Of a stretch of DNA of 64,000 nucleotides, positions 1 through 64,000 are shown in pieces. The notes beneath the pieces were generated by a model, which saw only the letters and a list, made by a program, of their open reading frames with translations, was not told the DNA's origin and did no database searches. The DNA is from a virus. Both the position numbers and the translations under genes were made by a program. The stretch's first letter is position 1, and every line of letters begins with the position of its first letter. Location: the IMG/VR virus record IMGVR_UViG_3300044631_002422, positions 1-64,000 of that record. One strand, given 5' to 3'.

Positions 1-745
1 TCATATCTTTAACTACAGTTAAATTACCGGACACATCCTTTATGGCAAGATGAACAGCAGTGCGTTCAGAAGAATCTCCAACGAATCCAATGTTTCTAGG
101 TCCAGTTCCAGTGGCTGTTTCGGTAACTACCATAGCGCATGTTCCTCCAAAACTATTAAACCCTCCGATACCATGACGATATGTACTATTTGCTCCGGGA
201 TATAGTGTATCAAAAGCTGGAGGGTCGTCTAAAACTGTCCCAAAGTAAGTATTTAGGGCGATAATTCCAGCCACGCGAAGTGAATTCCCAGTTCCAGAGC
301 TACCGTCAGTCACAGACTGTTCGGAGATTGTCCCATCGCCCTGAAGTAAAACAATGCCAGCGTCGTGCGTAGCAGAGTTTTGACTAGAATTTACGGTTAT
401 AGCCACCGCCCAAATTTTCTTTGTATTATTTGTTCTATTTACTACTACGGTTTGTGTTCCGGTAGCAATACCAGAGCCTAAAAACCAAGCCTTGCAATTA
501 TAACCGTTGCCACTTTGACTTTGCCCAGAATCAAGTTCGGCCTCGCCGCTAGTTACAGCAGTCAAAGACGTTCCGCCATAAGTTACAGAACTAATATTAT
601 TTCCTTCTAGATCCATCAACTCCGCATAAGTAAAAGTAAAAACTATAACACCTTCGGGCGTTCCGCCAGCATGACTCCAGCTAAAACTACCAGTACTTTG
701 TGTAATACTACCATGCGCACTAGAAGCATCAAAAGTAATTGCCAT
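1..745 (-). CDS. Partial structural/fibre-associated protein
   Basis: An open frame runs from an ATG at 745 to the window edge (at least 248 codons, C-terminus missing). The ATG lies two bases past the stop of the 2022-aa protein, so it is translated as the next gene of the same minus-strand unit. The protein begins MAITFDASSAHGSI and is rich in Gly, Ser, Thr and Asn with alternating hydrophobic residues, the look of a beta-rich virion surface or fibre protein. I do not recognise a catalytic motif. Its place directly after two giant fibre proteins supports a structural role by inference only. Confidence 0.7.
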   Translation of the reverse strand, partial: MAITFDASSAHGSITQSTGSFSWSHAGGTPEGVIVFTFTYAELMDLEGNNISSVTYGGTSLTAVTSGEAELDSGQSQSGNGYNCKAWFLGSGIATGTQTVVVNRTNNTKKIWAVAITVNSSQNSATHDAGIVLLQGDGTISEQSVTDGSSGTGNSLRVAGIIALNTYFGTVLDDPPAFDTLYPGANSTYRHGIGGFNSFGGTCAMVVTETATGTGPRNIGFVGDSSERTAVHLAIKDVSGNLTVVKDM

Positions 746-747
746 TG

Positions 748-3700
748 TTAACTTTCAATAGTGTAATATGTAACCGTTACCGATAAACCGCCACCAACTG
801 GATCTTCGCAGGTCAATCTTAATTCTTCATCATCGGCCCCAATACCAATAACACCGCCGCCATTTCCGATTGAAACACCGCTACCGGCAGCAATTCCTTT
901 ATGATCTAAAATAATTCCATTTGCACCAGTAGAAGAATCTGCGGGCAGTGTTGTTGTGGTCGAAAACGCTAATTTTACCGCAACACCACCAGCAGCCGTC
1001 ACCGCGCTATCTACAGTTACTGTTACCGAAGTAACAACAACTTTTGTGCCAGCCGCAATTGTTCCAACTATCGAAGCGCCGGTTTGGGCTCCGGTTGCGT
1101 CTGCAATATATGTTGTTCTTGAAATAGTATTTGGATGACCACCAATTGTCCAAAGAATGCCATGACGATTGGCATAAAGATTGGTTCTGTCTGCTGCCGC
1201 AACTTGAGTTGGATTAGTGCCATGTGCTATTGCCTTCGCCCCAATTTTTACTGGACTACCGGCATCTATTGCGTCATGCTCAACACTTCCATCGGTCTTT
1301 AATGAACCATTAGGACCAGCAACTAACGATCTAGAATCTGTACCATCAACAGCACCAATCATTATAACGCTAGTTGGTGCGGTTCCACTATCTTCACCAA
1401 AAGCTGGATGTGTCACATTTACTGCACCATTTGGTGACATCCATACTCTGGCAACATCACCATCTGCCTCGCCAAATGGTGGCGATGAAGAAACAACTCC
1501 TCCAATCAAAATTGGCCTATTATTTGAAACTGCAACGCCATGATTTTGTATACCACCAACAGCAAGTGTTCCAGCAGTTCCTCCGTTTACAACCGAAGTA
1601 TTACCAATTTGAGTCAAATTTATAGTGCTGTTTGCAGCGAGTGTGAGGTCAAGCCCACTCGCATTCACGTAAAGCCTTCCAAGGGTGTCTGTTTTAAGAG
1701 TCGCAAAATCCCCATCGTTTGATGTTGAAGTGGCTAAACTATCCTGTCTAACTGTCCCGGCAAGGGTCAAAGATTCACCTCCTGCGGAAGTTGCATCCTC
1801 AGTGTATTGAGTACCGCCTCCAAAAGAAGTGACCTGTGCGCCAGCAGCATTAACTATTTGAACCGAAAGAGCGCGTTCTGAGCCCCTAGAGGCTGATGTT
1901 AACGCATTTCCAGAGCCATCCTGTGTTCTAACATTCCAAGTTCCAGACTGGGTTGCCGCAATAGTACCAGTAGAATCACTAGCGACTGTGACTCGTAATG
2001 CCGTGGCAGCTGTGCCATTTCCAGACGTAGAAAGAGGTGCGGGTACTGTGAGAACATCCACATCCCCAATATTATTAGTACCAGCCGCTAGATTAGCAGT
2101 AACCGTTCCTGACACAGGCTGAGTAACAGCCGAGCCATCAACCTTCAATGCATTTGCTGCCGTAACAGTGGCGTAACGAGCGCGTGTAGCTCCGTCTTCA
2201 ATCACACCAACTTGTGCGCGATTAGTATTTATTCTACCAGCCGCCGCGTCATTTTCTGTTAAAGCTGTTCCGGCTACTTCGTCAAAGATATAGCCTGACA
2301 TTGCCAGTTTTGTCGTGCCGTCAGTAAACCCAGCGTTGTCTGTAACCACCGTGTCATCAAGTAGTTGCAGTGCAGTGATTATCGTGGATTGATTCGCAGA
2401 AGTAGCCGCGCCGGTAGGCAAAGAAACAGTTCCAGAAACGTTAGTAATATTCCAAGTACCTGACTGTGTGGCAGCTACCGTACCGTCAACAGTGATTGAC
2501 CCAGCACCGTCGTCAATTGATAAAGTAGACCCGCCGTCAGCTACATTGACTGCACCGGCAGTAGTTGTCCAAATCCTACAAAGGTCTCCGTTGGCTACTG
2601 CCGTGGGTGTGGTAGAAGAGGCATAACCACCCACAAATAATGGGTTAGAACCAGCTATAGAGTCATGGCTATGTGTCCCTTGAACGACTAAGTTACCTGT
2701 AACAATCAACTCACCGTCGTCACTAAAAGTTATAACCCTTGTCTCTCCGCTGCCAAATAGTCCACCAACAGTCACAAACTTTGTTGGCAAGGTGCTATCG
2801 CCGATTATCGCTATAGCACTATTCAAATTAGTTAATGCTGTATTGTCTACAGTTAGTGAAGAGCCATTGTCATCAACCGAGACGAGACCAGTAGAGTCAT
2901 TGGCGAGGGTAACTCGCAGGGCAGTTGCCTCGGTTCCACCACCAGTAGTTGACAACGGCGCAGGTATGGTAAGAACATCTACGTCACCAATATTGTTTGT
3001 GCCTGCCGCGAGATTAGCAGTCACGGTCCCAGAAACTGGTTGTGTTACACCGCTATTGTTAACCCAAAGACGGCCAACTGAGTCAGTTTTAAGATTTGCA
3101 TAATCTCCATCCAAGCTTGTTGAAGAAGCGGGTGTATCTTGACGAATAGCCCCAGCTAATGTAAGAGATTCACCTCCTGCGGAAGCTGCATCCTCAGTGT
3201 ATTGAGTACCACCGCTACCACCTCCAAAAGATGTCACTTGATTACCAGAACCGTCAACTATTTGCACTGAAAGCGCGCGTTCTGACCCGCGTGTAGCAGA
3301 AGTTAAATTATTGCCAGCGCCATCTTGTGTTCGCGTAGACCAAGTACCCGATTGCGTTGCAGCAACGACTCCTGTTGAATCGCTGGCGAGTGTTACTCTA
3401 AGAGCGGTTGCAGCGGTTCCATTACCAGAAGTTGAAAGCGGAGCCGGAACTGTGAGAACATCAACGTCTCCAATGTTATTTGTACCAGCCGCAAGATTTG
3501 CGGTAACAGTTCCAGATACCGGCTGAGTAACAGCCGAGCCATCAACTTTCAATGCATTCGCGGCAGTAACAGTAGCATATCTACCTCTTGTTGCTCCATC
3601 TTCCAAGGTGTGGACTTGAGACCTTTTAGCATCAATCCTAGCTGCCGCAGCGTCATTCTCAGTCAAAGCAGTTCCAGCTACTTCATCAAAGATGAAGCCG

Positions 3701-6700
3701 TTCATACTTAACTTTGTCGTTCCATCAGTAAACCCAGCATTGTCAGTGACAACCACATCGTCCAATAATTGGACAGCGGTGATTATCGTTGACTGATTTG
3801 CGGCAGTAGATGCTCCCGTTGGAAGCGAAACTGTACCAGATACGTTTGTTATATTCCAAGTTCCAGACTGCGTTGCAGCTACTGTACCGTCAACAGTTAA
3901 TGTGCCTCCTCCATCGTCAACCGAAATTGTTGAGCCTCCGTCTGCAATATTCAAAGCACCCGAAGTAGTCGCCCAAAGTCTAACTGCGTCTCCAACAGCC
4001 ACCGCAGTTGGCGCGGAAGTTGAAGCATAAGCCCCTGCCGCAACTAATTGAAGATTAGCTACGTTGTCGTGCGTCACCGTCCCCACTGTAACTTTTACAG
4101 GAAGTGGAAAACTGTCTCCAGCCGTAACCCATTCAGTCCCGTCATAGTAGTGTAAGGCCGAGGCATTTAGATAGAAGTCTCCCGGAGTGTCATAAAGCTC
4201 ACTGCGGTTTATAACAGGGAGTCTGTTTGTTTCATTAACAACTCCCAATGCCGAAGTGCCCGTGTTTGTCTCAAACATCAGAGCGGTTCCGGTTATCGTA
4301 GCATCTGTATCACCCTCAGTGTATTGAGTGCCTCCTCCGAAGGAAGTAATTTGATTTCCAGATCCATCAACAATAGCTACAGCTTGTGCATTATATCCAG
4401 CCAGTGGAACTACTTCTGCGTCAGTTGTTCCATCAGTTAACCTAGTCTTTCCAATGTAGTTAGTACCAGCAGCGAGGCTTGGAAGCGTTGTAATACTTCC
4501 AATATTCCAAGTACCTGACTGGGTTGCGGCGACAGTGCCATCAACAGTGATCGAATTGCCCCCGTCAGCGATATTCAAATGACCTGAGGCATTTGTGCTT
4601 AGGATTTGAGCATTAGTACCATCTGTTCCGCCAACTTGAAATAAGCCGGTTACGGCAGCAGATCCATCTGTCGCCACCGCGTTATCCAATAATTGTAGTG
4701 CGGTTATAATTGTAGATTGATTCGCGGAAGTAGCCGCGCCAGTCGGTAAAGAAACAGTTCCAGAAACGTTAGTAATATTCCAAGTTCCAGCTTGATTAAC
4801 TGCTCCGATAGTATTTGAACCTGTTGGAAGCGCAGGTAATGTAAGAACATCAACGTCTCCAATATTATTAGTACCTGCCGCGAGATTAGCAGTAACCGTT
4901 CCTGACACAGGCTGAGTAACACCGCTGTTATTAACCCATAAACGGCCAACTGAGTCGGTCTTTAAATTAGTATAATCTCCGTCTAAACTGGTCGTTGAAG
5001 AAGGGGTATCCTGTCTAATCGCCCCAGACAAAGTTAGAGATTCGCCGCCGGTAGAGGCAACATCTTCGGTATATTGCGTACCACTTCCACTAAAGGCGGT
5101 TATTTGATTTCCAGAAGCATCTACAATTTGAACCGACAGGGCGCGTTCTGTCCCCCTAGTGGCGGACGTAAGGTTGTTTCCAGATCCATCTTGTGTTCGC
5201 GTAGACCAAGTACCAGATTGCGTTGTCGCAACTGTCCCATCGACCGTAATTGAGTTACCACCATCGGCAATATTAAGATGACCAGAAGCATTTGTGCTAA
5301 GTATTTGCGCGTTCGTTCCATCAGTACCACCAACTTGATAAAGTTTTGTTAAAGCGGCTGAACCATCAGTTGCAACAACATCATCTAATAGTTGTAATGA
5401 AGTCAACGCAGCACCGTCAACTTGAACAGCGAACGTACCAGCATTTGTTACTGGATGTGACGGAACTGTTGCAAGAGATACTGGCAAAGTTGAAATTGCA
5501 GAAGTGCCATCAGAAAGACGAACAAATACCGGAGATCCAACTGGTGCATCAACGGTTAATGAACTAGAATTATCAGTTACTGCTACGGCAGCGGCAATAC
5601 TTACTGGCTGTGTTGCCTGCCAAAATGTTCCTGACACTGGTTGTGTAACAGCGCTTCCATCAACCTTTAAAGCATTTGCAGCAGTAACAGTAGTATATCG
5701 ACCGCGAGTTGTAGCATCTTCTATTATTCCAATTTGGGCTCGCTTTGCGTCAATTCTTGCTGCCGCTGCATCATTTTCGGTAAGAGCCGTGCCAGCGGTT
5801 TCATCAAAAATATAACCCGACATGTTCAGTTTGGTTGTGCCATCTGTAAATCCAGCATTATCTGTTAATATAGCATCATCTAAAAGTTGTAATGCTGTAA
5901 TTATAGTAGATTGATTCGAAGACGTAGACGCGCCGGTTGGAAGCGAAACTGTTCCCGAAACATTGTTAACATTCCAAGTCCCAGACTGTGCGGCTTGTAC
6001 TGCAAATGTTCCTGCATTTGTTACAGGGTGAGAAGGAACTGAAGCTAAAGAAACTGGAAGCGTTGAAATTGCAGAAGTTCCATCTGACAACCTAACAAAA
6101 ACAGGTGTGCCAACTGGCGCATCAACTGTTAAAGATCCACTATTATCAGTAACAGCGACAGAAGCTGCAATACTTACAGGTTGCGTAGCTTGCCAAAACG
6201 TTCCATCTACAGTAATAGAATTACCGCCATCAGCAATATTCAAATGACCCGTGGCATTTGTACTGAGGATTTGGGCATTTGTTCCATCGGTTCCACCCAC
6301 TTGAAATAAGCCAGTTACCGCAGCAGATCCGTCAGTTGCCACCGCGTTATCCAGCAGTTGCAAAGCAGTTATGATCGTAGATTGGTTTGCCGAAGTCGAA
6401 GCGCCGGTTGGAAGAGATACCGTACCAGATACATTGTTTATATTCCAAGTGCCTGACTGAGTAGAAGCAACGGTCCCATCAACGGTAATTGACCCACCGT
6501 TATCATCGATTGAGATAAGTCCGGTAGAATCATTGGCGAGGGTGACTCGCAGGGCAGTTGCCTCTGTGCCTCCTCCAGTTGTTGAAAGAGGTGCTGGAAC
6601 GGTCAGTACGTCTACGTCCCCAATATTATTAGTACCCGCAGGAAGTGCGGCAACCACATCAACTTGCATCTCATTACCTGAGATAGCGTTATCAATTATT

Positions 6701-6816
6701 TCAACCGCCGTTTTAATTGCAGCAGTATTTGGTTCAGCTACTTCTAACCTATTGTTTGCGTCAACCGAAGCTACTTCAGTTCCGTCAGTTAATTTTATTC
6801 TTTCTACGAATGACAT
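748..6816 (-). CDS. Giant repetitive virion/fibre protein (2022 aa)
   Basis: A 2022-residue protein made almost wholly of degenerate repeats. Recurring words include ATQSGTWNI, NQSTIITALQLLD (five copies), NALKVDGSAVTQPVSG and TQYTED, separated by 100-400 residues. Composition is Gly/Ser/Thr/Val/Asn-rich with almost no Cys or Trp outside the GTW word, typical of beta-structured phage appendages. The ribosome site AGAGGT lies six bases before the ATG. It follows the 2461-aa fibre by ten bases. No enzymatic domain is recognised. The repeats are visible in the DNA too, so internal recombination could change its length. Confidence 0.75.
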   Translation of the reverse strand: MSFVERIKLTDGTEVASVDANNRLEVAEPNTAAIKTAVEIIDNAISGNEMQVDVVAALPAGTNNIGDVDVLTVPAPLSTTGGGTEATALRVTLANDSTGLISIDDNGGSITVDGTVASTQSGTWNINNVSGTVSLPTGASTSANQSTIITALQLLDNAVATDGSAAVTGLFQVGGTDGTNAQILSTNATGHLNIADGGNSITVDGTFWQATQPVSIAASVAVTDNSGSLTVDAPVGTPVFVRLSDGTSAISTLPVSLASVPSHPVTNAGTFAVQAAQSGTWNVNNVSGTVSLPTGASTSSNQSTIITALQLLDDAILTDNAGFTDGTTKLNMSGYIFDETAGTALTENDAAAARIDAKRAQIGIIEDATTRGRYTTVTAANALKVDGSAVTQPVSGTFWQATQPVSIAAAVAVTDNSSSLTVDAPVGSPVFVRLSDGTSAISTLPVSLATVPSHPVTNAGTFAVQVDGAALTSLQLLDDVVATDGSAALTKLYQVGGTDGTNAQILSTNASGHLNIADGGNSITVDGTVATTQSGTWSTRTQDGSGNNLTSATRGTERALSVQIVDASGNQITAFSGSGTQYTEDVASTGGESLTLSGAIRQDTPSSTTSLDGDYTNLKTDSVGRLWVNNSGVTQPVSGTVTANLAAGTNNIGDVDVLTLPALPTGSNTIGAVNQAGTWNITNVSGTVSLPTGAATSANQSTIITALQLLDNAVATDGSAAVTGLFQVGGTDGTNAQILSTNASGHLNIADGGNSITVDGTVAATQSGTWNIGSITTLPSLAAGTNYIGKTRLTDGTTDAEVVPLAGYNAQAVAIVDGSGNQITSFGGGTQYTEGDTDATITGTALMFETNTGTSALGVVNETNRLPVINRSELYDTPGDFYLNASALHYYDGTEWVTAGDSFPLPVKVTVGTVTHDNVANLQLVAAGAYASTSAPTAVAVGDAVRLWATTSGALNIADGGSTISVDDGGGTLTVDGTVAATQSGTWNITNVSGTVSLPTGASTAANQSTIITAVQLLDDVVVTDNAGFTDGTTKLSMNGFIFDEVAGTALTENDAAAARIDAKRSQVHTLEDGATRGRYATVTAANALKVDGSAVTQPVSGTVTANLAAGTNNIGDVDVLTVPAPLSTSGNGTAATALRVTLASDSTGVVAATQSGTWSTRTQDGAGNNLTSATRGSERALSVQIVDGSGNQVTSFGGGSGGTQYTEDAASAGGESLTLAGAIRQDTPASSTSLDGDYANLKTDSVGRLWVNNSGVTQPVSGTVTANLAAGTNNIGDVDVLTIPAPLSTTGGGTEATALRVTLANDSTGLVSVDDNGSSLTVDNTALTNLNSAIAIIGDSTLPTKFVTVGGLFGSGETRVITFSDDGELIVTGNLVVQGTHSHDSIAGSNPLFVGGYASSTTPTAVANGDLCRIWTTTAGAVNVADGGSTLSIDDGAGSITVDGTVAATQSGTWNITNVSGTVSLPTGAATSANQSTIITALQLLDDTVVTDNAGFTDGTTKLAMSGYIFDEVAGTALTENDAAAGRINTNRAQVGVIEDGATRARYATVTAANALKVDGSAVTQPVSGTVTANLAAGTNNIGDVDVLTVPAPLSTSGNGTAATALRVTVASDSTGTIAATQSGTWNVRTQDGSGNALTSASRGSERALSVQIVNAAGAQVTSFGGGTQYTEDATSAGGESLTLAGTVRQDSLATSTSNDGDFATLKTDTLGRLYVNASGLDLTLAANSTINLTQIGNTSVVNGGTAGTLAVGGIQNHGVAVSNNRPILIGGVVSSSPPFGEADGDVARVWMSPNGAVNVTHPAFGEDSGTAPTSVIMIGAVDGTDSRSLVAGPNGSLKTDGSVEHDAIDAGSPVKIGAKAIAHGTNPTQVAAADRTNLYANRHGILWTIGGHPNTISRTTYIADATGAQTGASIVGTIAAGTKVVVTSVTVTVDSAVTAAGGVAVKLAFSTTTTLPADSSTGANGIILDHKGIAAGSGVSIGNGGGVIGIGADDEELRLTCEDPVGGGLSVTVTYYTIES

Positions 6817-6826
6817 ATTTTACCTC

Positions 6827-9800
6827 TTAGATTATAAACCAATTAGCATTATCGCTAATCAATGTAATACTTGTGTATTGGAATTCGATAGTTTTTGTGA
6901 GACTTCCATCGATTGTTTGTGTGCTATTTGCATCTACAACAACTGTATTTGCTGACGAATCAGTTTTCTTTACGGTTATCTTGGCGGTATTTCCAACAGC
7001 AGTTGGTAAATTCATTGTTACCGAACCCGATGTTGCGTTCACAAGATAAACAATTTCGCCCGATGTGGCCGACACGTTTGTTGTGGTGCTTACTGAAGAA
7101 ACCGAATAACCACTAGCGCTAGAAACGGTCGCCCAGCTTAACGTGGCACTTCCATTGGTAGTTAACGCTTGTCCATTTGAACCATCTGCCGAAGGTAAAG
7201 TATAAGTAGTACTTCCAGCCGCAGCAGCAGGAGCAAAGCCAACATAACCACTGGAGCTTCCGCTCAATCGGAGAGTACCTTTAACGTCTAACTCTGAGCC
7301 GGGAGTATCAGTGTTTATACCAACGTATGATCCAGAAACAACTATAGGCTCATATCCCGGAGCGCCTCCCCCGTATCTAAAAGTACCGTCAGAATGCTTA
7401 CTAGCTAAAATTTCATCGTTATCGGTCATTATCCCAAGCTCTCCTCCATAATAATCATCAGTTATGATGATTCTTCCATTATCGCCATTACCGAAAACAG
7501 ATGATGATGAATATACATCTAAACTATATTGGGGGTCAGTAGTTCCTATACCTACATTACCGATGCTATTTACTCTTAATCTCTCAGACAAAGTGTTGTT
7601 GTAACCACCAGTCCAGATAGTGAAGTCATACTGAGCAGTTCCACCTCCACTGACACCGCTATCCGCACTACCAATTATCCTGATTGCTGAGTAAATTCCG
7701 GCTCCAGACGGGTCAGCGTTGTAGAATTGAATGTCGTGGGCAGTCACTCCTGCCCAAGCAGTAGTTCCTAGATTGGTGGTAGTGGTTGAACGTATTATGT
7801 TTGAACCATTTGCTCCAGACACCTCAAGCAGTGTCGAGGGGCTTGCCCCAATACCAACATTACCCCCGAAGTAGCTTTGGGCGGTACCCGCCCCATAGAA
7901 TGCCCAGCCCGAATTATTACCCGTCTCGACACTTCTCCAATCTGCGGCAGCGGTCAGGACGGGGTTGACATACAAACCCCGAGTAATGCCACTAGCGCCT
8001 CCAGTCTGATTTATTCTGGCGCGAATATAAGCACCAACCCAAGTGCCCGTTCCTGAGGTAGGGGCAAATGAATTAGCAGGAAGTTGCCCAACCACTAAGT
8101 AAGTAGTTAGTCCAGAAGTTTGAGTTTCAGAAGCAGACCGGGTAATGGAGACAACACCTCCCGACATTCCTCCAGTGGTTGTTCGGTTACTGGAGAAACA
8201 AATCGCTAAGTCACCTGATTGTGCAAGTGTTCCAAAACCATCGATTCCAGCGCCACTACTGTAAGGATAAAAACTCGTCTTCTGATTGTCATTTCCAATT
8301 TCAACTACGCCGGGATTGGAGATCCTAAACAGGTTTTGGTCTGACTGGTTTGTAAAACCAGCGGAATATCCTGATACATCACTCGCACCCTTAACAAGTA
8401 ACCTGTAGGAGGAAGAGGCAGCTACTCCAATAGAGAAGTAACCGTCATTACTCAAAGTAGCTCTTGTAACACCTGCGGTCTGAAACTCCATCGACCGGGA
8501 AGTGCCAGTTCCCGCATTTTCAGTTCCAATTTGTAAGACATTTGAAGACCAGACAAACTTCGCACGCTCGTAGTTAGAACCGTCTGTATAAGTATTGTAT
8601 ACTCGGAACGCTTGGGCGGTTAGGCCATTCTTTAGTTCAGCGGAACCAGCTACGTCGAGAGTGACTGTTGGAGCCGAGGCACCAATCCCAACTCCAGTTG
8701 GAGTAAAATAAGTCAGTAATGGTCCCGCAGCGTTGGACCAAGATCGAATTACAACCTGACCCGCATTGGTTGCATGACCTCTCGAATACAATATCATGTA
8801 GGAATAATCTAGGTTATCCCCCGAGATTGTGAAGGACTGAGTGTTTGAGTTCAGCATCAGCTTGAATGGAGTCAGACGTAGACGATCATTTGCATCCGAG
8901 TCCGCAATCAATGATCCAATGAATATCTTATCGTCGTTTGCTACAGTCTTATTTATTAAAAGACTGCCCCCAAATATATGGGCTCTCTGAGAGGGGGATG
9001 CTGTCCCAATTCCGACACTTCCTCCGTTAGCTCCATCAATAGTCATTGCTCGAAGTGAGCCGACAGTTCCAGCAGCATCTACTCCCTGCTGCCATAACCA
9101 GAAGTCTATTGCATTGTTAGCAGCAGCCGCAGAATTATGTCTCGTTCTTATTGCATGACGATACTCAGAGGAAGCATTAAAACCAAATGCAATTTGAATA
9201 GCTGAAGTCCCAGCGCCCGCCTCACCGCTCCTCAATAGAAGTGAATAGCCTGTGGCTCCAGTCTGCCCAGTAATGTCTAACTTAGCTGTTGGGGACACAA
9301 CACCAATCCCCATATTCCCAGAAGAATTTAATACCGCAGTCTGACTTCCATTGTGTTGGAAGATATGCGATCCACTGTTTCGGGTGTTGTAGATATTGTT
9401 AGAAGAGAATAAAAATCGATCTATTGAGTTAGTAGCATCGTATAGCCTGAAATTATCAGAACACCGGATACCATATCCAGCGTCAACTTGAATATTTCCC
9501 CCAGCCACTCTGAACTTGTCACTTGTTGTTGTAGCTCCGATTACTACATTACCCGCAGCAGTAATCCGCATCCTTTCTGATGCAGAAGTTGAGAATCCTA
9601 TCTCGTCCGTAGCAGGACGAAACATTCCCGTATTCGTATCGTTGGTGAAACTGAACGAGGGAGAGATGGCACTTCCATCACTGACTGCCCGATAAAAATC
9701 ATCATATCTCGGGTCTAGTCCGAATGAGATAGCACTTAAAGCAGTTTGTGCTGTTCCAACTGGAGTGTTGTAACTCAACAACCAACCAATTCGCATAAAC

Positions 9801-12800
9801 GCAACACCGTGACGGAATCCGCCCGGCGCTGTTAACATATCACCCGTTGAACTTACTGTAGTGCCTTCAGTTAAAGCACTGTAAAAAGATCCAGTGGGAC
9901 CGATCACGCCTTCATATTTAGTCCAGCTAGTCTGGGTGGGTACGTTACCTCCTGCAATATAGTCGTAAGTACCTCCAGATTGGTGATTAGCTACCTTGGT
10001 TCCAGCAGGACGAGCAACACCCGAATAAGGGACAGCAAGAGTGATTACGTTTCCAGATATCCCTCCCTCAGCCCAAGCCCCGACCATGTAGTTTCTGGTA
10101 TACGTATAGTCGGGGTAAGTGTACCCTTGTCCGTTAGTGTAGGGATGAAACCCTATTGTCCTCTGATGGGAGTTTGGTCCACTGTACCACCCTGTAGCGT
10201 TAGTCAGCGTGATCGTTGGGTCACCGGGATTGAGAGGTAGTGCCAACGTGGTATAAGTACTACCTACAACTTTCTGGCAATTAAAGGGCTGAATCAATAA
10301 TCCATCAGCATCATAACTAACGACCATGCCGTAGTGAGTGGGAGTCTCTGAGACCTCAGACTTTGAGAGGAGTTTGGCATAGTAGGTGTATCTGTGTATC
10401 TTTCCAATGTCAACTGGAATGAGTTCATCATTGGTTATAGCATTATCCGCGCCGTTGTAGACGAATGAACCACCACCAGAAAACCTTTCAGCGGCATTGA
10501 AAGTGATGGTCGAGAAATTGGTGTTGTTTCCAAGAAGACCCGATCCATTTGTCACTAGGTTTTGTAACCTAGACTGAACGTAAGTAGTATAATAACTACC
10601 ATGCTGACCGTCTAACAAGTCTGCGTTTAAGTTCGTGACAACAGTGGTGGAGGCCACTGTAAAAGGTGCAGTTCCAGTTGTGATATCGGATCTAAAAACA
10701 CCAGAGGGTTGAATATAAGATAGAGGGGTTCCTGCACTATTTTGCCACTCCTGTAGATTGGCTGTTTGAGAAGTTGCGGCTTGAACAATCAAGCCTTTTG
10801 TTCCAGCGGCATTGCAAACCATATGCAACATACCGCCGGGAGGGTTTCGGTTAATACCGACCAAACCCCCACCAGTTATACGCATTAGCTCATTCGAGCT
10901 AGAAACTGACGCACCCGCGTAAAAAACATGGTTATCTAGTGTACTTGAGGCTTGGTACCTAAGTATACCACTGCTTATACCTAAACCATAAAATTGGTGG
11001 TCATTGTTGTTGGTATCCCAGAGAACAATTTTCCTGTTTACAGTTGTATTTGCAAACTGCAATGGGGCATTTGTAGTGGTTGTCCCAATTCCAACATTGC
11101 CTGCAAAATAACTAGGGGCTGTCCCTGACCCATAAAACGCCCAACCACTGTTGTTGTTAGTCTCAATCGCACGATAGTTAGCTGCCGCAATCAAATTGGA
11201 GTTTACCCACAAACCACGGGTTATTCCGTTTGCCCCACCTGTTTGATTTATGATGGAGTCGATCTGAATGCCCGCCCACACTCCCGTACCAGAAGTCGGG
11301 TAGAATGGTGCAGAGACTTGGACCAATGATCCAGTACCGCTGCTGAACTGCCTATTTCCTTGGTAGTTTCTAAAGTAGTGGTCTGCCCCTGCAACTGAGG
11401 TTCCTAAGGCACTCCTATATCTCAAACCAGAACTGGTTGTAGTGCCAATATTATCCGTTCCATCAGACGGACTGATAAATGCTCCAGAGGATGCCCCAGT
11501 AGTTGGCCCAACATGAATTCCACCATCATCGCGAACACGGAAGACATGTACACCAGCACTATCTTCTAAATTTATTCCAAAAGTTGCAGATGTATTTCCC
11601 GAACCCTTAACATGCAACCTTGCAAGTGTACTGATTGTTCCAATACCAACATTTGTTCCATTATCAAATATCAAACTATTGGCAAGCGTATCAGAATCGC
11701 TCCATTTTGGCACATAGTTTGTTGTGCCGGTTCCGTCAACTCCAGTGCCATTTACCCATGAAGAGTTTGCTGAGTTGTATCTAAGAAAGTTTCCATTAAC
11801 AGGACTGGTAATTACAACATCTGTTAAATCATCAAGCGAAGTAATTGCCTGACCGCCAGCAGTAACTGTTGATATACTTCTAAACAATCCAGCCTGAATA
11901 AACTTTGCATCAGCCGTGTTGCTTAAATTTGTAGTATTAGATTTAACAATTAAATAACCACAAAACACACCCTGATTCGATGTAAGCTCACTTTCCGAAA
12001 AAACCTCATAAGGAATATTTGCTTCTGCCGCTTGTATAGAATTGTATTCTTCGCCGCCATAATAAATTCCAATCAAAGTTGGTTGCGTTGGGCAAGAGAA
12101 AATTCTTTGTATAGTGTACTTGCCGCCAGAAGCAGTTTGAAGTGTGCCGCTTCCATTGTCGTATTTAGTAGGATCAACTAAGCTTCCTATTTGGATATTA
12201 AATCCGCCCGAGCCGTTTTTGAAGTAATAATGAACTGCGCCAATAGGACTTGCGTTTGTATCCGAAACAATATTTGGGTTGTTTGGATCGTTTAAATAAT
12301 TTGAGCCAATAGAATAAGAAGTTCCACTTGATCTACTTATTTGCAAATTAGTGCTATAAGCACTGATTGTGTTTCCAGATAATTTAAGCGGACCAAAAGC
12401 ACGAACAAACGGGTCTACAAGCGTGGACTGACCGTAAGATAAGTGCGGTGCTGGTTTTGCAAAACTTATAGAGGTATTATTCGGATGAACAGCAACACCA
12501 AGAGGAAGCTCTGTTTCATAACCAGAATCAGACCAAGCCGATGAAGATTGAACTACATTACCCGAACTATTTATTGAAAACCAAGTAACTTCACTTGTTG
12601 CGAGATAAGTTAATGTTACTGCTGTTTTGGCCGTCCAAGTCACAGTGGTTACTGTTGGAATCGGTAGTGCAGTCGTAGATGCCCCAGCAGAAACAATAAT
12701 ACCAACACCAGCAGAAATATCAACTTTACTATTATCAAGTGCATTTACAGTTATTACACCGCCATACAAAACGCCAGTTTGAAGATTTTCAACAAATCTA

Positions 12801-14212
12801 TTACCTTCAACCCCTTTAACAAAATCAGCATTGATTCCGGTCAACGTAGAAGGATCAACCCAATCAGTTCCAGTTGCAGTTGACTTTAATACCTGACCCG
12901 ATGTTCCGGGCTCATTATTGCTATCGTAGTAAGCTCCAGTAACACGAACATTTCCGCTAACATGCAACTTCTGCGACGGCGCTGTATCAAATCCAACCCC
13001 AACATTGCCAGAGTTATTGAAATTTATATTACGACCACTTGAGCTTGTAAATACAAAACTATTCGGCGTGGCCATATACTTCAAAGACATAGTTTGTCCT
13101 GAAGCAGTAAACGTTAAAAAATCAACTTCTGCCGTGGCTGTTGAGACATGAAATAAAGTAGCTGGACTAGTAGTGCCAATACCAACATTGCCACCAAAAT
13201 AACTATTGGCGGTTCCGGCTGTATAAATAGCATAACCAGTATTGTTGCTAGTCTCAATACTTCGCCAGTTGGCTGCGGCTGTCAGAGTAGGATTTACATA
13301 AACACCGCGAGTTATTCCGTTCGCGCCGCCAGTTTGATTGATGGTTGGAGCAATACCAACACCGGTATAAGTAAGAGTTCCACTGGTTGGTTGAAAGCTA
13401 TTTGTAGACGAAAAAATGGTTCTTGACCCAGCAGTGGCACTATACGGCTGCGAACAAGTAAAAACACTTTCACTACCCGTTCCAGCGGCGGATGCGTTGA
13501 CTATTCCATTAGCAGTAGAACCAATATAAAGGGCATTGGTTGTAGTTATTATACCGTTAGCAGCAATTGTTAATTGTGTCAAACTATTTGTCTGCAAAAC
13601 CAACCCTCTAGCAGTTCCAGTGCCAGCAGACTCTGTTCCGATTTCTAATACATTGCTATTCCATGAAATTTTAGCACGTTCGTAATTACTTGCATCTGTA
13701 TAGGTATTGTAAATTCTTAAAGTCTGCGGATTTACTCCGTTTCTTTGAGCAAATATACCAGAAGCATCTCTATGAAATTTAGTGTCACCAGATGAATCAA
13801 CCCCAATAAATGAGGTTGCCATCAAGGCGCCACAGAAGATATTAAATCCACCAGTTGAAATTACACCATTAATATCAACTCTGCCAGATTTTGCAACCTT
13901 AAACATAGATGTGCCGCCGACTTGCAAATCCATAAGCAATGAATTCGCATTACTTGCAGTGTCAGTAACATTTAGCTTCCAAGCAGTTGGAACACCAGTT
14001 GTATTCCAAGTTGTTGATGCATCTATCAAACTAGTCGCACTAGAACCAGTCAGAGATTGACCCGACAAAACCAAGGCAAGAAAAGAAGGAGAGTCAGAAG
14101 TGCCAAGTCCAAGAAGAGTTCTTTGGGCAGAAGCATTTGCGGCAGTTAGTAAAGCTCGTCCAGCTGTAGTAGAATCTATTATCGAGGTTGATGGAAAACC
14201 CAGTATTGCCAT
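6827..14212 (-). CDS. Giant tail-fibre-type protein (2461 aa)
   Basis: A 2461-residue fibre protein. It repeatedly contains the phage-fibre word GNVGIGT(T/A)SP with following KLHV-type strands, and a second recurring module with INQTGGANGITRGVYVNP and AIETNNNSGWAFYG. Roughly residues 460-810 form a different, non-repeated module, and a further unique segment near residues 1260-1480 has a carbohydrate-binding look (many Tyr, Trp, Gly). The C-terminus ends in the TLPSADGSNGQALTTNGSATLSW pattern seen at fibre tips, then a short beta domain. It has its own putative TATAAATA promoter and sits directly behind a terminator, so it is probably a separate late unit. The role in host recognition is inferred from family style. 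Confidence 0.8.
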   Translation of the reverse strand: MAILGFPSTSIIDSTTAGRALLTAANASAQRTLLGLGTSDSPSFLALVLSGQSLTGSSATSLIDASTTWNTTGVPTAWKLNVTDTASNANSLLMDLQVGGTSMFKVAKSGRVDINGVISTGGFNIFCGALMATSFIGVDSSGDTKFHRDASGIFAQRNGVNPQTLRIYNTYTDASNYERAKISWNSNVLEIGTESAGTGTARGLVLQTNSLTQLTIAANGIITTTNALYIGSTANGIVNASAAGTGSESVFTCSQPYSATAGSRTIFSSTNSFQPTSGTLTYTGVGIAPTINQTGGANGITRGVYVNPTLTAAANWRSIETSNNTGYAIYTAGTANSYFGGNVGIGTTSPATLFHVSTATAEVDFLTFTASGQTMSLKYMATPNSFVFTSSSGRNINFNNSGNVGVGFDTAPSQKLHVSGNVRVTGAYYDSNNEPGTSGQVLKSTATGTDWVDPSTLTGINADFVKGVEGNRFVENLQTGVLYGGVITVNALDNSKVDISAGVGIIVSAGASTTALPIPTVTTVTWTAKTAVTLTYLATSEVTWFSINSSGNVVQSSSAWSDSGYETELPLGVAVHPNNTSISFAKPAPHLSYGQSTLVDPFVRAFGPLKLSGNTISAYSTNLQISRSSGTSYSIGSNYLNDPNNPNIVSDTNASPIGAVHYYFKNGSGGFNIQIGSLVDPTKYDNGSGTLQTASGGKYTIQRIFSCPTQPTLIGIYYGGEEYNSIQAAEANIPYEVFSESELTSNQGVFCGYLIVKSNTTNLSNTADAKFIQAGLFRSISTVTAGGQAITSLDDLTDVVITSPVNGNFLRYNSANSSWVNGTGVDGTGTTNYVPKWSDSDTLANSLIFDNGTNVGIGTISTLARLHVKGSGNTSATFGINLEDSAGVHVFRVRDDGGIHVGPTTGASSGAFISPSDGTDNIGTTTSSGLRYRSALGTSVAGADHYFRNYQGNRQFSSGTGSLVQVSAPFYPTSGTGVWAGIQIDSIINQTGGANGITRGLWVNSNLIAAANYRAIETNNNSGWAFYGSGTAPSYFAGNVGIGTTTTNAPLQFANTTVNRKIVLWDTNNNDHQFYGLGISSGILRYQASSTLDNHVFYAGASVSSSNELMRITGGGLVGINRNPPGGMLHMVCNAAGTKGLIVQAATSQTANLQEWQNSAGTPLSYIQPSGVFRSDITTGTAPFTVASTTVVTNLNADLLDGQHGSYYTTYVQSRLQNLVTNGSGLLGNNTNFSTITFNAAERFSGGGSFVYNGADNAITNDELIPVDIGKIHRYTYYAKLLSKSEVSETPTHYGMVVSYDADGLLIQPFNCQKVVGSTYTTLALPLNPGDPTITLTNATGWYSGPNSHQRTIGFHPYTNGQGYTYPDYTYTRNYMVGAWAEGGISGNVITLAVPYSGVARPAGTKVANHQSGGTYDYIAGGNVPTQTSWTKYEGVIGPTGSFYSALTEGTTVSSTGDMLTAPGGFRHGVAFMRIGWLLSYNTPVGTAQTALSAISFGLDPRYDDFYRAVSDGSAISPSFSFTNDTNTGMFRPATDEIGFSTSASERMRITAAGNVVIGATTTSDKFRVAGGNIQVDAGYGIRCSDNFRLYDATNSIDRFLFSSNNIYNTRNSGSHIFQHNGSQTAVLNSSGNMGIGVVSPTAKLDITGQTGATGYSLLLRSGEAGAGTSAIQIAFGFNASSEYRHAIRTRHNSAAAANNAIDFWLWQQGVDAAGTVGSLRAMTIDGANGGSVGIGTASPSQRAHIFGGSLLINKTVANDDKIFIGSLIADSDANDRLRLTPFKLMLNSNTQSFTISGDNLDYSYMILYSRGHATNAGQVVIRSWSNAAGPLLTYFTPTGVGIGASAPTVTLDVAGSAELKNGLTAQAFRVYNTYTDGSNYERAKFVWSSNVLQIGTENAGTGTSRSMEFQTAGVTRATLSNDGYFSIGVAASSSYRLLVKGASDVSGYSAGFTNQSDQNLFRISNPGVVEIGNDNQKTSFYPYSSGAGIDGFGTLAQSGDLAICFSSNRTTTGGMSGGVVSITRSASETQTSGLTTYLVVGQLPANSFAPTSGTGTWVGAYIRARINQTGGASGITRGLYVNPVLTAAADWRSVETGNNSGWAFYGAGTAQSYFGGNVGIGASPSTLLEVSGANGSNIIRSTTTTNLGTTAWAGVTAHDIQFYNADPSGAGIYSAIRIIGSADSGVSGGGTAQYDFTIWTGGYNNTLSERLRVNSIGNVGIGTTDPQYSLDVYSSSSVFGNGDNGRIIITDDYYGGELGIMTDNDEILASKHSDGTFRYGGGAPGYEPIVVSGSYVGINTDTPGSELDVKGTLRLSGSSSGYVGFAPAAAAGSTTYTLPSADGSNGQALTTNGSATLSWATVSSASGYSVSSVSTTTNVSATSGEIVYLVNATSGSVTMNLPTAVGNTAKITVKKTDSSANTVVVDANSTQTIDGSLTKTIEFQYTSITLISDNANWFII

Positions 14213-14286
14213 TTGTTAATTTTCCCGTTTGTTATATAGATATTTGCTTTTGTGAAACGGCAAGCAAAGTTGTTGTTTTGTTCAAC

Positions 14287-14294
14287 TATTTATA
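14287..14294 (-). promoter_or_regulatory. Candidate late promoter TATAAATA
   Basis: On the minus strand the octamer TATAAATA lies 75 bases before the 2461-aa fibre start and just after the terminator of the capsid operon. It equals the T4 late-promoter core, and the window encodes a small sigma factor. The octamer also occurs by chance inside genes here, so the call rests mainly on position. Confidence 0.45.
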
Positions 14295-14300
14295 CACAAT

Positions 14301-14336
14301 AAAACAGAAAAAGCCATCTCTTTCGAAATGGCTTTT
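14301..14336 (-). terminator. Terminator after capsid gene
   Basis: Read on the minus strand, AAAAGCCATTTC, a GAAA tetraloop and GAGATGGCTTTT form a 12-bp stem followed by a T-rich tail. It lies 34 bases past the capsid protein stop. Because the stem is flanked by A and T runs it could work in both directions. Confidence 0.85.
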
Positions 14337-14369
14337 ATTAGAAAAATCAGCGCTACGAGAACGGCTTCG

Positions 14370-15368
14370 TTAGAACGAGCCAGCGATGATTCTACGATTG
14401 TCCAGAACGCCGAAACCAATTTCAGCCCAGCCGTAGTAGCCTTGTCGTTGATGACGATGAAGAGCAGGATCTTCAAAGATCTCAACTTCTTTCTTGACAG
14501 GCATAACGAAACTGTCATTGGCGCTCTTGTCGATACCAATAACCAACTCAACGTCGCCCGATTCGATTGAACCACCGAGATCGCTAGTAAAGTAGGTTTG
14601 GTATTCTTGACCATCGCCAAATTCAAACAGGTCATTCAGCGTAACACCGAAAACTCGGGTCAAAGCAGGACCGTCCGAAGAAGCGACATAAATTTCTCTA
14701 CGAGAAACTTCGTCAAGCTGATCAACGCCCCAGTTGCGAATATCTTCGATAGCTTCTGGAGACATATAAAGGTCAGTCAAACGTCCCGGAGCAGTAACAT
14801 TGTTACCGCCGCCGTTTCGACGCATAACAGTCTTCATCAAGCTAACAAGACGCTTGGTGAACTGACCAGCAGCAGCATCGCCGTCGTAAACCAAAATGTT
14901 ACGATCTACAGCAGCTGCGAGCAAAGTGTGCCAACCGTCATCATTGATCTTCTTGACAAAAGAAGATTCAAGAACTTGCATAGCGCGACCAATGACGTTC
15001 CAGTTAGCTTCACGGGCATACTTCAGCAAGAAATCAATCGAGCTTGTGATGCCGTAGGTGTTGATCATAACGTAATCACCTTCAACATGACGTTCTGGGA
15101 TACGTCCGTTGCCGGGATTGGTAAACGCAACATGATCAACTTCAGTTCCGGGAGCCAAAAGGTCCAACGGAAATTCAGGTGATGCGCCGGGTTCCAGAGG
15201 CATTGGCTCATAGATGCCACGAACAACATCGCCAAACAAAACGCCCTTTCGCAATGGAAGTTCGAGAGCCTTAGCAATCTCGCGTTGTGCTTCCATAGCG
15301 ATGGATTTGTCAGAATCACCGGATCGCTTAAGCAATTCGATGAACTCAGGTGTAGGTCTATCTTTCAT
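14370..15368 (-). CDS. Major capsid protein (HK97-like)
   Basis: A 332-aa protein. Its position (terminase, portal, protease/scaffold, decoration protein, then this gene, then a terminator) is the classical place of the major head protein. The C-terminal segment GYYGWAEIGFGVLDNRRI and the preceding VMPVKKEVEIFEDPALHRH resemble the last strands of HK97-fold capsid proteins that take a role in inter-subunit contact. It has a strong ribosome site, AAAGGAGAAAAGATA before ATG, consistent with very high expression. No extra domains are seen. Length is at the short end of the family, which often starts with a cleaved delta domain; here the N-terminal about 40 residues are helix-like. Confidence 0.85.
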   Translation of the reverse strand: MKDRPTPEFIELLKRSGDSDKSIAMEAQREIAKALELPLRKGVLFGDVVRGIYEPMPLEPGASPEFPLDLLAPGTEVDHVAFTNPGNGRIPERHVEGDYVMINTYGITSSIDFLLKYAREANWNVIGRAMQVLESSFVKKINDDGWHTLLAAAVDRNILVYDGDAAAGQFTKRLVSLMKTVMRRNGGGNNVTAPGRLTDLYMSPEAIEDIRNWGVDQLDEVSRREIYVASSDGPALTRVFGVTLNDLFEFGDGQEYQTYFTSDLGGSIESGDVELVIGIDKSANDSFVMPVKKEVEIFEDPALHRHQRQGYYGWAEIGFGVLDNRRIIAGSF

Positions 15369-15398
15369 TATCTTTTCTCCTTTGTTTTGAATTATAAA

Positions 15399-15878
15399 TT
15401 AGTTGTTCGGCAGATTGATATGGACTTTAGCAAAACCATATTGGTCAACACCACTGAGGAAGCGGCCAACAGCACCAACAGTTCGTGAACCAGAAATCTG
15501 GTTGGAAACTGTAGGAGATGCCAAAAGACCGCTATGACCAAGGTAAGCCAAGTCACCGCCAGCAGGAGTTCCCTGCAAGCTATCGGTAACAACCCAACCC
15601 TTGGTAAGGAGAGTGACCTTGCCACCCTTCTGAACTTCGTCTTTATGCTGATTCAGATGTTGGCGAGTCAGATCGATATTAACCATATCATTGAGCAGCA
15701 AACCCAGCGGAACCTTGCCCGAAGGATTAGCAGAATAAGTAACTAAAGCAGCGCCAGCGTCCATAGCTGCACCGCTACCAGCGGTACTCAGAGAGGCGAT
15801 GCCACCGCGAGTTGCGACTTCATTCATGAAGAACGAAATATCTGTTTCGAGAGTAGATCTATCTTGTTTAAGAGCCAT
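15399..15878 (-). CDS. Head decoration/stabilisation protein
   Basis: A 159-aa Gly/Ala/Ser-rich protein with no Cys, between the protease/scaffold and capsid genes. That place is usual for decoration proteins of lambda gpD type, and the beta-rich segment with GGKVTLLTKGWVV and GFAKVHINL fits a small trimeric capsid-cementing protein. It begins with MALKQDRSTLETDISFFMNEVA. The ribosome site ACAGGAGAATATATA is almost identical to the one before the nested scaffold start. Function is inferred from position and style. Confidence 0.7.
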   Translation of the reverse strand: MALKQDRSTLETDISFFMNEVATRGGIASLSTAGSGAAMDAGAALVTYSANPSGKVPLGLLLNDMVNIDLTRQHLNQHKDEVQKGGKVTLLTKGWVVTDSLQGTPAGGDLAYLGHSGLLASPTVSNQISGSRTVGAVGRFLSGVDQYGFAKVHINLPNN

Positions 15879-15908
15879 TATATATTCTCCTGTAAAATTA
15901 AATTAGAA

Positions 15909-16550
15909 TTACTTGTTATACTTTAGAACGGAGCCAATCCATTCAGTAGCAACAGCACGAAGATTGCTTGCAGTATCTTCGGCCACTGCTTCAGCAATGG
16001 CTACGCCTGAAGGAGTTTCAACAGCATCAAGAATTTCGTCGTTAGCTTCAGCAGCATCAACGTCATCAGCCTTGGCTGGCTTCTTCGCATCTTCCTTCAT
16101 CATTTTGTCTTTCATCACTGCCTTCTTCTTCATCATAACGGCAACAACCCGATCAAAGGTTTCGTCGTCAAGATTTTCAAATTCAGCAACGGTAGAAGTA
16201 GCATCTTCAGCGTCCAGACCAGCTTCTTCAAGCTGCGCCTTTCGCTTCGACATTGTTTCCTTCTTTTTCATCTGCTTCATTTCTTCCATTTTGTCTTGCA
16301 TTTCTTTATTCTTCATAGCAATGGTCTCTTCGGCCTGCTTGAGAGATTCGGCAAGAGTTTCGGCTTCAGCGATTTGCTTTTGCAGCTTTTCGGTCTGTTC
16401 AGCAATTGTGGTTTCCAAGGACTTAATCGTTGCTTCAAATTCAGCCTGCTGCCCTTGGGCAACTTGCTGCTTGAGCGCTTCGTTAGCAGCCTTAGCTTCT
16501 GCTAACTCGGCTCGCAAGTCTTCAACTTGCTTTGTTAAAAGGTCTGACAT
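15909..16550 (-). CDS. Nested scaffold protein from internal start
   Basis: Codon 278 of the protease-scaffold gene is an ATG at 16550 preceded by ACAGGAGAATGAT, a strong ribosome site nearly identical to that of the decoration gene 30 bases past its stop. The product would be 213 aa, only the coiled-coil scaffold part. Lambda C/Nu3 is the known precedent for a scaffold nested in frame in a protease gene. The start is seen in the sequence; its use is inferred. Confidence 0.75.
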   Translation of the reverse strand: MSDLLTKQVEDLRAELAEAKAANEALKQQVAQGQQAEFEATIKSLETTIAEQTEKLQKQIAEAETLAESLKQAEETIAMKNKEMQDKMEEMKQMKKKETMSKRKAQLEEAGLDAEDATSTVAEFENLDDETFDRVVAVMMKKKAVMKDKMMKEDAKKPAKADDVDAAEANDEILDAVETPSGVAIAEAVAEDTASNLRAVATEWIGSVLKYNK

Positions 16551-17381
16551 ATCATTCTCCTGTAATGAAGATAAAGATAAAGTTTGTGCTTGAGATTCAT
16601 CAAAAAAATCATTTCCTTCCAGAATTATACTTCGTGGGTTAGCAGGTTTGGAAACTAAGCCTTTACCAGAGAACGATAAGTTTCTTAATAATCTTCCCAC
16701 TTGGTAATCTTCGTATTTTCCATCTCCTCCATATGATCTTAAATGTTTTGTTAGAAATGCCGATGCTTCATTTCTTTTTATAACCTTCAATTCCCCTTTG
16801 CTGCTTTTTAAAGCATAATCAAAGTTAGGAAAAAGGCATTCCATTGATACAAACCATTTGTTTTCTTCTATCTCTGCAATAATCTTTCTCATTCTTTCCC
16901 TTTGTTCAGGGTCAGACCAAGAAGTATAAATTACAGCAGAAGTAAGAATATTAAACTCACTAGGAACATCTCTAGAATTTGAGTCGATTTTATTTCCCTC
17001 AAAATCTACAACTTCGTTTGCAGTAATGTGTCCGATTATATCTTTCTCATTATGCATGAAGTTAAATGGCTTGTCCTCGGGAGTATCTTTTGCATTCCAA
17101 AGCTCACTTGAATCAAAAACATCATCGTTTTTGTTCCAACCGGTGCTAACCAGAATTGATTTAATATAGTACAAGTCGATTTGGTTTTTATTTTCTGCTA
17201 CGGCCAACTCTTCGTTTGGGCTTGCTGTCATTATCTTCTGTATTTTTTCTACCGTCTCGGAAGACGGCTCGAAGAATTGGGCAACAGCGCAACAAGCAAT
17301 AGAGTTATTGCTGATAGCCTTTTCCAAGCCATCTCTTATTTCTTGTTCGTATACTTTTATTTTCATATTTGGATTCTCCAT
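15909..17381 (-). CDS. Prohead protease fused to scaffold
   Basis: A 490-aa two-part protein. Residues 1-260 resemble the S78/U35-type prohead serine proteases: NFMHNEKDIIGHI supplies a candidate catalytic His and FVSMECLF a candidate Ser, with DVPSEFNI and the basic GRLLRNLSFSGKGLV stretch near its end. Residues 278-490 are a long Glu/Lys/Ala-rich coiled coil (many KQ, EE, KK runs), as expected of scaffold. Between them is SSLQENDMSDLL, a candidate self-cleavage point. It sits between portal and decoration genes. An in-frame start at codon 278 very likely makes free scaffold. Confidence 0.8.
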   Translation of the reverse strand: MENPNMKIKVYEQEIRDGLEKAISNNSIACCAVAQFFEPSSETVEKIQKIMTASPNEELAVAENKNQIDLYYIKSILVSTGWNKNDDVFDSSELWNAKDTPEDKPFNFMHNEKDIIGHITANEVVDFEGNKIDSNSRDVPSEFNILTSAVIYTSWSDPEQRERMRKIIAEIEENKWFVSMECLFPNFDYALKSSKGELKVIKRNEASAFLTKHLRSYGGDGKYEDYQVGRLLRNLSFSGKGLVSKPANPRSIILEGNDFFDESQAQTLSLSSLQENDMSDLLTKQVEDLRAELAEAKAANEALKQQVAQGQQAEFEATIKSLETTIAEQTEKLQKQIAEAETLAESLKQAEETIAMKNKEMQDKMEEMKQMKKKETMSKRKAQLEEAGLDAEDATSTVAEFENLDDETFDRVVAVMMKKKAVMKDKMMKEDAKKPAKADDVDAAEANDEILDAVETPSGVAIAEAVAEDTASNLRAVATEWIGSVLKYNK

Positions 17382-17423
17382 AACGGATATTACACAAAAT
17401 TTAATTTTTGTGGATTATTTTAC

Positions 17424-19544
17424 CTAAATATCGCTAGATTCAGAAAACATCTCGACATAAACAGAAGCATAAATATGGCGCATTTCTACGGTATTTGGCT
17501 TTCTTTGACGAACTGAACTAAAAGCCTCCTGTTTGGAGTCAACTAATTCAGTAAAAGCAGCGCTTGGTTTGGTGTTTAATTGAAGAATCTTTTGTATAAC
17601 TTCTGGAGTAACTTCTATTAATGGCTCTAAACCAGTAAATATACATAACTTTAAATATTCAAGATCATCCACTTCAGACTTGCTCAAAGCCCTAGCGTCT
17701 TTTTTATTGAAATGCGCACAAGCGATAGGGGTCATAACTTCAGATATTTTTTCTTGAGCTTCAATTCCCCAAAGAGTTGCCGATGTTGGTTCGCCACTTC
17801 TTGGTAAAACACGCCTTTGTTTACGAGGCGCGGTATCTCTTGAAAAAGAAGGTCTTCCAGATTGTTGCGATGGAGCGGCTGGTTTTTTACCTGTTGGGCT
17901 TGGAGCAACCGTAGCTGGCGGAGCATTTGTGGCAGGAAGACCAATCTGTTCAAGATATTCTTTTGAATCTAAAACATCCTTAGTCATTGCTATTTTAGCC
18001 ATATCTTCACGATGATGTGGATTATGATATGGACCAGCTTTTTTAGGCGTGTCTGAGTCATTCATTCTTTCTCTTTCTTCTCTTCGAACTCTTACTCTTT
18101 CGATGCTAGGAATTTCCCGGAATCGTTCAAGTAAAGTTTCTTGAGAAATTATATCACGATCAGCAAGATCCATAAGGAGTTTCTTTTGGGCAGCTTCGTC
18201 CGATAAAACAATAGAGTCAAAATGTATTTCAGCTGGAAGTCTAAAACCCATTGCTTTTCTGATGTACTCTATTTCTTGCTGCCAAAATTGAGTTAGTATT
18301 TCTCTTCCATATTCTAATCTTTCAATCAAAGTTTTGAGAGAAACATAGTTGTTTGTATATCCACCATTTCCAGAAGCTCCAGTTAAAGTTGGAGGAATTC
18401 CAAGACCAGCATAAATACTTGTTAATACTGGCTGATATTTCTCAGAACCTAAAAACTTATAAACCTGAGAATTACTCTCGGTAAATTTAAGCTCTGGACC
18501 CCAAACCAAATCCATTGTTCCGCCGCCAACATTACTTGCAAGAATGTCGCGAATTTTTTGCAGACCAGCTTTTGTTGGCACAATTTTTTGCTCGAAATCA
18601 CCAACAGTCCACAATCTAACCTGACTGATAGCACCATCCAAAGCCGCAAGATCAGCCAGCTTCATTTTTTCCAACATGCGAATATCATCAAGAATCGCAT
18701 AAATCATAGGATTAGCCCAAAGTAGCCAATCATCTTTCTTGTAATGATAAAAGAACGTATCTTCATTTATTGGAATTCTTCGGTCGCCATTTTGTAATCT
18801 TTGTTGTAAATCGGTTGGTAAAGTTTTAAATGCATTATTGTTTGTATTTGATGTTTGCATCAAAGACTGATATGTATACTTGGAAATATTCAAGTAAAAC
18901 TTTGGCTTGCCAACAGCAAGCAACCCAGCATCATCAATTTCTACAGCTAAAGGATTTAGAAAATCATAAACCCAAGGAATTTCGCGGCGTGGAATCTTCG
19001 AATCTTCAATAATTACATCAGCGCCAGCAGCACGACGAAGTTCTGCTTCTTTATTGCGGTTTATTTTTGCTGTACGTCGCTGAACAATAACATTGCCGCA
19101 ACGATAAAGATAATTTAAAAATCTTTCAGACCGGTCGTAACCTTTAATTTGAGCGAACCATTTTCTATAAAATTTTTCAATTGTTTTATTTGGGTGTACA
19201 AGCACAAGCCCCTGACTAGCAAAGTCGCTCATAAGATCAATAACATTACGAATAATACCAACCCTATCGTAAGCAACCATACAAGCCGCCATTATTTTCT
19301 TTTGACGAGTCGGAATAGATTCGCCCGGACGAAAAGCGTCATAATCAGAACGATCAAAAGAAGGACGAACAGTGCGATTTGGCTCGATATCTAGATATGT
19401 TTGCTTTCTGTATGTTCCATCATAACCATTTCCGTGAGCGGAGCTTCTATAAACGATACCATCATATCCATCTAGAATTGTAGAATCATATACCTTTTCT
19501 TTATCCGAGTCGCTGGCCCATGTTTGATAGAGTGGTTCAGACAT
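17424..19544 (-). CDS. Portal protein
   Basis: A 706-aa protein located between the large terminase and the protease/scaffold. Internal features fit portals: an N-terminal region with IIRNVIDLMSDFASQGL, a central FLNPLAVEIDDAGLL segment, FFYHYKKDDWLLWANPMIYAIL, then the tunnel-helix type GIPPTLTGASGNGGYTN and LIERLEYGREILTQFW. The C-terminal 200 residues are Pro/Ser/Arg-rich and probably disordered, followed by a small helical end. It would form the dodecameric DNA entry ring. Start chosen at the ATG of MSEPLYQTW, preceded by TAGGAAAC. Confidence 0.9.
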   Translation of the reverse strand: MSEPLYQTWASDSDKEKVYDSTILDGYDGIVYRSSAHGNGYDGTYRKQTYLDIEPNRTVRPSFDRSDYDAFRPGESIPTRQKKIMAACMVAYDRVGIIRNVIDLMSDFASQGLVLVHPNKTIEKFYRKWFAQIKGYDRSERFLNYLYRCGNVIVQRRTAKINRNKEAELRRAAGADVIIEDSKIPRREIPWVYDFLNPLAVEIDDAGLLAVGKPKFYLNISKYTYQSLMQTSNTNNNAFKTLPTDLQQRLQNGDRRIPINEDTFFYHYKKDDWLLWANPMIYAILDDIRMLEKMKLADLAALDGAISQVRLWTVGDFEQKIVPTKAGLQKIRDILASNVGGGTMDLVWGPELKFTESNSQVYKFLGSEKYQPVLTSIYAGLGIPPTLTGASGNGGYTNNYVSLKTLIERLEYGREILTQFWQQEIEYIRKAMGFRLPAEIHFDSIVLSDEAAQKKLLMDLADRDIISQETLLERFREIPSIERVRVRREERERMNDSDTPKKAGPYHNPHHREDMAKIAMTKDVLDSKEYLEQIGLPATNAPPATVAPSPTGKKPAAPSQQSGRPSFSRDTAPRKQRRVLPRSGEPTSATLWGIEAQEKISEVMTPIACAHFNKKDARALSKSEVDDLEYLKLCIFTGLEPLIEVTPEVIQKILQLNTKPSAAFTELVDSKQEAFSSVRQRKPNTVEMRHIYASVYVEMFSESSDI

Positions 19545-19607
19545 TTGTATTGTTTCCTATTTAATTGAATTGTCAATCATATCGTCAATTATATTACTAT
19601 ACACATT

Positions 19608-21590
19608 CTAATACAAACCCTGTACTTTTTCAGTAAACCAAGAGGGTCCAGCAAATAACTTGTCGTTGCTGTAATCATAAAAAGCCGGTTGACCGCCGCG
19701 AGCAAAGCCCCCAATAGCTCCAGTTTCCATTGTGGTTTTTTCTGTAAGAAGACTTCTGGCAGACATATTGGCCATAATTAAAGATGAATAACGATCTTTT
19801 CTGAGTCTGTTTTTTCTACCGGTTCCGGTTTTAACTTCTGGGGTATCCCATCGCTCGCGACCATTTTGTGTTTGTGTCATAACTATCATAGAAAGTTCAT
19901 CCTTCAACTCTTCTATTTCCATCACACAATCTTCTAGTGTATCGTATTTTCTTCCTACGGACTTATCTACCTCCAACGACAATCCCAAGCTAACAGAGTC
20001 AAAATAAGGAAATAAAATAATCTTATCTTCAAAATCTTTTCTTAATCCGTGATTAGCTTCCGCCAACCATTCAGATCTTGCAAACTGACACATTCGCAAT
20101 ATATGCAAGCCCTGTTTATCATCAGTATCTTTTGCTTTTTCTTCAATAACAGGCCATATTGGAAGTTCACCTTCGGGAATTTTGTCCTTGTCATGCAAAG
20201 CTTCCATAACAGCAATACCACCGCCCTGCGCGTCCATTGCTATTTCAGAGCAAGGAAATGACTTCATCAACTTTCTTATTTTCTTTGCGCAGAAAGAATA
20301 AAAATCATCCTCTTCGACTATTTTAGATTTAACTAATTCCTTGTGCGATTTTCTGTTTGTAGTCCAGCAATGTACTATTTTTCTATGATCGCTATTTACT
20401 TCCATGACAACAATACTAAAGTTGTCAACTTCAGAAGCGGGATCAACCCCGAATACATATTTTTTATCTGAATCGCCAGTAAGACTAGCCTCAAAACAAA
20501 TTTCGCCAGATTGAAGTCTTACTGGTTTTGATGGAGATACGGTACATGATTCTATTAAACTACGCTTGAAAAAGCCTTGGCTATCGCTAGTAAAAATAGC
20601 CCCATACTCCATTTGAAAAATACCAGAGTGAACAGTTGCTTTTGCTCGTCCAATTTGGCCAGCGTCCATAAACCCTTCTGGAAGTTTATCGACAGGTATT
20701 CTTATCACTGAATAATTACGGTAGTCAAAGTCAACTGGAACTTCTCCGTTAAATATTTCTTCTAGCCTTCTTCTGTCTCCGCCACTTGACACAATAGCAT
20801 GATATCGCTTGAAGTACTCGGCAAAATGGTTGAAGTCATAATATGCAGTACCAGATAAAATAATTTGATTTGATTTATCGGAAGGATTTTCAGATTCATC
20901 CGGTTTGGCCATTGCTATTCCAAGCTCTTTTGCTTTTTTCTCTTTTGCCTTTTGTTTGACTTTTTCAATTGGAGAAGACGAAACAGCGGCAAAACCAGCC
21001 ACTACATTTTCAAAAATATCTCTCGGGATCGAGGCAAACTCATCGGCAATTATATCATTAGCGCGTTGGCCGCGAATTTTAGAACCATCACCAAGCGGAA
21101 GACATGTTATTGTACTTTGCCCAATATGCATAACACAACGATCAATATCGCGTCTAGGACCACTGTTGCTATCGCACAAATCTCGTAAAACTGGGGCGTT
21201 TTTCCATATTGTATCCATATATTCAAACAAAACTTTGGACTGTCTAAATGCAGCGCCCACAATAATTATCTTTCTGCGAGGCATAAACAAACCTCGAAGC
21301 AATGGATACACCGAAAGTATAAAACTTTTACCCATACCACGGCTACCAACAAGCATGGGAAATTTACGGTTCCACATTTCATAAAGCAACAAAGACTGAA
21401 ATGGGCTAAGTTCAATATTTAATATATACTTACAAGCAAAGCTAAAATATTCTGGACGCATCATCAACCATGAAAGTCTTTTCAATAGAGTTTCGCCGTC
21501 CAAGAAGTCCTGCATTACAAAATCCATTGGATTGAACAACTCAGAATCATTTACATCTATATCAAGCCAAGCATCGTCTAGATTTTTCAT
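19608..21590 (-). CDS. Terminase large subunit (TerL)
   Basis: A 660-aa DNA-packaging motor. Walker A is GSRGMGKS at about residues 82-89, and Walker B with catalytic Glu is DIIADE near 179-184. The RNase H-like nuclease half begins with VFGVDPASEVDNFSIVV and has a second acidic site at EIAMDAQGGG. A charged insertion rich in Lys (KVKQKAKEKKAKEL) lies after the ATPase core. It overlaps the ClpP-like gene by four bases (ATGA-type coupling) and precedes the portal, the standard order. Confidence 0.95.
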   Translation of the reverse strand: MKNLDDAWLDIDVNDSELFNPMDFVMQDFLDGETLLKRLSWLMMRPEYFSFACKYILNIELSPFQSLLLYEMWNRKFPMLVGSRGMGKSFILSVYPLLRGLFMPRRKIIIVGAAFRQSKVLFEYMDTIWKNAPVLRDLCDSNSGPRRDIDRCVMHIGQSTITCLPLGDGSKIRGQRANDIIADEFASIPRDIFENVVAGFAAVSSSPIEKVKQKAKEKKAKELGIAMAKPDESENPSDKSNQIILSGTAYYDFNHFAEYFKRYHAIVSSGGDRRRLEEIFNGEVPVDFDYRNYSVIRIPVDKLPEGFMDAGQIGRAKATVHSGIFQMEYGAIFTSDSQGFFKRSLIESCTVSPSKPVRLQSGEICFEASLTGDSDKKYVFGVDPASEVDNFSIVVMEVNSDHRKIVHCWTTNRKSHKELVKSKIVEEDDFYSFCAKKIRKLMKSFPCSEIAMDAQGGGIAVMEALHDKDKIPEGELPIWPVIEEKAKDTDDKQGLHILRMCQFARSEWLAEANHGLRKDFEDKIILFPYFDSVSLGLSLEVDKSVGRKYDTLEDCVMEIEELKDELSMIVMTQTQNGRERWDTPEVKTGTGRKNRLRKDRYSSLIMANMSARSLLTEKTTMETGAIGGFARGGQPAFYDYSNDKLFAGPSWFTEKVQGLY

Positions 21591-22225
21591 AGTTTTAATG
21601 ATTTAGAAAAAAGACAATCGGCAAAACCATAATGCACAGATTCTTCTGCGGTTAAATACCAATCACCATCTTTCATTTTCCTTTTTATATAAGATTTAAC
21701 TTTTGAAAGCGAGTCGCCGCGATCTTTAAAATACTGGCCAGTTTTGTGACACTTTTCCGCGTAAATATCAACCATAGTTTGCATGTTGTGACGATCAATC
21801 ATTGCATAGTTGTGCGCACTTAGATAGTCACCAGAAAGCTCGCTCACCCCATAATGGCACATAAAAATACAACTTGGCATCAGTATTCTACGATAAGCAG
21901 CCTGCATAATGATTGTACCCATCGAGCAAATTTGACCATAACCAATTAATGTGATTCTACAGTTACACGATTTAATTACATCAAAAATACCCATACCAGA
22001 ATGCCAATCACCACCGATAGTTTGCATGTAAATTGTAATAGGGTCTTGACTTATGCTTTGAAGGATATTGATATTCTTCATGAAATTTTGACTCATTCTA
22101 AAATCAACGCCAGTGCTTTGATTTTCAGAAGCGTCTTCTTTTTCGTGTAAGTATATTATTCTATTTTCAAGATCAAGATTATAATCATGAATATCAGAAA
22201 TCGTATCGTTTTTGTCCTTCGGCAT
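21587..22225 (-). CDS. ClpP-like serine protease
   Basis: A 212-aa protein of the ClpP/S14 fold. GYGQICSMGTIIMQAA carries the nucleophile Ser at about residue 101, FMCHYG the His at 124, and KDGDWYLTAEESVHYGFAD near 185-202 carries the Asp and the C-terminal signature, so the triad looks complete. Phage ClpP-like proteins often mature the head, but this genome also has an S78-like protease/scaffold, so its substrate is unclear. Translation is coupled to TerL. The gene overlaps the end of the ERCC4 gene by 32 bases. Confidence 0.85.
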   Translation of the reverse strand: MPKDKNDTISDIHDYNLDLENRIIYLHEKEDASENQSTGVDFRMSQNFMKNINILQSISQDPITIYMQTIGGDWHSGMGIFDVIKSCNCRITLIGYGQICSMGTIIMQAAYRRILMPSCIFMCHYGVSELSGDYLSAHNYAMIDRHNMQTMVDIYAEKCHKTGQYFKDRGDSLSKVKSYIKRKMKDGDWYLTAEESVHYGFADCLFSKSLKL

Positions 22226-22769
22226 CTTCCTCGTCCTTTTTATCGAATAGTTCGGTAAGTCTTTTGAAAATACTATTACAAATTAAAAATGCGCTATGTT
22301 TGTTGTCGCAGAAAATAACATTAACTTCATACTTGATAGATATTTCGAGTAAACATTTGATCAAATACTTTCCGGTTATTTTTGTTTCTTGTATTATATC
22401 AAATTTTTTGCCGCTAGGTTTCGGACCACCGTCTAGATATTTTTGATACGCCGCCTGTTCTTGTTCATTCAGTAAACTAGTTGGATAGCCTATAACATCA
22501 GAAGCAGAAAACTCAAGTAAAATATAACGAAATGGAAAATCTCGCATTCTTTCCACTTCTTTATAAAATGCTTCTTTCTTCCTGCCTAAATTCATTGCTA
22601 TTTCTGATACCGAAGCTTTTCGTTCAACACAAATAACATCTTCATAGCCTTTGATTGTGTAGTCTCCAGTCAGAAGAGTGCCAAGTTCCATTCCTTCGCA
22701 CTTATCGTATTCTGAAAAAAACCAACCTTCTTGTTCGCGCGTATCTTTTATAACAGTATACTTGCTCAT
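22194..22769 (-). CDS. ERCC4-domain nuclease
   Basis: A 191-aa protein with the ERCC4/XPF nuclease signature: DTREQEGWFF at residues 9-18, LLTGDYTIKGYED, then the catalytic ICVERKAS and an RF/RM-type helix. Such single-domain enzymes cut branched or flapped DNA. In phages they are found near packaging or recombination genes, where they could resolve structures before packaging. The C-terminal tail is acidic (KKDEEDAEG). Confidence 0.85.
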   Translation of the reverse strand: MSKYTVIKDTREQEGWFFSEYDKCEGMELGTLLTGDYTIKGYEDVICVERKASVSEIAMNLGRKKEAFYKEVERMRDFPFRYILLEFSASDVIGYPTSLLNEQEQAAYQKYLDGGPKPSGKKFDIIQETKITGKYLIKCLLEISIKYEVNVIFCDNKHSAFLICNSIFKRLTELFDKKDEEDAEGQKRYDF

Positions 22770-22771
22770 AC

Positions 22772-23017
22772 TTATGCGTTTATATCTGGCTCGGAAGGAG
22801 GCGCTGGAGGAGGCGACGGTGGAGTTTCTTCACCAATTGGACGGTTGTCTGTTTTTTGAATTCGGACTTTGTTTGTTACTTGATCTAAACTACAGCGAAT
22901 ACCGTATTTTCGATTGTACTTTCCGCAAAATTCATTGAATGCAACAATATCGTCACAATCAATAGTTATGTCGCCGCCTTGTAAAATTTGCTGTAAAGCT
23001 TGCTCTAGATTATTCAT
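22772..23017 (-). CDS. Small protein of unknown function, Pro-rich tail
   Basis: An 81-aa protein, not recognised. The N-terminal part is helix-like (MNNLEQALQQILQGG) and the last twenty residues are Pro/Glu-rich (EETPPSPPPAPPSEP). It overlaps the HNH gene by four bases (ATGA) and ends two bases before the ERCC4 gene start, so it is in the packaging operon. Confidence 0.7.
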   Translation of the reverse strand: MNNLEQALQQILQGGDITIDCDDIVAFNEFCGKYNRKYGIRCSLDQVTNKVRIQKTDNRPIGEETPPSPPPAPPSEPDINA

Positions 23018-23286
23018 TTTTTGCTCCTAACCTTTTCTGTAAAATATGAAATATAATGTGATTCAAACCCTGTAACATCTTTATGGCATAATTTGCATAA
23101 AGTTATTCCATTATCTGTATCGTAACGAAGAGTACTGGCTGAACTCCATTTCATTATATGATGAACATTCAGCCTTAAGTTTTTACCTTTTTTATTACAC
23201 ATTTGGCATGTGAATTTGTCTCTTTTTAGAACAGCATCGCGAAACCTCTTGTAAACAGGGTCGCTGTAATCTCGCTTCTTCGACAT
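23014..23286 (-). CDS. HNH endonuclease
   Basis: A 90-aa HNH protein: CQMCNKKG and CKLCH are the zinc pairs around LNVHHIMKWSS and DNGITLC, giving the beta-beta-alpha metal site. HNH proteins next to terminase genes are known partners in DNA cleavage during packaging. The start lies inside the 3' end of the GDP-mannose dehydratase frame (92-base overlap in another frame). Confidence 0.85.
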   Translation of the reverse strand: MSKKRDYSDPVYKRFRDAVLKRDKFTCQMCNKKGKNLRLNVHHIMKWSSASTLRYDTDNGITLCKLCHKDVTGFESHYISYFTEKVRSKK

Positions 23287-24331
23287 CGTGGTCTACCATT
23301 CTTTCTGCTAGTTGAGTAAAACTAATTTCTCGCTGCCACCCAAGCACTCTTTCAGCTTTAGCTGGAATCCCAAGGAGATAATCCACTTCGGATGGACGAT
23401 AAAATTGTGGATCAACCACAACATAATTCACCCAGTTTTCAATTCCAATCCGAGCAAAAGCAGCATCTAAAAATTCTCGCACACTGTATGTTTGCCCTGT
23501 GGCAACAACGTAATCGTCAGGAGTTTCTTGCTGAAGCATGAGCCACATGGCATTTACATAATCTTGAGCATGACCCCAATCACGCTTTGCATCCAAATTA
23601 CCCAAACGTAATTTCGGAAAAGAATCTCTTGTGGCAATTATATAATGGTCATCGAAAGCAATATCGCCAAGTTTATTGTATTTATTGCTCCATCTTACAT
23701 ACTCGCCAATCCATTTTGTAATTTTGCGTGTTACAAAATGTTCGCCGCGACGTTCTGACTCATGGTTGAACAAAATGCCGCTACTAGCATGTATTCCATA
23801 ACTGTCACGATAGTTTCGCACCAAATGATGTGCGGCCAGTTTGGCAATAGCATAAGGGCTTTGCGGTAAAAACTTGGTATCTTCGTCTTGGAATTTTAAT
23901 ACTGGCCCATTGTATTCATCGTAAGTTTCATCGTAAGAAGCCCCGAACATTTCACTGCTGCTGGCTTGATAAAATCGAATTTCACTTTTTCGTGACGAGT
24001 ATCGTATCGCTTCAAGTATATTCAATACTCCACCGGCTGTGATATCCCATGTTAAACTCGGTTGTTTAAAACTAGTACCAACATGCGACTGAGCGGCAAG
24101 GTTGTAGATTTCATCGGGCTGAGAATCTTCTATAACTTTACTGACATTAAAACCATCGGTAATGTCACCCTCGACGATATTTATTTTGGGCAGAAGGTGT
24201 TCAATACGAGCGAGTGTATTAACACTCACACGGCGAGTTACACCCGTAACTGCATACCCTTTTGCCAAAAGCAACTCGGCCAAATAACTTCCGTCTTGTC
24301 CAGTAATACCCCAAATTAAAGCTTTCTTCAT
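23195..24331 (-). CDS. gmd: GDP-mannose 4,6-dehydratase
   Basis: A 378-aa short-chain dehydrogenase/reductase that turns GDP-mannose into GDP-4-keto-6-deoxymannose, the entry to fucose, rhamnose and perosamine. Seen: the NAD(P)-binding GITGQDGSYL at the N-terminus, NLAAQSHVGTSF, ASSSEMFGA, the catalytic SPYAIAK and the substrate-contact NHESERRGEHFVTRKIT and KRDWGHAQDYV. The last about 30 residues (after AERMVDHDVEEA) are encoded inside the HNH gene and look unlike the family, so they may be a non-essential read-out. The gene sits unusually inside the packaging operon; it may serve virion or host-surface glycosylation. Confidence 0.93.
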   Translation of the reverse strand: MKKALIWGITGQDGSYLAELLLAKGYAVTGVTRRVSVNTLARIEHLLPKINIVEGDITDGFNVSKVIEDSQPDEIYNLAAQSHVGTSFKQPSLTWDITAGGVLNILEAIRYSSRKSEIRFYQASSSEMFGASYDETYDEYNGPVLKFQDEDTKFLPQSPYAIAKLAAHHLVRNYRDSYGIHASSGILFNHESERRGEHFVTRKITKWIGEYVRWSNKYNKLGDIAFDDHYIIATRDSFPKLRLGNLDAKRDWGHAQDYVNAMWLMLQQETPDDYVVATGQTYSVREFLDAAFARIGIENWVNYVVVDPQFYRPSEVDYLLGIPAKAERVLGWQREISFTQLAERMVDHDVEEARLQRPCLQEVSRCCSKKRQIHMPNV

Positions 24332-25129
24332 TTATTGTTCCTTGATTAATGTTTCAGAAGTTAAAAATGGTTGGTCAATCGTGCCGTCCTCGTACCGATG
24401 ATATTCACTCAGTTTTTCTTTTTCGTGATGCATGGCAAGACGCATTTTTTCCATTTCCAACCCAATCCTTGTGCGAAATTCTGAATCGGTTGCAATTTGT
24501 TTTACAAGTGCTGCAAATGTTTCGCGACTGTCTTCGATGGCCTTGATGCGTTGCTCGCGTGTTCCCTTCAAGTCTTTCAGCATTGTTGCTTTGCGTGTTT
24601 GCAAATCTTTATAATCACGCGAAAGCGTTTCCTGCGAAGCCCGCAAAACCGCCACCTGACGTTCAAGCTGGATGATGTATTCCATATCGCGTTGATCTTT
24701 ATCCACAGCCTTCTCTTCTTGAACGAGACGTTCATACGTCGAGATTTCGTTTTGATTTTCTTGCTGGCTCCTCAAAATCCTATTCATCAAAATTTCCAAC
24801 TTTATAGTGTCAATGATTTGCATTTCCTCGGTATGAAACACATCGTCCTTGAACTGACTCCACATCTTTTTAAAATGAAACTCAAACATTTCAAGCTCGT
24901 CTTCATTGAACTGATGTTTTAATTCACGATAATATGGCTTGGTTTTAAGCTCGTTGGCAACAGCAGCTTCTTGCTTTTGCTTGGCCGAAAAGCCTATTTT
25001 TTTGCTGATCCACTCGCGCACACTTTCAGGGTCGCGGTCGAGTTGTTGGGAGATTTGCTCTATCGACAATACCTCGGCATTGGCCTCGATATAGGACATT
25101 TCTTCAACTGAAAATCTACCTTTTTTCAA
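24332..25129 (-). CDS. Probable terminase small subunit
   Basis: A 265-aa protein with an N-terminal helix-turn-helix-like segment (VEEMSYIEANAEVLSIEQI...ESVREWI) and a long charged coiled coil in residues 100-230. This two-part form and its place upstream of TerL fit a TerS that binds phage DNA and forms a ring. It abuts the gmd start with no gap. Alternative: a DNA-binding regulator of the late operon. Identification is from shape and position, not a family motif. Confidence 0.55.
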   Translation of the reverse strand: MKKGRFSVEEMSYIEANAEVLSIEQISQQLDRDPESVREWISKKIGFSAKQKQEAAVANELKTKPYYRELKHQFNEDELEMFEFHFKKMWSQFKDDVFHTEEMQIIDTIKLEILMNRILRSQQENQNEISTYERLVQEEKAVDKDQRDMEYIIQLERQVAVLRASQETLSRDYKDLQTRKATMLKDLKGTREQRIKAIEDSRETFAALVKQIATDSEFRTRIGLEMEKMRLAMHHEKEKLSEYHRYEDGTIDQPFLTSETLIKEQ

Positions 25130-25144
25130 ATTGCTTTCCTTGTG

Positions 25145-25666
25145 TTATGTCAACTCGTCAAGTTCGCCATTGATAATCTGCTCGATAATATTTATAATAT
25201 TGGCCTTGCGGCCTTTGGGCAGAGGAGAGTTTGACTGTAATCTTAAATAATCACGACGCAAATGTGTGGGGAGTTTACGATCAATAAGTTCGAGTATTTC
25301 CTTTACATAAGCATCGTTGTTTACGTCGGGCGCGGTGTGCATTGTATAAACATTGTCGATACTAACAGGTTCGAGCAAGTCGCGCTTTTGGTGTTGTATT
25401 TTTTCGGCCTCGGTTCCGTAGTCCATGCGGTAGTAATTATCGCGTTTAAATGTTTTCAAACGATTGTTTATATGCGTGTACATAAAGTTTTCCAGTGGGC
25501 GAGTAGGGTCATAACTTTTTAGCCCAGCAAATCCAATGAGAAAAGCTTCTTGTTCGATATCTTCGACTTCATACCCAGCAAAAACATATTTTGGGGCTAA
25601 TCTTTTGGCAATTTTTTGAATAGTGGCAATAACTTCCTGTTCGTTTAATCCATCAGGTATTTTCAT
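25145..25666 (-). CDS. Phage sigma factor (region 2 type)
   Basis: A 173-aa protein from the ATG at 25666, which has GAGGAGC before it and overlaps the previous stop; an upstream ATG at 25690 is weaker. The segment FAGYEVEDIEQEAFLIGFAGLKSYDP resembles sigma70 region 2, and the following NFMYTHINNRLKTFKRDNYYR the DNA-melting helix. The C-terminal third is short (LPTHLRRDYLRLQSNSPLPKGRKANI), like compact late sigma factors of T4 gp55 type. It heads the structural operon and could direct RNA polymerase to late promoters. Confidence 0.72.
   Translation of the reverse strand: MKIPDGLNEQEVIATIQKIAKRLAPKYVFAGYEVEDIEQEAFLIGFAGLKSYDPTRPLENFMYTHINNRLKTFKRDNYYRMDYGTEAEKIQHQKRDLLEPVSIDNVYTMHTAPDVNNDAYVKEILELIDRKLPTHLRRDYLRLQSNSPLPKGRKANIINIIEQIINGELDELT
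25189..25196 (-). promoter_or_regulatory. Candidate late promoter TATAAATA
   Basis: TATAAATA on the minus strand, 60 bases before the probable TerS start and inside the 3' end of the sigma-factor gene. It is the second such octamer placed shortly before a minus-strand structural unit. Confidence 0.35.
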
Positions 25667-25919
25667 TAAGCTCCTCGTCAATTTCATCAATCAAACGCTC
25701 TTCTTCGCGGCGTAGATCGGCTGGGTCTGGTTGATACTGAAAACTCCAGTCAATAACTGGTTGCATTGTTTCAGAATTTTCAACCGCCCGCAAACGCGCA
25801 AGTTCGTCTATTGTTAGTGGGCGATCCGGCAACTCAAGGTCGCGGGCAATTGATTTGCGTAGCTCGTCGGTGTCAACAGCTTCGACATTAAAAAGATTTT
25901 TTGGTTTTAAATTTTTCAT
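25653..25919 (-). CDS. Small acidic protein, unknown
   Basis: An 88-aa protein, not recognised. It starts MKNLKPKNLF and ends with a Glu/Asp-rich tail (RREEERLIDEIDEEL). It is first in the minus-strand operon and overlaps the sigma-factor gene by 14 bases, so its product may act with that factor. Ribosome site AAAGGAGAAATATA. Confidence 0.7.
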   Translation of the reverse strand: MKNLKPKNLFNVEAVDTDELRKSIARDLELPDRPLTIDELARLRAVENSETMQPVIDWSFQYQPDPADLRREEERLIDEIDEELNENT

Positions 25920-26022
25920 TATATTTCTCCTTTTGTATCATTATATCTCCAAACAGTAAAATATACACAAATTTCGAAATTTTTGCGTATGTTATAGCAG
26001 AGAAAAGTTTAAGGGTCAAAGT

Positions 26023-26571
26023 ATGGACGAATCAATGATAAACATTTTTGTACTGGGTTTTGTGTGTTTGCTGGGACTATTTTTAGTGCTGGTGGAATTG
26101 CACCATTTAAATTTAACTCTAAAAGAATTAGTCAAAGCTGTAAAAATGGGCCGCAAGCCCGGAGTTGTATTTCCTGTTTTTAAAGATGGAGAAAAGAATA
26201 TGTTAAAGTTTTATTTGTCGCTGCCAGCCAAGGGTGCTGCCGACGTTGTGGCCCGCGAACTGCTCGTTTCGATTGCTGGTGCTGAACCAGCTTTGTACGT
26301 CTTGGGCGCTGACGCCGCACAAAGCGCTGAGTTTTCTGGTTCCGACAACAGCACTGTTGTTGGTACACTAGTTGACATTGACGACGCTGGAAACCGATCA
26401 AGTGCAAGCTCGTTCGAGTTTGTTTTGGTTGACACAATTCCTCCTGCTACACCCGGAGCAGTTGGATTGGTTGTAACCGAAGAAGTTGCTGACCCAACAC
26501 CAGAGCCAGAAGCTCCGGTCGAACCAGCCGAACCAGCCGAACCAGAAGTTCCCGAAACTCCCGAAGGCTAA
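26023..26571 (+). CDS. Membrane-anchored protein with Pro/Glu tail
   Basis: A 182-aa protein: residues 5-27 form a transmembrane helix (NIFVLGFVCLLGLFLVLVEL), then a short basic linker, an Ig/FN3-like beta domain ending DTIPPATPG, and a low-complexity Pro/Glu tail of about 35 residues. It is the first gene of the plus-strand half, divergent from the structural operon. An internal ATG at 26201 with GGAGAAAAGAAT before it could make a soluble form. Function unknown. Confidence 0.65.
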   Translation: MDESMINIFVLGFVCLLGLFLVLVELHHLNLTLKELVKAVKMGRKPGVVFPVFKDGEKNMLKFYLSLPAKGAADVVARELLVSIAGAEPALYVLGADAAQSAEFSGSDNSTVVGTLVDIDDAGNRSSASSFEFVLVDTIPPATPGAVGLVVTEEVADPTPEPEAPVEPAEPAEPEVPETPEG

Positions 26572-26602
26572 TGCAACACAGTTGCAAAAGTTTTCGAAAC
26601 GG

Positions 26603-26633
26603 AACCGTTGAAAGCAATTTCAGCGGTTTTTTT
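26603..26633 (+). terminator. Rho-independent terminator
   Basis: AACCGTTGAAA, loop GCAA, TTTCAGCGGTT and seven T; 11-bp stem. It closes the gene at 26023-26571. Confidence 0.88.
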
Positions 26634-26822
26634 ATCAACAACCATGTGTAATCAATTTGGTTTAGCTAAGACATTTACAAATATTGATGGGCAATTTAGT
26701 CTGAACCACCCCGGCGTTTGTCAAGGGGAAATCCACTTTTTTTCCTGAACATAAAATACCACCCCCTAGCTAGGGCATTTCGGAAATTTTTGTCTTTTTT
26801 TTCTGATTTTGGCTGTAGGCTA
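26634..26822. other. Intergenic stretch without a gene
   Basis: No supported gene. It contains a perfect 12-bp palindrome CCCTAGCTAGGG at 26764-26775 and an A/T-rich tract leading to the next promoter. Confidence 0.5.
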
Positions 26823-26850
26823 TTGACATTTCCTGTCGATATGGTATAAT
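26823..26850 (+). promoter_or_regulatory. Sigma70-type promoter, CGATA family
   Basis: TTGACA, 16 bases, TATAAT; spacer holds GTCGATA. Drives the 54-aa gene at 26892. Confidence 0.85.
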
Positions 26851-26891
26851 AGAGACATCGAAAGCAAGTTAATCACACAAAGGAAACGAAC

Positions 26892-27056
26892 ATGAAACAC
26901 AACGTTAAAATCATCGAAGAAAAGACAACCAAGGCAATCAACGGCGTTTGGTTCAAAGTTTACGTTAACGGGATTAGCGTAGGCTATCGCTCGACACGCG
27001 AACAAGCCGAGAAACTTTCTCAAGAAATTTTGGCAAAAAAGACTTATCGCTCTTGA
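26892..27056 (+). CDS. 54-aa protein, small paralogue family A
   Basis: A 54-residue protein, MKHNVKIIEEKTT..., with the core WFKVYVNGISVGYRSTREQAEKL and the end AKKTYRS. It is a paralogue of the 54-aa protein at 30692-30856 (FFKVYINGQLVATRTTREAAE, ending KKVYRS) and more distantly of 27539 and 28156. The beta-hairpin plus helix pattern suggests a small alpha/beta fold. Ribosome site CAAAGGAAACGAAC. The stop codon overlaps the next promoter. Function unknown. Confidence 0.75.
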   Translation: MKHNVKIIEEKTTKAINGVWFKVYVNGISVGYRSTREQAEKLSQEILAKKTYRS

Positions 27057-27080
27057 CAATGGATGCCGATATAGTATAAT
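27053..27080 (+). promoter_or_regulatory. Sigma70-type promoter, CGATA family
   Basis: TTGACA, 16 bases, TATAAT; spacer holds GCCGATA. Overlaps the previous stop codon; drives 27119-27307. Confidence 0.88.
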
Positions 27081-27118
27081 AGAAGCATACAAAAGACAAT
27101 CACACAAAGGAAAAAAGA

Positions 27119-27307
27119 ATGAACGAAACAGAATTCAGCTTGACAATCAACGGAACCACTTTTGTAGCTACTTGGTTCGACAAAGAAGACGACCGCGTAG
27201 CCGAGTGGTACATCGACGCTAACGGTGAACGTGTTGGCAAGTTTCGCGGTTATCCAAGTAACGCAAAGCAAGTAGAAAATTTCATCCGGCATTTTCTTGC
27301 CAAGTAA
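27119..27307 (+). CDS. 62-aa protein, paralogue of 30189
   Basis: A 62-residue protein with VAEWYIDANGERVGKFRG in the middle and an ending helix VENFIRHFLAK. The gene at 30189-30395 has the same plan (LKELWIDVNGEFIGAIRF then QIEQYVDEYL), so both belong to one family. Own promoter and the shared ribosome site CACAAAGGAAAAAAGA. Unknown function. Confidence 0.75.
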   Translation: MNETEFSLTINGTTFVATWFDKEDDRVAEWYIDANGERVGKFRGYPSNAKQVENFIRHFLAK

Positions 27308-27392
27308 ACGATGAATACCGACGAAACGGTTGGTAGTGTACAGCTGTAAAATAGTGTACACGCGTATACTAGTCGGGCCGACCCAAATCGTC

Positions 27393-27420
27393 GTAAGTCC
27401 TAGAGCCACAAGGACTTATG
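27393..27420 (+). repeat. GTAAGTCC hairpin repeat, copy 1
   Basis: GTAAGTCCT, loop AGAGCCACA, AGGACTTAT. It is preceded by two TGTACA-type dyads (from 27335) and the GC-rich GGGCCGACCC, and followed by a T-rich tract and a promoter. Confidence 0.85.
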
Positions 27421-27468
27421 GCAACAGGAAAAATTCTGAAAAAAATTTCTTTTTTTGTTCTAAAGCTA

Positions 27469-27496
27469 TTGACAGTGTTTTGCCGATATGTATAAT
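27469..27496 (+). promoter_or_regulatory. Sigma70-type promoter, CGATA family
   Basis: TTGACA, 16 bases, TATAAT with GCCGATA in the spacer; drives 27539-27673. Confidence 0.86.
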
Positions 27497-27538
27497 AAGG
27501 ACATGAGAAACAACAACACACAACAAAAGGAAACGAAA

Positions 27539-27673
27539 ATGAACACTGTCAAGATTGTCAAGGTTAACACTTGCTGGGGAGCTTACTGGTACACCGTAAA
27601 GGTTAACGGAATTGCCGTTGCGAATTGCGGTACATTGTCACACGCTCAAGAAATTTCTAAAAAATATTCCTAA
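27539..27673 (+). CDS. 44-aa protein, small paralogue family A
   Basis: A 44-residue protein, MNTVKIVKVNTC..., with YWYTVKVNGIAVANCGTLSHAQEI. It aligns with 28156-28332 (FHYTVEIAGSVVAICGTLHHARKV) and loosely with 26892 and 30692. Start chosen after AAAAGGAAACGAAA. Unknown function. Confidence 0.7.
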   Translation: MNTVKIVKVNTCWGAYWYTVKVNGIAVANCGTLSHAQEISKKYS

Positions 27674-27678
27674 AGCTA

Positions 27679-27706
27679 TTGACAACCGATTGCCGATAAG
27701 TATAAT
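27679..27706 (+). promoter_or_regulatory. Sigma70-type promoter, CGATA family
   Basis: TTGACA, 16 bases, TATAAT with TGCCGATAAG before the -10; drives 27741-27905. Confidence 0.86.
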
Positions 27707-27740
27707 AACAACATACGAAACACAACACAAGGAAACGACA

Positions 27741-27905
27741 ATGGACAGCTTTGACAACATTCAGTGCGACGAAATGCCATTCGAACCCAAGCAATCGGAC
27801 TGGCTGGAGTTTCAAATGTGGCTTGACAGCTTGCCGATTCGCGACGATGAAATCGGGGTTGAATACGGGCCTATCGAGTTTCCTGCCGATGACCTTCCCT
27901 TCTAA
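27741..27905 (+). CDS. 54-aa acidic protein, MDSF family
   Basis: A 54-residue very acidic protein starting MDSFDNIQ and containing DWLEFQMWLDS. It is a paralogue of 33410-33601 (MDSFSTNQ..., DWNEYQEWYDG). The two also share about 45 bases after the stop codon (GGGCTTGACCC..CCCAAGTCGCG), so the copy included the 3' flank. Strong acidity is seen in nucleic-acid mimics, but that is only a guess. Confidence 0.72.
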   Translation: MDSFDNIQCDEMPFEPKQSDWLEFQMWLDSLPIRDDEIGVEYGPIEFPADDLPF

Positions 27906-27947
27906 GGGCTTGACCCACAAGCCTCGCCCAAGTCGCGAGCATAGTTC

Positions 27948-27975
27948 GCCTCTCTATTCCAAAAGAGGCTTTTTA
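27948..27975 (+). terminator. Rho-independent terminator
   Basis: GCCTCT, 10-base loop, AGAGGC then TTTTTA. Closes the MDSF gene. Confidence 0.8.
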
Positions 27976-28021
27976 TACACTAGTGTACAAGCGTACACCT
28001 GCCGGGCCGACCCAAATCGCC

Positions 28022-28049
28022 GTAAGTCCTAGAGCGCCAAGGGTTTACG
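28022..28049 (+). repeat. GTAAGTCC hairpin repeat, copy 2
   Basis: GTAAGTCCT, loop, GGGTTTAC; preceded by AGTGTACAAGCGTACACC and GGGCCGACCC, followed by the T-rich tract TTTCTTTTTTTCTGCTCAAG. Confidence 0.85.
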
Positions 28050-28098
28050 TCAATTCAAAAAATTCCTAGAAAAATTTCTTTTTTTCTGCTCAAGTCTA

Positions 28099-28126
28099 TT
28101 GACATTTCTAGCCGATACTGTATAAT
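28099..28126 (+). promoter_or_regulatory. Sigma70-type promoter, CGATA family
   Basis: TTGACA, 16 bases, TATAAT with AGCCGATACTG before the -10; drives 28156-28332. Confidence 0.87.
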
Positions 28127-28155
28127 AGAAGCATAACACAACAAGGAAAATAAAA

Positions 28156-28332
28156 ATGACTATCTCAATTATCCCCCACGAAGCAACTAGCGGCTACGGC
28201 TTTCATTACACTGTAGAAATCGCCGGTTCGGTTGTTGCAATCTGCGGAACTCTGCATCATGCTCGCAAAGTTGCTGACGAAAAAAGAAAAGAATATCTCA
28301 AAAATTTGATTGATGGTATTGACAGTTTGTAA
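28156..28332 (+). CDS. 58-aa protein, small paralogue family A
   Basis: A 58-residue protein, MTISIIPHEATSG..., with FHYTVEIAGSVVAICGTLHHARKVAD, matching 27539-27673 in the second half of the core. Its last codons overlap the next promoter -35 box. Ribosome site AAGGAAAATAAAA. Confidence 0.7.
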   Translation: MTISIIPHEATSGYGFHYTVEIAGSVVAICGTLHHARKVADEKRKEYLKNLIDGIDSL

Positions 28333-28346
28333 CCGATAAGTATAAT
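28319..28346 (+). promoter_or_regulatory. Sigma70-type promoter, CGATA family
   Basis: TTGACA, 16 bases, TATAAT with ACCGATAAG; inside the end of the previous gene; drives 28372-28572. Confidence 0.83.
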
Positions 28347-28371
28347 AAGAACACACACAAAGGAAAAAAAC

Positions 28372-28572
28372 ATGAAAACAGAACTACTCAAAAAAGCCGC
28401 TATTGCTCACCTTCCGCACGTTACTGATTACAAGTTGATTAACGAATTGCAACAACGAATTGTGGCTGATATTGTAGGTCATGAAAATGGTCGCGGTTGT
28501 TTGAGCAGTGAATACATTTCCAAACTGAACGCATTAAATGATGCAATCAACGCGGTTAAGGTTCACTGGTAA
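28372..28572 (+). CDS. 66-aa helical protein, unknown
   Basis: A 66-residue mostly helical protein (MKTELLKKAAIAHLPHV... LNALNDAINAVKVHW). Not recognised. Good ribosome site CAAAGGAAAAAAAC and its own promoter. Confidence 0.7.
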   Translation: MKTELLKKAAIAHLPHVTDYKLINELQQRIVADIVGHENGRGCLSSEYISKLNALNDAINAVKVHW

Positions 28573-28626
28573 TAATTTTACAATAATTATAAATACAACA
28601 CACACACACACACAAGGAAACGAAAA

Positions 28627-28761
28627 ATGAAAATTTACATTGCAATCGAAGCGGATAAGGGTCTTGGGCAAACCATGATTCGAGCTTTTTATAACAAAGA
28701 AGAAGCTGAAAAATTCGCAAAAGAAAATCGTTATTGGATTGAAGAAGTTGAATTGTCGTAA
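28627..28761 (+). CDS. 44-aa protein, unknown
   Basis: MKIYIAIEADKGLGQTMIR then AFYNKEEAEKFAKENRYW; small alpha/beta plan similar to family A. Ribosome site AAGGAAACGAAAA. A TATAAATA octamer lies at 28588-28595, 31 bases upstream, and may be its promoter. Confidence 0.65.
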   Translation: MKIYIAIEADKGLGQTMIRAFYNKEEAEKFAKENRYWIEEVELS

Positions 28762-28774
28762 CGAAAGGAAAATT

Positions 28775-28954
28775 ATGTTCGACCGTTTTGCCGTTGCCGT
28801 TTTTTTAATGGATTATCATAGTGGCCAGTGGAGCCGAGGCTATCGCATTCTATCCAAAATGCGGCCCGAAAATTTCTCCTCTGATTTCTGTGAAGAAATG
28901 CGGAACACCGAATATTACGCTCACCTAGTTGCAAATTATGAAAACGAAGTATAA
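28775..28954 (+). CDS. 59-aa protein, unknown
   Basis: Starts MFDRFAVAVFLMDYHSGQW after AAAGGAAAATT; no recognisable motif. Thirteen bases after the previous stop, so co-transcribed with 28627 and 28967. Confidence 0.65.
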   Translation: MFDRFAVAVFLMDYHSGQWSRGYRILSKMRPENFSSDFCEEMRNTEYYAHLVANYENEV

Positions 28955-28966
28955 GGAAAAATTATA

Positions 28967-29293
28967 ATGTTTACACGCGCCCAATATCTTGCCGGTGAAT
29001 GTTCGCACCAAGAATATTACGGTCAATTTGTTAATCAGTGGATTCTTACTTGCGTAAAGGGAAAATATGGAGTTAATCGATTAATTGAAGCTGAAAAGCT
29101 TGATATTAATTTTAACACTATCCCATTGTATTCATGGGACCAACTGAATATAATGTCGGCAGTTGACCAAGAACTTTGGGCTGCTGCTAATGGTTCACGA
29201 TATTACAGCCTATCTGATAATCTTTGCATCCAAAAACAAGCTGCTCGAATGATTGTAGAAAAATATCATAGTGAACAAAACGCCACTGTCTGA
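28967..29293 (+). CDS. 108-aa protein, unknown
   Basis: A 108-residue protein rich in Tyr, Gln and Asn (MFTRAQYLAGECSHQEYYGQFV). This ARxQYLxGExxHxEYYxQFV opening is seen in many phage hypothetical proteins, but no function is known to me. Ribosome site AAGGAAAAATTATA. Confidence 0.7.
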   Translation: MFTRAQYLAGECSHQEYYGQFVNQWILTCVKGKYGVNRLIEAEKLDINFNTIPLYSWDQLNIMSAVDQELWAAANGSRYYSLSDNLCIQKQAARMIVEKYHSEQNATV

Positions 29294-29326
29294 CCCTATG
29301 TAAACAGACTGCGCAAAACAACCGCC

Positions 29327-29353
29327 CTAAGTGCTAGAGCCACAAGGACTTAG
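29327..29353 (+). repeat. GTAAGTCC hairpin repeat, copy 3
   Basis: CTAAGTGCT, loop AGAGCCACA, AGGACTTAG; compensatory G to C change at both ends keeps the stem. Confidence 0.8.
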
Positions 29354-29372
29354 GTCAACGCGGGCCGCCGCC

Positions 29373-29406
29373 GTAAGTCGCAAGTCCTAGAGCCGCAAGG
29401 GTTTAC
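29373..29406 (+). repeat. GTAAGTCC hairpin repeat, copy 4
   Basis: GTAAGTCGCAAGTCCTAG then AGCCGCAAGGGTTTAC; an expanded copy 20 bases after copy 3. Confidence 0.75.
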
Positions 29407-29679
29407 GTCAATTCTCTAGAGCAATCGTCATGCCAATCGGCAAGTGAACAAAGATTGTACATGCCAATGAGCAGAATCTATGCAGCCAATGAGCAGTTTC
29501 TGTACACCCAGCAACGCTGCTTAAATTTTAGGCACGAAAACCGCGTGTTTTGAGCAGGAAAAAAATTCTGTGCTTAATTTTTGACTTGGCACGGGATTCG
29601 CTCTATATAGTGGTATGGAAAGTAAAAATCAAAAACAGAAACTTGCTGGGGAAAGAAAAGTTTCTGCTAAAGATTTAGC

Positions 29680-29707
29680 TTGACAATGACGATAAATATG
29701 GTATAAT
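29680..29707 (+). promoter_or_regulatory. Sigma70-type promoter, CGATA family
   Basis: TTGACA, 16 bases, TATAAT; spacer has GACGATAAATATGG. Drives 29734-29934. Confidence 0.83.
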
Positions 29708-29733
29708 AGAGTAATAAGAATTAAGGAAAAAAA

Positions 29734-29934
29734 ATGAAAATTCTAAAAAGTAAAATCACAAAATTTGGTGCAAAAGTTAACCTAGTCGATGGTGGCGAAG
29801 GTACAAAACAATTCTTTGCACTGTCAAAACGTTATTGGATTTCTTATGGTGAATCTGCAAGTCCTCAAAATAATTGCAGAAATCGCTCAGATAATCTGAA
29901 ATATATCGAAAAAAAGTTTCAAGAAATTATCTAA
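29734..29934 (+). CDS. 66-aa basic protein, unknown
   Basis: MKILKSKITKFGAKVNLVDGG..., Lys/Asn-rich, not recognised; own promoter and AAGGAAAAAAA ribosome site. Confidence 0.65.
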   Translation: MKILKSKITKFGAKVNLVDGGEGTKQFFALSKRYWISYGESASPQNNCRNRSDNLKYIEKKFQEII

Positions 29935-29939
29935 AGCTC

Positions 29940-29968
29940 TTGACAACATCTTGTCGATACTGTATAAT
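29940..29968 (+). promoter_or_regulatory. Sigma70-type promoter, CGATA family
   Basis: TTGACA, 17 bases, TATAAT with TGTCGATACTG; drives 29997-30134. Confidence 0.84.
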
Positions 29969-29996
29969 AGAATCACACAACACAAAGGAAACGAAA

Positions 29997-30134
29997 ATGA
30001 TTATCAACGGTTTTAAATTTTATGTTCGTCAACACGATACCGCCGACAAGTATTATGTCGCGATGAAGGGCGATGTGGTTCTCACTTCAAAAAGTTTGGA
30101 TTATCTTGTGAAAAAAGTCAAGAAACACGCTTGA
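29997..30134 (+). CDS. 45-aa basic protein, family A-like
   Basis: MIINGFKFYVRQHDTADKYYV then LTSKSLDYLVKKVKKHA; beta strands followed by a basic helix as in family A. Start follows CAAAGGAAACGAAA. Stop overlaps the next promoter. Confidence 0.68.
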   Translation: MIINGFKFYVRQHDTADKYYVAMKGDVVLTSKSLDYLVKKVKKHA

Positions 30135-30158
30135 CAACGCCGATAATTACTGTATAAT
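30131..30158 (+). promoter_or_regulatory. Sigma70-type promoter, CGATA family
   Basis: TTGACA, 16 bases, TATAAT with GCCGATAATT; drives 30189-30520. Confidence 0.84.
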
Positions 30159-30188
30159 AACAACACACAACACAACAAAGGAAAAAAT

Positions 30189-30395
30189 ATGATTGAAAAA
30201 TTTGATTACAATAGTTATGAAATCGCGACGTTTGTATATGACGGCGACCGCGAACGTTTGAAGGAATTGTGGATTGATGTCAACGGCGAATTTATTGGGG
30301 CGATTCGATTTCGCTCGATGAAACCATCGCAAGAACAAATCGAACAATACGTTGACGAATATCTTTCAGAAATGGCATTGGGATACGAAATATGA
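30189..30395 (+). CDS. 68-aa protein, paralogue of 27119
   Basis: Contains LKELWIDVNGEFIGAIRF followed by a helix QIEQYVDEYLSEM, matching 27119-27307. More acidic than that copy. Overlaps the next small gene by ATGA. Confidence 0.73.
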   Translation: MIEKFDYNSYEIATFVYDGDRERLKELWIDVNGEFIGAIRFRSMKPSQEQIEQYVDEYLSEMALGYEI

Positions 30396-30520
30396 AAAAC
30401 GAAATTGAAAGCCTGGAAAGTATGTCGTATGATGAACTACTTCAGGCGGCTATTGCTCTGCTTGAAAATGCGGTCGAATTACGGGCCGAATTGGATAAAA
30501 TCAGGGGCATCATCAGATGA
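30392..30520 (+). CDS. 42-aa helical protein, unknown
   Basis: MKNEIESLESMSYDELLQAA, one amphipathic helix with heptad Leu; ATG overlaps the previous TGA (ATGA), so translation is coupled. May be a coiled-coil partner of the preceding product. Confidence 0.6.
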   Translation: MKNEIESLESMSYDELLQAAIALLENAVELRAELDKIRGIIR

Positions 30521-30566
30521 ACAACTAGTGTACAAGTGTACAGTGGCCGGGCGGGCCGCAATCGAC

Positions 30567-30593
30567 GTAAGTCCTAGAGCCACAAGGGTTTAC
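30567..30593 (+). repeat. GTAAGTCC hairpin repeat, copy 5
   Basis: GTAAGTCCT, AGAGCCACA, AGGGTTTAC; preceded by ACTAGTGTACAAGTGTACAG and GGGCGGGCC, followed by a promoter. Confidence 0.84.
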
Positions 30594-30642
30594 GTCAACA
30601 AAAAAATTTTCCAGAAAATTTCCAGAATTGGGCTCAAGACTC

Positions 30643-30670
30643 TTGACAAATCCAGCCGATAGTGTATAAT
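30643..30670 (+). promoter_or_regulatory. Sigma70-type promoter, CGATA family
   Basis: TTGACA, 16 bases, TATAAT with AGCCGATAGTG; drives 30692-30856. Confidence 0.86.
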
Positions 30671-30691
30671 AGAGGCATAAGGAAAATGAAA

Positions 30692-30856
30692 ATGAAAAAC
30701 GAAATGACAATCACCGAAACCAAAACCAACAAGTCCCTAACCGGTTCTTTTTTCAAAGTTTACATTAACGGCCAACTGGTGGCAACTCGCACAACCCGCG
30801 AAGCCGCTGAAGAAGCTGGAAAAAAAATTCTGGAAAAAAAGGTCTACCGCTCTTGA
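30692..30856 (+). CDS. 54-aa protein, small paralogue family A
   Basis: MKNEMTITETKTN..., FFKVYINGQLVATRTTREAAE, ending KKVYRS. Same length, core and ending as 26892-27056. An ATG six bases upstream is possible, but the chosen one gives the better distance to AAGGA and equal length to its paralogue. Confidence 0.75.
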   Translation: MKNEMTITETKTNKSLTGSFFKVYINGQLVATRTTREAAEEAGKKILEKKVYRS

Positions 30857-30880
30857 CAATGGCTGTCGGTTTGGTATAAT
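30853..30880 (+). promoter_or_regulatory. Sigma70-type promoter
   Basis: TTGACA, 16 bases, TATAAT; spacer has TGTCGGTTTGG, a variant of the CGATA word. Drives 30924-31578. Confidence 0.83.
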
Positions 30881-30923
30881 CAGAGCATAAGTTAATCACA
30901 CAAACACAAAAGGAAAAAACACA

Positions 30924-31274
30924 ATGAACACTCAACAAGCTATCCGCGAATTTCAAGCCGCTATCGAATCCGTTATCGAAATCCCAAACAGTTGGTTGCC
31001 AACTGAATTGCATGATGACGTTCGTGGTGGTCGCACAATCGAACGTCTCAACGAACTACTCGACGAACGCGATGGTATCACCGAACATCGCAAGCTCAAA
31101 GCTCTCAAAGCTCGCAACATCGAAAAGTATGCCGCTACAGTTGCAGCCGGTCAAGAAATTGATTACAATATTGGCGAACGCGACGAATTGCAACTCTATC
31201 GTAATGAATGTGCAATGATTGAAGGAATGATTCACGCTGGTCATATCGACCGCGACGATTTGGAAGTAGAATAA
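30924..31274 (+). CDS. 116-aa helical protein, unknown
   Basis: A charged helical protein (MNTQQAIREFQAAIESV... RTIERLNELLDERD... NECAMIEGMIHAGHIDRDDLEVE). Not recognised. First of a three-gene overlapping set. Confidence 0.72.
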   Translation: MNTQQAIREFQAAIESVIEIPNSWLPTELHDDVRGGRTIERLNELLDERDGITEHRKLKALKARNIEKYAATVAAGQEIDYNIGERDELQLYRNECAMIEGMIHAGHIDRDDLEVE

Positions 31275-31471
31275 TGAACAGTAAAAAAATTGCAAAACGG
31301 CTTGAAGCAATGGGCTATAAGTTAACCCGCCGATTGAATTATTGGATTGTAAGTTGTGAGGAATTACCTTGGGATTGGGTATTTACTAACTTAAAAGAAG
31401 TTGAGCGTTGGACTCATATCGAAGAAACTGTTGGCGATAGATTTTGCTATCCCGAACCAGACGAGTGCTAA
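31274..31471 (+). CDS. 65-aa protein, unknown
   Basis: MNSKKIAKRLEAMGYKLTRRLNYWIVSC...; ATG overlaps the previous stop (TAATG). Small alpha/beta protein with several Trp; not recognised. Confidence 0.68.
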   Translation: MNSKKIAKRLEAMGYKLTRRLNYWIVSCEELPWDWVFTNLKEVERWTHIEETVGDRFCYPEPDEC

Positions 31472-31578
31472 TGAAATTTTTTAAATCGTTTTTTATAATA
31501 TTGTGGATGGTTGGGTTTTTGTATTGTAGTATAATGGCTGTTACTTTTCTAATTCTGGATTTTATAAAATGGTTTTGA
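31471..31578 (+). CDS. 35-aa membrane miniprotein
   Basis: MKFFKSFFIILWMVGF then LYCSIMAVTFLILDF; one or two hydrophobic helices. ATG overlaps the previous TAA (TAATG). Small phage membrane proteins of this kind can act in lysis timing or exclusion, unproven here. Confidence 0.55.
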   Translation: MKFFKSFFIILWMVGFLYCSIMAVTFLILDFIKWF

Positions 31579-31627
31579 ACACGCTATAGTGTACAACTGT
31601 ACAGGTCGGCGGGCGGCCCGGCGAGCC

Positions 31628-31654
31628 GTAAGTCCTAGAGCCTCAAGGGTTTAC
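31628..31654 (+). repeat. GTAAGTCC hairpin repeat, copy 6
   Basis: GTAAGTCCT, AGAGCCTCA, AGGGTTTAC; preceded by ATAGTGTACAACTGTACAGG and a GC-rich block. Confidence 0.83.
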
Positions 31655-31722
31655 GTCTGTCAAGTAGGCAAAACCCATGCCACACAAAAAAGATTTTTTT
31701 TCTTATTTTTCTCTCAAGTATC

Positions 31723-31750
31723 TTGACAACTAGTGCCGATACTGTATAAT
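31723..31750 (+). promoter_or_regulatory. Sigma70-type promoter, CGATA family
   Basis: TTGACA, 16 bases, TATAAT with GTGCCGATACTG; drives the gene at 31784. Confidence 0.87.
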
Positions 31751-31783
31751 GAGGAAGTCAATCACACACACAAGGAAAAAGTC

Positions 31784-32548
31784 ATGCTGAAATTCTCACC
31801 TGCTAACGTCAAGATTAAAGCCCTTAAACTCGTCGCCGCACTTGCCAAGTATTTGCCACGCGGTCGCCGTGTTTATAGTTTCGACTTGCTATCCGGTCAT
31901 ACTTGCCCATTCGCGAAATTATGCCGCAGTAAAGTAAAAATAATCGACGGCAAGCGTAAAATCTTTGATGGTCCGCATACTCAATTCCGCTGCTTTTCGG
32001 CAAGTCAAGAAGCGACATATACAAACGTTTATGAGCTACGCAAACACAATACGGAAATTCTGACCGCGATGAAAGACAACCAAGAAATTTTTGATATGTT
32101 AAATTCTTCTCTGCCCAAAAATGCTGGAGTTGTTCGCATTCACGTTGCGGGAGACTTTTTCAATCAAGATTATTTCGACGCTTGGGTGATGGTTGCGATG
32201 AACAATCCGAACGTTCTATTTTACGCTTATACAAAAAGCCTGCGTTATTGGGTCAGCCGCATTGCAGTTATTCCCGCGAATATGATTCTGACCGCAAGCG
32301 AAGGCGGAAGCGAAGATAATTTAATTCAAGAATATAATTTGCGGAAAGCTGTCGTTGTTTACAACGAACAATCAGCCGCTGAACTCGGATTGGAAATTGA
32401 CCACACCGACGAACATGCCGCCAACCCAGAAACGGCAAACCACGATTTTGCTCTTCTCATTCACGGTATTCAGCCAGCAGGCAGCGAAGCAGCCGCAGCG
32501 ATTCGCGAATTGAAAAGGAACGGAGTTGAATTTGCTTATTCACGATAA
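31784..32548 (+). CDS. Gp88-like phage protein
   Basis: A 254-aa protein. The conserved plan SFDLLSGHTCPFAKLCRSKV, then a Cys in FRCFSASQEATYTN and YELRKHN, and IHVAGDFFNQDYFDAW resembles the 'gene product 88' group found in many phages. Three Cys in the first half could bind metal. No enzymatic activity is known to me for the family. Start selected at the ATG after AAGGAAAAAGTC, not the upstream one inside the promoter. Confidence 0.75.
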   Translation: MLKFSPANVKIKALKLVAALAKYLPRGRRVYSFDLLSGHTCPFAKLCRSKVKIIDGKRKIFDGPHTQFRCFSASQEATYTNVYELRKHNTEILTAMKDNQEIFDMLNSSLPKNAGVVRIHVAGDFFNQDYFDAWVMVAMNNPNVLFYAYTKSLRYWVSRIAVIPANMILTASEGGSEDNLIQEYNLRKAVVVYNEQSAAELGLEIDHTDEHAANPETANHDFALLIHGIQPAGSEAAAAIRELKRNGVEFAYSR

Positions 32549-32558
32549 GGGGTAAAAC

Positions 32559-32630
32559 GTGATTTATATTTTGATTGTAGTTATATCGACAATTTTATTT
32601 TTAGCACTATCATGGAAAAATTCAGAATGA
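32559..32630 (+). CDS. 23-aa membrane miniprotein (GTG start)
   Basis: MIYILIVVISTILFLALSWKN from a GTG preceded by AAGGGGTAAAAC. A single hydrophobic helix, closely like the 19-aa frame at 43402 (MVYILIVIVACIIFLML). Too short for usual gene finders. Confidence 0.45.
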   Translation: MIYILIVVISTILFLALSWKNSE

Positions 32631-32899
32631 AAAGTTTGGTTATATTTTCTTACAAGCAGCCAGTGGATGGTTCGGTTATTCGTTGGGGAATTTTAGAACG
32701 CGAACGCGATACTAAAAAAGAACCTTTATCAATCAATTCTTTATGCGGACCTTATAGAAAACGCGATGCTAACTTTGAAAGGTCGCAACATCTTGACACT
32801 ATAAAAACTCGCAACGGAATAAAAACATTTTATCGCGAGCGACAAAATTGGAAAATCAAAATTCCATTTGTTGGAAGTATAGTATCGCGATTCGTATAG
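32627..32899 (+). CDS. 90-aa basic protein, unknown
   Basis: MKSLVIFSYKQPVDGSVIRWG..., Arg/Lys-rich. Start at the ATG that overlaps the miniprotein stop (ATGA); an ATG at 32612 in the same frame is also possible. Not recognised. Confidence 0.6.
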   Translation: MKSLVIFSYKQPVDGSVIRWGILERERDTKKEPLSINSLCGPYRKRDANFERSQHLDTIKTRNGIKTFYRERQNWKIKIPFVGSIVSRFV

Positions 32900-32937
32900 T
32901 GTACACGCGTACAGGGCGCGGGCCGTCCCGCCGCGTC

Positions 32938-32964
32938 GTAAGTCCTAGAGCCACAAGCACTTAC
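32938..32964 (+). repeat. GTAAGTCC hairpin repeat, copy 7
   Basis: GTAAGTCCT, AGAGCCACA, AGCACTTAC; preceded by AGTGTACACGCGTACAGG and GC-rich block. Confidence 0.82.
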
Positions 32965-33041
32965 GTCAGTCAAGTAGGCAAAGCGTGTGCCAGTGAAAAA
33001 AAATAAATTTCAAGAATCTTTTTTTATTTTGCTTCAGACTC

Positions 33042-33069
33042 TTGACAAACCTAGCCGATATTGTATAAT
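33042..33069 (+). promoter_or_regulatory. Sigma70-type promoter, CGATA family
   Basis: TTGACA, 16 bases, TATAAT with AGCCGATATTG; drives 33101-33343. Confidence 0.87.
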
Positions 33070-33100
33070 AAGGAAGTCAATCACACAAGCGAGAAAAAAA

Positions 33101-33343
33101 ATGTACAAAGTAGAAATTGCCACTGTTTACGGCCCCTTTTGTGGTCAAGGCGGTTATGGTACTGAAACCTGCATCGGTTTCGACCGTAGCGTTAAGCGGG
33201 CTTTTGCCAAGGCTCGCGGCCAAGGCAGTCACCGCTACGACCGTAGCCAGATTGTAACCGGCTCGCGTGGTGGCGGCGTTCCCGTTCTGGGTATGGTTCG
33301 GATTTCTCACAACGGAAAAATTATTTCCGAAATTTGGGATTGA
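33101..33343 (+). CDS. 80-aa basic Gly-rich protein, unknown
   Basis: MYKVEIATVYGPFCGQGGYG then GFDRSVKRAFAKARGQGSHRY; basic and Gly-rich, so possibly nucleic-acid binding. Start after GCGAGAAAAAAA at the expected distance from the promoter. Confidence 0.68.
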   Translation: MYKVEIATVYGPFCGQGGYGTETCIGFDRSVKRAFAKARGQGSHRYDRSQIVTGSRGGGVPVLGMVRISHNGKIISEIWD

Positions 33344-33347
33344 CCCC

Positions 33348-33375
33348 TTGACAGTTGTTTTTTCTTTGGTATAAT
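33348..33375 (+). promoter_or_regulatory. Sigma70-type promoter
   Basis: TTGACA, 16 bases, TATAAT without the CGATA word; drives 33410-33601. Confidence 0.82.
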
Positions 33376-33409
33376 CAGCGTATCAGTCACACACTTTGGA
33401 GAATTGAAA

Positions 33410-33601
33410 ATGGACAGCTTCAGCACCAACCAACATTCCGACGAATTGGACTATCAACCCACCGCTGCCGATTGGAACGAATACCAAGAGTGGTATGACG
33501 GCCAAGAGGCTTGCTACCCAGAGGGTGATGACCTCCTCGACAGCGACCCCATCGACCTTTACGGTGGCGATGACTCGCACTACTGGCAATACGACGAATA
33601 G
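33410..33601 (+). CDS. 63-aa acidic protein, MDSF family
   Basis: Paralogue of 27741-27905: MDSFSTNQ, ADWNEYQEWYDG, then a Asp/Tyr-rich tail. Ribosome site TTTGGAGAATTGAAA. The 3' flank is also duplicated. Confidence 0.72.
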   Translation: MDSFSTNQHSDELDYQPTAADWNEYQEWYDGQEACYPEGDDLLDSDPIDLYGGDDSHYWQYDE

Positions 33602-33790
33602 GGCTTGACCCGCAAATCCCGCCCAAGTCGCGGGTATGGTATGGGGTCCATTCAAAAACCCCCTATATTCGGGAAAAGAGGTAGGCGAATTAACGTCAAG
33701 GATTTGAGAAGCCTTAGCGGTTCTGTCTTCAGCGGAAAACGGCCTCGAAGTACCATATTTCATTTTGACAGGTGAACACCTGTACACATA

Positions 33791-33842
33791 GTGTCTATGC
33801 TAAACAAAACCGATTTACTTTTTTTTCTTTGGCCGAAATTTA
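33791..33842 (+). repeat. Intergenic repeat family B, copy 1
   Basis: TGTCTATGCTAAAC..CCGATTT..TTTGGCCGAAATTT. Shares the order TGTCT, CTAAAC, GATTT, GGCC, AAATTT with copies at 43615, 44087, 44399 and 44527. Confidence 0.7.
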
Positions 33843-33912
33843 AGGTAGTCTTACTCAAACTAATCTGAATTGCCCCAGCATTTGGGCCAAAGTTTGCCCG
33901 GCCCGCGCCGCC

Positions 33913-33939
33913 CTAAGTCCTAGAGCCCCAAGGAGTTAC
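33913..33939 (+). repeat. GTAAGTCC hairpin repeat, copy 8
   Basis: CTAAGTCCT, AGAGCCCCA, AGGAGTTAC; last copy with the loop in the AGAGCC orientation. Confidence 0.78.
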
Positions 33940-33976
33940 AACGATTGAAAAAAAACTTTTTTTCTGCTAAAGTTCC

Positions 33977-34031
33977 TTGACATTGTGTGCCGATATAGTA
34001 TAATAGAGAAAGTGTGCCGATATAGTATAAT
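33977..34031 (+). promoter_or_regulatory. Promoter with duplicated -10 region
   Basis: TTGACA, 16 bases, TATAAT (33999-34004). The stretch GTGTGCCGATATAGTATAATAGAGAAA is then repeated once more in tandem, giving a second -10 (34026-34031). Drives 34052-34545. Confidence 0.82.
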
Positions 34032-34051
34032 AGAGAAAAAAGAGAAACGAA

Positions 34052-34339
34052 ATGAAAGTTGAAGTAACGCCCGCAAAGCCTGATTTCCAGCCCGTCACCC
34101 TGAGTATCACCATTGAGTCGTTTGCCGAACTCGCTGTGCTTTTTGCTCGATTCAATTGCCCAGTTGCGATTATTAAACAACATGGCTTTGGTGATGGCCC
34201 AATGAACACCAGACTCGCAAGAGCAGCAGATTTTAGCATCGAAGATATCGATGAAGGCGGCAGAATTTTCGACCATATTTCAGACATAGCTAGAGGTTAT
34301 TATTACGCGATGTATAATGTGGGAAAAGGAGAACGATAA
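34052..34339 (+). CDS. 95-aa protein, unknown
   Basis: MKVEVTPAKPDFQPVTLSIT..., then FAELAVLFARFNCPVAII; alpha/beta, not recognised. Overlaps the next gene by one base (TAATG). Confidence 0.7.
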   Translation: MKVEVTPAKPDFQPVTLSITIESFAELAVLFARFNCPVAIIKQHGFGDGPMNTRLARAADFSIEDIDEGGRIFDHISDIARGYYYAMYNVGKGER

Positions 34340-34545
34340 TGCTACAAATGACTAAGAATGAAATTATTTGCGAAATTTTGGAACAAACAACGCCCGATGA
34401 GCTAATGTTCGACCTTGAAAATACCGATATTGAATGGTATACTGACTTGGTGTGCGATGTTGTGTTTATGCGTACTGTAAGATATCAAGATGTTTGCGAC
34501 GCTTTAGTGTGGTTTGCTTCACAAGAATTGGAGGCTTTAAATTAG
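34339..34545 (+). CDS. 68-aa acidic protein, unknown
   Basis: MLQMTKNEIICEILEQTTPDELMF..., helical and acidic. Translationally coupled to 34052. Confidence 0.68.
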   Translation: MLQMTKNEIICEILEQTTPDELMFDLENTDIEWYTDLVCDVVFMRTVRYQDVCDALVWFASQELEALN

Positions 34546-34639
34546 ACAAAGACTTTTATTTTGGGCAGGAACAATTACTGTTTGGTGTTGTTTTATTTTA
34601 CTCATGAGCTTAATTTTAGTGGGGATATACAACGGCTAA
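34541..34639 (+). CDS. Possible 32-aa membrane miniprotein (ATT start)
   Basis: No ATG/GTG/TTG opens this frame, but an ATT at 34541 lies seven bases after GGAGG. The product is one hydrophobic helix (RLLFWAGTITVWCCFILLMS). The overlap with the preceding stop and similarity in style to 31471-31578 support it. Speculative. Confidence 0.3.
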   Translation: MRQRLLFWAGTITVWCCFILLMSLILVGIYNG

Positions 34640-34659
34640 AAAATTTCTTAAGTTTTGAC

Positions 34660-34687
34660 TTGACATAGACGATAAGTATGTTAGAAT
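34660..34687 (+). promoter_or_regulatory. Sigma70-type promoter, CGATA family
   Basis: TTGACA, 16 bases, TAGAAT with GACGATAAG in the spacer; drives 34728-34931. Confidence 0.75.
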
Positions 34688-34727
34688 GATATTGTAAATG
34701 ATGTTTCACTTTTTTGGAGAATGTGCT

Positions 34728-34931
34728 ATGATGGTTGATTTGTACGGCAAGCGTAACGAGCGTAAGGTTTCTTTCCTGTATCCTGTTGGTGGCAAGAAGA
34801 ATGTTCTTCGGGCCGTAAATGGTGTAAAGGTTCGCAGTTATACTGGACCGAATGGGCGTGGTATTACCGTCCGCGAAGACAGCGGAATCATGAAGTCCTT
34901 TTCGGTCAGCAAGTGCGTAGCTGGTCTTTAA
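34728..34931 (+). CDS. 67-aa basic protein, unknown
   Basis: MMVDLYGKRNERKVSFLYPVGG... KSFSVSKCVAGL; small basic beta protein. Start after TTGGAGAATGTGCT; an earlier in-frame ATG at 34698 has no ribosome site. Confidence 0.68.
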   Translation: MMVDLYGKRNERKVSFLYPVGGKKNVLRAVNGVKVRSYTGPNGRGITVREDSGIMKSFSVSKCVAGL

Positions 34932-35138
34932 TTGCTACGCTTGCAACGGCGACGGTCAGCAGACAATCGCTAAGGTGCGGAACAAACCAACAAAATCCGC
35001 ACGACTCGATTGGGCGAGTATAAATAGGATGATAGGCCCAATGCGGCGGCATTTGCCGCGAATCGGCATTAAAGTTTAGCCCTCCTGTCGTCAGACGGCA
35101 GCAAACTAAACGAGCTAGCGTGTCGCCCCAACAGTTCT
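34932..35138 (+). ncRNA. Candidate structured RNA or 3' leader region
   Basis: A 207-base gene-free stretch with several strong hairpins: GTGCGGA..TCCGCAC (34975-35002 area), GCGGC-ATTT-GCCGC near 35042-35057, and CTGTC..GGCAG near 35085. GC content is higher than the flanks. It ends at a strong terminator. It also contains TATAAATA at 35019. Could be a small RNA, a long 3' UTR or an origin-like region; I cannot decide. Confidence 0.4.
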
Positions 35139-35187
35139 TCGCCGTTCTGCTGCTGGTGGATAAAACGAACGGCGAGCTTTTTCTTTT
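35139..35187 (+). terminator. Rho-independent terminator
   Basis: TCGCCGTTC, 19-base loop, GAACGGCGA, then CTTTTTCTTTT. Confidence 0.85.
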
Positions 35188-35199
35188 AGGAAATGAAAC

Positions 35200-35382
35200 G
35201 TGAAACTGATTGTATTGGATTTTCTCATCGGCATATGTCATATCTTTACCGTAACTAAGGAGTTATGCGAAAGCGAAGATAATATCGTTGATTTCCTAAT
35301 GGAAAAAGATTTTAATCTTGACAACATTCAGTATATGTATGGCGACATACCGATAATAGGCGACATGAAAGTTGTGTTGTAA
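35200..35382 (+). CDS. 60-aa acidic protein (GTG start)
   Basis: GTG at 35200 after TTTAGGAAATGAAAC. MKLIVLDFLIGICHIFTVTKE...; unknown. Opens an overlapping four-gene set. Confidence 0.62.
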   Translation: MKLIVLDFLIGICHIFTVTKELCESEDNIVDFLMEKDFNLDNIQYMYGDIPIIGDMKVVL

Positions 35383-35573
35383 TGCAACTACTTGACAAAC
35401 TCTTGCGATATGCTAAAATGATTCGTGAAGACCGTGCCACTGTTTGTTTGTGGTGCGGTAGACATTTAGTACTGCTTTGGGACGTACTTTTTTGGAGTAG
35501 CATTGCGGCTGGCGGTTGGCTGTTTGGTTACTTGATTTGTATTACGTTTAACATTGGGAGTTTTGCGCAGTGA
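35382..35573 (+). CDS. 63-aa membrane protein
   Basis: Residues 25-58 are hydrophobic (LVLLWDVLFWSSIAAGGWLF, then YLICITFN), with a CLWCG pair before. TAATG overlap with the previous gene. Unknown. Confidence 0.65.
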   Translation: MQLLDKLLRYAKMIREDRATVCLWCGRHLVLLWDVLFWSSIAAGGWLFGYLICITFNIGSFAQ

Positions 35574-35815
35574 AAACTTTTCTTGAATTTAGCGGATGGA
35601 TAGAGCTTGACGAAAAAACACAAATGTGTTATTATGGAAACGGCGACCCAAAAAGAATAACGCTAAAGGAATGGCAACAGCTTCCTAGGCAAGAGCAAAG
35701 TAATTATTGGATAGAACAAGAAGATTTTGACGTACTGTACCGCTATGGCGTAGATAGTGATTTTTTTGATTGGCGTTTAGTTTTGGGAGAAAAATATGAC
35801 GAAGAAGCTGTTTAG
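35570..35815 (+). CDS. 81-aa protein (GTG start)
   Basis: GTGA overlap with the previous stop. MKTFLEFSGWIELDEKTQMC..., acidic, many aromatic residues; unknown. Confidence 0.66.
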   Translation: MKTFLEFSGWIELDEKTQMCYYGNGDPKRITLKEWQQLPRQEQSNYWIEQEDFDVLYRYGVDSDFFDWRLVLGEKYDEEAV

Positions 35816-35972
35816 TTTGGGGCAAACTTTTGTTGTGAATGGTGTCGAATGGACTGGCCGCGAGTATCGACTTGATGCCGCGTTTGAAGGATGGACGATT
35901 GTTGCCGTAAACGGCAGTAATCAAGTGGCACAATTTAGTCTTGCAGACGTTGAAAAAGCACTGGGGGTATGA
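35796..35972 (+). CDS. 58-aa protein, unknown
   Basis: MTKKLFSLGQTFVVNGVEWTG then WTIVAVNGSNQVAQFSLADVE; compact beta protein. Overlaps the previous gene by 20 bases and starts after TTTTGGGAGAAAAAT. Confidence 0.65.
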   Translation: MTKKLFSLGQTFVVNGVEWTGREYRLDAAFEGWTIVAVNGSNQVAQFSLADVEKALGV

Positions 35973-35978
35973 TATACT
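35950..35978 (+). promoter_or_regulatory. Promoter for tRNA-Ile(TAT)
   Basis: TTGAAA, 17 bases, TATACT; the expected start is at the first base of the tRNA. Confidence 0.6.
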
Positions 35979-35986
35979 AGCGGTAT

Positions 35987-36055
35987 GGGCCAGCCGCTGG
36001 TTGCGGACTTGACTCTTATAAGGTCGATGATGGGATTCGATTTCCTGCTGGCCTA
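35987..36055 (+). tRNA. tRNA-Ile(TAT), short D arm
   Basis: Acceptor GGGCCAG pairs with CTGGCCT (one G-T). Anticodon arm TGACT, loop CTTATAA, GGTCG gives anticodon TAT (reads AUA). Variable loop ATGA, T arm TGGGA-TTCGATT-TCCTG. The D region is only 16 bases (CCGC-TGGTT-GCGG plus ACT), two or three short of normal, so it may be missed by strict models. A Cys/Met-like misreading is unlikely as A37/A38 are canonical. Confidence 0.7.
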
Positions 36056-36105
36056 TTTGACTTTAGCAAAATGCATGGTAGAATGATTGAAAAGGAGAAC
36101 GTAAC

Positions 36106-36375
36106 GTGGCTAAACGCAAAAAGAAACTTCCGGTTGCGAGTGGTGAAATGTTGGATTTTGTGGTGACTTTAGAGCGTCCCGAAACTGGTACAATTGTGCG
36201 GTATATCGAGCAGTTCAGCCCGTTTAATCCCGCGACTGGACAGCTATATACTCATCGAGAGTTTAGCGAACAACTTTTGCCATACGTCCGAGAAGTTGGC
36301 AAGAGTTTTGAAAATTGGAATATGTTTGTTGTTCTTGCCACAAACGAAGAAATCGAAGAACTAAAGAGTATATAA
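36106..36375 (+). CDS. 89-aa protein (GTG start), unknown
   Basis: GTG after AAGGAGAACGTAAC. MAKRKKKLPVASGEMLDFVV..., basic N-terminus then alpha/beta. Not recognised. Confidence 0.7.
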   Translation: MAKRKKKLPVASGEMLDFVVTLERPETGTIVRYIEQFSPFNPATGQLYTHREFSEQLLPYVREVGKSFENWNMFVVLATNEEIEELKSI

Positions 36376-36449
36376 TGGGCATACTTATTGGGCTAGTTCT
36401 TGCATTTATTTTTGTGCAGAAAATATACCATCTCAACGGAAACCGCTAG
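36375..36449 (+). CDS. 24-aa membrane miniprotein
   Basis: MGILIGLVLAFIFVQKIYHL; TAATG overlap with the previous gene. One hydrophobic helix with a bas­ic end, same style as 32559 and 43402. Confidence 0.45.
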   Translation: MGILIGLVLAFIFVQKIYHLNGNR

Positions 36450-36473
36450 GTCGGCGGGCCGACCCGCCGCGTC

Positions 36474-36500
36474 GTAAGTCCTTGTGGCCCTAGCACTTAC
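36474..36500 (+). repeat. GTAAGTCC hairpin repeat, copy 9 (loop inverted)
   Basis: GTAAGTCCT, TGTGGCCCT, AGCACTTAC. From here on the loop is the reverse complement of copies 1-8. Preceded by GGTCGGCGGGCCGACC. Confidence 0.82.
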
Positions 36501-36537
36501 GTCAACAAAAAAATTTCTTAATTTTTTCTCAAGTCGG

Positions 36538-36565
36538 TTGACATTCTGTGTCGATAATGTATAAT
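36538..36565 (+). promoter_or_regulatory. Sigma70-type promoter, CGATA family
   Basis: TTGACA, 16 bases, TATAAT with GTGTCGATAATG; drives 36585-36830. Confidence 0.86.
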
Positions 36566-36584
36566 AGGAAGCAAGGAGAACGCA

Positions 36585-36830
36585 ATGTATAAAAATTTTA
36601 CGATTGAAATTAACTGCTGGCGATGCCACGAACCATACCGCGTCAAGCCTAACTGTGAAGGTTTTCTTCAGTGGATTAGGGGAGAAGCTTTGATTCAGGA
36701 CGCAATGCCAGAACTTACTGCTGACCAACGCGAACTGATTATGAGTGGAACTTGCGACCGCTGTTGGAACGCTATGTTTCCATACAACGAAATTCTCTCG
36801 GCTGAAGTTCTTGACAAGGACGGTCGATAA
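36585..36830 (+). CDS. 81-aa zinc-finger-like phage protein
   Basis: INCWRCHEPYRV and SGTCDRCWNAMF supply two CxxC pairs; between them LQWIRGEALIQDAMPEL, then TADQRELIMSG. This 'W..G..IQDA.P.L...RE...SG.C..CW' plan is a widespread phage small-protein family without known role; four Cys probably bind zinc. Confidence 0.78.
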   Translation: MYKNFTIEINCWRCHEPYRVKPNCEGFLQWIRGEALIQDAMPELTADQRELIMSGTCDRCWNAMFPYNEILSAEVLDKDGR

Positions 36831-36838
36831 TGTATACT
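36811..36838 (+). promoter_or_regulatory. Sigma70-type promoter, CGATA family
   Basis: TTGACA, 16 bases, TATACT with GGTCGATAATG; lies across the end of the previous gene and drives 36879. Confidence 0.8.
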
Positions 36839-36878
36839 AAGGAAGTAAGTTAAAGTCACACATTTTGGAGATTGAATT

Positions 36879-37277
36879 ATGGGTTTGGACCAGTATGCTT
36901 TCGCACGTAAGGGTGAACCTGAAAAGTATATCGATAAAAATTGGCTTGGCAAGGACCAAGAATTTATTCGCTATCCAGAAAAAAACGAAATCGCCTATTG
37001 GCGAAAGCACCCCAATTTGCAAGGTTGGATGGAAAATCTATACCGCGAAAAGGGTGGTGACGCTGAATCTTTCAACTGCGTTGATGTTGAATTGACGCTC
37101 GAAGATTTGAACCGTTTAGAGCGTGATATTAATAAAGGTGCTTTACCAAGCACGACCGGCTTTTTCTTTGGTTCAGATTCCGACGAATACTACAAAGAAC
37201 AAGACGAGAAATTTATCGACGCGGCTCGCGATTCAATTATTAACGGTTACACTGTTGTTTATAATTCGTGGTGGTAA
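36879..37277 (+). CDS. Conserved phage protein (132 aa)
   Basis: MGLDQYAFARKG, then EIAYWRKHPNLQGWMENLY, LPSTTGFFFG and the ending YNSWW. I recognise this plan as a conserved hypothetical of many phages and some bacteria; the role is unknown. Very good ribosome site TTTTGGAGATTGAATT. Confidence 0.8.
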   Translation: MGLDQYAFARKGEPEKYIDKNWLGKDQEFIRYPEKNEIAYWRKHPNLQGWMENLYREKGGDAESFNCVDVELTLEDLNRLERDINKGALPSTTGFFFGSDSDEYYKEQDEKFIDAARDSIINGYTVVYNSWW

Positions 37278-37308
37278 CTAACGTTAAAGAAATAACAAGG
37301 AGAAAGTT

Positions 37309-37617
37309 ATGAGCAAATACTTTACAGCAGCAGAAGCAAAGAAATTGGCCGGAAAATCAGTTGAAGAAAAAGTTGAGCTTTTGTGTGAATCAATCAAGAA
37401 AAACGCCAGCGAACGTAAACGTTCATTAATAACTGGTTGGGAGCACAAAGAAGACCGAGATTTGTGGATTGATGGTGGATACAGCCGAACAGAAGATTGG
37501 GAAAAAGCAAAAAAGATTCTTGAGGCACTTGGTTATAAAGTTACATTTTATTGTCAAGAGCCCCCATCCGTGTGGGCAATCCCAATCGTTGCTATGTATA
37601 CCATAATTGAGTGGTAA
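37309..37617 (+). CDS. 102-aa protein, unknown
   Basis: MSKYFTAAEAKKLAGKSVEEK..., helical first half, beta second half; not recognised. AAGGAGAAAGTT ribosome site. Confidence 0.72.
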   Translation: MSKYFTAAEAKKLAGKSVEEKVELLCESIKKNASERKRSLITGWEHKEDRDLWIDGGYSRTEDWEKAKKILEALGYKVTFYCQEPPSVWAIPIVAMYTIIEW

Positions 37618-37645
37618 CTGACAAACTGCTTCAAAGGAACGTAAC

Positions 37646-37834
37646 GTGAAAATTTGGTGTGTAGCGTGTTTTTACGAAGTCCAGCGTGATGCCCATTGGC
37701 GTTTGGAACTCAGCAATATTTATTTGTTTAGTTCTGCTCAACTGGCAAATAAGTTTGTTAGGAGTAATTATTACCAAAAAATGAACTACGACGCATTTGA
37801 AACTTATGAATCAGAGGTTGACAATGCGGTTTAG
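37646..37834 (+). CDS. 62-aa protein (GTG start), unknown
   Basis: GTG after AAAGGAACGTAAC, the same leader as 36106. MKIWCVACFYEVQRDAHWRLE...; not recognised. Confidence 0.65.
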   Translation: MKIWCVACFYEVQRDAHWRLELSNIYLFSSAQLANKFVRSNYYQKMNYDAFETYESEVDNAV

Positions 37835-37845
37835 TGTGGTATACT
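37818..37845 (+). promoter_or_regulatory. Sigma70-type promoter
   Basis: TTGACA, 16 bases, TATACT; no CGATA word. In the end of the previous gene; drives 37852 and following genes. Confidence 0.65.
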
Positions 37846-37851
37846 TGCGTT

Positions 37852-37983
37852 ATGAAGATTAAAATCAACAAAGTGGCAACGGGTCACAATCCGCCAGTAT
37901 TTCGCTGCGGCAAGTGGCAGGATAAGCGTAAACGGCGTGAGCGTACTCGCGCAGCACAAAGATTAAAGTGGAGTCGGGAATGA
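37852..37983 (+). CDS. 43-aa very basic protein
   Basis: MKIKINKVATGHNPPVFRCG then KWQDKRKRRERTRAAQRLKW; highly Arg/Lys-rich, possibly nucleic-acid binding. Only seven bases from the -10 box, so the transcript may be leaderless or use an upstream start. Confidence 0.5.
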   Translation: MKIKINKVATGHNPPVFRCGKWQDKRKRRERTRAAQRLKWSRE

Positions 37984-38240
37984 GCGTAAAGACTCTTGTT
38001 CGTTGTCGCGGATTTACTGAAATTTTTAGCGATAACAAATACACATATATTTATCACAATGGTAATATGGGTGACACAGAAAGTCATATTCGCAAAAATT
38101 TTGATAGTATGTATTTTGATGGAGCGTACAACAGGCTTGAAAGGCAAGCAAATGTTATTAAAGATGGCTCGCCTGATTACAGTTTTGTTTTACGTGTTCC
38201 TACAAATGTATTTAACGCTTTGATAAAGGAGAACGAATGA
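37980..38240 (+). CDS. 86-aa protein, unknown
   Basis: ATGA overlap with 37852. MSVKTLVRCRGFTEIFSDNK...; unknown beta-rich protein. Confidence 0.68.
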   Translation: MSVKTLVRCRGFTEIFSDNKYTYIYHNGNMGDTESHIRKNFDSMYFDGAYNRLERQANVIKDGSPDYSFVLRVPTNVFNALIKENE

Positions 38241-38605
38241 TTAAGATTAAAGGTTTGCCGGAAGGCTATGACATTGTGAGGATTGGCAGGCCAGAGGCTT
38301 GCGAATTATTTATAGGTGGCACTGGGATGGTGGAAAGGTCAAGCGGTGATTTGATGGCCGCTTGCTACCTCATCGTCCGCAAAATCGAGCGGCCAAAGCA
38401 ATACAGGCCGTTTGCCAGTGCTGAGGAGTTTAAGCCGCATCGGGATAGGTGGACAAGGCGAATCGCATACGACCCACAAGGAAATGATATTTACCCGCCA
38501 ACACGATACAGCGATTTAGGTTATCACGGGTTCAAATGGCAATGGTGCTTTGAGAACTTTTCATTTGACGATGGTACCCCATTTGGCGTGGAGGTGAGTG
38601 AATGA
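38237..38605 (+). CDS. 122-aa protein, RIGRP family
   Basis: LPEGYDIVRIGRPEACE, LIVRKIERPKQYRPFASAEE and the ending FENFSFDDGTPFGVEV. Paralogue of 61583-61951 (VGYELVRIGRPLCGE, KIEKPKTYRPFANGDE, DSGEPFGVE). ATGA overlap with the previous gene. The 'RPxxxCxEWFPFGE' type plan is a common, uncharacterised phage/planctomycete family. Confidence 0.75.
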   Translation: MIKIKGLPEGYDIVRIGRPEACELFIGGTGMVERSSGDLMAACYLIVRKIERPKQYRPFASAEEFKPHRDRWTRRIAYDPQGNDIYPPTRYSDLGYHGFKWQWCFENFSFDDGTPFGVEVSE

Positions 38606-38748
38606 AGGTCTTTGTTGTAATTTGTTTTAAGGTAATTGGCCGCGAACATATTTTTGTAAATGCCGCCGTTTTCAAAAACTCAAATGACGCATCTACGTTT
38701 GGTGCAAATTATGACGATTCAATAGTAATCGAAAGGACTGTATCTTGA
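38602..38748 (+). CDS. 48-aa protein, unknown
   Basis: MKVFVVICFKVIGREHIFVN...; ATGA overlap on the left and TTGA overlap on the right. Small beta protein. Confidence 0.6.
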   Translation: MKVFVVICFKVIGREHIFVNAAVFKNSNDASTFGANYDDSIVIERTVS

Positions 38749-39167
38749 ACGCCAAAGTTTATATTTACTGGAATTTACATAAGCGTTGTTTCAGTGCAAA
38801 ACGAAACGGCAAAGTTTTCGCCCACTTCCGAAATGCCAGCATTTTGAATCCTGAGTTTCGAGTGAGTGCTGCTGGATGCCGCCGTGTTCGTCGCGATGGT
38901 CGCAAAAATGTTCATGCCAACATTGTATGCGAATTGGAGAATTTTACAATTCATTCAGACAGCAGAATCGCCCCTGTTAGTGACGCTACTGCTGAGTATG
39001 CTTACTATAATCCGTATCTTTACGAAACTTTTGTTGACAACGAAGGTGATGCATTGTATAATGCACAAAGTGCCGAGTTAACCACTTATGAGCATATGCT
39101 CAATTACTATAAAAATTTGAAAGAAAGACAACCCATTATTTACATTACGAAAGAAGCAAATGACTAA
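38745..39167 (+). CDS. Conserved phage protein (TTG start, 140 aa)
   Basis: TTG start overlapping the previous stop, seven bases after AAAGGAC. VYIYWNLHKRCFSAKRNGKV, then RKNVHANIVCEL in the middle; the 'N.hk..wS...nGkV..h....l....F.V...G..rvr...rKnVHA' plan is common to many phages. Unknown role. Confidence 0.75.
   Translation: MNAKVYIYWNLHKRCFSAKRNGKVFAHFRNASILNPEFRVSAAGCRRVRRDGRKNVHANIVCELENFTIHSDSRIAPVSDATAEYAYYNPYLYETFVDNEGDALYNAQSAELTTYEHMLNYYKNLKERQPIIYITKEAND
39034..39062 (+). promoter_or_regulatory. Internal promoter candidate
   Basis: TTGACA, 17 bases, TATAAT inside the 140-aa gene; would serve 39160-39832. Confidence 0.55.
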
Positions 39168-39354
39168 CGACATTGCAAAAAGATTAGAAAACGACATTGC
39201 AAAAAGATTAGAAAAACTCCAAGATGACTTGAACCATCTGGCCGAGAAACTCTCTGGAGAAGGTCCATCTAGCTATACCGAACGAAAAGAGCGAGCAAAA
39301 GAACGACAAGCTTTTGTTAGTGAAATAGAAAGAATGCAAAATGAAAGTGAATAA
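39160..39354 (+). CDS. 64-aa coiled-coil protein with internal duplication
   Basis: MTNDIAKRLENDIAKRLEKLQ shows an exact tandem duplication of eight codons (AACGACATTGCAAAAAGATTAGAA twice, 39167-39214). Highly charged helix. Overlaps genes on both sides. Confidence 0.68.
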   Translation: MTNDIAKRLENDIAKRLEKLQDDLNHLAEKLSGEGPSSYTERKERAKERQAFVSEIERMQNESE

Positions 39355-39550
39355 GCACAACCGCGACCTAATTATTGCCGAATATATCGACCGTACCATC
39401 GATGGAATGGATATTAAAGGACTTATTGAATATGTTCGTGGCGGAATAGAAGCCGACCTTAAACATTATTCCGATACAGAATTGGAATATGAAATTCTTG
39501 ACCAATACGATGATTTTCCTTGGTACGATTTTGATTATGCAGATGAATAA
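39341..39550 (+). CDS. 69-aa acidic protein, unknown
   Basis: MKVNKHNRDLIIAEYIDRTI... DQYDDFPWYDFDYADE; acidic Asp/Tyr-rich tail. Overlaps 39160 by 14 bases. The 'YDDFPWY' type ending occurs in several phage small proteins. Confidence 0.66.
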   Translation: MKVNKHNRDLIIAEYIDRTIDGMDIKGLIEYVRGGIEADLKHYSDTELEYEILDQYDDFPWYDFDYADE

Positions 39551-39622
39551 AGTATAAGGTTTTGGCGGCCCTGTTGGTAGTTTTGTTATTGAATATAAGG
39601 AACCTTCATTAGAGAATAAATA

Positions 39623-39832
39623 ATGACCGAAAACCCACTACAACTAGCAACTAAAAATTGGATAGAAGCAGTCCAGAAGTATTATGAGAATACTCGTAGT
39701 AATGAATTGACCCAAATTCATATGAGGGGTTATTTCAGCGGTTGGAGCGAACGCGAGATTCTGGAATTTGCGAATAAATTGGCTAAAAATGAACAGGACT
39801 ATCCTTTGTATAGAGAGAACGAGAATAAATAG
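39623..39832 (+). CDS. 69-aa protein, unknown
   Basis: MTENPLQLATKNWIEAVQKYY..., helical; no motif. Weak ribosome site, so moderate confidence. Confidence 0.58.
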   Translation: MTENPLQLATKNWIEAVQKYYENTRSNELTQIHMRGYFSGWSEREILEFANKLAKNEQDYPLYRENENK

Positions 39833-39848
39833 GCCCGCCCGCCGAGCC

Positions 39849-39875
39849 CTAAGTCCTTGTGCCGCTAGGACTTAC
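39849..39875 (+). repeat. GTAAGTCC hairpin repeat, copy 10 (loop inverted)
   Basis: CTAAGTCCT, TGTGCCGCT, AGGACTTAC. Followed by two copies of TTCCCGCTCGGGA (about 39906 and 39950). Confidence 0.8.
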
Positions 39876-39991
39876 GTCAATCAAGCAAAGCAACTTTTGT
39901 GCCATTCCCGCTCGGGAAAATTCTAGGCAAACCGCAAAAGTTATTCCCGCTCGGGACAGAAAACTTTTTTCTTTTTTTTCTCTCAAGCCAC

Positions 39992-40019
39992 TTGACCTTC
40001 GCGGTCGATAAAGTATAAT
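39992..40019 (+). promoter_or_regulatory. Sigma70-type promoter, CGATA family
   Basis: TTGACC, 16 bases, TATAAT with GGTCGATAAAG; drives the amidoligase. Confidence 0.82.
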
Positions 40020-40056
40020 GAGAGAGTAAGTCACACACAATGTTTAGGAGTTAGTT

Positions 40057-40908
40057 ATGCCTCGCCGTGTTGTTAGTTGTCAGTTGCCGCCCGTCAAAAC
40101 GTGCAAGAATACCAATTGTGCTAGTGTTGCTATTAGCTACGATGGTTTCTGCAAGTCGCACGCTCCAAGTCGTCGCATTAAGAGCTATAATTCGCGTCCG
40201 CGATGTAGTTCACGATGGGCGAATCCTATCGGTATCGAACTCGAAATGATTCATCCAGAATCCGCAAGCCGTTTGGCACAAGTTGCCCGCTTTGCATGTA
40301 CCGATGCCAGTTTACCCTATGGTGGTGCGGAAATCAAGCTGGTGCAAGATGCCAGTAAGATTACCAATATCGCCGCCGATACTGCTCAACGTGCTGGCCT
40401 TGCTGGTGCAAAGGTTAATCGTAGCTGCGGTTTTCATGTTCATATGGGATTGCCCAATGGTGTCAGCGTTGGATTAGAGCGTCGAAGCGATGCGAACTGG
40501 TCAAGCTGTAACGCCCGTTATCGTTTGTGGGCATTGGCAACAAACTTTCAAGAATACTTTTTTGATATTGTTCCCAAAACTCGCCGCACGAACCACTATT
40601 GCTCGCCGTTGACAAGCGTAACCAATAGTTTACATTCTCACTATGCTTGGCTATCTGTTTCGCACCGTGTTCCTACGGTCGAACTACGGATTCATAGCGG
40701 AACGGTCAATCCGTGGAAAGTCAAAGGTTGGGTCGAAGTCGCTGTGCGTTTGCGTGAAATGGTAAACGCCGCGATTCTCGGAACCCAAGGTTGGGATAAT
40801 CTTCCTAGCAAGAAGTTTGTAGATTATATGGAACCGGGAACACTTGGTTCCAAGTATTTGCTCGCTCGCGAATGTGCTGGTGGCAAACTGGTAAATTTTG
40901 GATTCTAA
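40057..40908 (+). CDS. Putative amidoligase (COOH-NH2 ligase fold)
   Basis: A 283-aa enzyme of the Amidoligase_2 type, related to glutamine synthetase/gamma-glutamylcysteine ligase. Core signatures: PIGIELEMIHPE, TDASLPYGGAEIKL, the metal/ATP-site RSCGFHVHMGL and PTVELRIHSGTVNPWKV. Before the core lies a small Cys-rich module (CKNTNCAS..DGFCKSH) that may bind zinc. Members join amino groups to carboxylates with ATP, and are proposed to make peptide tags or modified surface peptides. The next gene is a class II glutamine amidotransferase, a classical source of ammonia for such ligases, so they probably act together. Substrate unknown. Confidence 0.85.
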   Translation: MPRRVVSCQLPPVKTCKNTNCASVAISYDGFCKSHAPSRRIKSYNSRPRCSSRWANPIGIELEMIHPESASRLAQVARFACTDASLPYGGAEIKLVQDASKITNIAADTAQRAGLAGAKVNRSCGFHVHMGLPNGVSVGLERRSDANWSSCNARYRLWALATNFQEYFFDIVPKTRRTNHYCSPLTSVTNSLHSHYAWLSVSHRVPTVELRIHSGTVNPWKVKGWVEVAVRLREMVNAAILGTQGWDNLPSKKFVDYMEPGTLGSKYLLARECAGGKLVNFGF

Positions 40909-40959
40909 TTATCGTTCGATAGAACGTACACACACTCACTTTTTTTGGAGAATTTTATT

Positions 40960-41826
40960 ATGTGTCGATTGGCTTATATTCCGGGCAACTGCAAAGTAAA
41001 CCGTACTGATTTGGTGGACCTTTTGCATATGCTGCAAAAGTCGTTTGGTGGCGATGGTAACGGATTCGTTGCCGTTGGTCCCAATGGTGAGGAGTTTAGC
41101 GAGAAGGGTGTCAAGTTAGACAACGATGCTATCGTTATCAAAACTTGGAAACTTATCAAAAAGGGTTGGTCGGTTTACTATCATACTCGCAAGATTAGCG
41201 TAGGCTGGAGTAGCGACAAGCAATGCCATCCGCACCGTATCAACGGTGACAAGTTCAAGGGTTGGCTGTGCCACAATGGAACGTGGAATGATGGAGTACC
41301 GCTTGCCAATTATCTTAACTGTGGTAGCGATACCGCTGCTCTTGCTCGATGTATCGGCAAGTTTGGTATCGAGGGAGCAGAAAAACGCAATCTGTTTCCC
41401 AAGTCGGGCGTGTTTCTTATCTACGGTAGCGAGAATGGCGAATCGCCTATTCATCGCGTAGTCAAGAAATCGGGCGACTTGCAATACTGCCCCAAGACTG
41501 GTATTTGGGCCAGTGAGTTCGAAAAGGATTGGCCGTACTGGTCGCAGGTTTATACCGCAACTGTTGGCAAGCACTTGCTTTGCAAACCAGCCCCACAATA
41601 TATTTCGCCTGCTCGCGGTAATGGTGGCAAGTTTGTGAGTCGCAAGAATAGCCATCCTGATATTATTGATTCAGGAATTCCAGCACCGTGGGACGATGAT
41701 GACCGAACCGTTGTTGATTCGCGTCGCTCGTTGTCGCAACGATTGTGGCCGCAAGACCCTACTGAGTACGAACCAGAGCCAGATTGGGAATATCGTGGCG
41801 GATACCCACGACGCGATTTGAGTTAG
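40960..41826 (+). CDS. Class II glutamine amidotransferase
   Basis: A 288-aa Ntn-type amidotransferase. It starts MCRLAYIPG, so Cys2 becomes the N-terminal nucleophile; GWLCHNGTWND matches the family HNG motif and GSDTAALAR the SDT motif. It releases ammonia from glutamine. The C-terminal 60 residues are Asp/Glu/Arg-rich and likely flexible. Start is fixed by the Cys2 requirement and by TTTTGGAGAATTTTATT; an upstream ATG would bury the Cys. It follows the amidoligase by 51 bases. Confidence 0.87.
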   Translation: MCRLAYIPGNCKVNRTDLVDLLHMLQKSFGGDGNGFVAVGPNGEEFSEKGVKLDNDAIVIKTWKLIKKGWSVYYHTRKISVGWSSDKQCHPHRINGDKFKGWLCHNGTWNDGVPLANYLNCGSDTAALARCIGKFGIEGAEKRNLFPKSGVFLIYGSENGESPIHRVVKKSGDLQYCPKTGIWASEFEKDWPYWSQVYTATVGKHLLCKPAPQYISPARGNGGKFVSRKNSHPDIIDSGIPAPWDDDDRTVVDSRRSLSQRLWPQDPTEYEPEPDWEYRGGYPRRDLS

Positions 41827-41878
41827 TGTGTGTGTGTGTTTGTAGGTGAGTTTTATCTTTTAACTTTAGGAGTATTTT

Positions 41879-41968
41879 ATGAAGAAGTGTACTGGTTGTG
41901 GCCGTCCAATTGAAACTGTTGTTATTCGTCAATGTCCAAAATGCATCAACAATCGCGCTGGATTATAA
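41879..41968 (+). CDS. 29-aa zinc-ribbon miniprotein
   Basis: MKKCTGCGRPIETVVIRQCP then KC; two CxxC pairs make a minimal zinc knuckle. Ribosome site TTTAGGAGTATTTT. Third gene after the amidoligase pair. Confidence 0.6.
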   Translation: MKKCTGCGRPIETVVIRQCPKCINNRAGL

Positions 41969-41995
41969 GTGTGTGTGTGTGTGTGTGATGCCCAA

Positions 41996-42024
41996 CAGCT
42001 TGGGGGACGCAAGTCCCCCGGCTG
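41996..42024 (+). repeat. Very stable GCAA-tetraloop hairpin
   Basis: CAGCT T GGGGGAC, GCAA loop, GTCCCCC GGCTG: 12 pairs. Not followed by a T run, so it may protect or end the upstream mRNA by another way. Confidence 0.7.
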
Positions 42025-42060
42025 TACGGGTGTACACTACGCGGGCCGCCCCGCGACGCC

Positions 42061-42086
42061 CTAAGTCCTTGTGGCTCTAAGACTTA
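42061..42086 (+). repeat. GTAAGTCC hairpin repeat, copy 11 (loop inverted)
   Basis: CTAAGTCCT, TGTGGCTCT, AAGACTTAC; preceded by CTGTACGGGTGTACAC and GCGGGCCGCCCCGC. Confidence 0.8.
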
Positions 42087-42155
42087 CGTCAATCCGCTAG
42101 GCAAACCTCATGCCAAACAAAAACAAAAATCTTTTTTCTTTTTTCCTCAAGATAC

Positions 42156-42183
42156 TTGACAAGCAATGCCGATATAGTATAAT
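42156..42183 (+). promoter_or_regulatory. Promoter of structured RNA, CGATA family
   Basis: TTGACA, 16 bases, TATAAT with TGCCGATATAG. The expected start base is the first G of the RNA at 42190. Confidence 0.87.
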
Positions 42184-42189
42184 AAGGAA

Positions 42190-42317
42190 GTGAGCAGTGG
42201 CCTGACAAGCAGGTACGACTCTCGACAGTTAAGGACCGGGAAGCTCCGGGCTGAACCGTTTCGTAGCGGTTACTGTTGATTGCTGCTGTTGGCGGTGTTC
42301 GATTCCCGCCGCTCACA
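42190..42317 (+). ncRNA. tRNA-like structured RNA (128 nt)
   Basis: The ends GTGAGC and GCTCAC pair like an acceptor stem and are followed by A then six T. A T-arm-like hairpin GGCGG..TTCGATT..CCGCC precedes the 3' end. In place of D and anticodon arms there are CCTG-ACAAG-CAGG and a long arm CGACAG..CTGTTG that carries two inner hairpins (CCGGG-AAGC-TCCGG and AACCG..CGGTT). No usable anticodon is visible. It is transcribed from its own strong promoter. It may be a tRNA with inserted domain, a Y-RNA-like tRNA mimic, or a new class. Confidence 0.7.
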
Positions 42318-42334
42318 TTTTTTAAAAATTCCGC

Positions 42335-42362
42335 TTGACATTCGTTGAGCGTAACGTATAAT
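42335..42362 (+). promoter_or_regulatory. Sigma70-type promoter
   Basis: TTGACA, 16 bases, TATAAT; drives the DUF932 gene. Confidence 0.8.
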
Positions 42363-42406
42363 TCAAGAGTAACAAGTTCAGTTTTTTTTCACGAAGGGTT
42401 TTTACC

Positions 42407-43327
42407 ATGTCTACTGTTTCCCGTTCTAATGTTTCTGCCAACGAAATCTCGGCTCGCGTTGCCGCTGCTTTCAACTTCACTGTTGACAAGTTCCCGCTTG
42501 CTGGCCCAGATGGTCTTCGCACTCCGTGGTACGGTATGTTCCGCTCTGACAACAACGAAGTTGTTGGTAACGGTTCTGTAACCTCGCGGTACTGTCCACA
42601 CCAAACCGAAGACGTTCTCGCACTGGTGGATGCCGCCAGCGAAGCGTTTGAAGGTGTGGCGAGTGTTGACACCTACTTCCGCGATGGGCATTATGTCGCC
42701 ATCGAACCAACTCGCGAACAACGTTATGCGATTTTCGGCACTGCCGACAACATCTTTCCGCGTGTCGTGATTCGTGCGGGTTACGATGGCAAGGCGTTCA
42801 ACGCCGCGATGGGTTATTACCGCGATGCTTGCCGCAATCTGGCAATCATGCGACAAGTTAGCGGAACCACCGTTTCCATCCGCCACACTAGCGGACTGCG
42901 AAGCCGCATGGATTCGCTGATTCAAAGCTTTACGAGTCTTCGCGATTCGTGGCAAATGCTGGCCGCAACTGCGGTTCAGCTTGAATCAACTCGCGTGAAT
43001 CTTGCGGACTTCCTTCGCGAAGTTTACGGCGAACCCGAAACCGACAGCGGTCGTGCTGCGACTATCCATCGCAATCGTACCGAAACGATTTTCAATCGTG
43101 TGATGGATGAACGTAGCCGCACTGGTCGCGGTGCTATGCCAGCCGATTTCCGCGTCAGCGGTTGGGAAGCGTTCAACGCTGTGCAGGGATTCGTTCAGCA
43201 TGAATCAACTCGCAAGAGTTCGGCTCGCGGTGCTGCCGCAACCGGATTTGGTCGAATCATCGCCGCCGCTAACGATGCTGCGGTTCAACGTGCCGAACGT
43301 GCTGCGATGAATCTGCTCGCGGTTTAA
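42407..43327 (+). CDS. DUF932-like phage/plasmid protein
   Basis: A 306-aa protein. TPWYGMFRSDNNEVVGNGSV, SRYCPHQTEDVLALVDAAS and a C-terminal helical half (TRVNLADFLREVYG...) match the plan of DUF932 proteins, common in phages and plasmids, function unknown. GC content and Arg/Ala use are higher than neighbours, which suggests recent arrival or high expression. Confidence 0.78.
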   Translation: MSTVSRSNVSANEISARVAAAFNFTVDKFPLAGPDGLRTPWYGMFRSDNNEVVGNGSVTSRYCPHQTEDVLALVDAASEAFEGVASVDTYFRDGHYVAIEPTREQRYAIFGTADNIFPRVVIRAGYDGKAFNAAMGYYRDACRNLAIMRQVSGTTVSIRHTSGLRSRMDSLIQSFTSLRDSWQMLAATAVQLESTRVNLADFLREVYGEPETDSGRAATIHRNRTETIFNRVMDERSRTGRGAMPADFRVSGWEAFNAVQGFVQHESTRKSSARGAAATGFGRIIAAANDAAVQRAERAAMNLLAV

Positions 43328-43354
43328 TCTTTCGTGTGTTTCCTTTCGTGTGAG

Positions 43355-43388
43355 CCAGTGGCGGCATTTTGCCGCCGCTGGTTTTTTT
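43355..43388 (+). terminator. Rho-independent terminator
   Basis: CCAGTGGCGGC, ATTTT, GCCGCCGCTGG (11 pairs) then seven T. Confidence 0.93.
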
Positions 43389-43401
43389 AGATAGGTGTAC
43401 A

Positions 43402-43461
43402 ATGGTATACATACTAATCGTCATTGTGGCGTGTATTATATTTTTGATGCTGGAATTATAA
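43402..43461 (+). CDS. Possible 19-aa membrane miniprotein
   Basis: MVYILIVIVACIIFLMLEL, near-identical in plan to 32559-32630. Lies between two terminators and has AGG before the ATG inside a TGTACA word. Speculative but the similarity is notable. Confidence 0.35.
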   Translation: MVYILIVIVACIIFLMLEL

Positions 43462-43476
43462 TTCCGGTTATACTCT

Positions 43477-43499
43477 GGCCGCCTAGCGCGGCCTTTTTT
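43477..43499 (+). terminator. Rho-independent terminator
   Basis: GGCCGC, CTAGC, GCGGCC then TTTTTT. Confidence 0.85.
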
Positions 43500-43521
43500 A
43501 TTATACTTTCGGTGAGTTGAC

Positions 43522-43548
43522 GTAAGTCCTTGGGGCTCTAGGAGTTAC
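43522..43548 (+). repeat. GTAAGTCC hairpin repeat, copy 12 (cassette inverted)
   Basis: GTAAGTCCT, TGGGGCTCT, AGGAGTTAC. Here the GC-rich block and TGTACATCTGTACACC lie after the hairpin, so the whole cassette is reversed. Confidence 0.8.
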
Positions 43549-43605
43549 GACGCGCGGGGCCGGGCGGCTTACTGTACATCTGTACACCTGTACGAATTTT
43601 CACTA

Positions 43606-43634
43606 TTGACATTCTGTCTCTGCTAAACTATACT
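43606..43634 (+). promoter_or_regulatory. Promoter-like site in repeat family B
   Basis: TTGACA, 17 bases, TATACT. It overlaps copy 2 of repeat family B and has no gene directly behind it. Confidence 0.5.
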
Positions 43635-43663
43635 GATTTGCTGGGAACTCTTGGCCGAAATTT
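43615..43663 (+). repeat. Intergenic repeat family B, copy 2
   Basis: TGTCTCTGCTAAACTATACT, GATTTGCTGGGAACTC, TTGGCCGAAATTTGTC. Confidence 0.72.
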
Positions 43664-43731
43664 GTCTTATCCAAAGTATTAAGATTTGCCCACAACATTT
43701 GGTCTGAATTCATATTTTGCTAAAGTGTGGC

Positions 43732-43760
43732 TTGACATTAGTCGATATGTATTGTATGAT
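43732..43760 (+). promoter_or_regulatory. Promoter of tRNA-Lys
   Basis: TTGACA, 17 bases, TATGAT with GTCGATATG in the spacer. Confidence 0.75.
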
Positions 43761-43770
43761 GTTATTGTAT

Positions 43771-43843
43771 GAGACTGTAGCTCAGATGGTAGAGCAATAG
43801 ACTTTTAATCTATTGGTCGTGGGTTCGATCCCCGCCAGTCTCA
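43771..43843 (+). tRNA. tRNA-Lys(TTT)
   Basis: Acceptor GAGACTG/CAGTCTC, D arm GCTC..GAGC, anticodon arm ATAGA-CTTTTAA-TCTAT (TTT), T arm GTGGG-TTCGATC-CCCGC. CCA not encoded. Canonical. Confidence 0.95.
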
Positions 43844-43870
43844 CTTTTAATTTAACTTTACAATAAATAT

Positions 43871-44068
43871 ATGCTCAAACAAAAAGAAATGACACGCGAA
43901 CAGTTTTTAGCAATGTGCAAACGTATGAAATTGTTGCAAATAAAAGCCCGTAAAACTGAGTGGGAATATCGTAGCAACACTCACACAGCACATTTTTTTC
44001 TCAAACGATCCACCAGCAAAACTGGACTGGCAGTTTGGATGAAAATTGACAACAAAGAAGATTTGTAG
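43871..44068 (+). CDS. 65-aa basic protein, unknown
   Basis: MLKQKEMTREQFLAMCKRMK...; basic helix then WKYR-like strands. A second ATG at 43889 is possible. Transcribed with tRNA-Lys. Confidence 0.55.
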   Translation: MLKQKEMTREQFLAMCKRMKLLQIKARKTEWEYRSNTHTAHFFLKRSTSKTGLAVWMKIDNKEDL

Positions 44069-44086
44069 CAGGAAGAAGCTTAGGGT

Positions 44087-44136
44087 TGTCTTTTCTAAAC
44101 TACATTGATTTCGCGGGAATCATGGCCAGAATTTGT
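44087..44136 (+). repeat. Intergenic repeat family B, copy 3
   Basis: TGTCTTTTCTAAACTACATT, GATTTCGCGGGAATCA, TGGCCAGAATTTGTAT. Confidence 0.72.
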
Positions 44137-44171
44137 ATTATACTATTTTGATTTTGAAATAGGGTGAAAAA

Positions 44172-44375
44172 ATGAGATTCAAAGTTTTATTCCACGTTGA
44201 TACAGAATTAGAAAAAGAATTTGAAACTTTAGAACAAGCAAAAGAATACGTTTTAAAAATAGATTCTGAATATGTTTTAGTTAATGATGATGAACAAAGT
44301 CAAAACGGTTATAGATGTAGATATCTGTGGGGAGGATATCCTGAAGGAATATCAGCTTTTATTATTGAACAATAG
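44172..44375 (+). CDS. 67-aa acidic protein, unknown
   Basis: MRFKVLFHVDTELEKEFETLE...; small alpha/beta, start after AGGGTGAAAAA. Not recognised; the plan 'strand, TLEQAKEYV helix, strand' is like family A. Confidence 0.65.
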   Translation: MRFKVLFHVDTELEKEFETLEQAKEYVLKIDSEYVLVNDDEQSQNGYRCRYLWGGYPEGISAFIIEQ

Positions 44376-44398
44376 AAATTTGTTTAGGACTAGTGCGC

Positions 44399-44448
44399 TG
44401 TCTTTGCTGAACTATATTGATTTCGCCCAGCCCGTGGCCCAAATTTAT
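44399..44448 (+). repeat. Intergenic repeat family B, copy 4
   Basis: TGTCTTTGCTGAACTATATT, GATTTCGCCCAGCCCG, TGGCCCAAATTTATGC. Confidence 0.72.
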
Positions 44449-44526
44449 GCCAAAGATTTAAAATGGTGTTTCTGTTTATTGTTATTGTTATTTATATACT
44501 TGTTTTTTGGCACGAACTTAACTAAT

Positions 44527-44575
44527 TGTCTCTGCCAAACTACTTAGATTTTGCCCCGAGCATGGCCAAAATTTA
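44527..44575 (+). repeat. Intergenic repeat family B, copy 5
   Basis: TGTCTCTGCCAAACTACTTA, GATTTTGCCCCGAGCA, TGGCCAAAATTTAGTC. Confidence 0.72.
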
Positions 44576-44603
44576 GTCATAAAGATTTGCCCCAAGATTG
44601 TGA

Positions 44604-44912
44604 TTATGTTTTAAAGTAATGCATAACCAATAGAAATTGCACAACAGCCATTGTGCCAAGAGTGAAATAAGCATATTCTTTGCGTAGATAGTATAGTCTT
44701 ATACAAGCAAAAAATATAACCCAAAGGCTCATCATTTTTACAGTCATAAACAGAGCCGGATTACCATCATCGGCTGCAAGCAGTACCTTGCCGATGGGAT
44801 TGCTTTCTTCTTCATTTATAGTACATGCCAACTTAATTGTGTAATAATGGTCCAGCATACTGACGGCCCAAATCCACAAAAATAAAACGCCAAGGAAAAA
44901 TCTATCGCGCAT
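44604..44912 (-). CDS. 102-aa membrane protein (DUF5658-like)
   Basis: Three hydrophobic segments (residues 5-25, 55-75, 82-98) with an acidic loop NEEESNPIGKVLL between. The 'D..ST...l.....EeNPi...' loop plan resembles DUF5658. One of two minus-strand genes inside the plus-strand half. Start after GGAGATTCAATC. Confidence 0.68.
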   Translation of the reverse strand: MRDRFFLGVLFLWIWAVSMLDHYYTIKLACTINEEESNPIGKVLLAADDGNPALFMTVKMMSLWVIFFACIRLYYLRKEYAYFTLGTMAVVQFLLVMHYFKT

Positions 44913-44957
44913 GATTGAATCTCCATGTATATACGGTACATATACATATACTCAAAA

Positions 44958-45326
44958 TCAAACACCAAGACCCATTTCGTCCATAAGATCATCCCAATAA
45001 TGTTCAATCAATATTTTAACAACATAAGTTACTACTTTGTTTGAAACCCAACTCCATGTGAATGAATGGTCGTACCAACTTTTGTTTGCATCGTCCAATT
45101 TAATTTTTGATAGAACGTAACGTTTTAGTTCGATACGACATTCGCGTTGAGTGTCAAAATCTTCACGATTGCCGCTTTGCCAAGGCTGTTCTTGGAACCA
45201 ACCCTCGGCAACATCTAAAGTTTCGCGCCCAAGATCAACACTATTGTCTTCATATTCCTTTACAAGCGTCTCACCGTACTGCTTTATTTGTGGCAGGAAC
45301 AAAGATTGATTAATTTTTATGGCCAT
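44958..45326 (-). CDS. 122-aa protein, unknown
   Basis: MAIKINQSLFLPQIKQYGET..., acidic and aromatic-rich. Ribosome site AAGGGCAATAAC. Same strand as 44604 and 45 bases apart, so probably one unit. Confidence 0.65.
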   Translation of the reverse strand: MAIKINQSLFLPQIKQYGETLVKEYEDNSVDLGRETLDVAEGWFQEQPWQSGNREDFDTQRECRIELKRYVLSKIKLDDANKSWYDHSFTWSWVSNKVVTYVVKILIEHYWDDLMDEMGLGV

Positions 45327-45883
45327 GTTATTGCCCTTGAAATGAAATGTCGTAGCTAAACCAGCATGATTGTCGCACTCTAACTAATATGACTAAACCC
45401 CCTAAAAAGTGTCTCTCTCAAACAAATTTATGTTTTCCCCTGCCCAAAAATGTATTAAAGCAAGCATAACAGCTAAGAAGAACCTCTGCAATATACCTTA
45501 TATTATCCTAAAATGTAACTTTTTGCACAAAGAAGATTCTAGTTGTGGCTATAATTCGCGGGATTTTGCGTGTTTTTGCGGCTATTTTAAACAATTAAAT
45601 CTTTGTGATTGCTTGTTGTGGGGCAAGCAAGTTAAGTGTCTTAGCTAAACCTCTTTGTATGTTTATATCAATCCCATTGTATTTGCTTATACTTTATTAT
45701 TATATGTACTTATGTATAGTATGTATATATACGTGTTTTTCTTACATTTTTGTGTGTTTTAGTGTTATGTAAAATACACTTTTCGCAGTCCTTTTTTAGT
45801 GTGCTTTTAGGTCATTATTCACCCACTATGATATCGATTCTATAGTCTGTAATATCCCCAGATAGACATTTAAGGGAAAATTA
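45327..45883. other. A/T-rich stretch without a supported gene
   Basis: Degenerate copies of repeat family B occur at about 45410-45456 and 45633. A 79-codon open frame here overlaps those repeats, lacks a ribosome site and is not believed. Confidence 0.55.
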
Positions 45884-46075
45884 ATGGATAAAAAAAATAA
45901 AAAAATAAAGAAAAAATTCGAGTGCGTAGACTGTAATAAAAAAACAGATGACTACTACAAAATACCCACCAATAAAGGTGGAATCTACAAATGCGCAAAT
46001 TGCTATGAGTTGTGGATTGTTCGTTCGGCTCGCTCGTATGCCAGCCAATCAAAGAGCTACAACGAAGATAGTTGA
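45884..46075 (+). CDS. 63-aa zinc-ribbon protein
   Basis: Lys-rich start MDKKNKKIKKKFE, then CVDCNK and CANC pairs. Likely zinc-binding; unknown partner. Confidence 0.68.
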   Translation: MDKKNKKIKKKFECVDCNKKTDDYYKIPTNKGGIYKCANCYELWIVRSARSYASQSKSYNEDS

Positions 46076-46119
46076 GTATAAACTACTAGTAAAACTACTC
46101 AAGCAAAAGGAACTCTTCT

Positions 46120-46518
46120 ATGTTAAAAGTCAAGCCTAATTTTTTGTTTTACCTTATTGGTTTTATTTTTATTGCTATCTTTTACTCTATTTACATGTCT
46201 GCCAAAAAAGAAGAAATAAATGCTTATGAGCTACAACGCCAGCAAGATCAAGTAAGAGTTATTTACTTCGGGGCTGAATGGTGTGATCCATGCAAAATAA
46301 TGCGAAAAACTTTTGAGCAGAAAGAAATAAAGTCTGAGCTTGACAAACTACTTTTCAGGAAGTATGATATCGATATCGACATCAAAGAAAGCGAAAAATG
46401 GGCGATTAAGTCAGTTCCAACCATAATCACAATCGATAAAAATGGAAAAATAAAACGATACACCGGGCTTTTAAAAAAAGAACAACTTTCTAGCATTTTG
46501 TCTGAATTGTTGAATTGA
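46120..46518 (+). CDS. Membrane-anchored thioredoxin-like protein
   Basis: A 132-aa protein: one N-terminal transmembrane helix (residues 8-27), then a thioredoxin fold with the active site GAEWCDPCKIM at about 47-57 and the cis-Pro segment SVPTIITI near 100. It should face the periplasm and act as thiol oxidoreductase. Short relative to normal thioredoxin plus anchor. Its role in infection is unknown. Confidence 0.85.
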   Translation: MLKVKPNFLFYLIGFIFIAIFYSIYMSAKKEEINAYELQRQQDQVRVIYFGAEWCDPCKIMRKTFEQKEIKSELDKLLFRKYDIDIDIKESEKWAIKSVPTIITIDKNGKIKRYTGLLKKEQLSSILSELLN

Positions 46519-46542
46519 CATTGACGATAATTATTGTATAAT
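46515..46542 (+). promoter_or_regulatory. Sigma70-type promoter, CGATA family
   Basis: TTGACA, 16 bases, TATAAT with GACGATAATT; drives 46575 onward. Confidence 0.8.
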
Positions 46543-46574
46543 GGCTTTTTTAATTAGTTAACTTAGGAGGTTTT

Positions 46575-46778
46575 ATGGACGACTATGTTTATGACTTTGA
46601 TTGGGAAATTGAACAAATATTGTTGACTATTGAATATTTCGAAGAAAGTATTGAAAATAACCGTTCAATGAATGAATTCGAGTATTACGAAACACTCAGA
46701 AAGATTCACGAACTCGAAAGCAAGGTAGAAAATTTACAATGGGCCAAAAAAAGAAGGTTAATTTATTGCGATCACTAA
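46575..46778 (+). CDS. 67-aa acidic coiled-coil protein
   Basis: MDDYVYDFDWEIEQILLTIE..., helical and acidic; AGGAGG ribosome site. Unknown. Confidence 0.7.
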   Translation: MDDYVYDFDWEIEQILLTIEYFEESIENNRSMNEFEYYETLRKIHELESKVENLQWAKKRRLIYCDH

Positions 46779-46927
46779 AAATGGCTTTAGATATGCTTGA
46801 TCGAGTCGAAGGTAGTGCAATCTACGAAATACAAAAAAGATTAAACAGCTACACCGATCAAGAATATCGCGATATGTTAGAGCAAATTGCCGATATGTAT
46901 AATCACTTAAAAAGTAGAGAAAGATGA
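46739..46927 (+). CDS. 62-aa helical protein
   Basis: MGQKKKVNLLRSLKMALDML...; overlaps the previous gene by 40 bases; a shorter form could begin at 46781. Unknown. Confidence 0.58.
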   Translation: MGQKKKVNLLRSLKMALDMLDRVEGSAIYEIQKRLNSYTDQEYRDMLEQIADMYNHLKSRER

Positions 46928-47133
46928 ACAAAGCTATTTTATTTGCCGATTTCATTCGATATGTAGAAAAAAACTATGAAAATTTTGATAAGTTTAGGTC
47001 TGAATACAATGTTTTAGAAGTAAGGAACCATGCCGCTCAAAACGGAGTAGAAATGACACCAGAAGAAGTTGAAGATTGTTTTGATATGATAATTGCGGCG
47101 TTGGAATTCATTGATAATCAAAATTCATATTAA
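46924..47133 (+). CDS. 69-aa helical protein
   Basis: MNKAILFADFIRYVEKNYEN...; ATGA overlap with 46739. Unknown acidic helical protein. Confidence 0.65.
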   Translation: MNKAILFADFIRYVEKNYENFDKFRSEYNVLEVRNHAAQNGVEMTPEEVEDCFDMIIAALEFIDNQNSY

Positions 47134-47171
47134 ATTGCGTATTATACCTTACTAGTCTACAAGGAGTTCAA

Positions 47172-47495
47172 ATGAAGGCTACAATGAAAAAACCACAACA
47201 ATCCCAAGATCCTGACTACGAAAAGCCAATTGCAAAAAATAAAATCAACCCAAAGGTTTTAAATAAATGGCTTTCCGATACAATGCATATTGACAAAATT
47301 AAAAATATAGTTAGAATAGACGCTGTTAATCTTTGGTCGATAGAATCGATTGAAAGATACCGAATCAATGTTTGGATTGAAGAAAAATTTGAAAATTGTG
47401 TTTATTTGAGAAATCGTATTGCAAATAGTTGGTTTGTACATTACGATAGGTCTAAAGAGAAAATTGTTAACAAAACTATTGAAGGAGAAAAGTAA
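47172..47495 (+). CDS. 107-aa basic protein, unknown
   Basis: MKATMKKPQQSQDPDYEKPI..., then beta strands with RINVWIEEKFENC. Ribosome site AAGGAGTTCAA. Unknown. Confidence 0.7.
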   Translation: MKATMKKPQQSQDPDYEKPIAKNKINPKVLNKWLSDTMHIDKIKNIVRIDAVNLWSIESIERYRINVWIEEKFENCVYLRNRIANSWFVHYDRSKEKIVNKTIEGEK

Positions 47496-47713
47496 TGATG
47501 AAAGACATTATTGTTGAATTGGATCAAGACGGCTTTGTGGTTGGTGTTTGGTGTCCAGATGCTACTTACAATGTAAACATACTCGATAGGGCAGATAAAA
47601 ATTTAGAGATTGAAGTTGCTTCTTACTATCACGACCTAGAAGAAGCTACCAAAGAATTGGTTAATTGTCTTGAAACAAATGAAGATTATATCAATCAGGG
47701 TATAGATTATTAA
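47495..47713 (+). CDS. 72-aa acidic protein, unknown
   Basis: MMKDIIVELDQDGFVVGVWC...; TAATG overlap and GAAGGAGAAAAGTA. Unknown. Confidence 0.67.
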   Translation: MMKDIIVELDQDGFVVGVWCPDATYNVNILDRADKNLEIEVASYYHDLEEATKELVNCLETNEDYINQGIDY

Positions 47714-47808
47714 TGGTTTTATGCTGGGTAACAGCCCATAAAAGCCTTCTAAGCTTTTGTCTTTAACGTATGGGATGGAAGACTAGAGTTCGATTCTCTT
47801 ATCCAGAG
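47714..47808 (+). tRNA. Degenerate tRNA-Arg(TCT)-like element
   Basis: A good anticodon arm AAAAGC-CTTCTAA-GCTTTT (TCT), a D-like hairpin GCTG-GGTAA-CAGC, a 25-base variable arm GTCTT..AAGAC and a T arm AGAG-TTCGATT-CTCT, then ATCCAGA and a T run. The 5' acceptor strand does not pair properly with ATCCAGA, so it may be a pseudo-tRNA or a tRNA-like RNA. Confidence 0.4.
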
Positions 47809-47876
47809 TTTTTTTATTTTTATTAGGATTATATATTTAACTTATTTTACTATTTTGGAAAAAAATAGGCATTATT

Positions 47877-48128
47877 ATGCAATGGCATAAAGTAAACGGT
47901 TTGGTTGTGCCGATTGAAAAACCGAAGAAGCCAACACGAAAAGAATTAATGGATATGTATTACCTAATGCATTGTCGCTGTCCATCGTGCGGTAGCAATA
48001 ACATCGCAAGTACCTGCGTAGGATACGCATTTAATGATATTGAAACAGCTAAGGATGAAAATAGGGCAATGTGCGGTTGTGGGTGGCGTGGTATTGTGCA
48101 TGACCTAGTTCCACAGGAAAAACTATGA
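47877..48128 (+). CDS. 83-aa zinc-ribbon protein
   Basis: CRCPSCGSNN and MCGCGWRG give zinc pairs about 35 residues apart. Likely a DNA or protein adaptor. ATGA overlap with the next gene. Confidence 0.7.
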   Translation: MQWHKVNGLVVPIEKPKKPTRKELMDMYYLMHCRCPSCGSNNIASTCVGYAFNDIETAKDENRAMCGCGWRGIVHDLVPQEKL

Positions 48129-48217
48129 ACGAAGAAAAGATTTATAGTTGGGGTGGCAGATATGCTTCAAACATTCCGCCAAATTATACTGATAAAGAAA
48201 AACAGGAGAAAACATGA
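48125..48217 (+). CDS. 30-aa peptide gene
   Basis: MNEEKIYSWGGRYASNIPPN..., overlapping both neighbours by ATGA. Hydrophilic; unknown. Confidence 0.5.
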   Translation: MNEEKIYSWGGRYASNIPPNYTDKEKQEKT

Positions 48218-48519
48218 TTAAATATTTAGTATGTGCAGCGTTTTGTTTGATGGCATCTTGTGTTAACGCTCAAGATTTGTATTACAACTACGGCGGTATT
48301 TATAACCCGCCTCAAAATTATCGTAATGTTTATCGTTATGACTATTATCAGCCGCGAGTAGTTGGATATATGCCAATCGTTCAGTGGATTCCACAAGGAA
48401 CGTATTTGAATGTTGGGCCAGTTGTGGTTGACAAACAGCGGAGGCGTGTTATAATGGGTATCAACGCGGGATTTTACGGTATTAACGGGGTTGACACTTA
48501 TTATCTTTATGGGCGGTAA
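48214..48519 (+). CDS. Secreted Tyr-rich protein
   Basis: A 101-aa protein with a signal peptide (MIKYLVCAAFCLMASCVNA, cleavage before QD) and a Tyr/Pro/Asn-rich mature part. CAGGAGAAAAC ribosome site. Exported small proteins of this look are common in Planctomycetes. Unknown function. Confidence 0.7.
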   Translation: MIKYLVCAAFCLMASCVNAQDLYYNYGGIYNPPQNYRNVYRYDYYQPRVVGYMPIVQWIPQGTYLNVGPVVVDKQRRRVIMGINAGFYGINGVDTYYLYGR

Positions 48520-48538
48520 CCGTAGGTGAGCGAAAATT

Positions 48539-48586
48539 GTCGGAGAAAACGTCGGGGAAAACGTCGGGGAAAACGTCGGGGAAAAT
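48539..48586 (+). repeat. Four 12-bp tandem repeats
   Basis: GTCGG(A/G)GAAAA(C/T) four times in a row, directly before the ribosome site of the YopX-like gene. Confidence 0.85.
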
Positions 48587-48601
48587 TAGAGGAGCAACAG
48601 A

Positions 48602-48988
48602 ATGAGAGAGATTAAGTTTAGGGTTTGGTCAAAAGATAGAAAAATGTTTGTTGTGGATGGTATGAGCGTGGAAGACATACAAGAAGATGCTACTCATTCA
48701 GTACACTTGCCTATGCTTATTAAGCAGGAAGAGTGTGTTTGGCAACAGTATATTGGACTTAAAGACCTTAATGGAAGAGATATCTATGAGGGCGATATAG
48801 TTTCAATTTATTTAAACGGCCCATTAGAAACTTCTAAACCTAATACTGGCGTGGTTATTTGGAATGAAGATAATGCAGGTTTTGTAATGGCGACAAAAGT
48901 TTATGATGAAGATGTAAATTGGGAATTTTTACTTACTGAATTGACCGTAATTGGAAACATATTTGAAAACCCTGAGTTATTAAGATGA
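48602..48988 (+). CDS. YopX-like protein 1
   Basis: A 128-aa protein with the YopX plan: MREIKFRVWSKDRKMFV, QYIGLKDLNGRDIYEGDIV and ending VIGNIFENPELL. Widespread in phages, function unknown. ATGA overlap with its paralogue. Confidence 0.87.
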   Translation: MREIKFRVWSKDRKMFVVDGMSVEDIQEDATHSVHLPMLIKQEECVWQQYIGLKDLNGRDIYEGDIVSIYLNGPLETSKPNTGVVIWNEDNAGFVMATKVYDEDVNWEFLLTELTVIGNIFENPELLR

Positions 48989-49314
48989 GAGAAAGTAAGT
49001 TTAGAATGTGGAATGTCGATGCTAACCGTTGGGCTGATATTGATGACTACTTTAGCGCAAAAAAGTTGATTTGGCAATTACGCACTGGACTCAAAGACCG
49101 TAACGGTCAAGAAATCTACGAAGGTGATTTAATTAACTTTTCTTGGCAGGCTGGACATAAAGAATTTTATGAATGCAAAAACCAAGAAGTATTTTATAGC
49201 AACGAATGTGCAAGTTTTGTTTTTGGCAAAGACGAAATTTGTATGCTTGACCGCGTAGTATATGATACTTTAGAAGTTGTTGGAAACGTATTTGAAAACC
49301 CGGAGTTATTATAA
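48985..49314 (+). CDS. YopX-like protein 2
   Basis: A 109-aa tandem paralogue: MRESKFRMWNVDANRW, TGLKDRNGQEIYEGDLI and VVGNVFENPELL. It lacks part of the N-terminal region of copy 1. Confidence 0.87.
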   Translation: MRESKFRMWNVDANRWADIDDYFSAKKLIWQLRTGLKDRNGQEIYEGDLINFSWQAGHKEFYECKNQEVFYSNECASFVFGKDEICMLDRVVYDTLEVVGNVFENPELL

Positions 49315-49454
49315 TGTACGGACCAAGCGAAGGACAATCATATGCCATTGGATGCTTAATGATTATACTTGTTATTCTATCTATATTTGGCGTAATGGAA
49401 ATTATTGATATCGTCAAATATGTTTTTTCTCATCTAAAATGGGTTGACAATTAA
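49314..49454 (+). CDS. 46-aa membrane protein
   Basis: MYGPSEGQSYAIGCLMIILV, one hydrophobic helix; TAATG overlap. Its end overlaps the next promoter. Confidence 0.55.
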   Translation: MYGPSEGQSYAIGCLMIILVILSIFGVMEIIDIVKYVFSHLKWVDN

Positions 49455-49471
49455 GATTGTTGTGGTATAAT
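49444..49471 (+). promoter_or_regulatory. Sigma70-type promoter
   Basis: TTGACA, 16 bases, TATAAT; drives 49512-51221. Confidence 0.75.
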
Positions 49472-49511
49472 GACGATAAAGGAGATTTAAAATGAAAGTG
49501 GAGATGAGCGA

Positions 49512-49793
49512 ATGAGCGAGTTTACAAAAGGACCGTGGCGGAAAGGCAATGTAGGCGAAATTATGCTGAATAACAAATACCGCGAAATCATTTCCGACGA
49601 CGGGAAGATTGGATTGGTGTACGGAATTATTGACCAAGACAACAAGGCCAACGCCAATCTCATCGCAGCCGCACCGGAGTTGTACGAGGCTCTTCAAAAG
49701 GTGCTTGACCAATCGTGGAATGGACCTATCGACGCGGAGCATCACGCGAGAAAACAGGCTGCTGCCGCACTAGCCAAAGCGAGGGGCGAATGA
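49512..49793 (+). CDS. 93-aa conserved phage protein
   Basis: FTKGPWRKG, ISDDGK and NANLIAAAPELYEALQKVL form the 'TKGPW...NA.LIAAAPELYEAL' plan of a very common phage protein, role unknown. A seven-codon leader (MKVEMSE) precedes it. Confidence 0.85.
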   Translation: MSEFTKGPWRKGNVGEIMLNNKYREIISDDGKIGLVYGIIDQDNKANANLIAAAPELYEALQKVLDQSWNGPIDAEHHARKQAAAALAKARGE

Positions 49794-50137
49794 GCGAGAT
49801 ACAAGCTGGCGAAGGATGGCGGTTGCTGGGGCCAGATGAATCGGTAGATGGTTTTGGCGACGAGCATAAAACATCAGAGGGCGTATGGATTAAAGTGCCG
49901 TCATACTTCACCCTCCGGAAAGCCGCAGATTTTATCGCCGTTCGCCGCCGCATCCCGGTCAAGCCGGAGGCGGTGGAGATAGACGGTCATCGAGTCAGCC
50001 TTGACAACGGGTTCGTGCGAATCGGCAGCTTATTTTCGCAGTACTATTTTTCGTCACGCACTGAGGCGATTCGCAAACTTGGCGAGTGGTGTATTGCTGT
50101 TGCCGACTGGCGAGAGGCACAAGGAGATAGTAAATGA
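49790..50137 (+). CDS. WRLLGPDE-family protein 1
   Basis: A 115-aa protein: MSEIQAGEGWRLLGPDE, then VRRRIPVKPEAVEI and the ending VADWREAQG. It is one of four paralogues (also 50134, 62390, 62799). The first part resembles the phage 'WRLLepgE.i..GDE' module. ATGA overlaps on both sides. Unknown role. Confidence 0.75.
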   Translation: MSEIQAGEGWRLLGPDESVDGFGDEHKTSEGVWIKVPSYFTLRKAADFIAVRRRIPVKPEAVEIDGHRVSLDNGFVRIGSLFSQYYFSSRTEAIRKLGEWCIAVADWREAQGDSK

Positions 50138-50505
50138 GCGAGATTGAAGCTGGCGATGGATGGCGATTGCTGGGGCCAGATGAGGTAATCAAGAAAGGGG
50201 ACGAAGTTTGCCCTTTGTTTAGCTTTATATGGTCAGAAGTCCCAGAGCAATTTATTGGCAAAGAGAATCAAGGCTCACAAATCCGTCGCCGCATCCCGGC
50301 CAAGCCGGAAGCGTTGGACATCTGGAACGCTTTTGAGGTGAGTGTGGGCTCAGGTGTTGCCGCGACCTTCGTTATCCGACAGATGGGAGCGTCGCAAGAC
50401 GAGTGGGACGTTGTTGTCGGCGATCTAAACGATGCCCGCCAACTAGCCGACTGGCTGACACGTTACGCCGACTGGCGAGAGGCACAGTATTTAAATGCAA
50501 AGTAA
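50134..50505 (+). CDS. WRLLGPDE-family protein 2
   Basis: A 123-aa paralogue: MSEIEAGDGWRLLGPDEVIK, IRRRIPAKPEALDIWNAFEV and LADWLTRYADWREAQ, closest to 62390. Confidence 0.75.
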   Translation: MSEIEAGDGWRLLGPDEVIKKGDEVCPLFSFIWSEVPEQFIGKENQGSQIRRRIPAKPEALDIWNAFEVSVGSGVAATFVIRQMGASQDEWDVVVGDLNDARQLADWLTRYADWREAQYLNAK

Positions 50506-50866
50506 AAAATGCATAAAATGCAATCAAGAACTTGACGTTTCTTCTTTTGCTAAAAGGGGCGGTGAAAATTATTTACGAACCGAGTGTAAAAGATGCAATA
50601 ACGAATCAACCAAAATAAGAAAGCTACTCAGGCAGCAAAACGAATCGCCGCCAGACAATTACTGCTGCCCAATATGCGGCAGAAACAACGAGCAATGCGC
50701 TGGCCAAGGCGGAAAAGAAATACCGGCTTGGGTTATTGACCATTGCCACAAAACAAATAAATTTAGAGGTTGGCTTTGCCATAAATGCAATCGTTCATTG
50801 GGTGGTTTCAATGATAGTATTGAGTTATTAAACAAAGCTATTGATTATTTAAAGAATTGGAGTTAA
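50495..50866 (+). CDS. Recombination endonuclease VII-like
   Basis: A 123-aa nuclease like T4 gp49: an N-terminal CIKC/CKRC pair, CCPICG, then VIDHCHKTNKFRGWLCHKCN and SLGGFNDSIELLNKAIDYL. It should cut branched DNA such as Holliday junctions during replication or packaging. Overlaps the previous gene by 11 bases. Confidence 0.9.
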   Translation: MQSKKCIKCNQELDVSSFAKRGGENYLRTECKRCNNESTKIRKLLRQQNESPPDNYCCPICGRNNEQCAGQGGKEIPAWVIDHCHKTNKFRGWLCHKCNRSLGGFNDSIELLNKAIDYLKNWS

Positions 50867-50867
50867 A

Positions 50868-51221
50868 ATGAAAGTTGCTGTATATGGAACATTGCGTCGT
50901 GGTTTTGGAAATCATAGACTTTTAGCACATTCTAAATTTTTAGGGCAAACAAAAACTGAACCAGTATTTACAATGTATGGTCATTTAGTTCCTTGGTTGT
51001 CTAATAATGGAACAACTTCTATTGTTGTTGAAGTTTACGAAGTTGATCAAACAATAATGGATTCGCTTGATTGGCTAGAAGGCTATCCGTCTTATTACAA
51101 TCGCCAGTTGATTAACACTGAATTTGGCGAAGCGTGGATTTATTTTATTGACAATAGAGATTCGGGTGCTATAATAGAAAGTGGCGACTGGGCCGAGTAT
51201 AGAAGGTCTGTGTTGCTTTAG
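50868..51221 (+). CDS. Gamma-glutamylcyclotransferase-like (AIG2) protein
   Basis: A 117-aa protein: VYGTLRRGFGNHRLL at the N-terminus and LDWLEGYPSYYNRQLI later are the GGCT/AIG2 signatures. Such enzymes remove gamma-glutamyl groups as 5-oxoproline. Together with the amidoligase and amidotransferase at 40-42 kb it may complete a gamma-glutamyl-type modification cycle; that link is inference as they are 9 kb apart. Confidence 0.85.
   Translation: MKVAVYGTLRRGFGNHRLLAHSKFLGQTKTEPVFTMYGHLVPWLSNNGTTSIVVEVYEVDQTIMDSLDWLEGYPSYYNRQLINTEFGEAWIYFIDNRDSGAIIESGDWAEYRRSVLL
51148..51175 (+). promoter_or_regulatory. Promoter for tRNA-Leu
   Basis: TTGACA, 16 bases, TATAAT inside the end of the GGCT gene, about 50 bases before the tRNA. 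Confidence 0.65.
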
Positions 51222-51259
51222 TATTTGGCGCGGTGGTGAAATGGCAGACACTCAGGACT

Positions 51260-51702
51260 CAAAAAGGGTCGGCTATCTCGAAAGGGATAGTTAGTAAGGT
51301 GTAAATTCGGTGAACGCTTAACAGATAATGCTGATGCCAACGCCGAGCGAAGCTCAAATAAATATTGGAACTGTAAACTGAGTTCGATTCTCAGGATGCT
51401 TGGTTGCTGTGTGGTTCGATTCCACAATGCTCTCTGGTGAGGGGACTGGTTCGAATCCAGTTGTTTGAGAACGTGTAGAGACTATAATCACCCACCTAAT
51501 GTAGATAGCAAATTATATTGCGGGGGCAGACATAGTAGAGTGTATATCTCGTCTACCTATCTATAATGGTGAAGGCATAGTCCAGACCACAAACATGGAA
51601 GATTCTCTCAGTGAGACAGAAACTCACGTTAATCAAACAAACAGAGTGGGGAGAGTGAGAGATAAAATATCCCCCATTGGCGGTGAAAACCGTAGTGGTA
51701 AG
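51260..51702 (+). ncRNA. Group I intron in tRNA-Leu (443 nt)
   Basis: Exon 1 ends in T and the intron ends in G, as group I rules require. The 5' exon GACT pairs with GGTC at 51267-51270, giving the expected U-G pair at the splice site (P1). The P7/R element is TGTAGAGACTATA at about 51473-51486 and the S element AAGGCATAGTCCAGA at 51572. No intron protein is encoded. The site, between bases 33 and 34 by this reading, is next to the known insertion site of cyanobacterial tRNA-Leu(UAA) introns. Confidence 0.85.
51378..51461 (+). repeat. Three T-arm-like hairpins inside the intron
   Basis: CTGAG-TTCGATT-CTCAG (51378-51394), TGTGG-TTCGATT-CCACA (51410-51426) and ACTGG-TTCGAAT-CCAGT (51445-51461). 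Each is a perfect five-pair stem with a seven-base tRNA T loop, spaced 32-35 bases apart, between the Q and R parts of the intron. Confidence 0.85.
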
Positions 51703-51779
51703 TAAAATCCTGTGGGAATTAAATCCCGTGCGGGTTCGAGTCCCGCTCGCGCTATTTCTCTATATTTTTTAAAAATGTT

Positions 51780-51808
51780 TTGTAAACAGTCAATCCTTTG
51801 CCGATAAT
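51780..51808 (+). promoter_or_regulatory. Weak promoter candidate
   Basis: TTGTAA, 17 bases, GATAAT with GCCGATAA; before the DUF3445-like gene. Confidence 0.4.
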
Positions 51809-51853
51809 ACTAAGTATTCAAATGTAAATGAATCTTAATATAGAGAAAGTAAA

Positions 51854-52597
51854 ATGTACCATCCGTACAAAAAAGGATATAGTGTACTACCGGCATTGGA
51901 AAAGTTAGATGGACCTATTTTTCACAAGGATGTTTTTTACGATGAATACATTGAAGCAAAAATTGAAATCTCAAAAAAAAGAAATCTTCTACTTTATAGT
52001 AACATTAGTAAAGATATACTTTATTGTGCAGAATCTGTAATAAAAGAAAATGCCGATTGGGTTAATCCAAATTACAGTTTTGGCGATATATGTATGCAGC
52101 TACAAGAAGATGTAGCAATTCATAGAATTGATAGAGCTACAAATTCTAATTGGTTAGCAGCATCGCATATTGCATTTCCATCGAGTTGGCGTCCAGAAGA
52201 AAAAATTGGAAAGGGATTAGAAGAAATTCATCAACCAGTACCGGGAATGAATTTAAAAAATAGCTACAGGTTAGCTGAAACTTCTTGTCGTCTTGGCCCA
52301 TTCCAAAGATTCGTTTGGTCGCCAATTTTTGAGTATAGATTGGATTTTCATCCAGATAATCCAAAACAAAAGTTTGACCCAAAAAATCCAAAAATCTATG
52401 TTAAAGTAGAAAAGCAGATTACATATCCTTTGTTGGATGTTGATGCTTTTCTTTTTGTTTTAAGACAATACATTGTAGAGCCAGACCTTATTGACTTATA
52501 TAGAACGTGTTGTACAATGACACCAGAACAAAAGAAATACAAAGGTATAACCGATGAATTTCTTGATTTTTTATTTTTGTGGTTGGATCAAAGCTAA
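51854..52597 (+). CDS. DUF3445-like protein (haem-dependent demethylase family)
   Basis: A 247-aa protein. ICMQLQEDVAIHRI, ASHIAFPSSWRPEEKIGKGLEEIHQPVPGMN split over residues 75-135, and KVEKQITYPLLDVDAFLFVLRQYI near 190-215 match the plan of DUF3445. A studied member of that family is a haem-dependent oxidative N-demethylase. Phage copies are, to my knowledge, unusual. It heads a four-gene block with UV endonuclease, a UDP-sugar dehydrogenase part and GMP reductase. Substrate cannot be read from the sequence. Confidence 0.75.
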   Translation: MYHPYKKGYSVLPALEKLDGPIFHKDVFYDEYIEAKIEISKKRNLLLYSNISKDILYCAESVIKENADWVNPNYSFGDICMQLQEDVAIHRIDRATNSNWLAASHIAFPSSWRPEEKIGKGLEEIHQPVPGMNLKNSYRLAETSCRLGPFQRFVWSPIFEYRLDFHPDNPKQKFDPKNPKIYVKVEKQITYPLLDVDAFLFVLRQYIVEPDLIDLYRTCCTMTPEQKKYKGITDEFLDFLFLWLDQS

Positions 52598-52609
52598 ACG
52601 GAGATTTTG

Positions 52610-53638
52610 ATGTATAATTTGTGCTGTATAAGTAACGAGCTAAAAGAACAAGGTTACTCATTCAAGACCATGACTTGGAAAAGATTTTGCCAACTTTCAG
52701 AATTGCATGGGCGAGGATATGCAATAATGGAGCTTGGGTATCGTTATTTAAACAATATAAAAGTTACACATCAAATCATAAAACATTGTCATAAACACGG
52801 ATGGGGATATCGCGTATCATCAGACCTTTTTCCTCTTTTAACTCATCCAGAAGCAAAATTCTTGCTCAAGAATATTCCACAGTATGACGATATTTTTGAA
52901 GAGTTTCGTGCTATACGAAACGGTAATTACAATGTGCGTTTATCTACTCATCCAGACCAATTCAATGTGCTTGCAAGTAATAATTTAGAGTCTGTGCGTA
53001 AAACAATTCAAGAACTATCGAATCATGGAATGGTTATGGATTTATTAGGATGTGAACAAAATTATAACAATCCAATAAATATTCATGTCAATTGCGCCGA
53101 TGGTGAGCCAGAAGATATTGCCATGCGATTTACATACTGGCTTGCTGCCGCGCCACACAACGTGCGGTCACGACTTGTTGTAGAAAATGAAGATAAGGGT
53201 ATATGGACCGTAAGTAATCTACTTAGATATTTCTGGGAAGAATACGGAATTCCAATAACGTTTGATAATCTGCATCATAAATGTAATCCTTGTGGTATGT
53301 CGGAAGAATTAGCTATGGCGCATTGTGCTGGAACATGGTATCATTATGGAGCAAAGCCGCTATTCCACTACAGCGAATCTTGCCCAAACAACAAAAACAA
53401 ACGCGCTCATGCTGATATGCCAACAAACATTCCTCCATCAGATAAATATGATTGGGATGTCGAATTAAAAAATAAGGATAAAGCGATACGTCATTTATAT
53501 TTAATTGAACTTATGCGAGAATCTGAATTACTTGGTGAATGGGCTGCTGATGTTGGTCCGCAGCGAGGCCCAAGTAGTGTTGCAAAAATAAATGCAGAAA
53601 CAAAATCTGTTAACATTCAGTTGAAGGAATTATCATGA
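52610..53638 (+). CDS. uvsE: UV-damage endonuclease (UvdE/UvsE)
   Basis: A 342-aa TIM-barrel endonuclease: RLSTHPDQFNVLAS, NPINIHVNCADGEPE, RLVVENEDKGIWTV and ITFDNLHHKCN hold the metal ligands His, Glu and Asp. It nicks DNA 5' of UV photoproducts and other lesions. ATG at 52610 is used after CGGAGATTTTG; a TTG three bases earlier is less likely. ATGA overlap with the next gene. Confidence 0.92.
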   Translation: MYNLCCISNELKEQGYSFKTMTWKRFCQLSELHGRGYAIMELGYRYLNNIKVTHQIIKHCHKHGWGYRVSSDLFPLLTHPEAKFLLKNIPQYDDIFEEFRAIRNGNYNVRLSTHPDQFNVLASNNLESVRKTIQELSNHGMVMDLLGCEQNYNNPINIHVNCADGEPEDIAMRFTYWLAAAPHNVRSRLVVENEDKGIWTVSNLLRYFWEEYGIPITFDNLHHKCNPCGMSEELAMAHCAGTWYHYGAKPLFHYSESCPNNKNKRAHADMPTNIPPSDKYDWDVELKNKDKAIRHLYLIELMRESELLGEWAADVGPQRGPSSVAKINAETKSVNIQLKELS

Positions 53639-54447
53639 CTTATAAAGTAGGAATAATTGGCCGGGGTTTTGTTGGAGGAGCAATTGAATCTTATCTTAAA
53701 GATAAATGCGATGTTGTATCTTATGACATACGCGACTCTTTAGATGCTGACCAAGGCTACAAAAATGTAGTTGATCACTCTGAAATTATTTATGTTTGCG
53801 TTCCTACACCACAAAATAGTGATGGTAGTTTTTGTAAAGATATTTTGGAACAAAGTATAAGACTAATAGATTTTCATGCTGCGCAAAAATCAACTCAACC
53901 AATTGTTGTAATAAAGTCAACAATGTCTCCGGGAACATTTGATGATCTTTACAATATTTACAAGAACATTGAAATGGTTGTCAACCCAGAGTTTTTGACT
54001 GAACGAACAGCCAAGAAAGATGTTCAAAACACAAAAAAACATTTGATTGGAGGTTATTCAATCAATGCTGCACATCCCGTTATGGAGTTCATTTGGTCGA
54101 TGTGGCCTAGTACAGATTGTTTTTATGTAGAACCAACTGAAGCTGAACTAATAAAATATATTACAAACTCTTTTTTTGCAGTAAAAGTTTCATTTGCAAA
54201 TCATATACATGACTTGTGCGAGTCGCTTGGTATTGATTACGAAAGTATTTCTGATACAATGATCCAAGTAGATCCAAGGGTTGGCGATCTTCATTGGAAA
54301 GTTCCCGGTCCAGATGGAAAGCTTGGATTTGGAGGAAGATGTTTTCCAAAAGACTTGAATAGTATGATTGAACTATTCAATAAGCTTGAGCTTGATTGCG
54401 ATGTTCTTTCTGCTGCCCAAAATTACAATTTAAAAATAAGGGATTGA
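53635..54447 (+). CDS. Truncated UDP-glucose/GDP-mannose dehydrogenase-like
   Basis: A 270-aa protein. The Rossmann opening is VGIIGRGFVGGAIESYL, then VPTPQNSDGSF, VVNPEFLTERTAKKD and the catalytic-Cys segment GFGGRCFPKDLNSM. The family is usually 400-450 aa; here the C-terminal UDP-binding domain is missing, yet the active site Cys, Lys and helix are intact. Either it acts on another substrate or with a partner. Located between UvdE and GMP reductase. Confidence 0.85.
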   Translation: MTYKVGIIGRGFVGGAIESYLKDKCDVVSYDIRDSLDADQGYKNVVDHSEIIYVCVPTPQNSDGSFCKDILEQSIRLIDFHAAQKSTQPIVVIKSTMSPGTFDDLYNIYKNIEMVVNPEFLTERTAKKDVQNTKKHLIGGYSINAAHPVMEFIWSMWPSTDCFYVEPTEAELIKYITNSFFAVKVSFANHIHDLCESLGIDYESISDTMIQVDPRVGDLHWKVPGPDGKLGFGGRCFPKDLNSMIELFNKLELDCDVLSAAQNYNLKIRD

Positions 54448-54448
54448 T

Positions 54449-55504
54449 ATGAAGATAGTTGATGAAGTTAAACTTGATTTTGATGACATACTTCTTGTTC
54501 CAGCGAGATCACCAGCAGCAAGCCGAAAAGAAGTTGAGCTTAAACGGTTGTTTAAGTTTTTTCATTCTCCCCGACAATGGTATGGCATACCAATCATGGC
54601 AGCGAATATGGATGTTACAGGCACGTTTGCTATGGGCAATTCTTTATTGAACTGGTGTGCTGTTACCTGTCTTCACAAACATTATCCAATTGAAGAGGTA
54701 GTAAAATACTATAAGTCAAATAATGTTCAAAACAATGTTTGGATGAGCATTGGAATGAATCAAGAAAAAGATATCGACAGGCTTATTGCAGTCGAAGATG
54801 CTACAGATTACTCTCCAAATATTTGTATTGATATTGCAAACGGTTATACCGAAAAGTTTGTTGAGTGGTGTGCAAAAGTAAGAAGTGTTTTCAAAGATTC
54901 AATTATTATGGCTGGTAATGTTTGTACTCCAGAAATGGTGCAGGAGTTGATTCTGCATGGCGGAGTCGATATAGTTAAGGTTGGAATTGGACCGGGAAGC
55001 GCGTGTCTGACTCGTCATATGACTGGTGTGGGATTCCCGCAACTTTCAGCGATTATAGAGTGTAGTCATGCTGCTCATGGACTCAAAAGCGGAGAAGGCA
55101 GAATGGGATTGATTTGTGCTGATGGCGGATGTAGAATACCAGCAGACGTATGCAAAGCTTTCGCTGCCAACGCTGATTTTGTTATGCTTGGAGGAATGTT
55201 TGCAGGAGCAGATGAGTGTGATGGTGAATGGATAACCCAAGGCGATAAAAAATATCTAACATTTTACGGAATGTCATCGCAAAAAGCACAATATAAGCAT
55301 AACGGAGGAATGGCTACCTACAAAGCCAGTGAGGGTCGCGTCAAAAAAGTAGCTCATAAAGGTTCTGCCAATGATATTATGTCAGAAATTTGCGGTGGTC
55401 TTCGTAGCTGTTGTGCTTATACTGGCGCTATTTGCTTGAAAGATTTGCCAAAATGTGCAAAAGCTGTCCGTGTTAACCGAGTTCATTTTGATAATACGGT
55501 TTAA
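54449..55504 (+). CDS. guaC: GMP reductase
   Basis: A 351-aa enzyme of the IMPDH/GMPR family. DFDDILLVP at the start, MAANMDVTGTFAM, then KVGIGPGSACLTRHMTGVGF with the catalytic Cys, CADGGCRIPADV, FVMLGGMFAGADE and YGMSSQKAQYKH follow the GuaC plan; no CBS domains are present. It turns GMP to IMP with NADPH. In a phage it may shift the guanine/adenine pool or feed a base modification. Confidence 0.9.
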   Translation: MKIVDEVKLDFDDILLVPARSPAASRKEVELKRLFKFFHSPRQWYGIPIMAANMDVTGTFAMGNSLLNWCAVTCLHKHYPIEEVVKYYKSNNVQNNVWMSIGMNQEKDIDRLIAVEDATDYSPNICIDIANGYTEKFVEWCAKVRSVFKDSIIMAGNVCTPEMVQELILHGGVDIVKVGIGPGSACLTRHMTGVGFPQLSAIIECSHAAHGLKSGEGRMGLICADGGCRIPADVCKAFAANADFVMLGGMFAGADECDGEWITQGDKKYLTFYGMSSQKAQYKHNGGMATYKASEGRVKKVAHKGSANDIMSEICGGLRSCCAYTGAICLKDLPKCAKAVRVNRVHFDNTV

Positions 55505-55549
55505 AATGTGTATAAAGCATCAAATGCGAGCTTTATTTTAGGTAAAATA

Positions 55550-55834
55550 ATGGACAAAGAAAAACTAATAAAAACCATAAATTCAATTTATGAATGGCCC
55601 ATAACAGAAGAAAAAATACTTGAGGTTTATGATAACTTCAAGAATATAATCAAATGTGGCGATATAGAAACTATTGAATTCATGGAAAATGTAATCAAAT
55701 TTGACAAAAAACGAAGAATGGAATACAGAAACTATCTAGCTTCAATTGGTTTTGAATTAAGGCCAAACGAACTAGACCAGTATATTTTATTGATGATTAT
55801 TGCTATGTTAGATACGGTAAAAATTAATGGCTAG
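55550..55834 (+). CDS. 94-aa helical protein, unknown
   Basis: MDKEKLIKTINSIYEWPITE...; start after TTTTAGGTAAAATA. An upstream GTG at 55508 in frame is possible. ATGG overlap with the next gene by eight bases. Confidence 0.65.
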   Translation: MDKEKLIKTINSIYEWPITEEKILEVYDNFKNIIKCGDIETIEFMENVIKFDKKRRMEYRNYLASIGFELRPNELDQYILLMIIAMLDTVKING

Positions 55835-57173
55835 ATCAAGACTTGGACACGGATTTAAATGTTGCAAAGAAGAAAGTAGTTCTAGCTCTAGTTCATCTAG
55901 TTCCATTTCAACTGGAACGGCCAGTTCATCTACTTCTACTGGCGGTCCAAGTGGCGATTGTCCATGTTTAGTTTACTCTGAAAAGTTTTTAGCTTTTGAC
56001 TCCTGTGACCCACAGGAAGACAGAATCGGCGCGATTAGTATAAATATGTCGCCAACTAGAGTTTGCGGCAATCAAAATTTTACAATTAGCTTTACAATAA
56101 GAAATGAAACTGGTGGTACTTGGACTTCAACAAATGATGATTCTTTTGTTTACTTGGCGGTTGTAAACACCAATGGAAATTCATGTACTTTATGTTCTGA
56201 TATTGATTATGTAAGCGCAAGCCCATCTCCACTTAGAACAAATCTTACCGGTGGAAATGTAGGATGCGCAATCATGCAAATAGATTGGTCTATAAACCTT
56301 GCCAACAACTCAGAAACTTCTTACTCGGCTACATTTACTATGGGTACAATTTGTAACTGTACCGACCCAGTTATTTTTGAAGTTGGTGTTGTGAGAGGCT
56401 GTCGCGCAACACTTTCTGCTGTATGCGATCCATGTCAACCATCTCCTTGTGTTGGTAATTGTCAGGTAAATAAACCATCAACAGCAACTGGTTCTGGCGG
56501 TCAGTTTTGGGATATACTATCCTCTACATATAATACGGCTAATGGCAACTGGTCACTAACAGCTGTTGCTAAAACCCCTACTGGTGTTGGAGCTAGTAGT
56601 TTTAGCAGTGGTCAAGTAAGTAGTACCGGAGGAGCAAACGCTGCAATTAGTTCACACGTTCCAGCTGCAAATTTTGGCGGTACAGCATATCCCGTCGGAA
56701 CAGTAGTTACAATAAATGGAACATCAACTCCGCCGACTTCTGCGAATTGTTCAACTTGGGGATTTGGTTTAGTTACATACGCTATAGTTTATCTTCCAGC
56801 AACTTGGACTTCAGAAATTTGTGCATCAGATTTTAATCCTATGAATTTTTTAGATCAGGAAAATTATTCATATTCTAGCAATAGATCGTTATCTAGCGGA
56901 TCTGGAGATATATCTTCAATATCAAGCTTTTCACTGACTTTAAATTCAGAAAAATGTTGCGACGGAGCGTGTGTGGTTGATTGTGAAAATGGACAAGTTA
57001 TTAGAACTATTTTTGATGATTGTGCTGGAAGAATATCAGACAGTGGAGAATCGTGTAATTGTCAGTCCGGTTTCGATCTAAATGTTTGTTATGAAAAACC
57101 AGATGGTCCCCTTGTAATTAAGTGTGGATACAAAGATTCCTCTTTGAATTATATTGTTTGTGGAGATGTTTGA
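55827..57173 (+). CDS. Poly-Ser, Cys-rich surface-type protein
   Basis: A 448-aa protein. Residues 12-40 are KCCKEES followed by a Ser run and Ser/Thr/Gly linker. The rest is beta-rich with over 20 Cys, many in pairs (CCDGACVVDC, CDPCQPSPCVGNCQ). It looks like an extracellular or virion-surface protein with disulfides or metal sites. It is adjacent to a glycosyltransferase, and its Ser run could be a glycosylation region. No family recognised. Confidence 0.68.
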   Translation: MARSRLGHGFKCCKEESSSSSSSSSSISTGTASSSTSTGGPSGDCPCLVYSEKFLAFDSCDPQEDRIGAISINMSPTRVCGNQNFTISFTIRNETGGTWTSTNDDSFVYLAVVNTNGNSCTLCSDIDYVSASPSPLRTNLTGGNVGCAIMQIDWSINLANNSETSYSATFTMGTICNCTDPVIFEVGVVRGCRATLSAVCDPCQPSPCVGNCQVNKPSTATGSGGQFWDILSSTYNTANGNWSLTAVAKTPTGVGASSFSSGQVSSTGGANAAISSHVPAANFGGTAYPVGTVVTINGTSTPPTSANCSTWGFGLVTYAIVYLPATWTSEICASDFNPMNFLDQENYSYSSNRSLSSGSGDISSISSFSLTLNSEKCCDGACVVDCENGQVIRTIFDDCAGRISDSGESCNCQSGFDLNVCYEKPDGPLVIKCGYKDSSLNYIVCGDV

Positions 57174-57174
57174 A

Positions 57175-58506
57175 ATGAATTTTGATGACTTGCCATGCGA
57201 TAAAAGAATTGCATCTTCTACAGATCCAAACAAAATGATTTGCCAAATAGCTACATCAAGACAGCCGTTTGAAGTAGAAGTCACTCCAACATTTTGTGAA
57301 ACTTGTTTAAAGTGCGGAGGCTATCAAGCCGATAACAACAATAAAGGCATCAAGCTAGCTTCAATTTATTCAGCGAAAAAACAATCTGAACAAGTTTACC
57401 AACTGGCGGAAATCAACAATGGCGATGGTCCCGGAACCGAACTTAAAAAGATGATTCCAAAGTGGCTAGAAAGAAAAGAATGCGGGTGTGCAAACTTTGC
57501 AAAGAAAATGAATATATGGGGTCCAGATTTATGCGAAAAAAATATAGAGCAAATAGTTGACAAACTTCATTCCGAATCCAAAAAGCTTGCAATGTTTTCT
57601 TGGGTTCCAGATGTTTGCACACGAACTGTTTGTTATAAGCTTGCCACTACTGCGATAAAAAGAGCCAGAGAAAAAGAAGGTAACTTAAAAAACAAGTGGT
57701 TTGTTGCTGTTACAACAGCACCAAGAAAAGAACAAACTCTTAGTATTTGTTTGGATTCATTGCTTATCAATGGCTGGCGACCGTACATTTTTGCCGAACC
57801 CGGAAACTATGACTATCTCAATGAAGAATATCGTTCTAATTTAATTTTGAACAAAGAACGAAAAGGAGTTTGGTGGAATTGGATTCAAAGTTGCAGATAT
57901 GCTCTTGAAAATTCTGATGCAGACGTTATAATGACAGTTCAAGACGACTCATTATTTCATCCAGACGCAAAAGACATTGCTGAAATGTTTATGTGGCCAT
58001 CTAAGGATGTTGGATTTATTTCTTTATATACACCAAAACATTACAGCTTGATGTCAAGACAAAAATCTTTAAAAAGATCCACTGGAATAAATAGAATACA
58101 TACCAAAGCTTTATGGGGAGCTTGTGCTTTGATTTGGCCAAGAGAAGTGCTTGAAAAAGTAATGCAGCATGAGTTGATAGAAGGATGGCTTGGCGCTCCA
58201 CTAAAAACAATGTCAGCTTGGGAAGAAAGAAAAAGAAAAAGAAAAGAAGAGCCTTGGACTATTCAAAATAGTGATACCGGCATAGGAAAAATCATGAACA
58301 GAATGGGTCGCAGTATGTGGTTTGTTGACCCTTCGCCTGTGCAGCATATAGCTAAATATTCAGCAATTAATCATGGAGGAAACGAAGGCAGAAGAAATTG
58401 CGGACGATGCGCAAACTTTAAAATTCCTCTTAAAGAACAAGTTCCTTTTTTGTTCAATGGAGAGCCAGCAAAAACTTTTTCTGCAAAAGAAATAGAATTG
58501 AGTTGA
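57175..58506 (+). CDS. Glycosyltransferase (GT-A type) with Cys-rich N-terminus
   Basis: A 443-aa protein. Residues 40-170 hold a Cys-rich part (FCETCLKCGG, ECGCANF). From about 185 a GT-A fold begins: WFVAVTTAPRKEQTLSICLDSL, then the nucleotide/metal motif IMTVQDDSLFHPD near 255 and GACALIWPREVLEK, with NSDTGIGKIM near the end as acceptor site. Start chosen at the ATG nine bases after GGAG. It probably glycosylates a phage or host surface protein, perhaps the preceding Ser-rich product. Confidence 0.8.
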   Translation: MNFDDLPCDKRIASSTDPNKMICQIATSRQPFEVEVTPTFCETCLKCGGYQADNNNKGIKLASIYSAKKQSEQVYQLAEINNGDGPGTELKKMIPKWLERKECGCANFAKKMNIWGPDLCEKNIEQIVDKLHSESKKLAMFSWVPDVCTRTVCYKLATTAIKRAREKEGNLKNKWFVAVTTAPRKEQTLSICLDSLLINGWRPYIFAEPGNYDYLNEEYRSNLILNKERKGVWWNWIQSCRYALENSDADVIMTVQDDSLFHPDAKDIAEMFMWPSKDVGFISLYTPKHYSLMSRQKSLKRSTGINRIHTKALWGACALIWPREVLEKVMQHELIEGWLGAPLKTMSAWEERKRKRKEEPWTIQNSDTGIGKIMNRMGRSMWFVDPSPVQHIAKYSAINHGGNEGRRNCGRCANFKIPLKEQVPFLFNGEPAKTFSAKEIELS

Positions 58507-58531
58507 CATAAGTATTGATAGAATGTATAAT
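58503..58531 (+). promoter_or_regulatory. Sigma70-type promoter
   Basis: TTGACA, 17 bases, TATAAT; drives 58591 and possibly the tRNA array. Confidence 0.78.
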
Positions 58532-58590
58532 AAGTATATGAATAACGATTACGGCGTGTAATCTTTTTTGTTTAGTGTAAGGAGTTTATT

Positions 58591-58950
58591 GTGAAAAATT
58601 TTGTTTTGTTGATTTTGGTTTTTGTTTTTGGTGTAATTGCTAGTACTTCAGTTTCGGCCCAAGAGCCTATTGCAGAAGCCCCTCCTTCTGTTCAAACGCT
58701 CGTTCATCAAGAACAAGGGCAAACTTCGGTTGCAACATTGGCCTTGTCACAGTCTTGCGCAAATTGCACAGGAAGTTCAGTTGCCACAACAATGATTAGC
58801 ACTCCAGTAAAGTTTATTCAACGGCTTGCGTGTTCATCTCCAGTTCAGCGCGTAGCTCAGGCTCCGTCGCGATTTGGTCACTGGGTTCAGTGCAATAAAC
58901 CAGTTCGGTCTGCGATGCGAAATGTAGCTTGCCGTTTGCGTTGTCGATAA
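58591..58950 (+). CDS. Secreted small protein (GTG start)
   Basis: A 119-aa protein with a signal peptide (MKNFVLLILVFVFGVIASTS, cleavage near SAQE), a CANC pair and an Arg/Cys-rich end (CRLRCR). TAAGGAG ribosome site before GTG. Very like small secreted proteins of Planctomycetes in style. Unknown role. Confidence 0.7.
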   Translation: MKNFVLLILVFVFGVIASTSVSAQEPIAEAPPSVQTLVHQEQGQTSVATLALSQSCANCTGSSVATTMISTPVKFIQRLACSSPVQRVAQAPSRFGHWVQCNKPVRSAMRNVACRLRCR

Positions 58951-59019
58951 CAATAGAAACAAAAGTCGGAAGCGTCTGCTTTGCATTCAGCGATTAGACA
59001 GATAGACAATACTAGACTC

Positions 59020-59047
59020 GCCGGTGAAAATCCGGCTTGTTTCTTTT
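59020..59047 (+). terminator. Weak terminator before tRNA array
   Basis: GCCGG, TGAAAAT, CCGGC then TTGTTTCTTTT. Only five pairs. Confidence 0.55.
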
Positions 59048-59120
59048 GCTGCTCTAGTTCAATTGGTAGAACAATAGTTTTGTAAACTATATGTTGTGGG
59101 TTCAAGTCCCACGGGTAGCT
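59048..59120 (+). tRNA. tRNA-Thr(TGT)
   Basis: Acceptor GCTGCTC/GGGTAGC, anticodon arm ATAGT-TTTGTAA-ACTAT (TGT), T arm GTGGG-TTCAAGT-CCCAC. Confidence 0.92.
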
Positions 59121-59125
59121 TTTAC

Positions 59126-59197
59126 TGCCCTGTTGTGTAACTGGCAGCACGGCAGACTTTGACTCTGCTAGTCTAGGTTCAAATCCTAGCGGGGCAA
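59126..59197 (+). tRNA. tRNA-Gln(TTG)
   Basis: Acceptor TGCCCTG/CGGGGCA, anticodon arm GCAGA-CTTTGAC-TCTGC (TTG), T arm CTAGG-TTCAAAT-CCTAG. Confidence 0.92.
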
Positions 59198-59199
59198 TT

Positions 59200-59270
59200 C
59201 GAGCTATAGTTTAAAGGTAAAATGTAACTCTGATAAAGTTAAGATGGGGGTTCAATTCCTTCTGGCTCGA
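59200..59270 (+). tRNA. tRNA-Ile(GAT)
   Basis: Acceptor CGAGCTA/TGGCTCG, anticodon arm TAACT-CTGATAA-AGTTA (GAT), T arm GGGGG-TTCAATT-CCTTC. Confidence 0.88.
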
Positions 59271-59275
59271 CTTAT

Positions 59276-59348
59276 GACTCCTTGGCATGTCTGGGATTGC
59301 AGCAAGCTGTTAACTTGCACTAGCTCGGTTCGATTCCGAGAGGGGTCT
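59276..59348 (+). tRNA. tRNA-Asn(GTT)
   Basis: Acceptor GACTCCT/AGGGGTC, anticodon arm GCAAG-CTGTTAA-CTTGC (GTT), T arm CTCGG-TTCGATT-CCGAG. Confidence 0.92.
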
Positions 59349-59354
59349 TTATAA

Positions 59355-59428
59355 CGGAAAGTAGCTCAGTTTGGCAGAGCGCTTGCCTTGGGAGCAAGAG
59401 GCCACAGGTTCGAATCCTGTTTTTCCGA
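59355..59428 (+). tRNA. tRNA-Pro(TGG)
   Basis: Acceptor CGGAAAG/TTTTCCG, D arm GCTC..GAGC, anticodon arm CTTGC-CTTGGGA-GCAAG (TGG), T arm ACAGG-TTCGAAT-CCTGT. Confidence 0.93.
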
Positions 59429-59430
59429 CT

Positions 59431-59566
59431 GGCATATTAGTTTAATGGGTAATTGTAGATCTTAGCTAAATCTATTTAAATTACGCATTCAAGTTTTCTA
59501 GAAACTGTAGAATGTTAAAGCGCCGTGAGTCCACGGAAGAATACGGTTCGATTCCGTAATATGCCG
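59431..59566 (+). ncRNA. tRNA-like RNA with oversized body (136 nt)
   Basis: Perfect acceptor GGCATAT/ATATGCC, T arm TACGG-TTCGATT-CCGTA and discriminator G. A D-like stretch resembles that of tRNA-Ile at 59200. The anticodon-position hairpin TAGAT..ATCTA has a nine-base loop CTTAGCTAA. Before the T arm are two extra hairpins, CATTC-A-AGTTT..AAACT..GAATG and CCGTG-AGTC-CACGG. It might be a tRNA-Ser(GCT) with a huge variable region; the loop is not canonical. Confidence 0.65.
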
Positions 59567-59571
59567 CTATT

Positions 59572-59651
59572 GGAATGTATCCGAACGGTGAGGAAGCTGT
59601 TTTGAAAACAGTAGCCCGAAAGGGTTGTGGGTTCGAATCCTACACATTCCG
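59572..59651 (+). tRNA. tRNA-Ser(TGA)
   Basis: Acceptor GGAATGT/ACATTCC, anticodon arm GCTGT-TTTGAAA-ACAGT (TGA), variable arm GCCCGAAAGGGT, T arm GTGGG-TTCGAAT-CCTAC, discriminator G. Confidence 0.93.
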
Positions 59652-59686
59652 CTTGCAAAAAGAGATATCGTAAGATATAATACATT

Positions 59687-59776
59687 GGGAGTGAGGCTAC
59701 TGCTGGTTGTGTAGCGTCAGACTGTAAATCTGATCCTTATTAGGTAACATCGGGGGTTCAATTCCCTCTGCTCCCA
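59687..59776 (+). tRNA. tRNA-Tyr(GTA)
   Basis: Acceptor GGGAGTG/TGCTCCC, anticodon arm TCAGA-CTGTAAA-TCTGA (GTA), long variable arm of bacterial Tyr type, T arm with TTCAATT. A promoter-like TTGCAA..TATAAT (59653-59681) lies before it. Confidence 0.92.
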
Positions 59777-59817
59777 CTTGGAAAAGAGGCAAATTCTTTG
59801 TAGAGGAATAACAAAAA

Positions 59818-59891
59818 GGTGCTATAGATCAATTGGTTAGATCGTCAGCCTGTCACGCTGAAGGTTACGGGTTCGAGTCCCGTTAGCATCG
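59818..59891 (+). tRNA. tRNA-Asp(GTC)
   Basis: Acceptor GGTGCTA/TAGCATC, anticodon arm TCAGC-CTGTCAC-GCTGA (GTC), T arm ACGGG-TTCGAGT-CCCGT, discriminator G. Confidence 0.95.
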
Positions 59892-60006
59892 TTTATTAAG
59901 TTTTGGTTAATAATTGTTAACATAACCTTTTAGCATAGCCTATTTGAGTAAATTAAACTATAACACAGAATGTTAATTTAGTTTATTATGTCAAAAGGAA
60001 TGTTTA

Positions 60007-61044
60007 ATGAAAAACCGAAATGCTTTTACTTTGATTGAATTGTTGGTTGTTATTGCTATTATTGGTATTCTTGTTGGAATGCTGTTGCCAGCAATTCAAA
60101 GTGTCCGCGAAGCGGCGCGTAGAACACAATGTATGAACAATATGCGGCAGCTTGGAATAGCGGTTATGAATTACGAAAGTGCTGCTAAGTTTTTACCAGC
60201 AAGCCGCTGGGGAACCAATAGAACTATAACAAATAGTCCAATTACTGGTGTAACTTTGAATGTCCATAGTGCAAAAACTAAAGATCACTCTTGGCTTGCT
60301 CTTGTTCTTCCATACATCGAACAGGTTGGACTTGCAGACCTTTATGACGGAGGTAATAATTCTTATTGGTGGAATGGCGCTCCTACATCAAATCCATCTT
60401 CAAACAATCTATCTGTGTCAAGAACATCTGTGAATACATTTTTGTGTCCAACTTCTCCGGGAAGCAACCGTACAGATCCATATTTGATTGTTGGTGCTGC
60501 TGCCGGTGACTATAGTTCAATAAATGAAGTTAAAGAGGATTTTTACACTGTTGGTTTGGGTTTAGCTGCTACTGCTGTTCCTGCTCAACGCGCCCGCGAT
60601 GGCGTATTGGCAAAAGATGTAAGAAATCCACTGCGAGACGTTGTAGACGGAACATCAAACACTATAATGATTGGGGAAGCAAGTGGCGCTCCAGATGTTT
60701 ATATTCGTAGAAAATTAATGACACTAACTGAATACAATGTGTATATCGCTGATGGTGGTACAAAGGTTACAAACTCAATTGCTGGTCGATTTGTTTTGGT
60801 TGATGGAACTGGTTGGGCAGATCCTGATCGTGGATATTCAATCAACGGATCAAGAGCTAGTGGAGCGGCTGGTGGAAATCGCGTTATGAATTACATAAAT
60901 GCAAGCGAACCGTTTAGTTTTCATCCCGGTGGTTGTGCTTTTGTAAGAGCAGACGGCTCAACAGAATATGTTGGAGAAACTATTGCTCCAGCTGTTTTTG
61001 CAGCAAAATGCACACGCGCCGGTTCAGAAATTATACAAGAATAA
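60007..61044 (+). CDS. DUF1559 prepilin-like protein
   Basis: A 345-aa protein with the type IV/type II pilin start [20 protein letters not shown] (Glu5 present, Ala at -1 instead of Gly) and the DUF1559 plan: [64 protein letters not shown] and the final [20 protein letters not shown]. These proteins form very large families in Planctomycetes and are rare elsewhere. Host PilD-type peptidase should process it and place it in a pilus-like structure. In a phage it may block or mimic a receptor. The stop codon directly touches the tmRNA 5' end. Confidence 0.92.
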
Positions 61045-61330
61045 GGGCTAGAAAGGTTTCGAATCAGTATAGAGATTTTAAATGCATCGCGTAGTTGGGA
61101 TAGAGGCTACGTTAAAACTATTCCAAAATTTTAATTGGCAAGAATACTCTTGCTCTCGCTGCCTAATAAGTAGCTAGGGTTGCCCGACACCTTACTAACC
61201 AAAGTCGGGTAATATTATATCACTCTTAGACTGACTTGTTGCGGCGGTCAGGTAAAAAATGCAGCAACTAACGATGTAGATTTTAACTTTGTAAGTATCT
61301 GATGACCCGTTTTCGATAACGGCTAGTCCA
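61045..61330 (+). ncRNA. ssrA: tmRNA (transfer-messenger RNA)
   Basis: Ends GGGCTAG and CTAGTCC pair in seven base pairs with a G3-U70 pair, the alanine identity element; discriminator A. The 5' D-loop-like AAGGTTTCGAA and the P2 pairing ATCAG/CTGAT are present. A T-arm CCGTT..AACGG closes the tRNA part. The tag frame ends ACT CTT GCT CTC GCT GCC TAA TAA, and the likely tag is SKILIGKNTLALAA with a double stop. A pseudoknot-type pairing (CTGAC..GTCAG with TTGTTGC/GCAGCAA) follows. It rescues stalled ribosomes and tags proteins for decay. Confidence 0.85.
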
Positions 61331-61379
61331 CTGAAGTTTTTAAAAAACGAGCTTCTCTGCCATGCGTAGAGGAAGTAAC

Positions 61380-61403
61380 AAAGCCGTCCATAGTGGCGGC
61401 TTT
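61380..61403 (+). terminator. Hairpin downstream of tmRNA
   Basis: AAAGCCG..CGGCTTT with a short T-rich tail; may end the tmRNA transcript or lead into the next RNA. Confidence 0.45.
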
Positions 61404-61409
61404 AGCTTT

Positions 61410-61506
61410 GGGAAAGTGATGATAAAGACGCTAAATAGAATAAAAGACAATGGTAGGCTTGCTCCTGAGTCGGAGCCTGATGCTGGTTCGAATCCAGCCT
61501 TTCCCA
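61410..61506 (+). ncRNA. tRNA-like RNA without clear anticodon (97 nt)
   Basis: Perfect acceptor GGGAAAG/CTTTCCC, T arm GCTGG-TTCGAAT-CCAGC, discriminator A and then eight T. The middle has an AATGGTAG D-loop-like word and a GCTCC-TGAGTC-GGAGC hairpin with a six-base loop, but a 30-base A-rich insertion near the 5' end and no canonical anticodon arm. Confidence 0.6.
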
Positions 61507-61524
61507 TTTTTTTTGATCGCGATG

Positions 61525-61552
61525 TTGACAAGCACATTTCGTATGCTATAAT
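61525..61552 (+). promoter_or_regulatory. Sigma70-type promoter
   Basis: TTGACA, 16 bases, TATAAT; just after the T run at 61507-61514, drives 61583-63170. Confidence 0.8.
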
Positions 61553-61582
61553 AAAGGAAAGCCAAATGGGAAGGAGAAAATA

Positions 61583-61951
61583 ATGATTGAGGGAATTCCA
61601 GTTGGGTATGAACTGGTGCGGATTGGACGGCCTCTGTGCGGAGAGCAAATTCTGAGCCCAGACGGAAGGGTTGTGTTCATGAGCGGTGGAGCGTTGGACG
61701 TTAATTACGTCGTCCTTCGCAAAATCGAAAAACCCAAGACCTACAGGCCATTTGCCAATGGTGATGAGTATGCACCGCACTTTAGTAGGTTGGTTATTGA
61801 AGTGAACGATAATAATTTGACGTATCTACCAACAGCATTTGATAAAAACAAAGTGTGGCTTGGACCCGGTTTTAATGGGTGTACTTGGGACGAAGCATTC
61901 TGTGTTTTTAAATTCAAGGACAGCGGCGAGCCATTTGGTGTGGAGGAGTAG
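61583..61951 (+). CDS. 122-aa protein, RIGRP family
   Basis: Paralogue of 38237-38605: VGYELVRIGRPLCGE, VVLRKIEKPKTYRPFANGDE and DSGEPFGVEE. AAGGAGAAAATA ribosome site. Unknown role. Confidence 0.76.
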   Translation: MIEGIPVGYELVRIGRPLCGEQILSPDGRVVFMSGGALDVNYVVLRKIEKPKTYRPFANGDEYAPHFSRLVIEVNDNNLTYLPTAFDKNKVWLGPGFNGCTWDEAFCVFKFKDSGEPFGVEE

Positions 61952-61953
61952 TG

Positions 61954-62139
61954 ATGTTTGATTGTGAAGACGATCCGCCGTGGCTTGATTACCTAGTTTT
62001 TTTGTTTCCGCCATTCGCAATAGCAATGGCAGTTACAGCTTCGATGTTGTTTGGAGATACATTGCGAGCAAAAGTTATTCGTAAAAGCGAACCAGTTAGA
62101 GTTGAGATTGTTGACCAAGGGAAAGCGAGGGGCGAATGA
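61954..62139 (+). CDS. 61-aa membrane protein
   Basis: One transmembrane helix (LVFLFPPFAIAMAVTASMLF). ATG at 61954 after GGAGGAGTAG; a GTG just before is less likely. ATGA overlap with the next gene. Confidence 0.6.
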   Translation: MFDCEDDPPWLDYLVFLFPPFAIAMAVTASMLFGDTLRAKVIRKSEPVRVEIVDQGKARGE

Positions 62140-62390
62140 ACGAGTGGAAGTCGATAACCGAAATGCCAGACAACTTTTGTGGAGATGTTTGGGTTTTCTC
62201 GCCGCACGTAAAACAACCAGAGTTGGCTCACACCTATCTAGCTGGATGGAGCAAAGACCCAAGCAAGCGTGTATTCGAGACAATCTATACAGTCCACGAC
62301 AGCGAGGGATTGAACGCTGAATACTTCAGAGACGTTTCCCATTACATGGAGGTTGTTCCTCCAGAGCCACCAATAGTGAGGGTAGAATAA
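62136..62390 (+). CDS. 84-aa DUF551-like protein
   Basis: MNEWKSITEMPDNFCGDVWV resembles the 'W.pi...P....vWv' start of DUF551-type phage proteins; acidic end. ATGA and TAATG overlaps on both sides. Confidence 0.62.
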   Translation: MNEWKSITEMPDNFCGDVWVFSPHVKQPELAHTYLAGWSKDPSKRVFETIYTVHDSEGLNAEYFRDVSHYMEVVPPEPPIVRVE

Positions 62391-62815
62391 TGAATGAGGA
62401 ATGGTTGGCGAGTGAAATAGAGAAGTTTGAAAAGGAAAAAGCAATGAGCGAGATACAAACTGGCGAAGGTTACAGGTTAATCGACAAGGCAAAGGACACA
62501 AAGCGACCGGGAGATGAGTATTGGTCCTGTTTTGGCGACTGGGCTTTAGCGTCGAATGACGGCATGTTTCACCCCGAACACGTTTACCGTCGCCGCATCC
62601 CGGCCAAGCCGGAAGCGATGGAGATTTGGAACGCTTTTAAGGTGCAATGTGGCTACGCACCAGACCACTTTGCAATTTGGCAAGTTGGTCCACCCGATTC
62701 CGCTGGCGATGTTGTTATTGGTAATGCAGCCGAAGCCCGCCAACTAGCCGACTGGTTGACGAGGTTTGCCGAATGGCGAGAAGCACAAGGGGACAACAAT
62801 GAACGAACAAATTGA
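62390..62815 (+). CDS. WRLLGPDE-family protein 3
   Basis: A 141-aa protein: an extra N-terminal helix (MNEEWLASEIEKFEKEKA), then MSEIQTGEGYRLIDKA, YRRRIPAKPEAMEIWNAFKV and LADWLTRFAEWREAQG. Closest to 50134-50505. An internal ATG at 62444 with AAAGGAAAAAGCA would give the paralogue length. Confidence 0.73.
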   Translation: MNEEWLASEIEKFEKEKAMSEIQTGEGYRLIDKAKDTKRPGDEYWSCFGDWALASNDGMFHPEHVYRRRIPAKPEAMEIWNAFKVQCGYAPDHFAIWQVGPPDSAGDVVIGNAAEARQLADWLTRFAEWREAQGDNNERTN

Positions 62816-63170
62816 GCCCGGCGATGGATGGCGGTTGCTGGGACCGGATGAACCAGTATTTCCATTAGACGAACTTTACTTTGCGGAAGGTGGAAGCTGG
62901 CATCAAATGTCTCCACAGAATTTCCTTTGCAAAGCAAAGCTATGGACCGCCGTTCGCCGCAAAATCCCAGCCCTGCCAGATGTGTTAAAGATTCAGAGTG
63001 AAGGCGGGTCAATATCGCTGGAAACCATTCCTCGCGGACCTGCTTATATTATTCAGCGATGGGAAGATTCAAGGGATGAGGTTCGACTGGATACCACCGA
63101 GCAAATTCGCCAAGTAATCGCATGGCTACAACAAGTTGTTGACTGGCGAGAGCAAGGAGAACAAAAATGA
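62799..63170 (+). CDS. WRLLGPDE-family protein 4
   Basis: A 123-aa paralogue: MNEQIEPGDGWRLLGPDEPV, VRRKIPALPDVLKI, VVDWREQG. Start after CAAGGGGACAAC, overlapping the previous gene by 17 bases. Confidence 0.73.
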   Translation: MNEQIEPGDGWRLLGPDEPVFPLDELYFAEGGSWHQMSPQNFLCKAKLWTAVRRKIPALPDVLKIQSEGGSISLETIPRGPAYIIQRWEDSRDEVRLDTTEQIRQVIAWLQQVVDWREQGEQK

Positions 63171-63177
63171 GCTTAAT

Positions 63178-63237
63178 ATGATATTTTTTGCTGGAGTTTT
63201 GATTGGGGGCTTGACGATACTGTTTTGTATGGTATAA
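63178..63237 (+). CDS. Possible 19-aa membrane miniprotein
   Basis: MIFFAGVLIGGLTILFCMV, all hydrophobic. No close ribosome site and it overlaps the next promoter, so doubtful; included as it resembles the other miniproteins. Confidence 0.22.
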   Translation: MIFFAGVLIGGLTILFCMV

Positions 63238-63238
63238 T
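63211..63238 (+). promoter_or_regulatory. Sigma70-type promoter
   Basis: TTGACG, 16 bases, TATAAT; drives 63271-63672. Confidence 0.75.
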
Positions 63239-63270
63239 TGAGTTGTAACATCAACAATTTGGAGAACACA

Positions 63271-63672
63271 ATGAATCGACAAGAAATTTTCAACAAAGTT
63301 TACGATTACGCAAAGACTATGCAGGGGCCGTCATATTTTATGGAAAATGACACAAGCCCAACATGTGCATATCGCGGATGCAATGGAAACAGGTGTTTGA
63401 TTGGGGCTTTGATTCCCGATAGTCTTTATTGCAAAGAAATGGAAGCTAACGTTATTGAAAACTTGTTGGGAGAATTTCCACAGCTTGACGACTACTTTGA
63501 AGTAAAAAGTGAAGACGATGTGAGGTTTCTAGCAAGTCTTCAAATGTGTCACGATAATTCTTGTAACTTTAATAATCGTTTTGCTCCAGATAAAGTTCCA
63601 TTGGATCTTTTCAAAGAGCGATTAATGGAAAACTTGAAAGATTTTGCAGAAGCTAATAATTTGAAAGTCTAA
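63271..63672 (+). CDS. 133-aa conserved phage/planctomycete-type protein
   Basis: MNRQEIFNKVYDYAKTM, then CAYRGCNGNRCLIGALIPDS and a helical C-terminus. The 'C.YR...G..CliGali.D..Y' plan recurs in uncharacterised phage proteins. Start after TTTGGAGAACACA; an upstream in-frame start lies on the promoter. Confidence 0.75.
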   Translation: MNRQEIFNKVYDYAKTMQGPSYFMENDTSPTCAYRGCNGNRCLIGALIPDSLYCKEMEANVIENLLGEFPQLDDYFEVKSEDDVRFLASLQMCHDNSCNFNNRFAPDKVPLDLFKERLMENLKDFAEANNLKV

Positions 63673-63690
63673 AAAATTTTGTTTTTATTG

Positions 63691-63718
63691 TGGACAATCT
63701 AGTTTATCGAGATATAAT
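63691..63718 (+). promoter_or_regulatory. Promoter candidate
   Basis: TGGACA, 16 bases, TATAAT with ATCGAGA; drives 63753. Confidence 0.6.
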
Positions 63719-63752
63719 ATGTTGTATCAAAACGAACAACAAAGGTTTTGGG

Positions 63753-64000
63753 ATGGTTAAAAAAAAGAAACGAATTCCTCTTAAAGAATGTCCAGCTTGT
63801 CAAGCAAAAGTTCATGCAAGAAAAGCTGAATGCGAGGAATGTGGACATTGTTTTTACGAAAAGAAAAGTAAACTTGTTACTGATTGGACAAAATTAAAAA
63901 TTGGTGATATAGTTAGATCACTGTATGGAAATGGACCTTATTGGGAAGATCCAGTTAGTAAAGAAAAACTGTACATGGGTTCGTATGGAAAGTTTGCTGT
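63753..64000 (+). CDS. Partial zinc-ribbon protein
   Basis: Open from ATG at 63753 to the window edge (82 codons seen). MVKKKKRIPLKECPACQAKV then CEECGHCFYEKK gives two CxxC pairs, followed by a basic segment and WTKLKIGDIVRSLYGNGPYW, an SH3/KOW-like stretch. C-terminus missing. Confidence 0.7.
   Translation, partial: MVKKKKRIPLKECPACQAKVHARKAECEECGHCFYEKKSKLVTDWTKLKIGDIVRSLYGNGPYWEDPVSKEKLYMGSYGKFA

What the first reader, a model, noticed from the sequence alone, without database searches (positions are those of the whole stretch)
51227..51754. Group I intron in a phage tRNA-Leu(UAA)
The tRNA halves join to a canonical class II Leu tRNA. P1 pairing with U-G at the splice site, terminal G, the P7 word GAGACTATA and the S word CATAGTCC all fit group I. 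Introns in tRNA-Leu(UAA) are classic for cyanobacteria and plastids; a phage copy suggests transfer between phage and host tRNA genes.
Basis: partly seen in the sequence, partly recalled or inferred. Interest (0 to 1): 0.86.

Follow-up and report, generated by a model that had tools for sequence, protein, structure and literature searches.

The report
Nested RNA: intron inside phage tRNA-Leu
A virus of bacteria carries a leucine transfer-RNA gene split by a 443-base ribozyme that appears able to cut itself out, and that ribozyme in turn carries a small, apparently undescribed RNA made of three tRNA-like arms; such split tRNA genes prove widespread in viral sequences although a 2014 review knew of none in phages.

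Summary
Confirmed and extended. 51227-51754 (+) is a class II tRNA-Leu(UAA) split by a 443-nt group I intron (51260-51702) between U33 and U34. A covariance model built from 27 compact relatives, without the window, matches it end to end (147.3 bits, E 2.8e-40, no broken pair). A related phage has the same gene order with an uninterrupted tRNA-Leu(UAA). The intron belongs to the family of bacterial tRNA introns (IC3-like). I found 43 other relatives in tRNA genes of IMG/VR contigs (Leu, Met/Ile-CAU, Lys, Ile-UAU, Asn) and unannotated cases in the isolated Agrobacterium phage Atu_ph07 and a 735-kb phage. Insertion follows U33, U34 or U35, and the internal guide changes with the site. A 2014 review states that no phage intron was known in a tRNA gene. 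The cyanobacterial parallel is inexact: that lineage is inserted after U34, whereas this intron's nearest kin are phage introns and Verrucomicrobiota CAU-tRNA introns. The surprise is helix P6: it is a 117-nt RNA with an acceptor-like stem and three T-arms, each preceded by a GG-bearing, D-arm-like linker. About 20 such RNAs stand alone in other phage contigs, many among tRNA genes; none matches Rfam. Function, and splicing itself, remain untested.

The parts
51227..51259 (+). 5' exon of tRNA-Leu(UAA), ends at U33
   Evidence: sequence; splice analysis
51260..51702 (+). group I intron, 443 nt, terminal G at 51702
   Evidence: covariance model R1, 147.3 bits, E 2.8e-40, not in training set
51703..51754 (+). 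3' exon of tRNA-Leu(UAA), from U34 to discriminator A; no encoded CCA
   Evidence: sequence; orthologous intronless tRNA in L419
51256..51270 (+). P1: exon GACU 51256-51259 paired with internal guide GGUC 51267-51270, U.G at the splice site
   Evidence: guide covaries with exon and site across the family
51271..51292 (+). P2 hairpin, 9 bp, GAAA loop
51298..51301 (+). P3 5' strand GGUG, pairs with CACC 51489-51492 (pseudoknot)
   Evidence: P3 covaries in relatives: GGUG/CACC, AGCUG/CAGCU, GAUUG/CAGUC
51307..51346 (+). P4 (UCGGUG/CGCCGA) and P5
   Evidence: RNAalifold covariation and model R1
51347..51474 (+). P6 domain; the short P6a hairpin of compact relatives is replaced by the three-T-arm RNA
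   Evidence: alignment A1, model match
51353..51469 (+). three-T-arm (3T) RNA: acceptor-like stem 51353-51360/51462-51469 enclosing three T-arms
   Evidence: model R2 trained without the window: 75.1 bits, E 4.6e-25; homologue in cyanophage S-CRM01 with the same 32- and 35-nt spacing
51378..51394 (+). T-arm 1 of the 3T RNA
51410..51426 (+). T-arm 2 of the 3T RNA
51445..51461 (+). T-arm 3 of the 3T RNA, stacked on the acceptor-like stem
51427..51444 (+). D-arm-like linker hairpin CUCUC-UGGU-GAGGG before T-arm 3
51480..51485 (+). P7 5' strand GACUAU, pairs with AUAGUC 51577-51582
51493..51571 (+). P8 (CACC 51493-51496 / GGUG 51568-51571, extended)
51586..51699 (+). P9 region closed by ACCAC 51586-51590 / GUGGU 51695-51699

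Best explanation
The locus encodes tRNA-Leu(UAA) as a precursor with a group I ribozyme between U33 and U34. The exon end GACU pairs with the internal guide GGUC (P1); a guanosine bound in P7 attacks after U33, the freed U33 attacks after the terminal G51702, and the exons join to a normal anticodon loop, probably held together by the anticodon stem rather than P10. [Anatomy shown; splicing inferred.] The intron belongs to the IC3-like bacterial tRNA-intron family, which in phages sits in at least five tRNA types at three adjacent positions, always after a U, with the guide re-matched to the site. It thus seems to colonise new tRNA genes whose anticodon stem its guide can pair with, by reverse splicing or by homing; most members encode no endonuclease. 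[Distribution and matching shown; route inferred.] In this copy the P6a hairpin is replaced by a 117-nt RNA of a separate family, which elsewhere is a free-standing element, often among phage tRNA genes: an acceptor-like stem and three T-arms, each preceded by a linker with a GG that could dock into the T-loop as D-loops do in the tRNA elbow. [Homology shown; the triple-elbow fold and any function inferred.]
For: Model R1 on the window: 147.3 bits, E 2.8e-40, no broken pair; 31 of 43 pairs have two-sided compensatory changes in 27 relatives; P3 covaries too. Guide follows site: GACU^/GGUC, GACUU^/GAGUC, GCUGU^/GCAGC, GGCU^/GGC. Empty allele at the orthologous locus, L419. 44 viral tRNA introns including this one, plus Atu_ph07, the 735-kb LR756501 and a Microcoleus phage. 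Isotypes interleave among phage introns (Leu@33: 10 changes, shuffled mean 10.5), and one Leu and one Lys intron have identical cores. 3T RNA: R2 75.1 bits, E 4.6e-25; three perfect T-arms in the intron against 0 of 20,000 shuffles; outer stem in 20 of 63 distinct triples against 2.9 expected, GG in 42 of 42 linkers against 0 of 5,000 shuffles.
Against: No RNA data; splicing not shown. Rfam RF00028 stays below its cut-off. P1 is only 4 bp including U.G, and no convincing P10 is seen. The tree rests on 131 columns and is poorly resolved. For the window, 3T is not the absolute minimum-energy fold of that segment (-35.8 against -37.0 kcal/mol), and its D1 linker is poor. Only this phage (window and L008) shows 3T inside an intron. 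T-arms and outer stems were part of the selection of 3T members, so their covariation is not independent evidence.
Confidence: 0.86

Rival explanations
1. The three T-arms are debris: 3' ends of tRNA genes left by recombination in P6, without unity or function.
For: Phage tRNA arrays recombine; the P6 segment also folds otherwise at -37.0 kcal/mol; a related intron (L136) has a single T-arm in P5.
Against: Same 32- and 35-nt spacing and conserved linkers as in S-CRM01, near-identical layout in L340, about 20 members with an enclosing stem, GG in every linker, and a model trained without the window finds it at E 4.6e-25.
Confidence: 0.12
2. The intron is a dead relic: the tRNA is not made, or processing depends on something else.
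For: No expression data; P1 is short; the L136 relative has lost its 3' exon.
Against: Every core pair and splice-site feature is intact in the window, both tRNA halves fit perfectly, and no other tRNA-Leu gene is found in the 148-kb record.
Confidence: 0.07
3. The intron came by vertical descent from, or recent transfer out of, a cyanobacterial or plastid tRNA-Leu(UAA) intron.
For: Same tRNA; IC3-like core shared with bacterial tRNA introns.
Against: Insertion after U33 rather than U34; nearest kin are phage and Verrucomicrobiota introns in CAU tRNAs, and the Leu@34 introns of phages fall mostly in the other half of the tree. Cyanobacterial sequences themselves were not tested.
Confidence: 0.06
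4. Assembly chimera of a tRNA, an intron and a tRNA-like element.
For: Metagenomic contig.
Against: Identical copy on a second contig (L008), an uninterrupted orthologous locus with the same neighbours, and the element placed exactly at P6a so that the core stays intact.
Confidence: 0.02

Closest known systems
Bacterial tRNA group I introns of subgroup IC3 (Azoarcus tRNA-Ile(CAU), proteobacterial tRNA-Arg(CCU), cyanobacterial tRNA-Leu(UAA) and fMet)
   Same: Anticodon-loop insertion, compact P3-P8 core with the same conserved words, P1 guide with U.G, terminal G; model R1 also finds tRNA-Arg(CCU) introns of Burkholderiales (L257, 148 bits).
   Different: In a phage tRNA gene; inserted after U33 rather than U34 (Leu, cyanobacteria) or 36 (Arg and Azoarcus Ile; from knowledge); P6a replaced by a structured tRNA-like RNA.
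Known phage group I introns (T4 td, nrdB, SPO1, Twort; mostly IA)
   Same: Group I ribozyme in a phage genome.
   Different: Those interrupt protein genes; Hausner et al. 2014 (PMC3984707) state that all phage introns observed to date are in protein-coding genes.
Phage tRNA genes and tRNA-like RNAs
   Same: 3T RNA has an acceptor-like stem and T-arms with TTCRA loops, and is often found among tRNA genes.
   Different: Three T-arms, no anticodon arm, no Rfam match at any useful score.

Membership tests
Group I intron | Conserved P3-P8 core with paired P3 and P7 | tested here: met
   R1 full-length match with all pairs standard; P3 covariation
Group I intron | U at the 5' exon end in a U.G pair with an internal guide | tested here: met
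   GACU/GGUC; guide covaries with site across the family
Group I intron | Intron ends in G | tested here: met
   G51702
Group I intron | Reaches the cut-off of the public family model RF00028 | tested here: inconclusive
   19.9 of 50 bits; chromosomal bacterial and other phage members of this family also fail to reach it
Group I intron | Self-splicing with guanosine | not testable with these tools
   needs in vitro transcription
Bacterial tRNA intron family (IC3-like) | Inserted in a tRNA anticodon loop, core homologous to bacterial tRNA introns | tested here: met
Cyanobacterial/plastid tRNA-Leu(UAA) intron lineage | Insertion between U34 and A35 | tested here: not met
   junction is U33|U34
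Cyanobacterial/plastid tRNA-Leu(UAA) intron lineage | Groups with cyanobacterial introns in a tree | not tested
3T RNA (defined here) | Acceptor-like stem enclosing three T-arms with GG-bearing linkers | tested here: met
   R2 75.1 bits, E 4.6e-25, window not in training
tRNA | Single D-, anticodon- and T-arm cloverleaf (for the P6 insert) | tested here: not met
   three T-arms, no anticodon arm; best Rfam tRNA-clan match 20.3 bits against a cut-off of 47

The most novel reading that the evidence does not exclude
The intron is a host gene for a functional non-coding RNA: after splicing, RNase P and 3' nucleases release from P6 a 3T RNA, a new class of phage tRNA-like RNA with three tRNA elbows, that binds elbow- or T-arm-recognising host factors (for example tRNA-modifying, tRNA-processing or tRNA-attacking enzymes) and helps the phage protect or commandeer tRNA.
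Probability: 0.3. Interest if true: 0.93.

Novelty: new variant of a known kind. Interest (0 to 1): 0.82.

Why it matters
It overturns the stated rule that phage introns occur only in protein genes and gives a reason it went unseen: tRNA finders without intron search and the Rfam model both miss these genes. The same ribozyme family at three adjacent positions of many tRNAs, with the guide matched to each, makes ectopic spreading of group I introns testable; the isolated phage Atu_ph07 supplies an experimental system. The three-T-arm RNA appears to be an undescribed phage RNA class, and its place inside an intron is, to my knowledge, without precedent in phages.

Tried and rejected
Anticodon CAA (ARAGORN's junction): rejected, splice rules not met. 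Rfam hit of RF00028 at 38717-38856 (-) in this genome (17 bits): taken as chance; model R1 finds only one convincing intron in the 148-kb record. tRNA-Sec match in P6: false, caused by one T-arm. Tandem two-T-arm scan was unspecific; the triple pattern with an outer stem resolved it. First MAFFT alignment of 3T members (A3) was out of register and was not used; A4 was. First tree scripts failed on a faulty pattern. One phage BLAST query used wrong coordinates of L294 and is not used. BLAST of the whole locus against named phages found nothing and of the intron against plasmids only short matches. L136: 3' exon lost, so left out of the curated set. Homing endonuclease: none in the window intron; an HNH-like ORF (weak Pfam match, just under cut-off) only in L198.

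Full report
What is there. The + strand at 51227-51754 holds the two halves of a class II tRNA-Leu separated by 443 nt. Joining after U33 (51259) and before U34 (51703) gives a complete tRNA with anticodon UAA, which ARAGORN accepts. ARAGORN without introns misses it, and with introns it misplaces the junction by 4 nt. The genome is a phage: terminase large subunit and a head protein in the window, DNA polymerase, helicase, primase and ribonucleotide reductase elsewhere in the 148-kb record.

Is it a group I intron? Rfam's model gives only 19.9 bits against a cut-off of 50. It also stays below its cut-off for chromosomal bacterial members of this family and for other phage members, so that score says little. 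DNA patterns built from the P7 words found relatives in IMG/VR, and a splice-site search showed most of them inside tRNA genes. Twenty-seven compact relatives, the window excluded, align over the whole intron; the consensus has 43 pairs, 31 of them with changes on both sides in at least one sequence. P3, which this nested structure cannot show, covaries as well. The covariance model finds the window intron at 147.3 bits, E 2.8e-40, over its full length with no broken pair.

Empty site. The downstream gene (HODM-like) has a 74% identical homologue in L419 with the same order: gamma-glutamyl cyclotransferase, tRNA, HODM-like gene. There the tRNA-Leu(UAA) is uninterrupted, loop CUUAAAA. This confirms the predicted junction and shows that the intron is present in one lineage and absent in its relative.

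Family and distribution. The curated viral set holds 44 tRNA introns including the window: Leu(UAA) after U33 (11) and after U34 (15), CAU tRNAs after U33 (10), Lys(UUU) after U33 (1) or U34 (2), Ile(UAU) after U34 (1), Asn(GUU) after U35 (4). The last exon base is always U (a rule of the search), and the guide, which was not fixed by the search, follows the site: GGUC for GACU, GAGUC for GACUU, GCAGC for GCUGU, GGC for GGCU. One 88-kb contig carries three such tRNAs (L138, L193). Among named records, Agrobacterium phage Atu_ph07, an isolate, has Leu(UAA) with a 278-nt intron at 112890-113251, where the record shows a hypothetical protein and no tRNA; the 735-kb LR756501 has another in Leu(UAA); a Microcoleus phage has Arg(CCU). 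The papers on Atu_ph07 and on the huge phages do not mention introns in their main texts. In bacteria a scan for one core word found CAU introns after U33, Arg(CCU) after position 36 and Leu(UAA) after U34.

Evolution. A tree on 131 core columns (poorly resolved) places the window in a starred clade (97/95) with two phage CAU introns and five bacterial CAU introns, most from Verrucomicrobiota genomes, one of them from a bin labelled Blastochloris; two of these lie beside ordinary chromosomal genes, a prenyl synthase and a sugar transporter. Leu@33 and CAU@33 introns are interleaved (10 changes for Leu@33, shuffled mean 10.5), and one Leu and one Lys intron have identical cores. The simplest reading is repeated movement between tRNA genes and between phages and bacteria; the direction is unknown. 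Most introns carry no long reading frame; L198 encodes an HNH-like protein.

The RNA inside the intron. Repeats in the intron proved to be three perfect T-arms, never matched in 20,000 shuffles. A BLAST of the P6 segment hit an unannotated part of the tRNA cluster of cyanophage S-CRM01: three T-arms at the same 32- and 35-nt spacing in an outer stem. Pattern scans and an architectural filter gave 19 elements, 14 non-redundant, after removing a repeat and an ordinary tRNA. Controls: outer stem in 20 of 63 distinct triples against 2.9 expected; GG in all 42 linkers, reached in 0 of 5,000 shuffles; D-like linker hairpins in 12, 12 and 13 of 14 against about 6-7.5 expected. Several members fold into this shape at or near their minimum energy; the window is within 1.2 kcal/mol. 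A model trained without the window finds it at 75.1 bits, E 4.6e-25. At Rfam's cut-offs nothing matches these places, and two members searched with lax thresholds gave only weak partial matches. Many members stand among tRNA genes; none of 20 other loci has the intron. In compact introns P6a is a short capped hairpin; here the acceptor-like stem takes its place and the core is undisturbed.

Mechanism. Shown: anatomy, guide-site matching, empty allele, homology of both elements. Inferred: self-splicing, mobility by reverse splicing or homing, the triple-elbow fold, and possible release of the 3T RNA from the excised intron. Literature: Hausner et al. 2014 (PMC3984707) state that all phage introns seen so far lie in protein genes; full-text searches found no report of phage tRNA introns or of multi-T-arm RNAs, but subscription papers and most preprints are not held.

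Noticed in passing
IMG/VR loci L012-L130, examples L016, L021, L037: Many viral tRNA clusters have a second T-arm within 41 nt after a complete tRNA or inside an outer acceptor stem: two-T-arm tRNAs or a tRNA nested in a tRNA.
   Followed up: partly
window 59431-59569 (+): tRNA-like gene with acceptor GGCATAT/ATATGCC and a T-arm but about 67 extra nt in the middle; not called by ARAGORN.
   Followed up: partly
window 61410-61506 (+): tRNA-like element with acceptor GGGAAAG/CTTTCCC and one T-arm but no ordinary anticodon arm, just after the tmRNA.
   Followed up: partly
window 35004-35065 (+): Pistol ribozyme, 47.7 bits (cut-off 34.5).
   Followed up: no
window 61045-61333 (+): Phage-encoded tmRNA, 77.1 bits.
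   Followed up: no
L290, L291, L293: The same intron core also interrupts phage protein genes: the capsid gene of Pelagibacter phage HTVC120P and the DnaB helicase gene of crAss-like phages.
   Followed up: partly
L009, L131, L136, L170, L174: Relatives with other large structured inserts in P5 or P6; L009 and L136 share one of about 115 nt, and L136 has a T-arm in P5.
   Followed up: partly
window 51755-51766 / 51837-51848: Perfect 12-nt inverted repeat starting right after the tRNA 3' end, 70 nt apart.
   Followed up: no
L326 3620-3710, L357 3463-3546: ARAGORN calls part of the 3T RNA a tRNA-Ser, so annotated phage tRNA lists may contain fragments of 3T RNAs.
   Followed up: no
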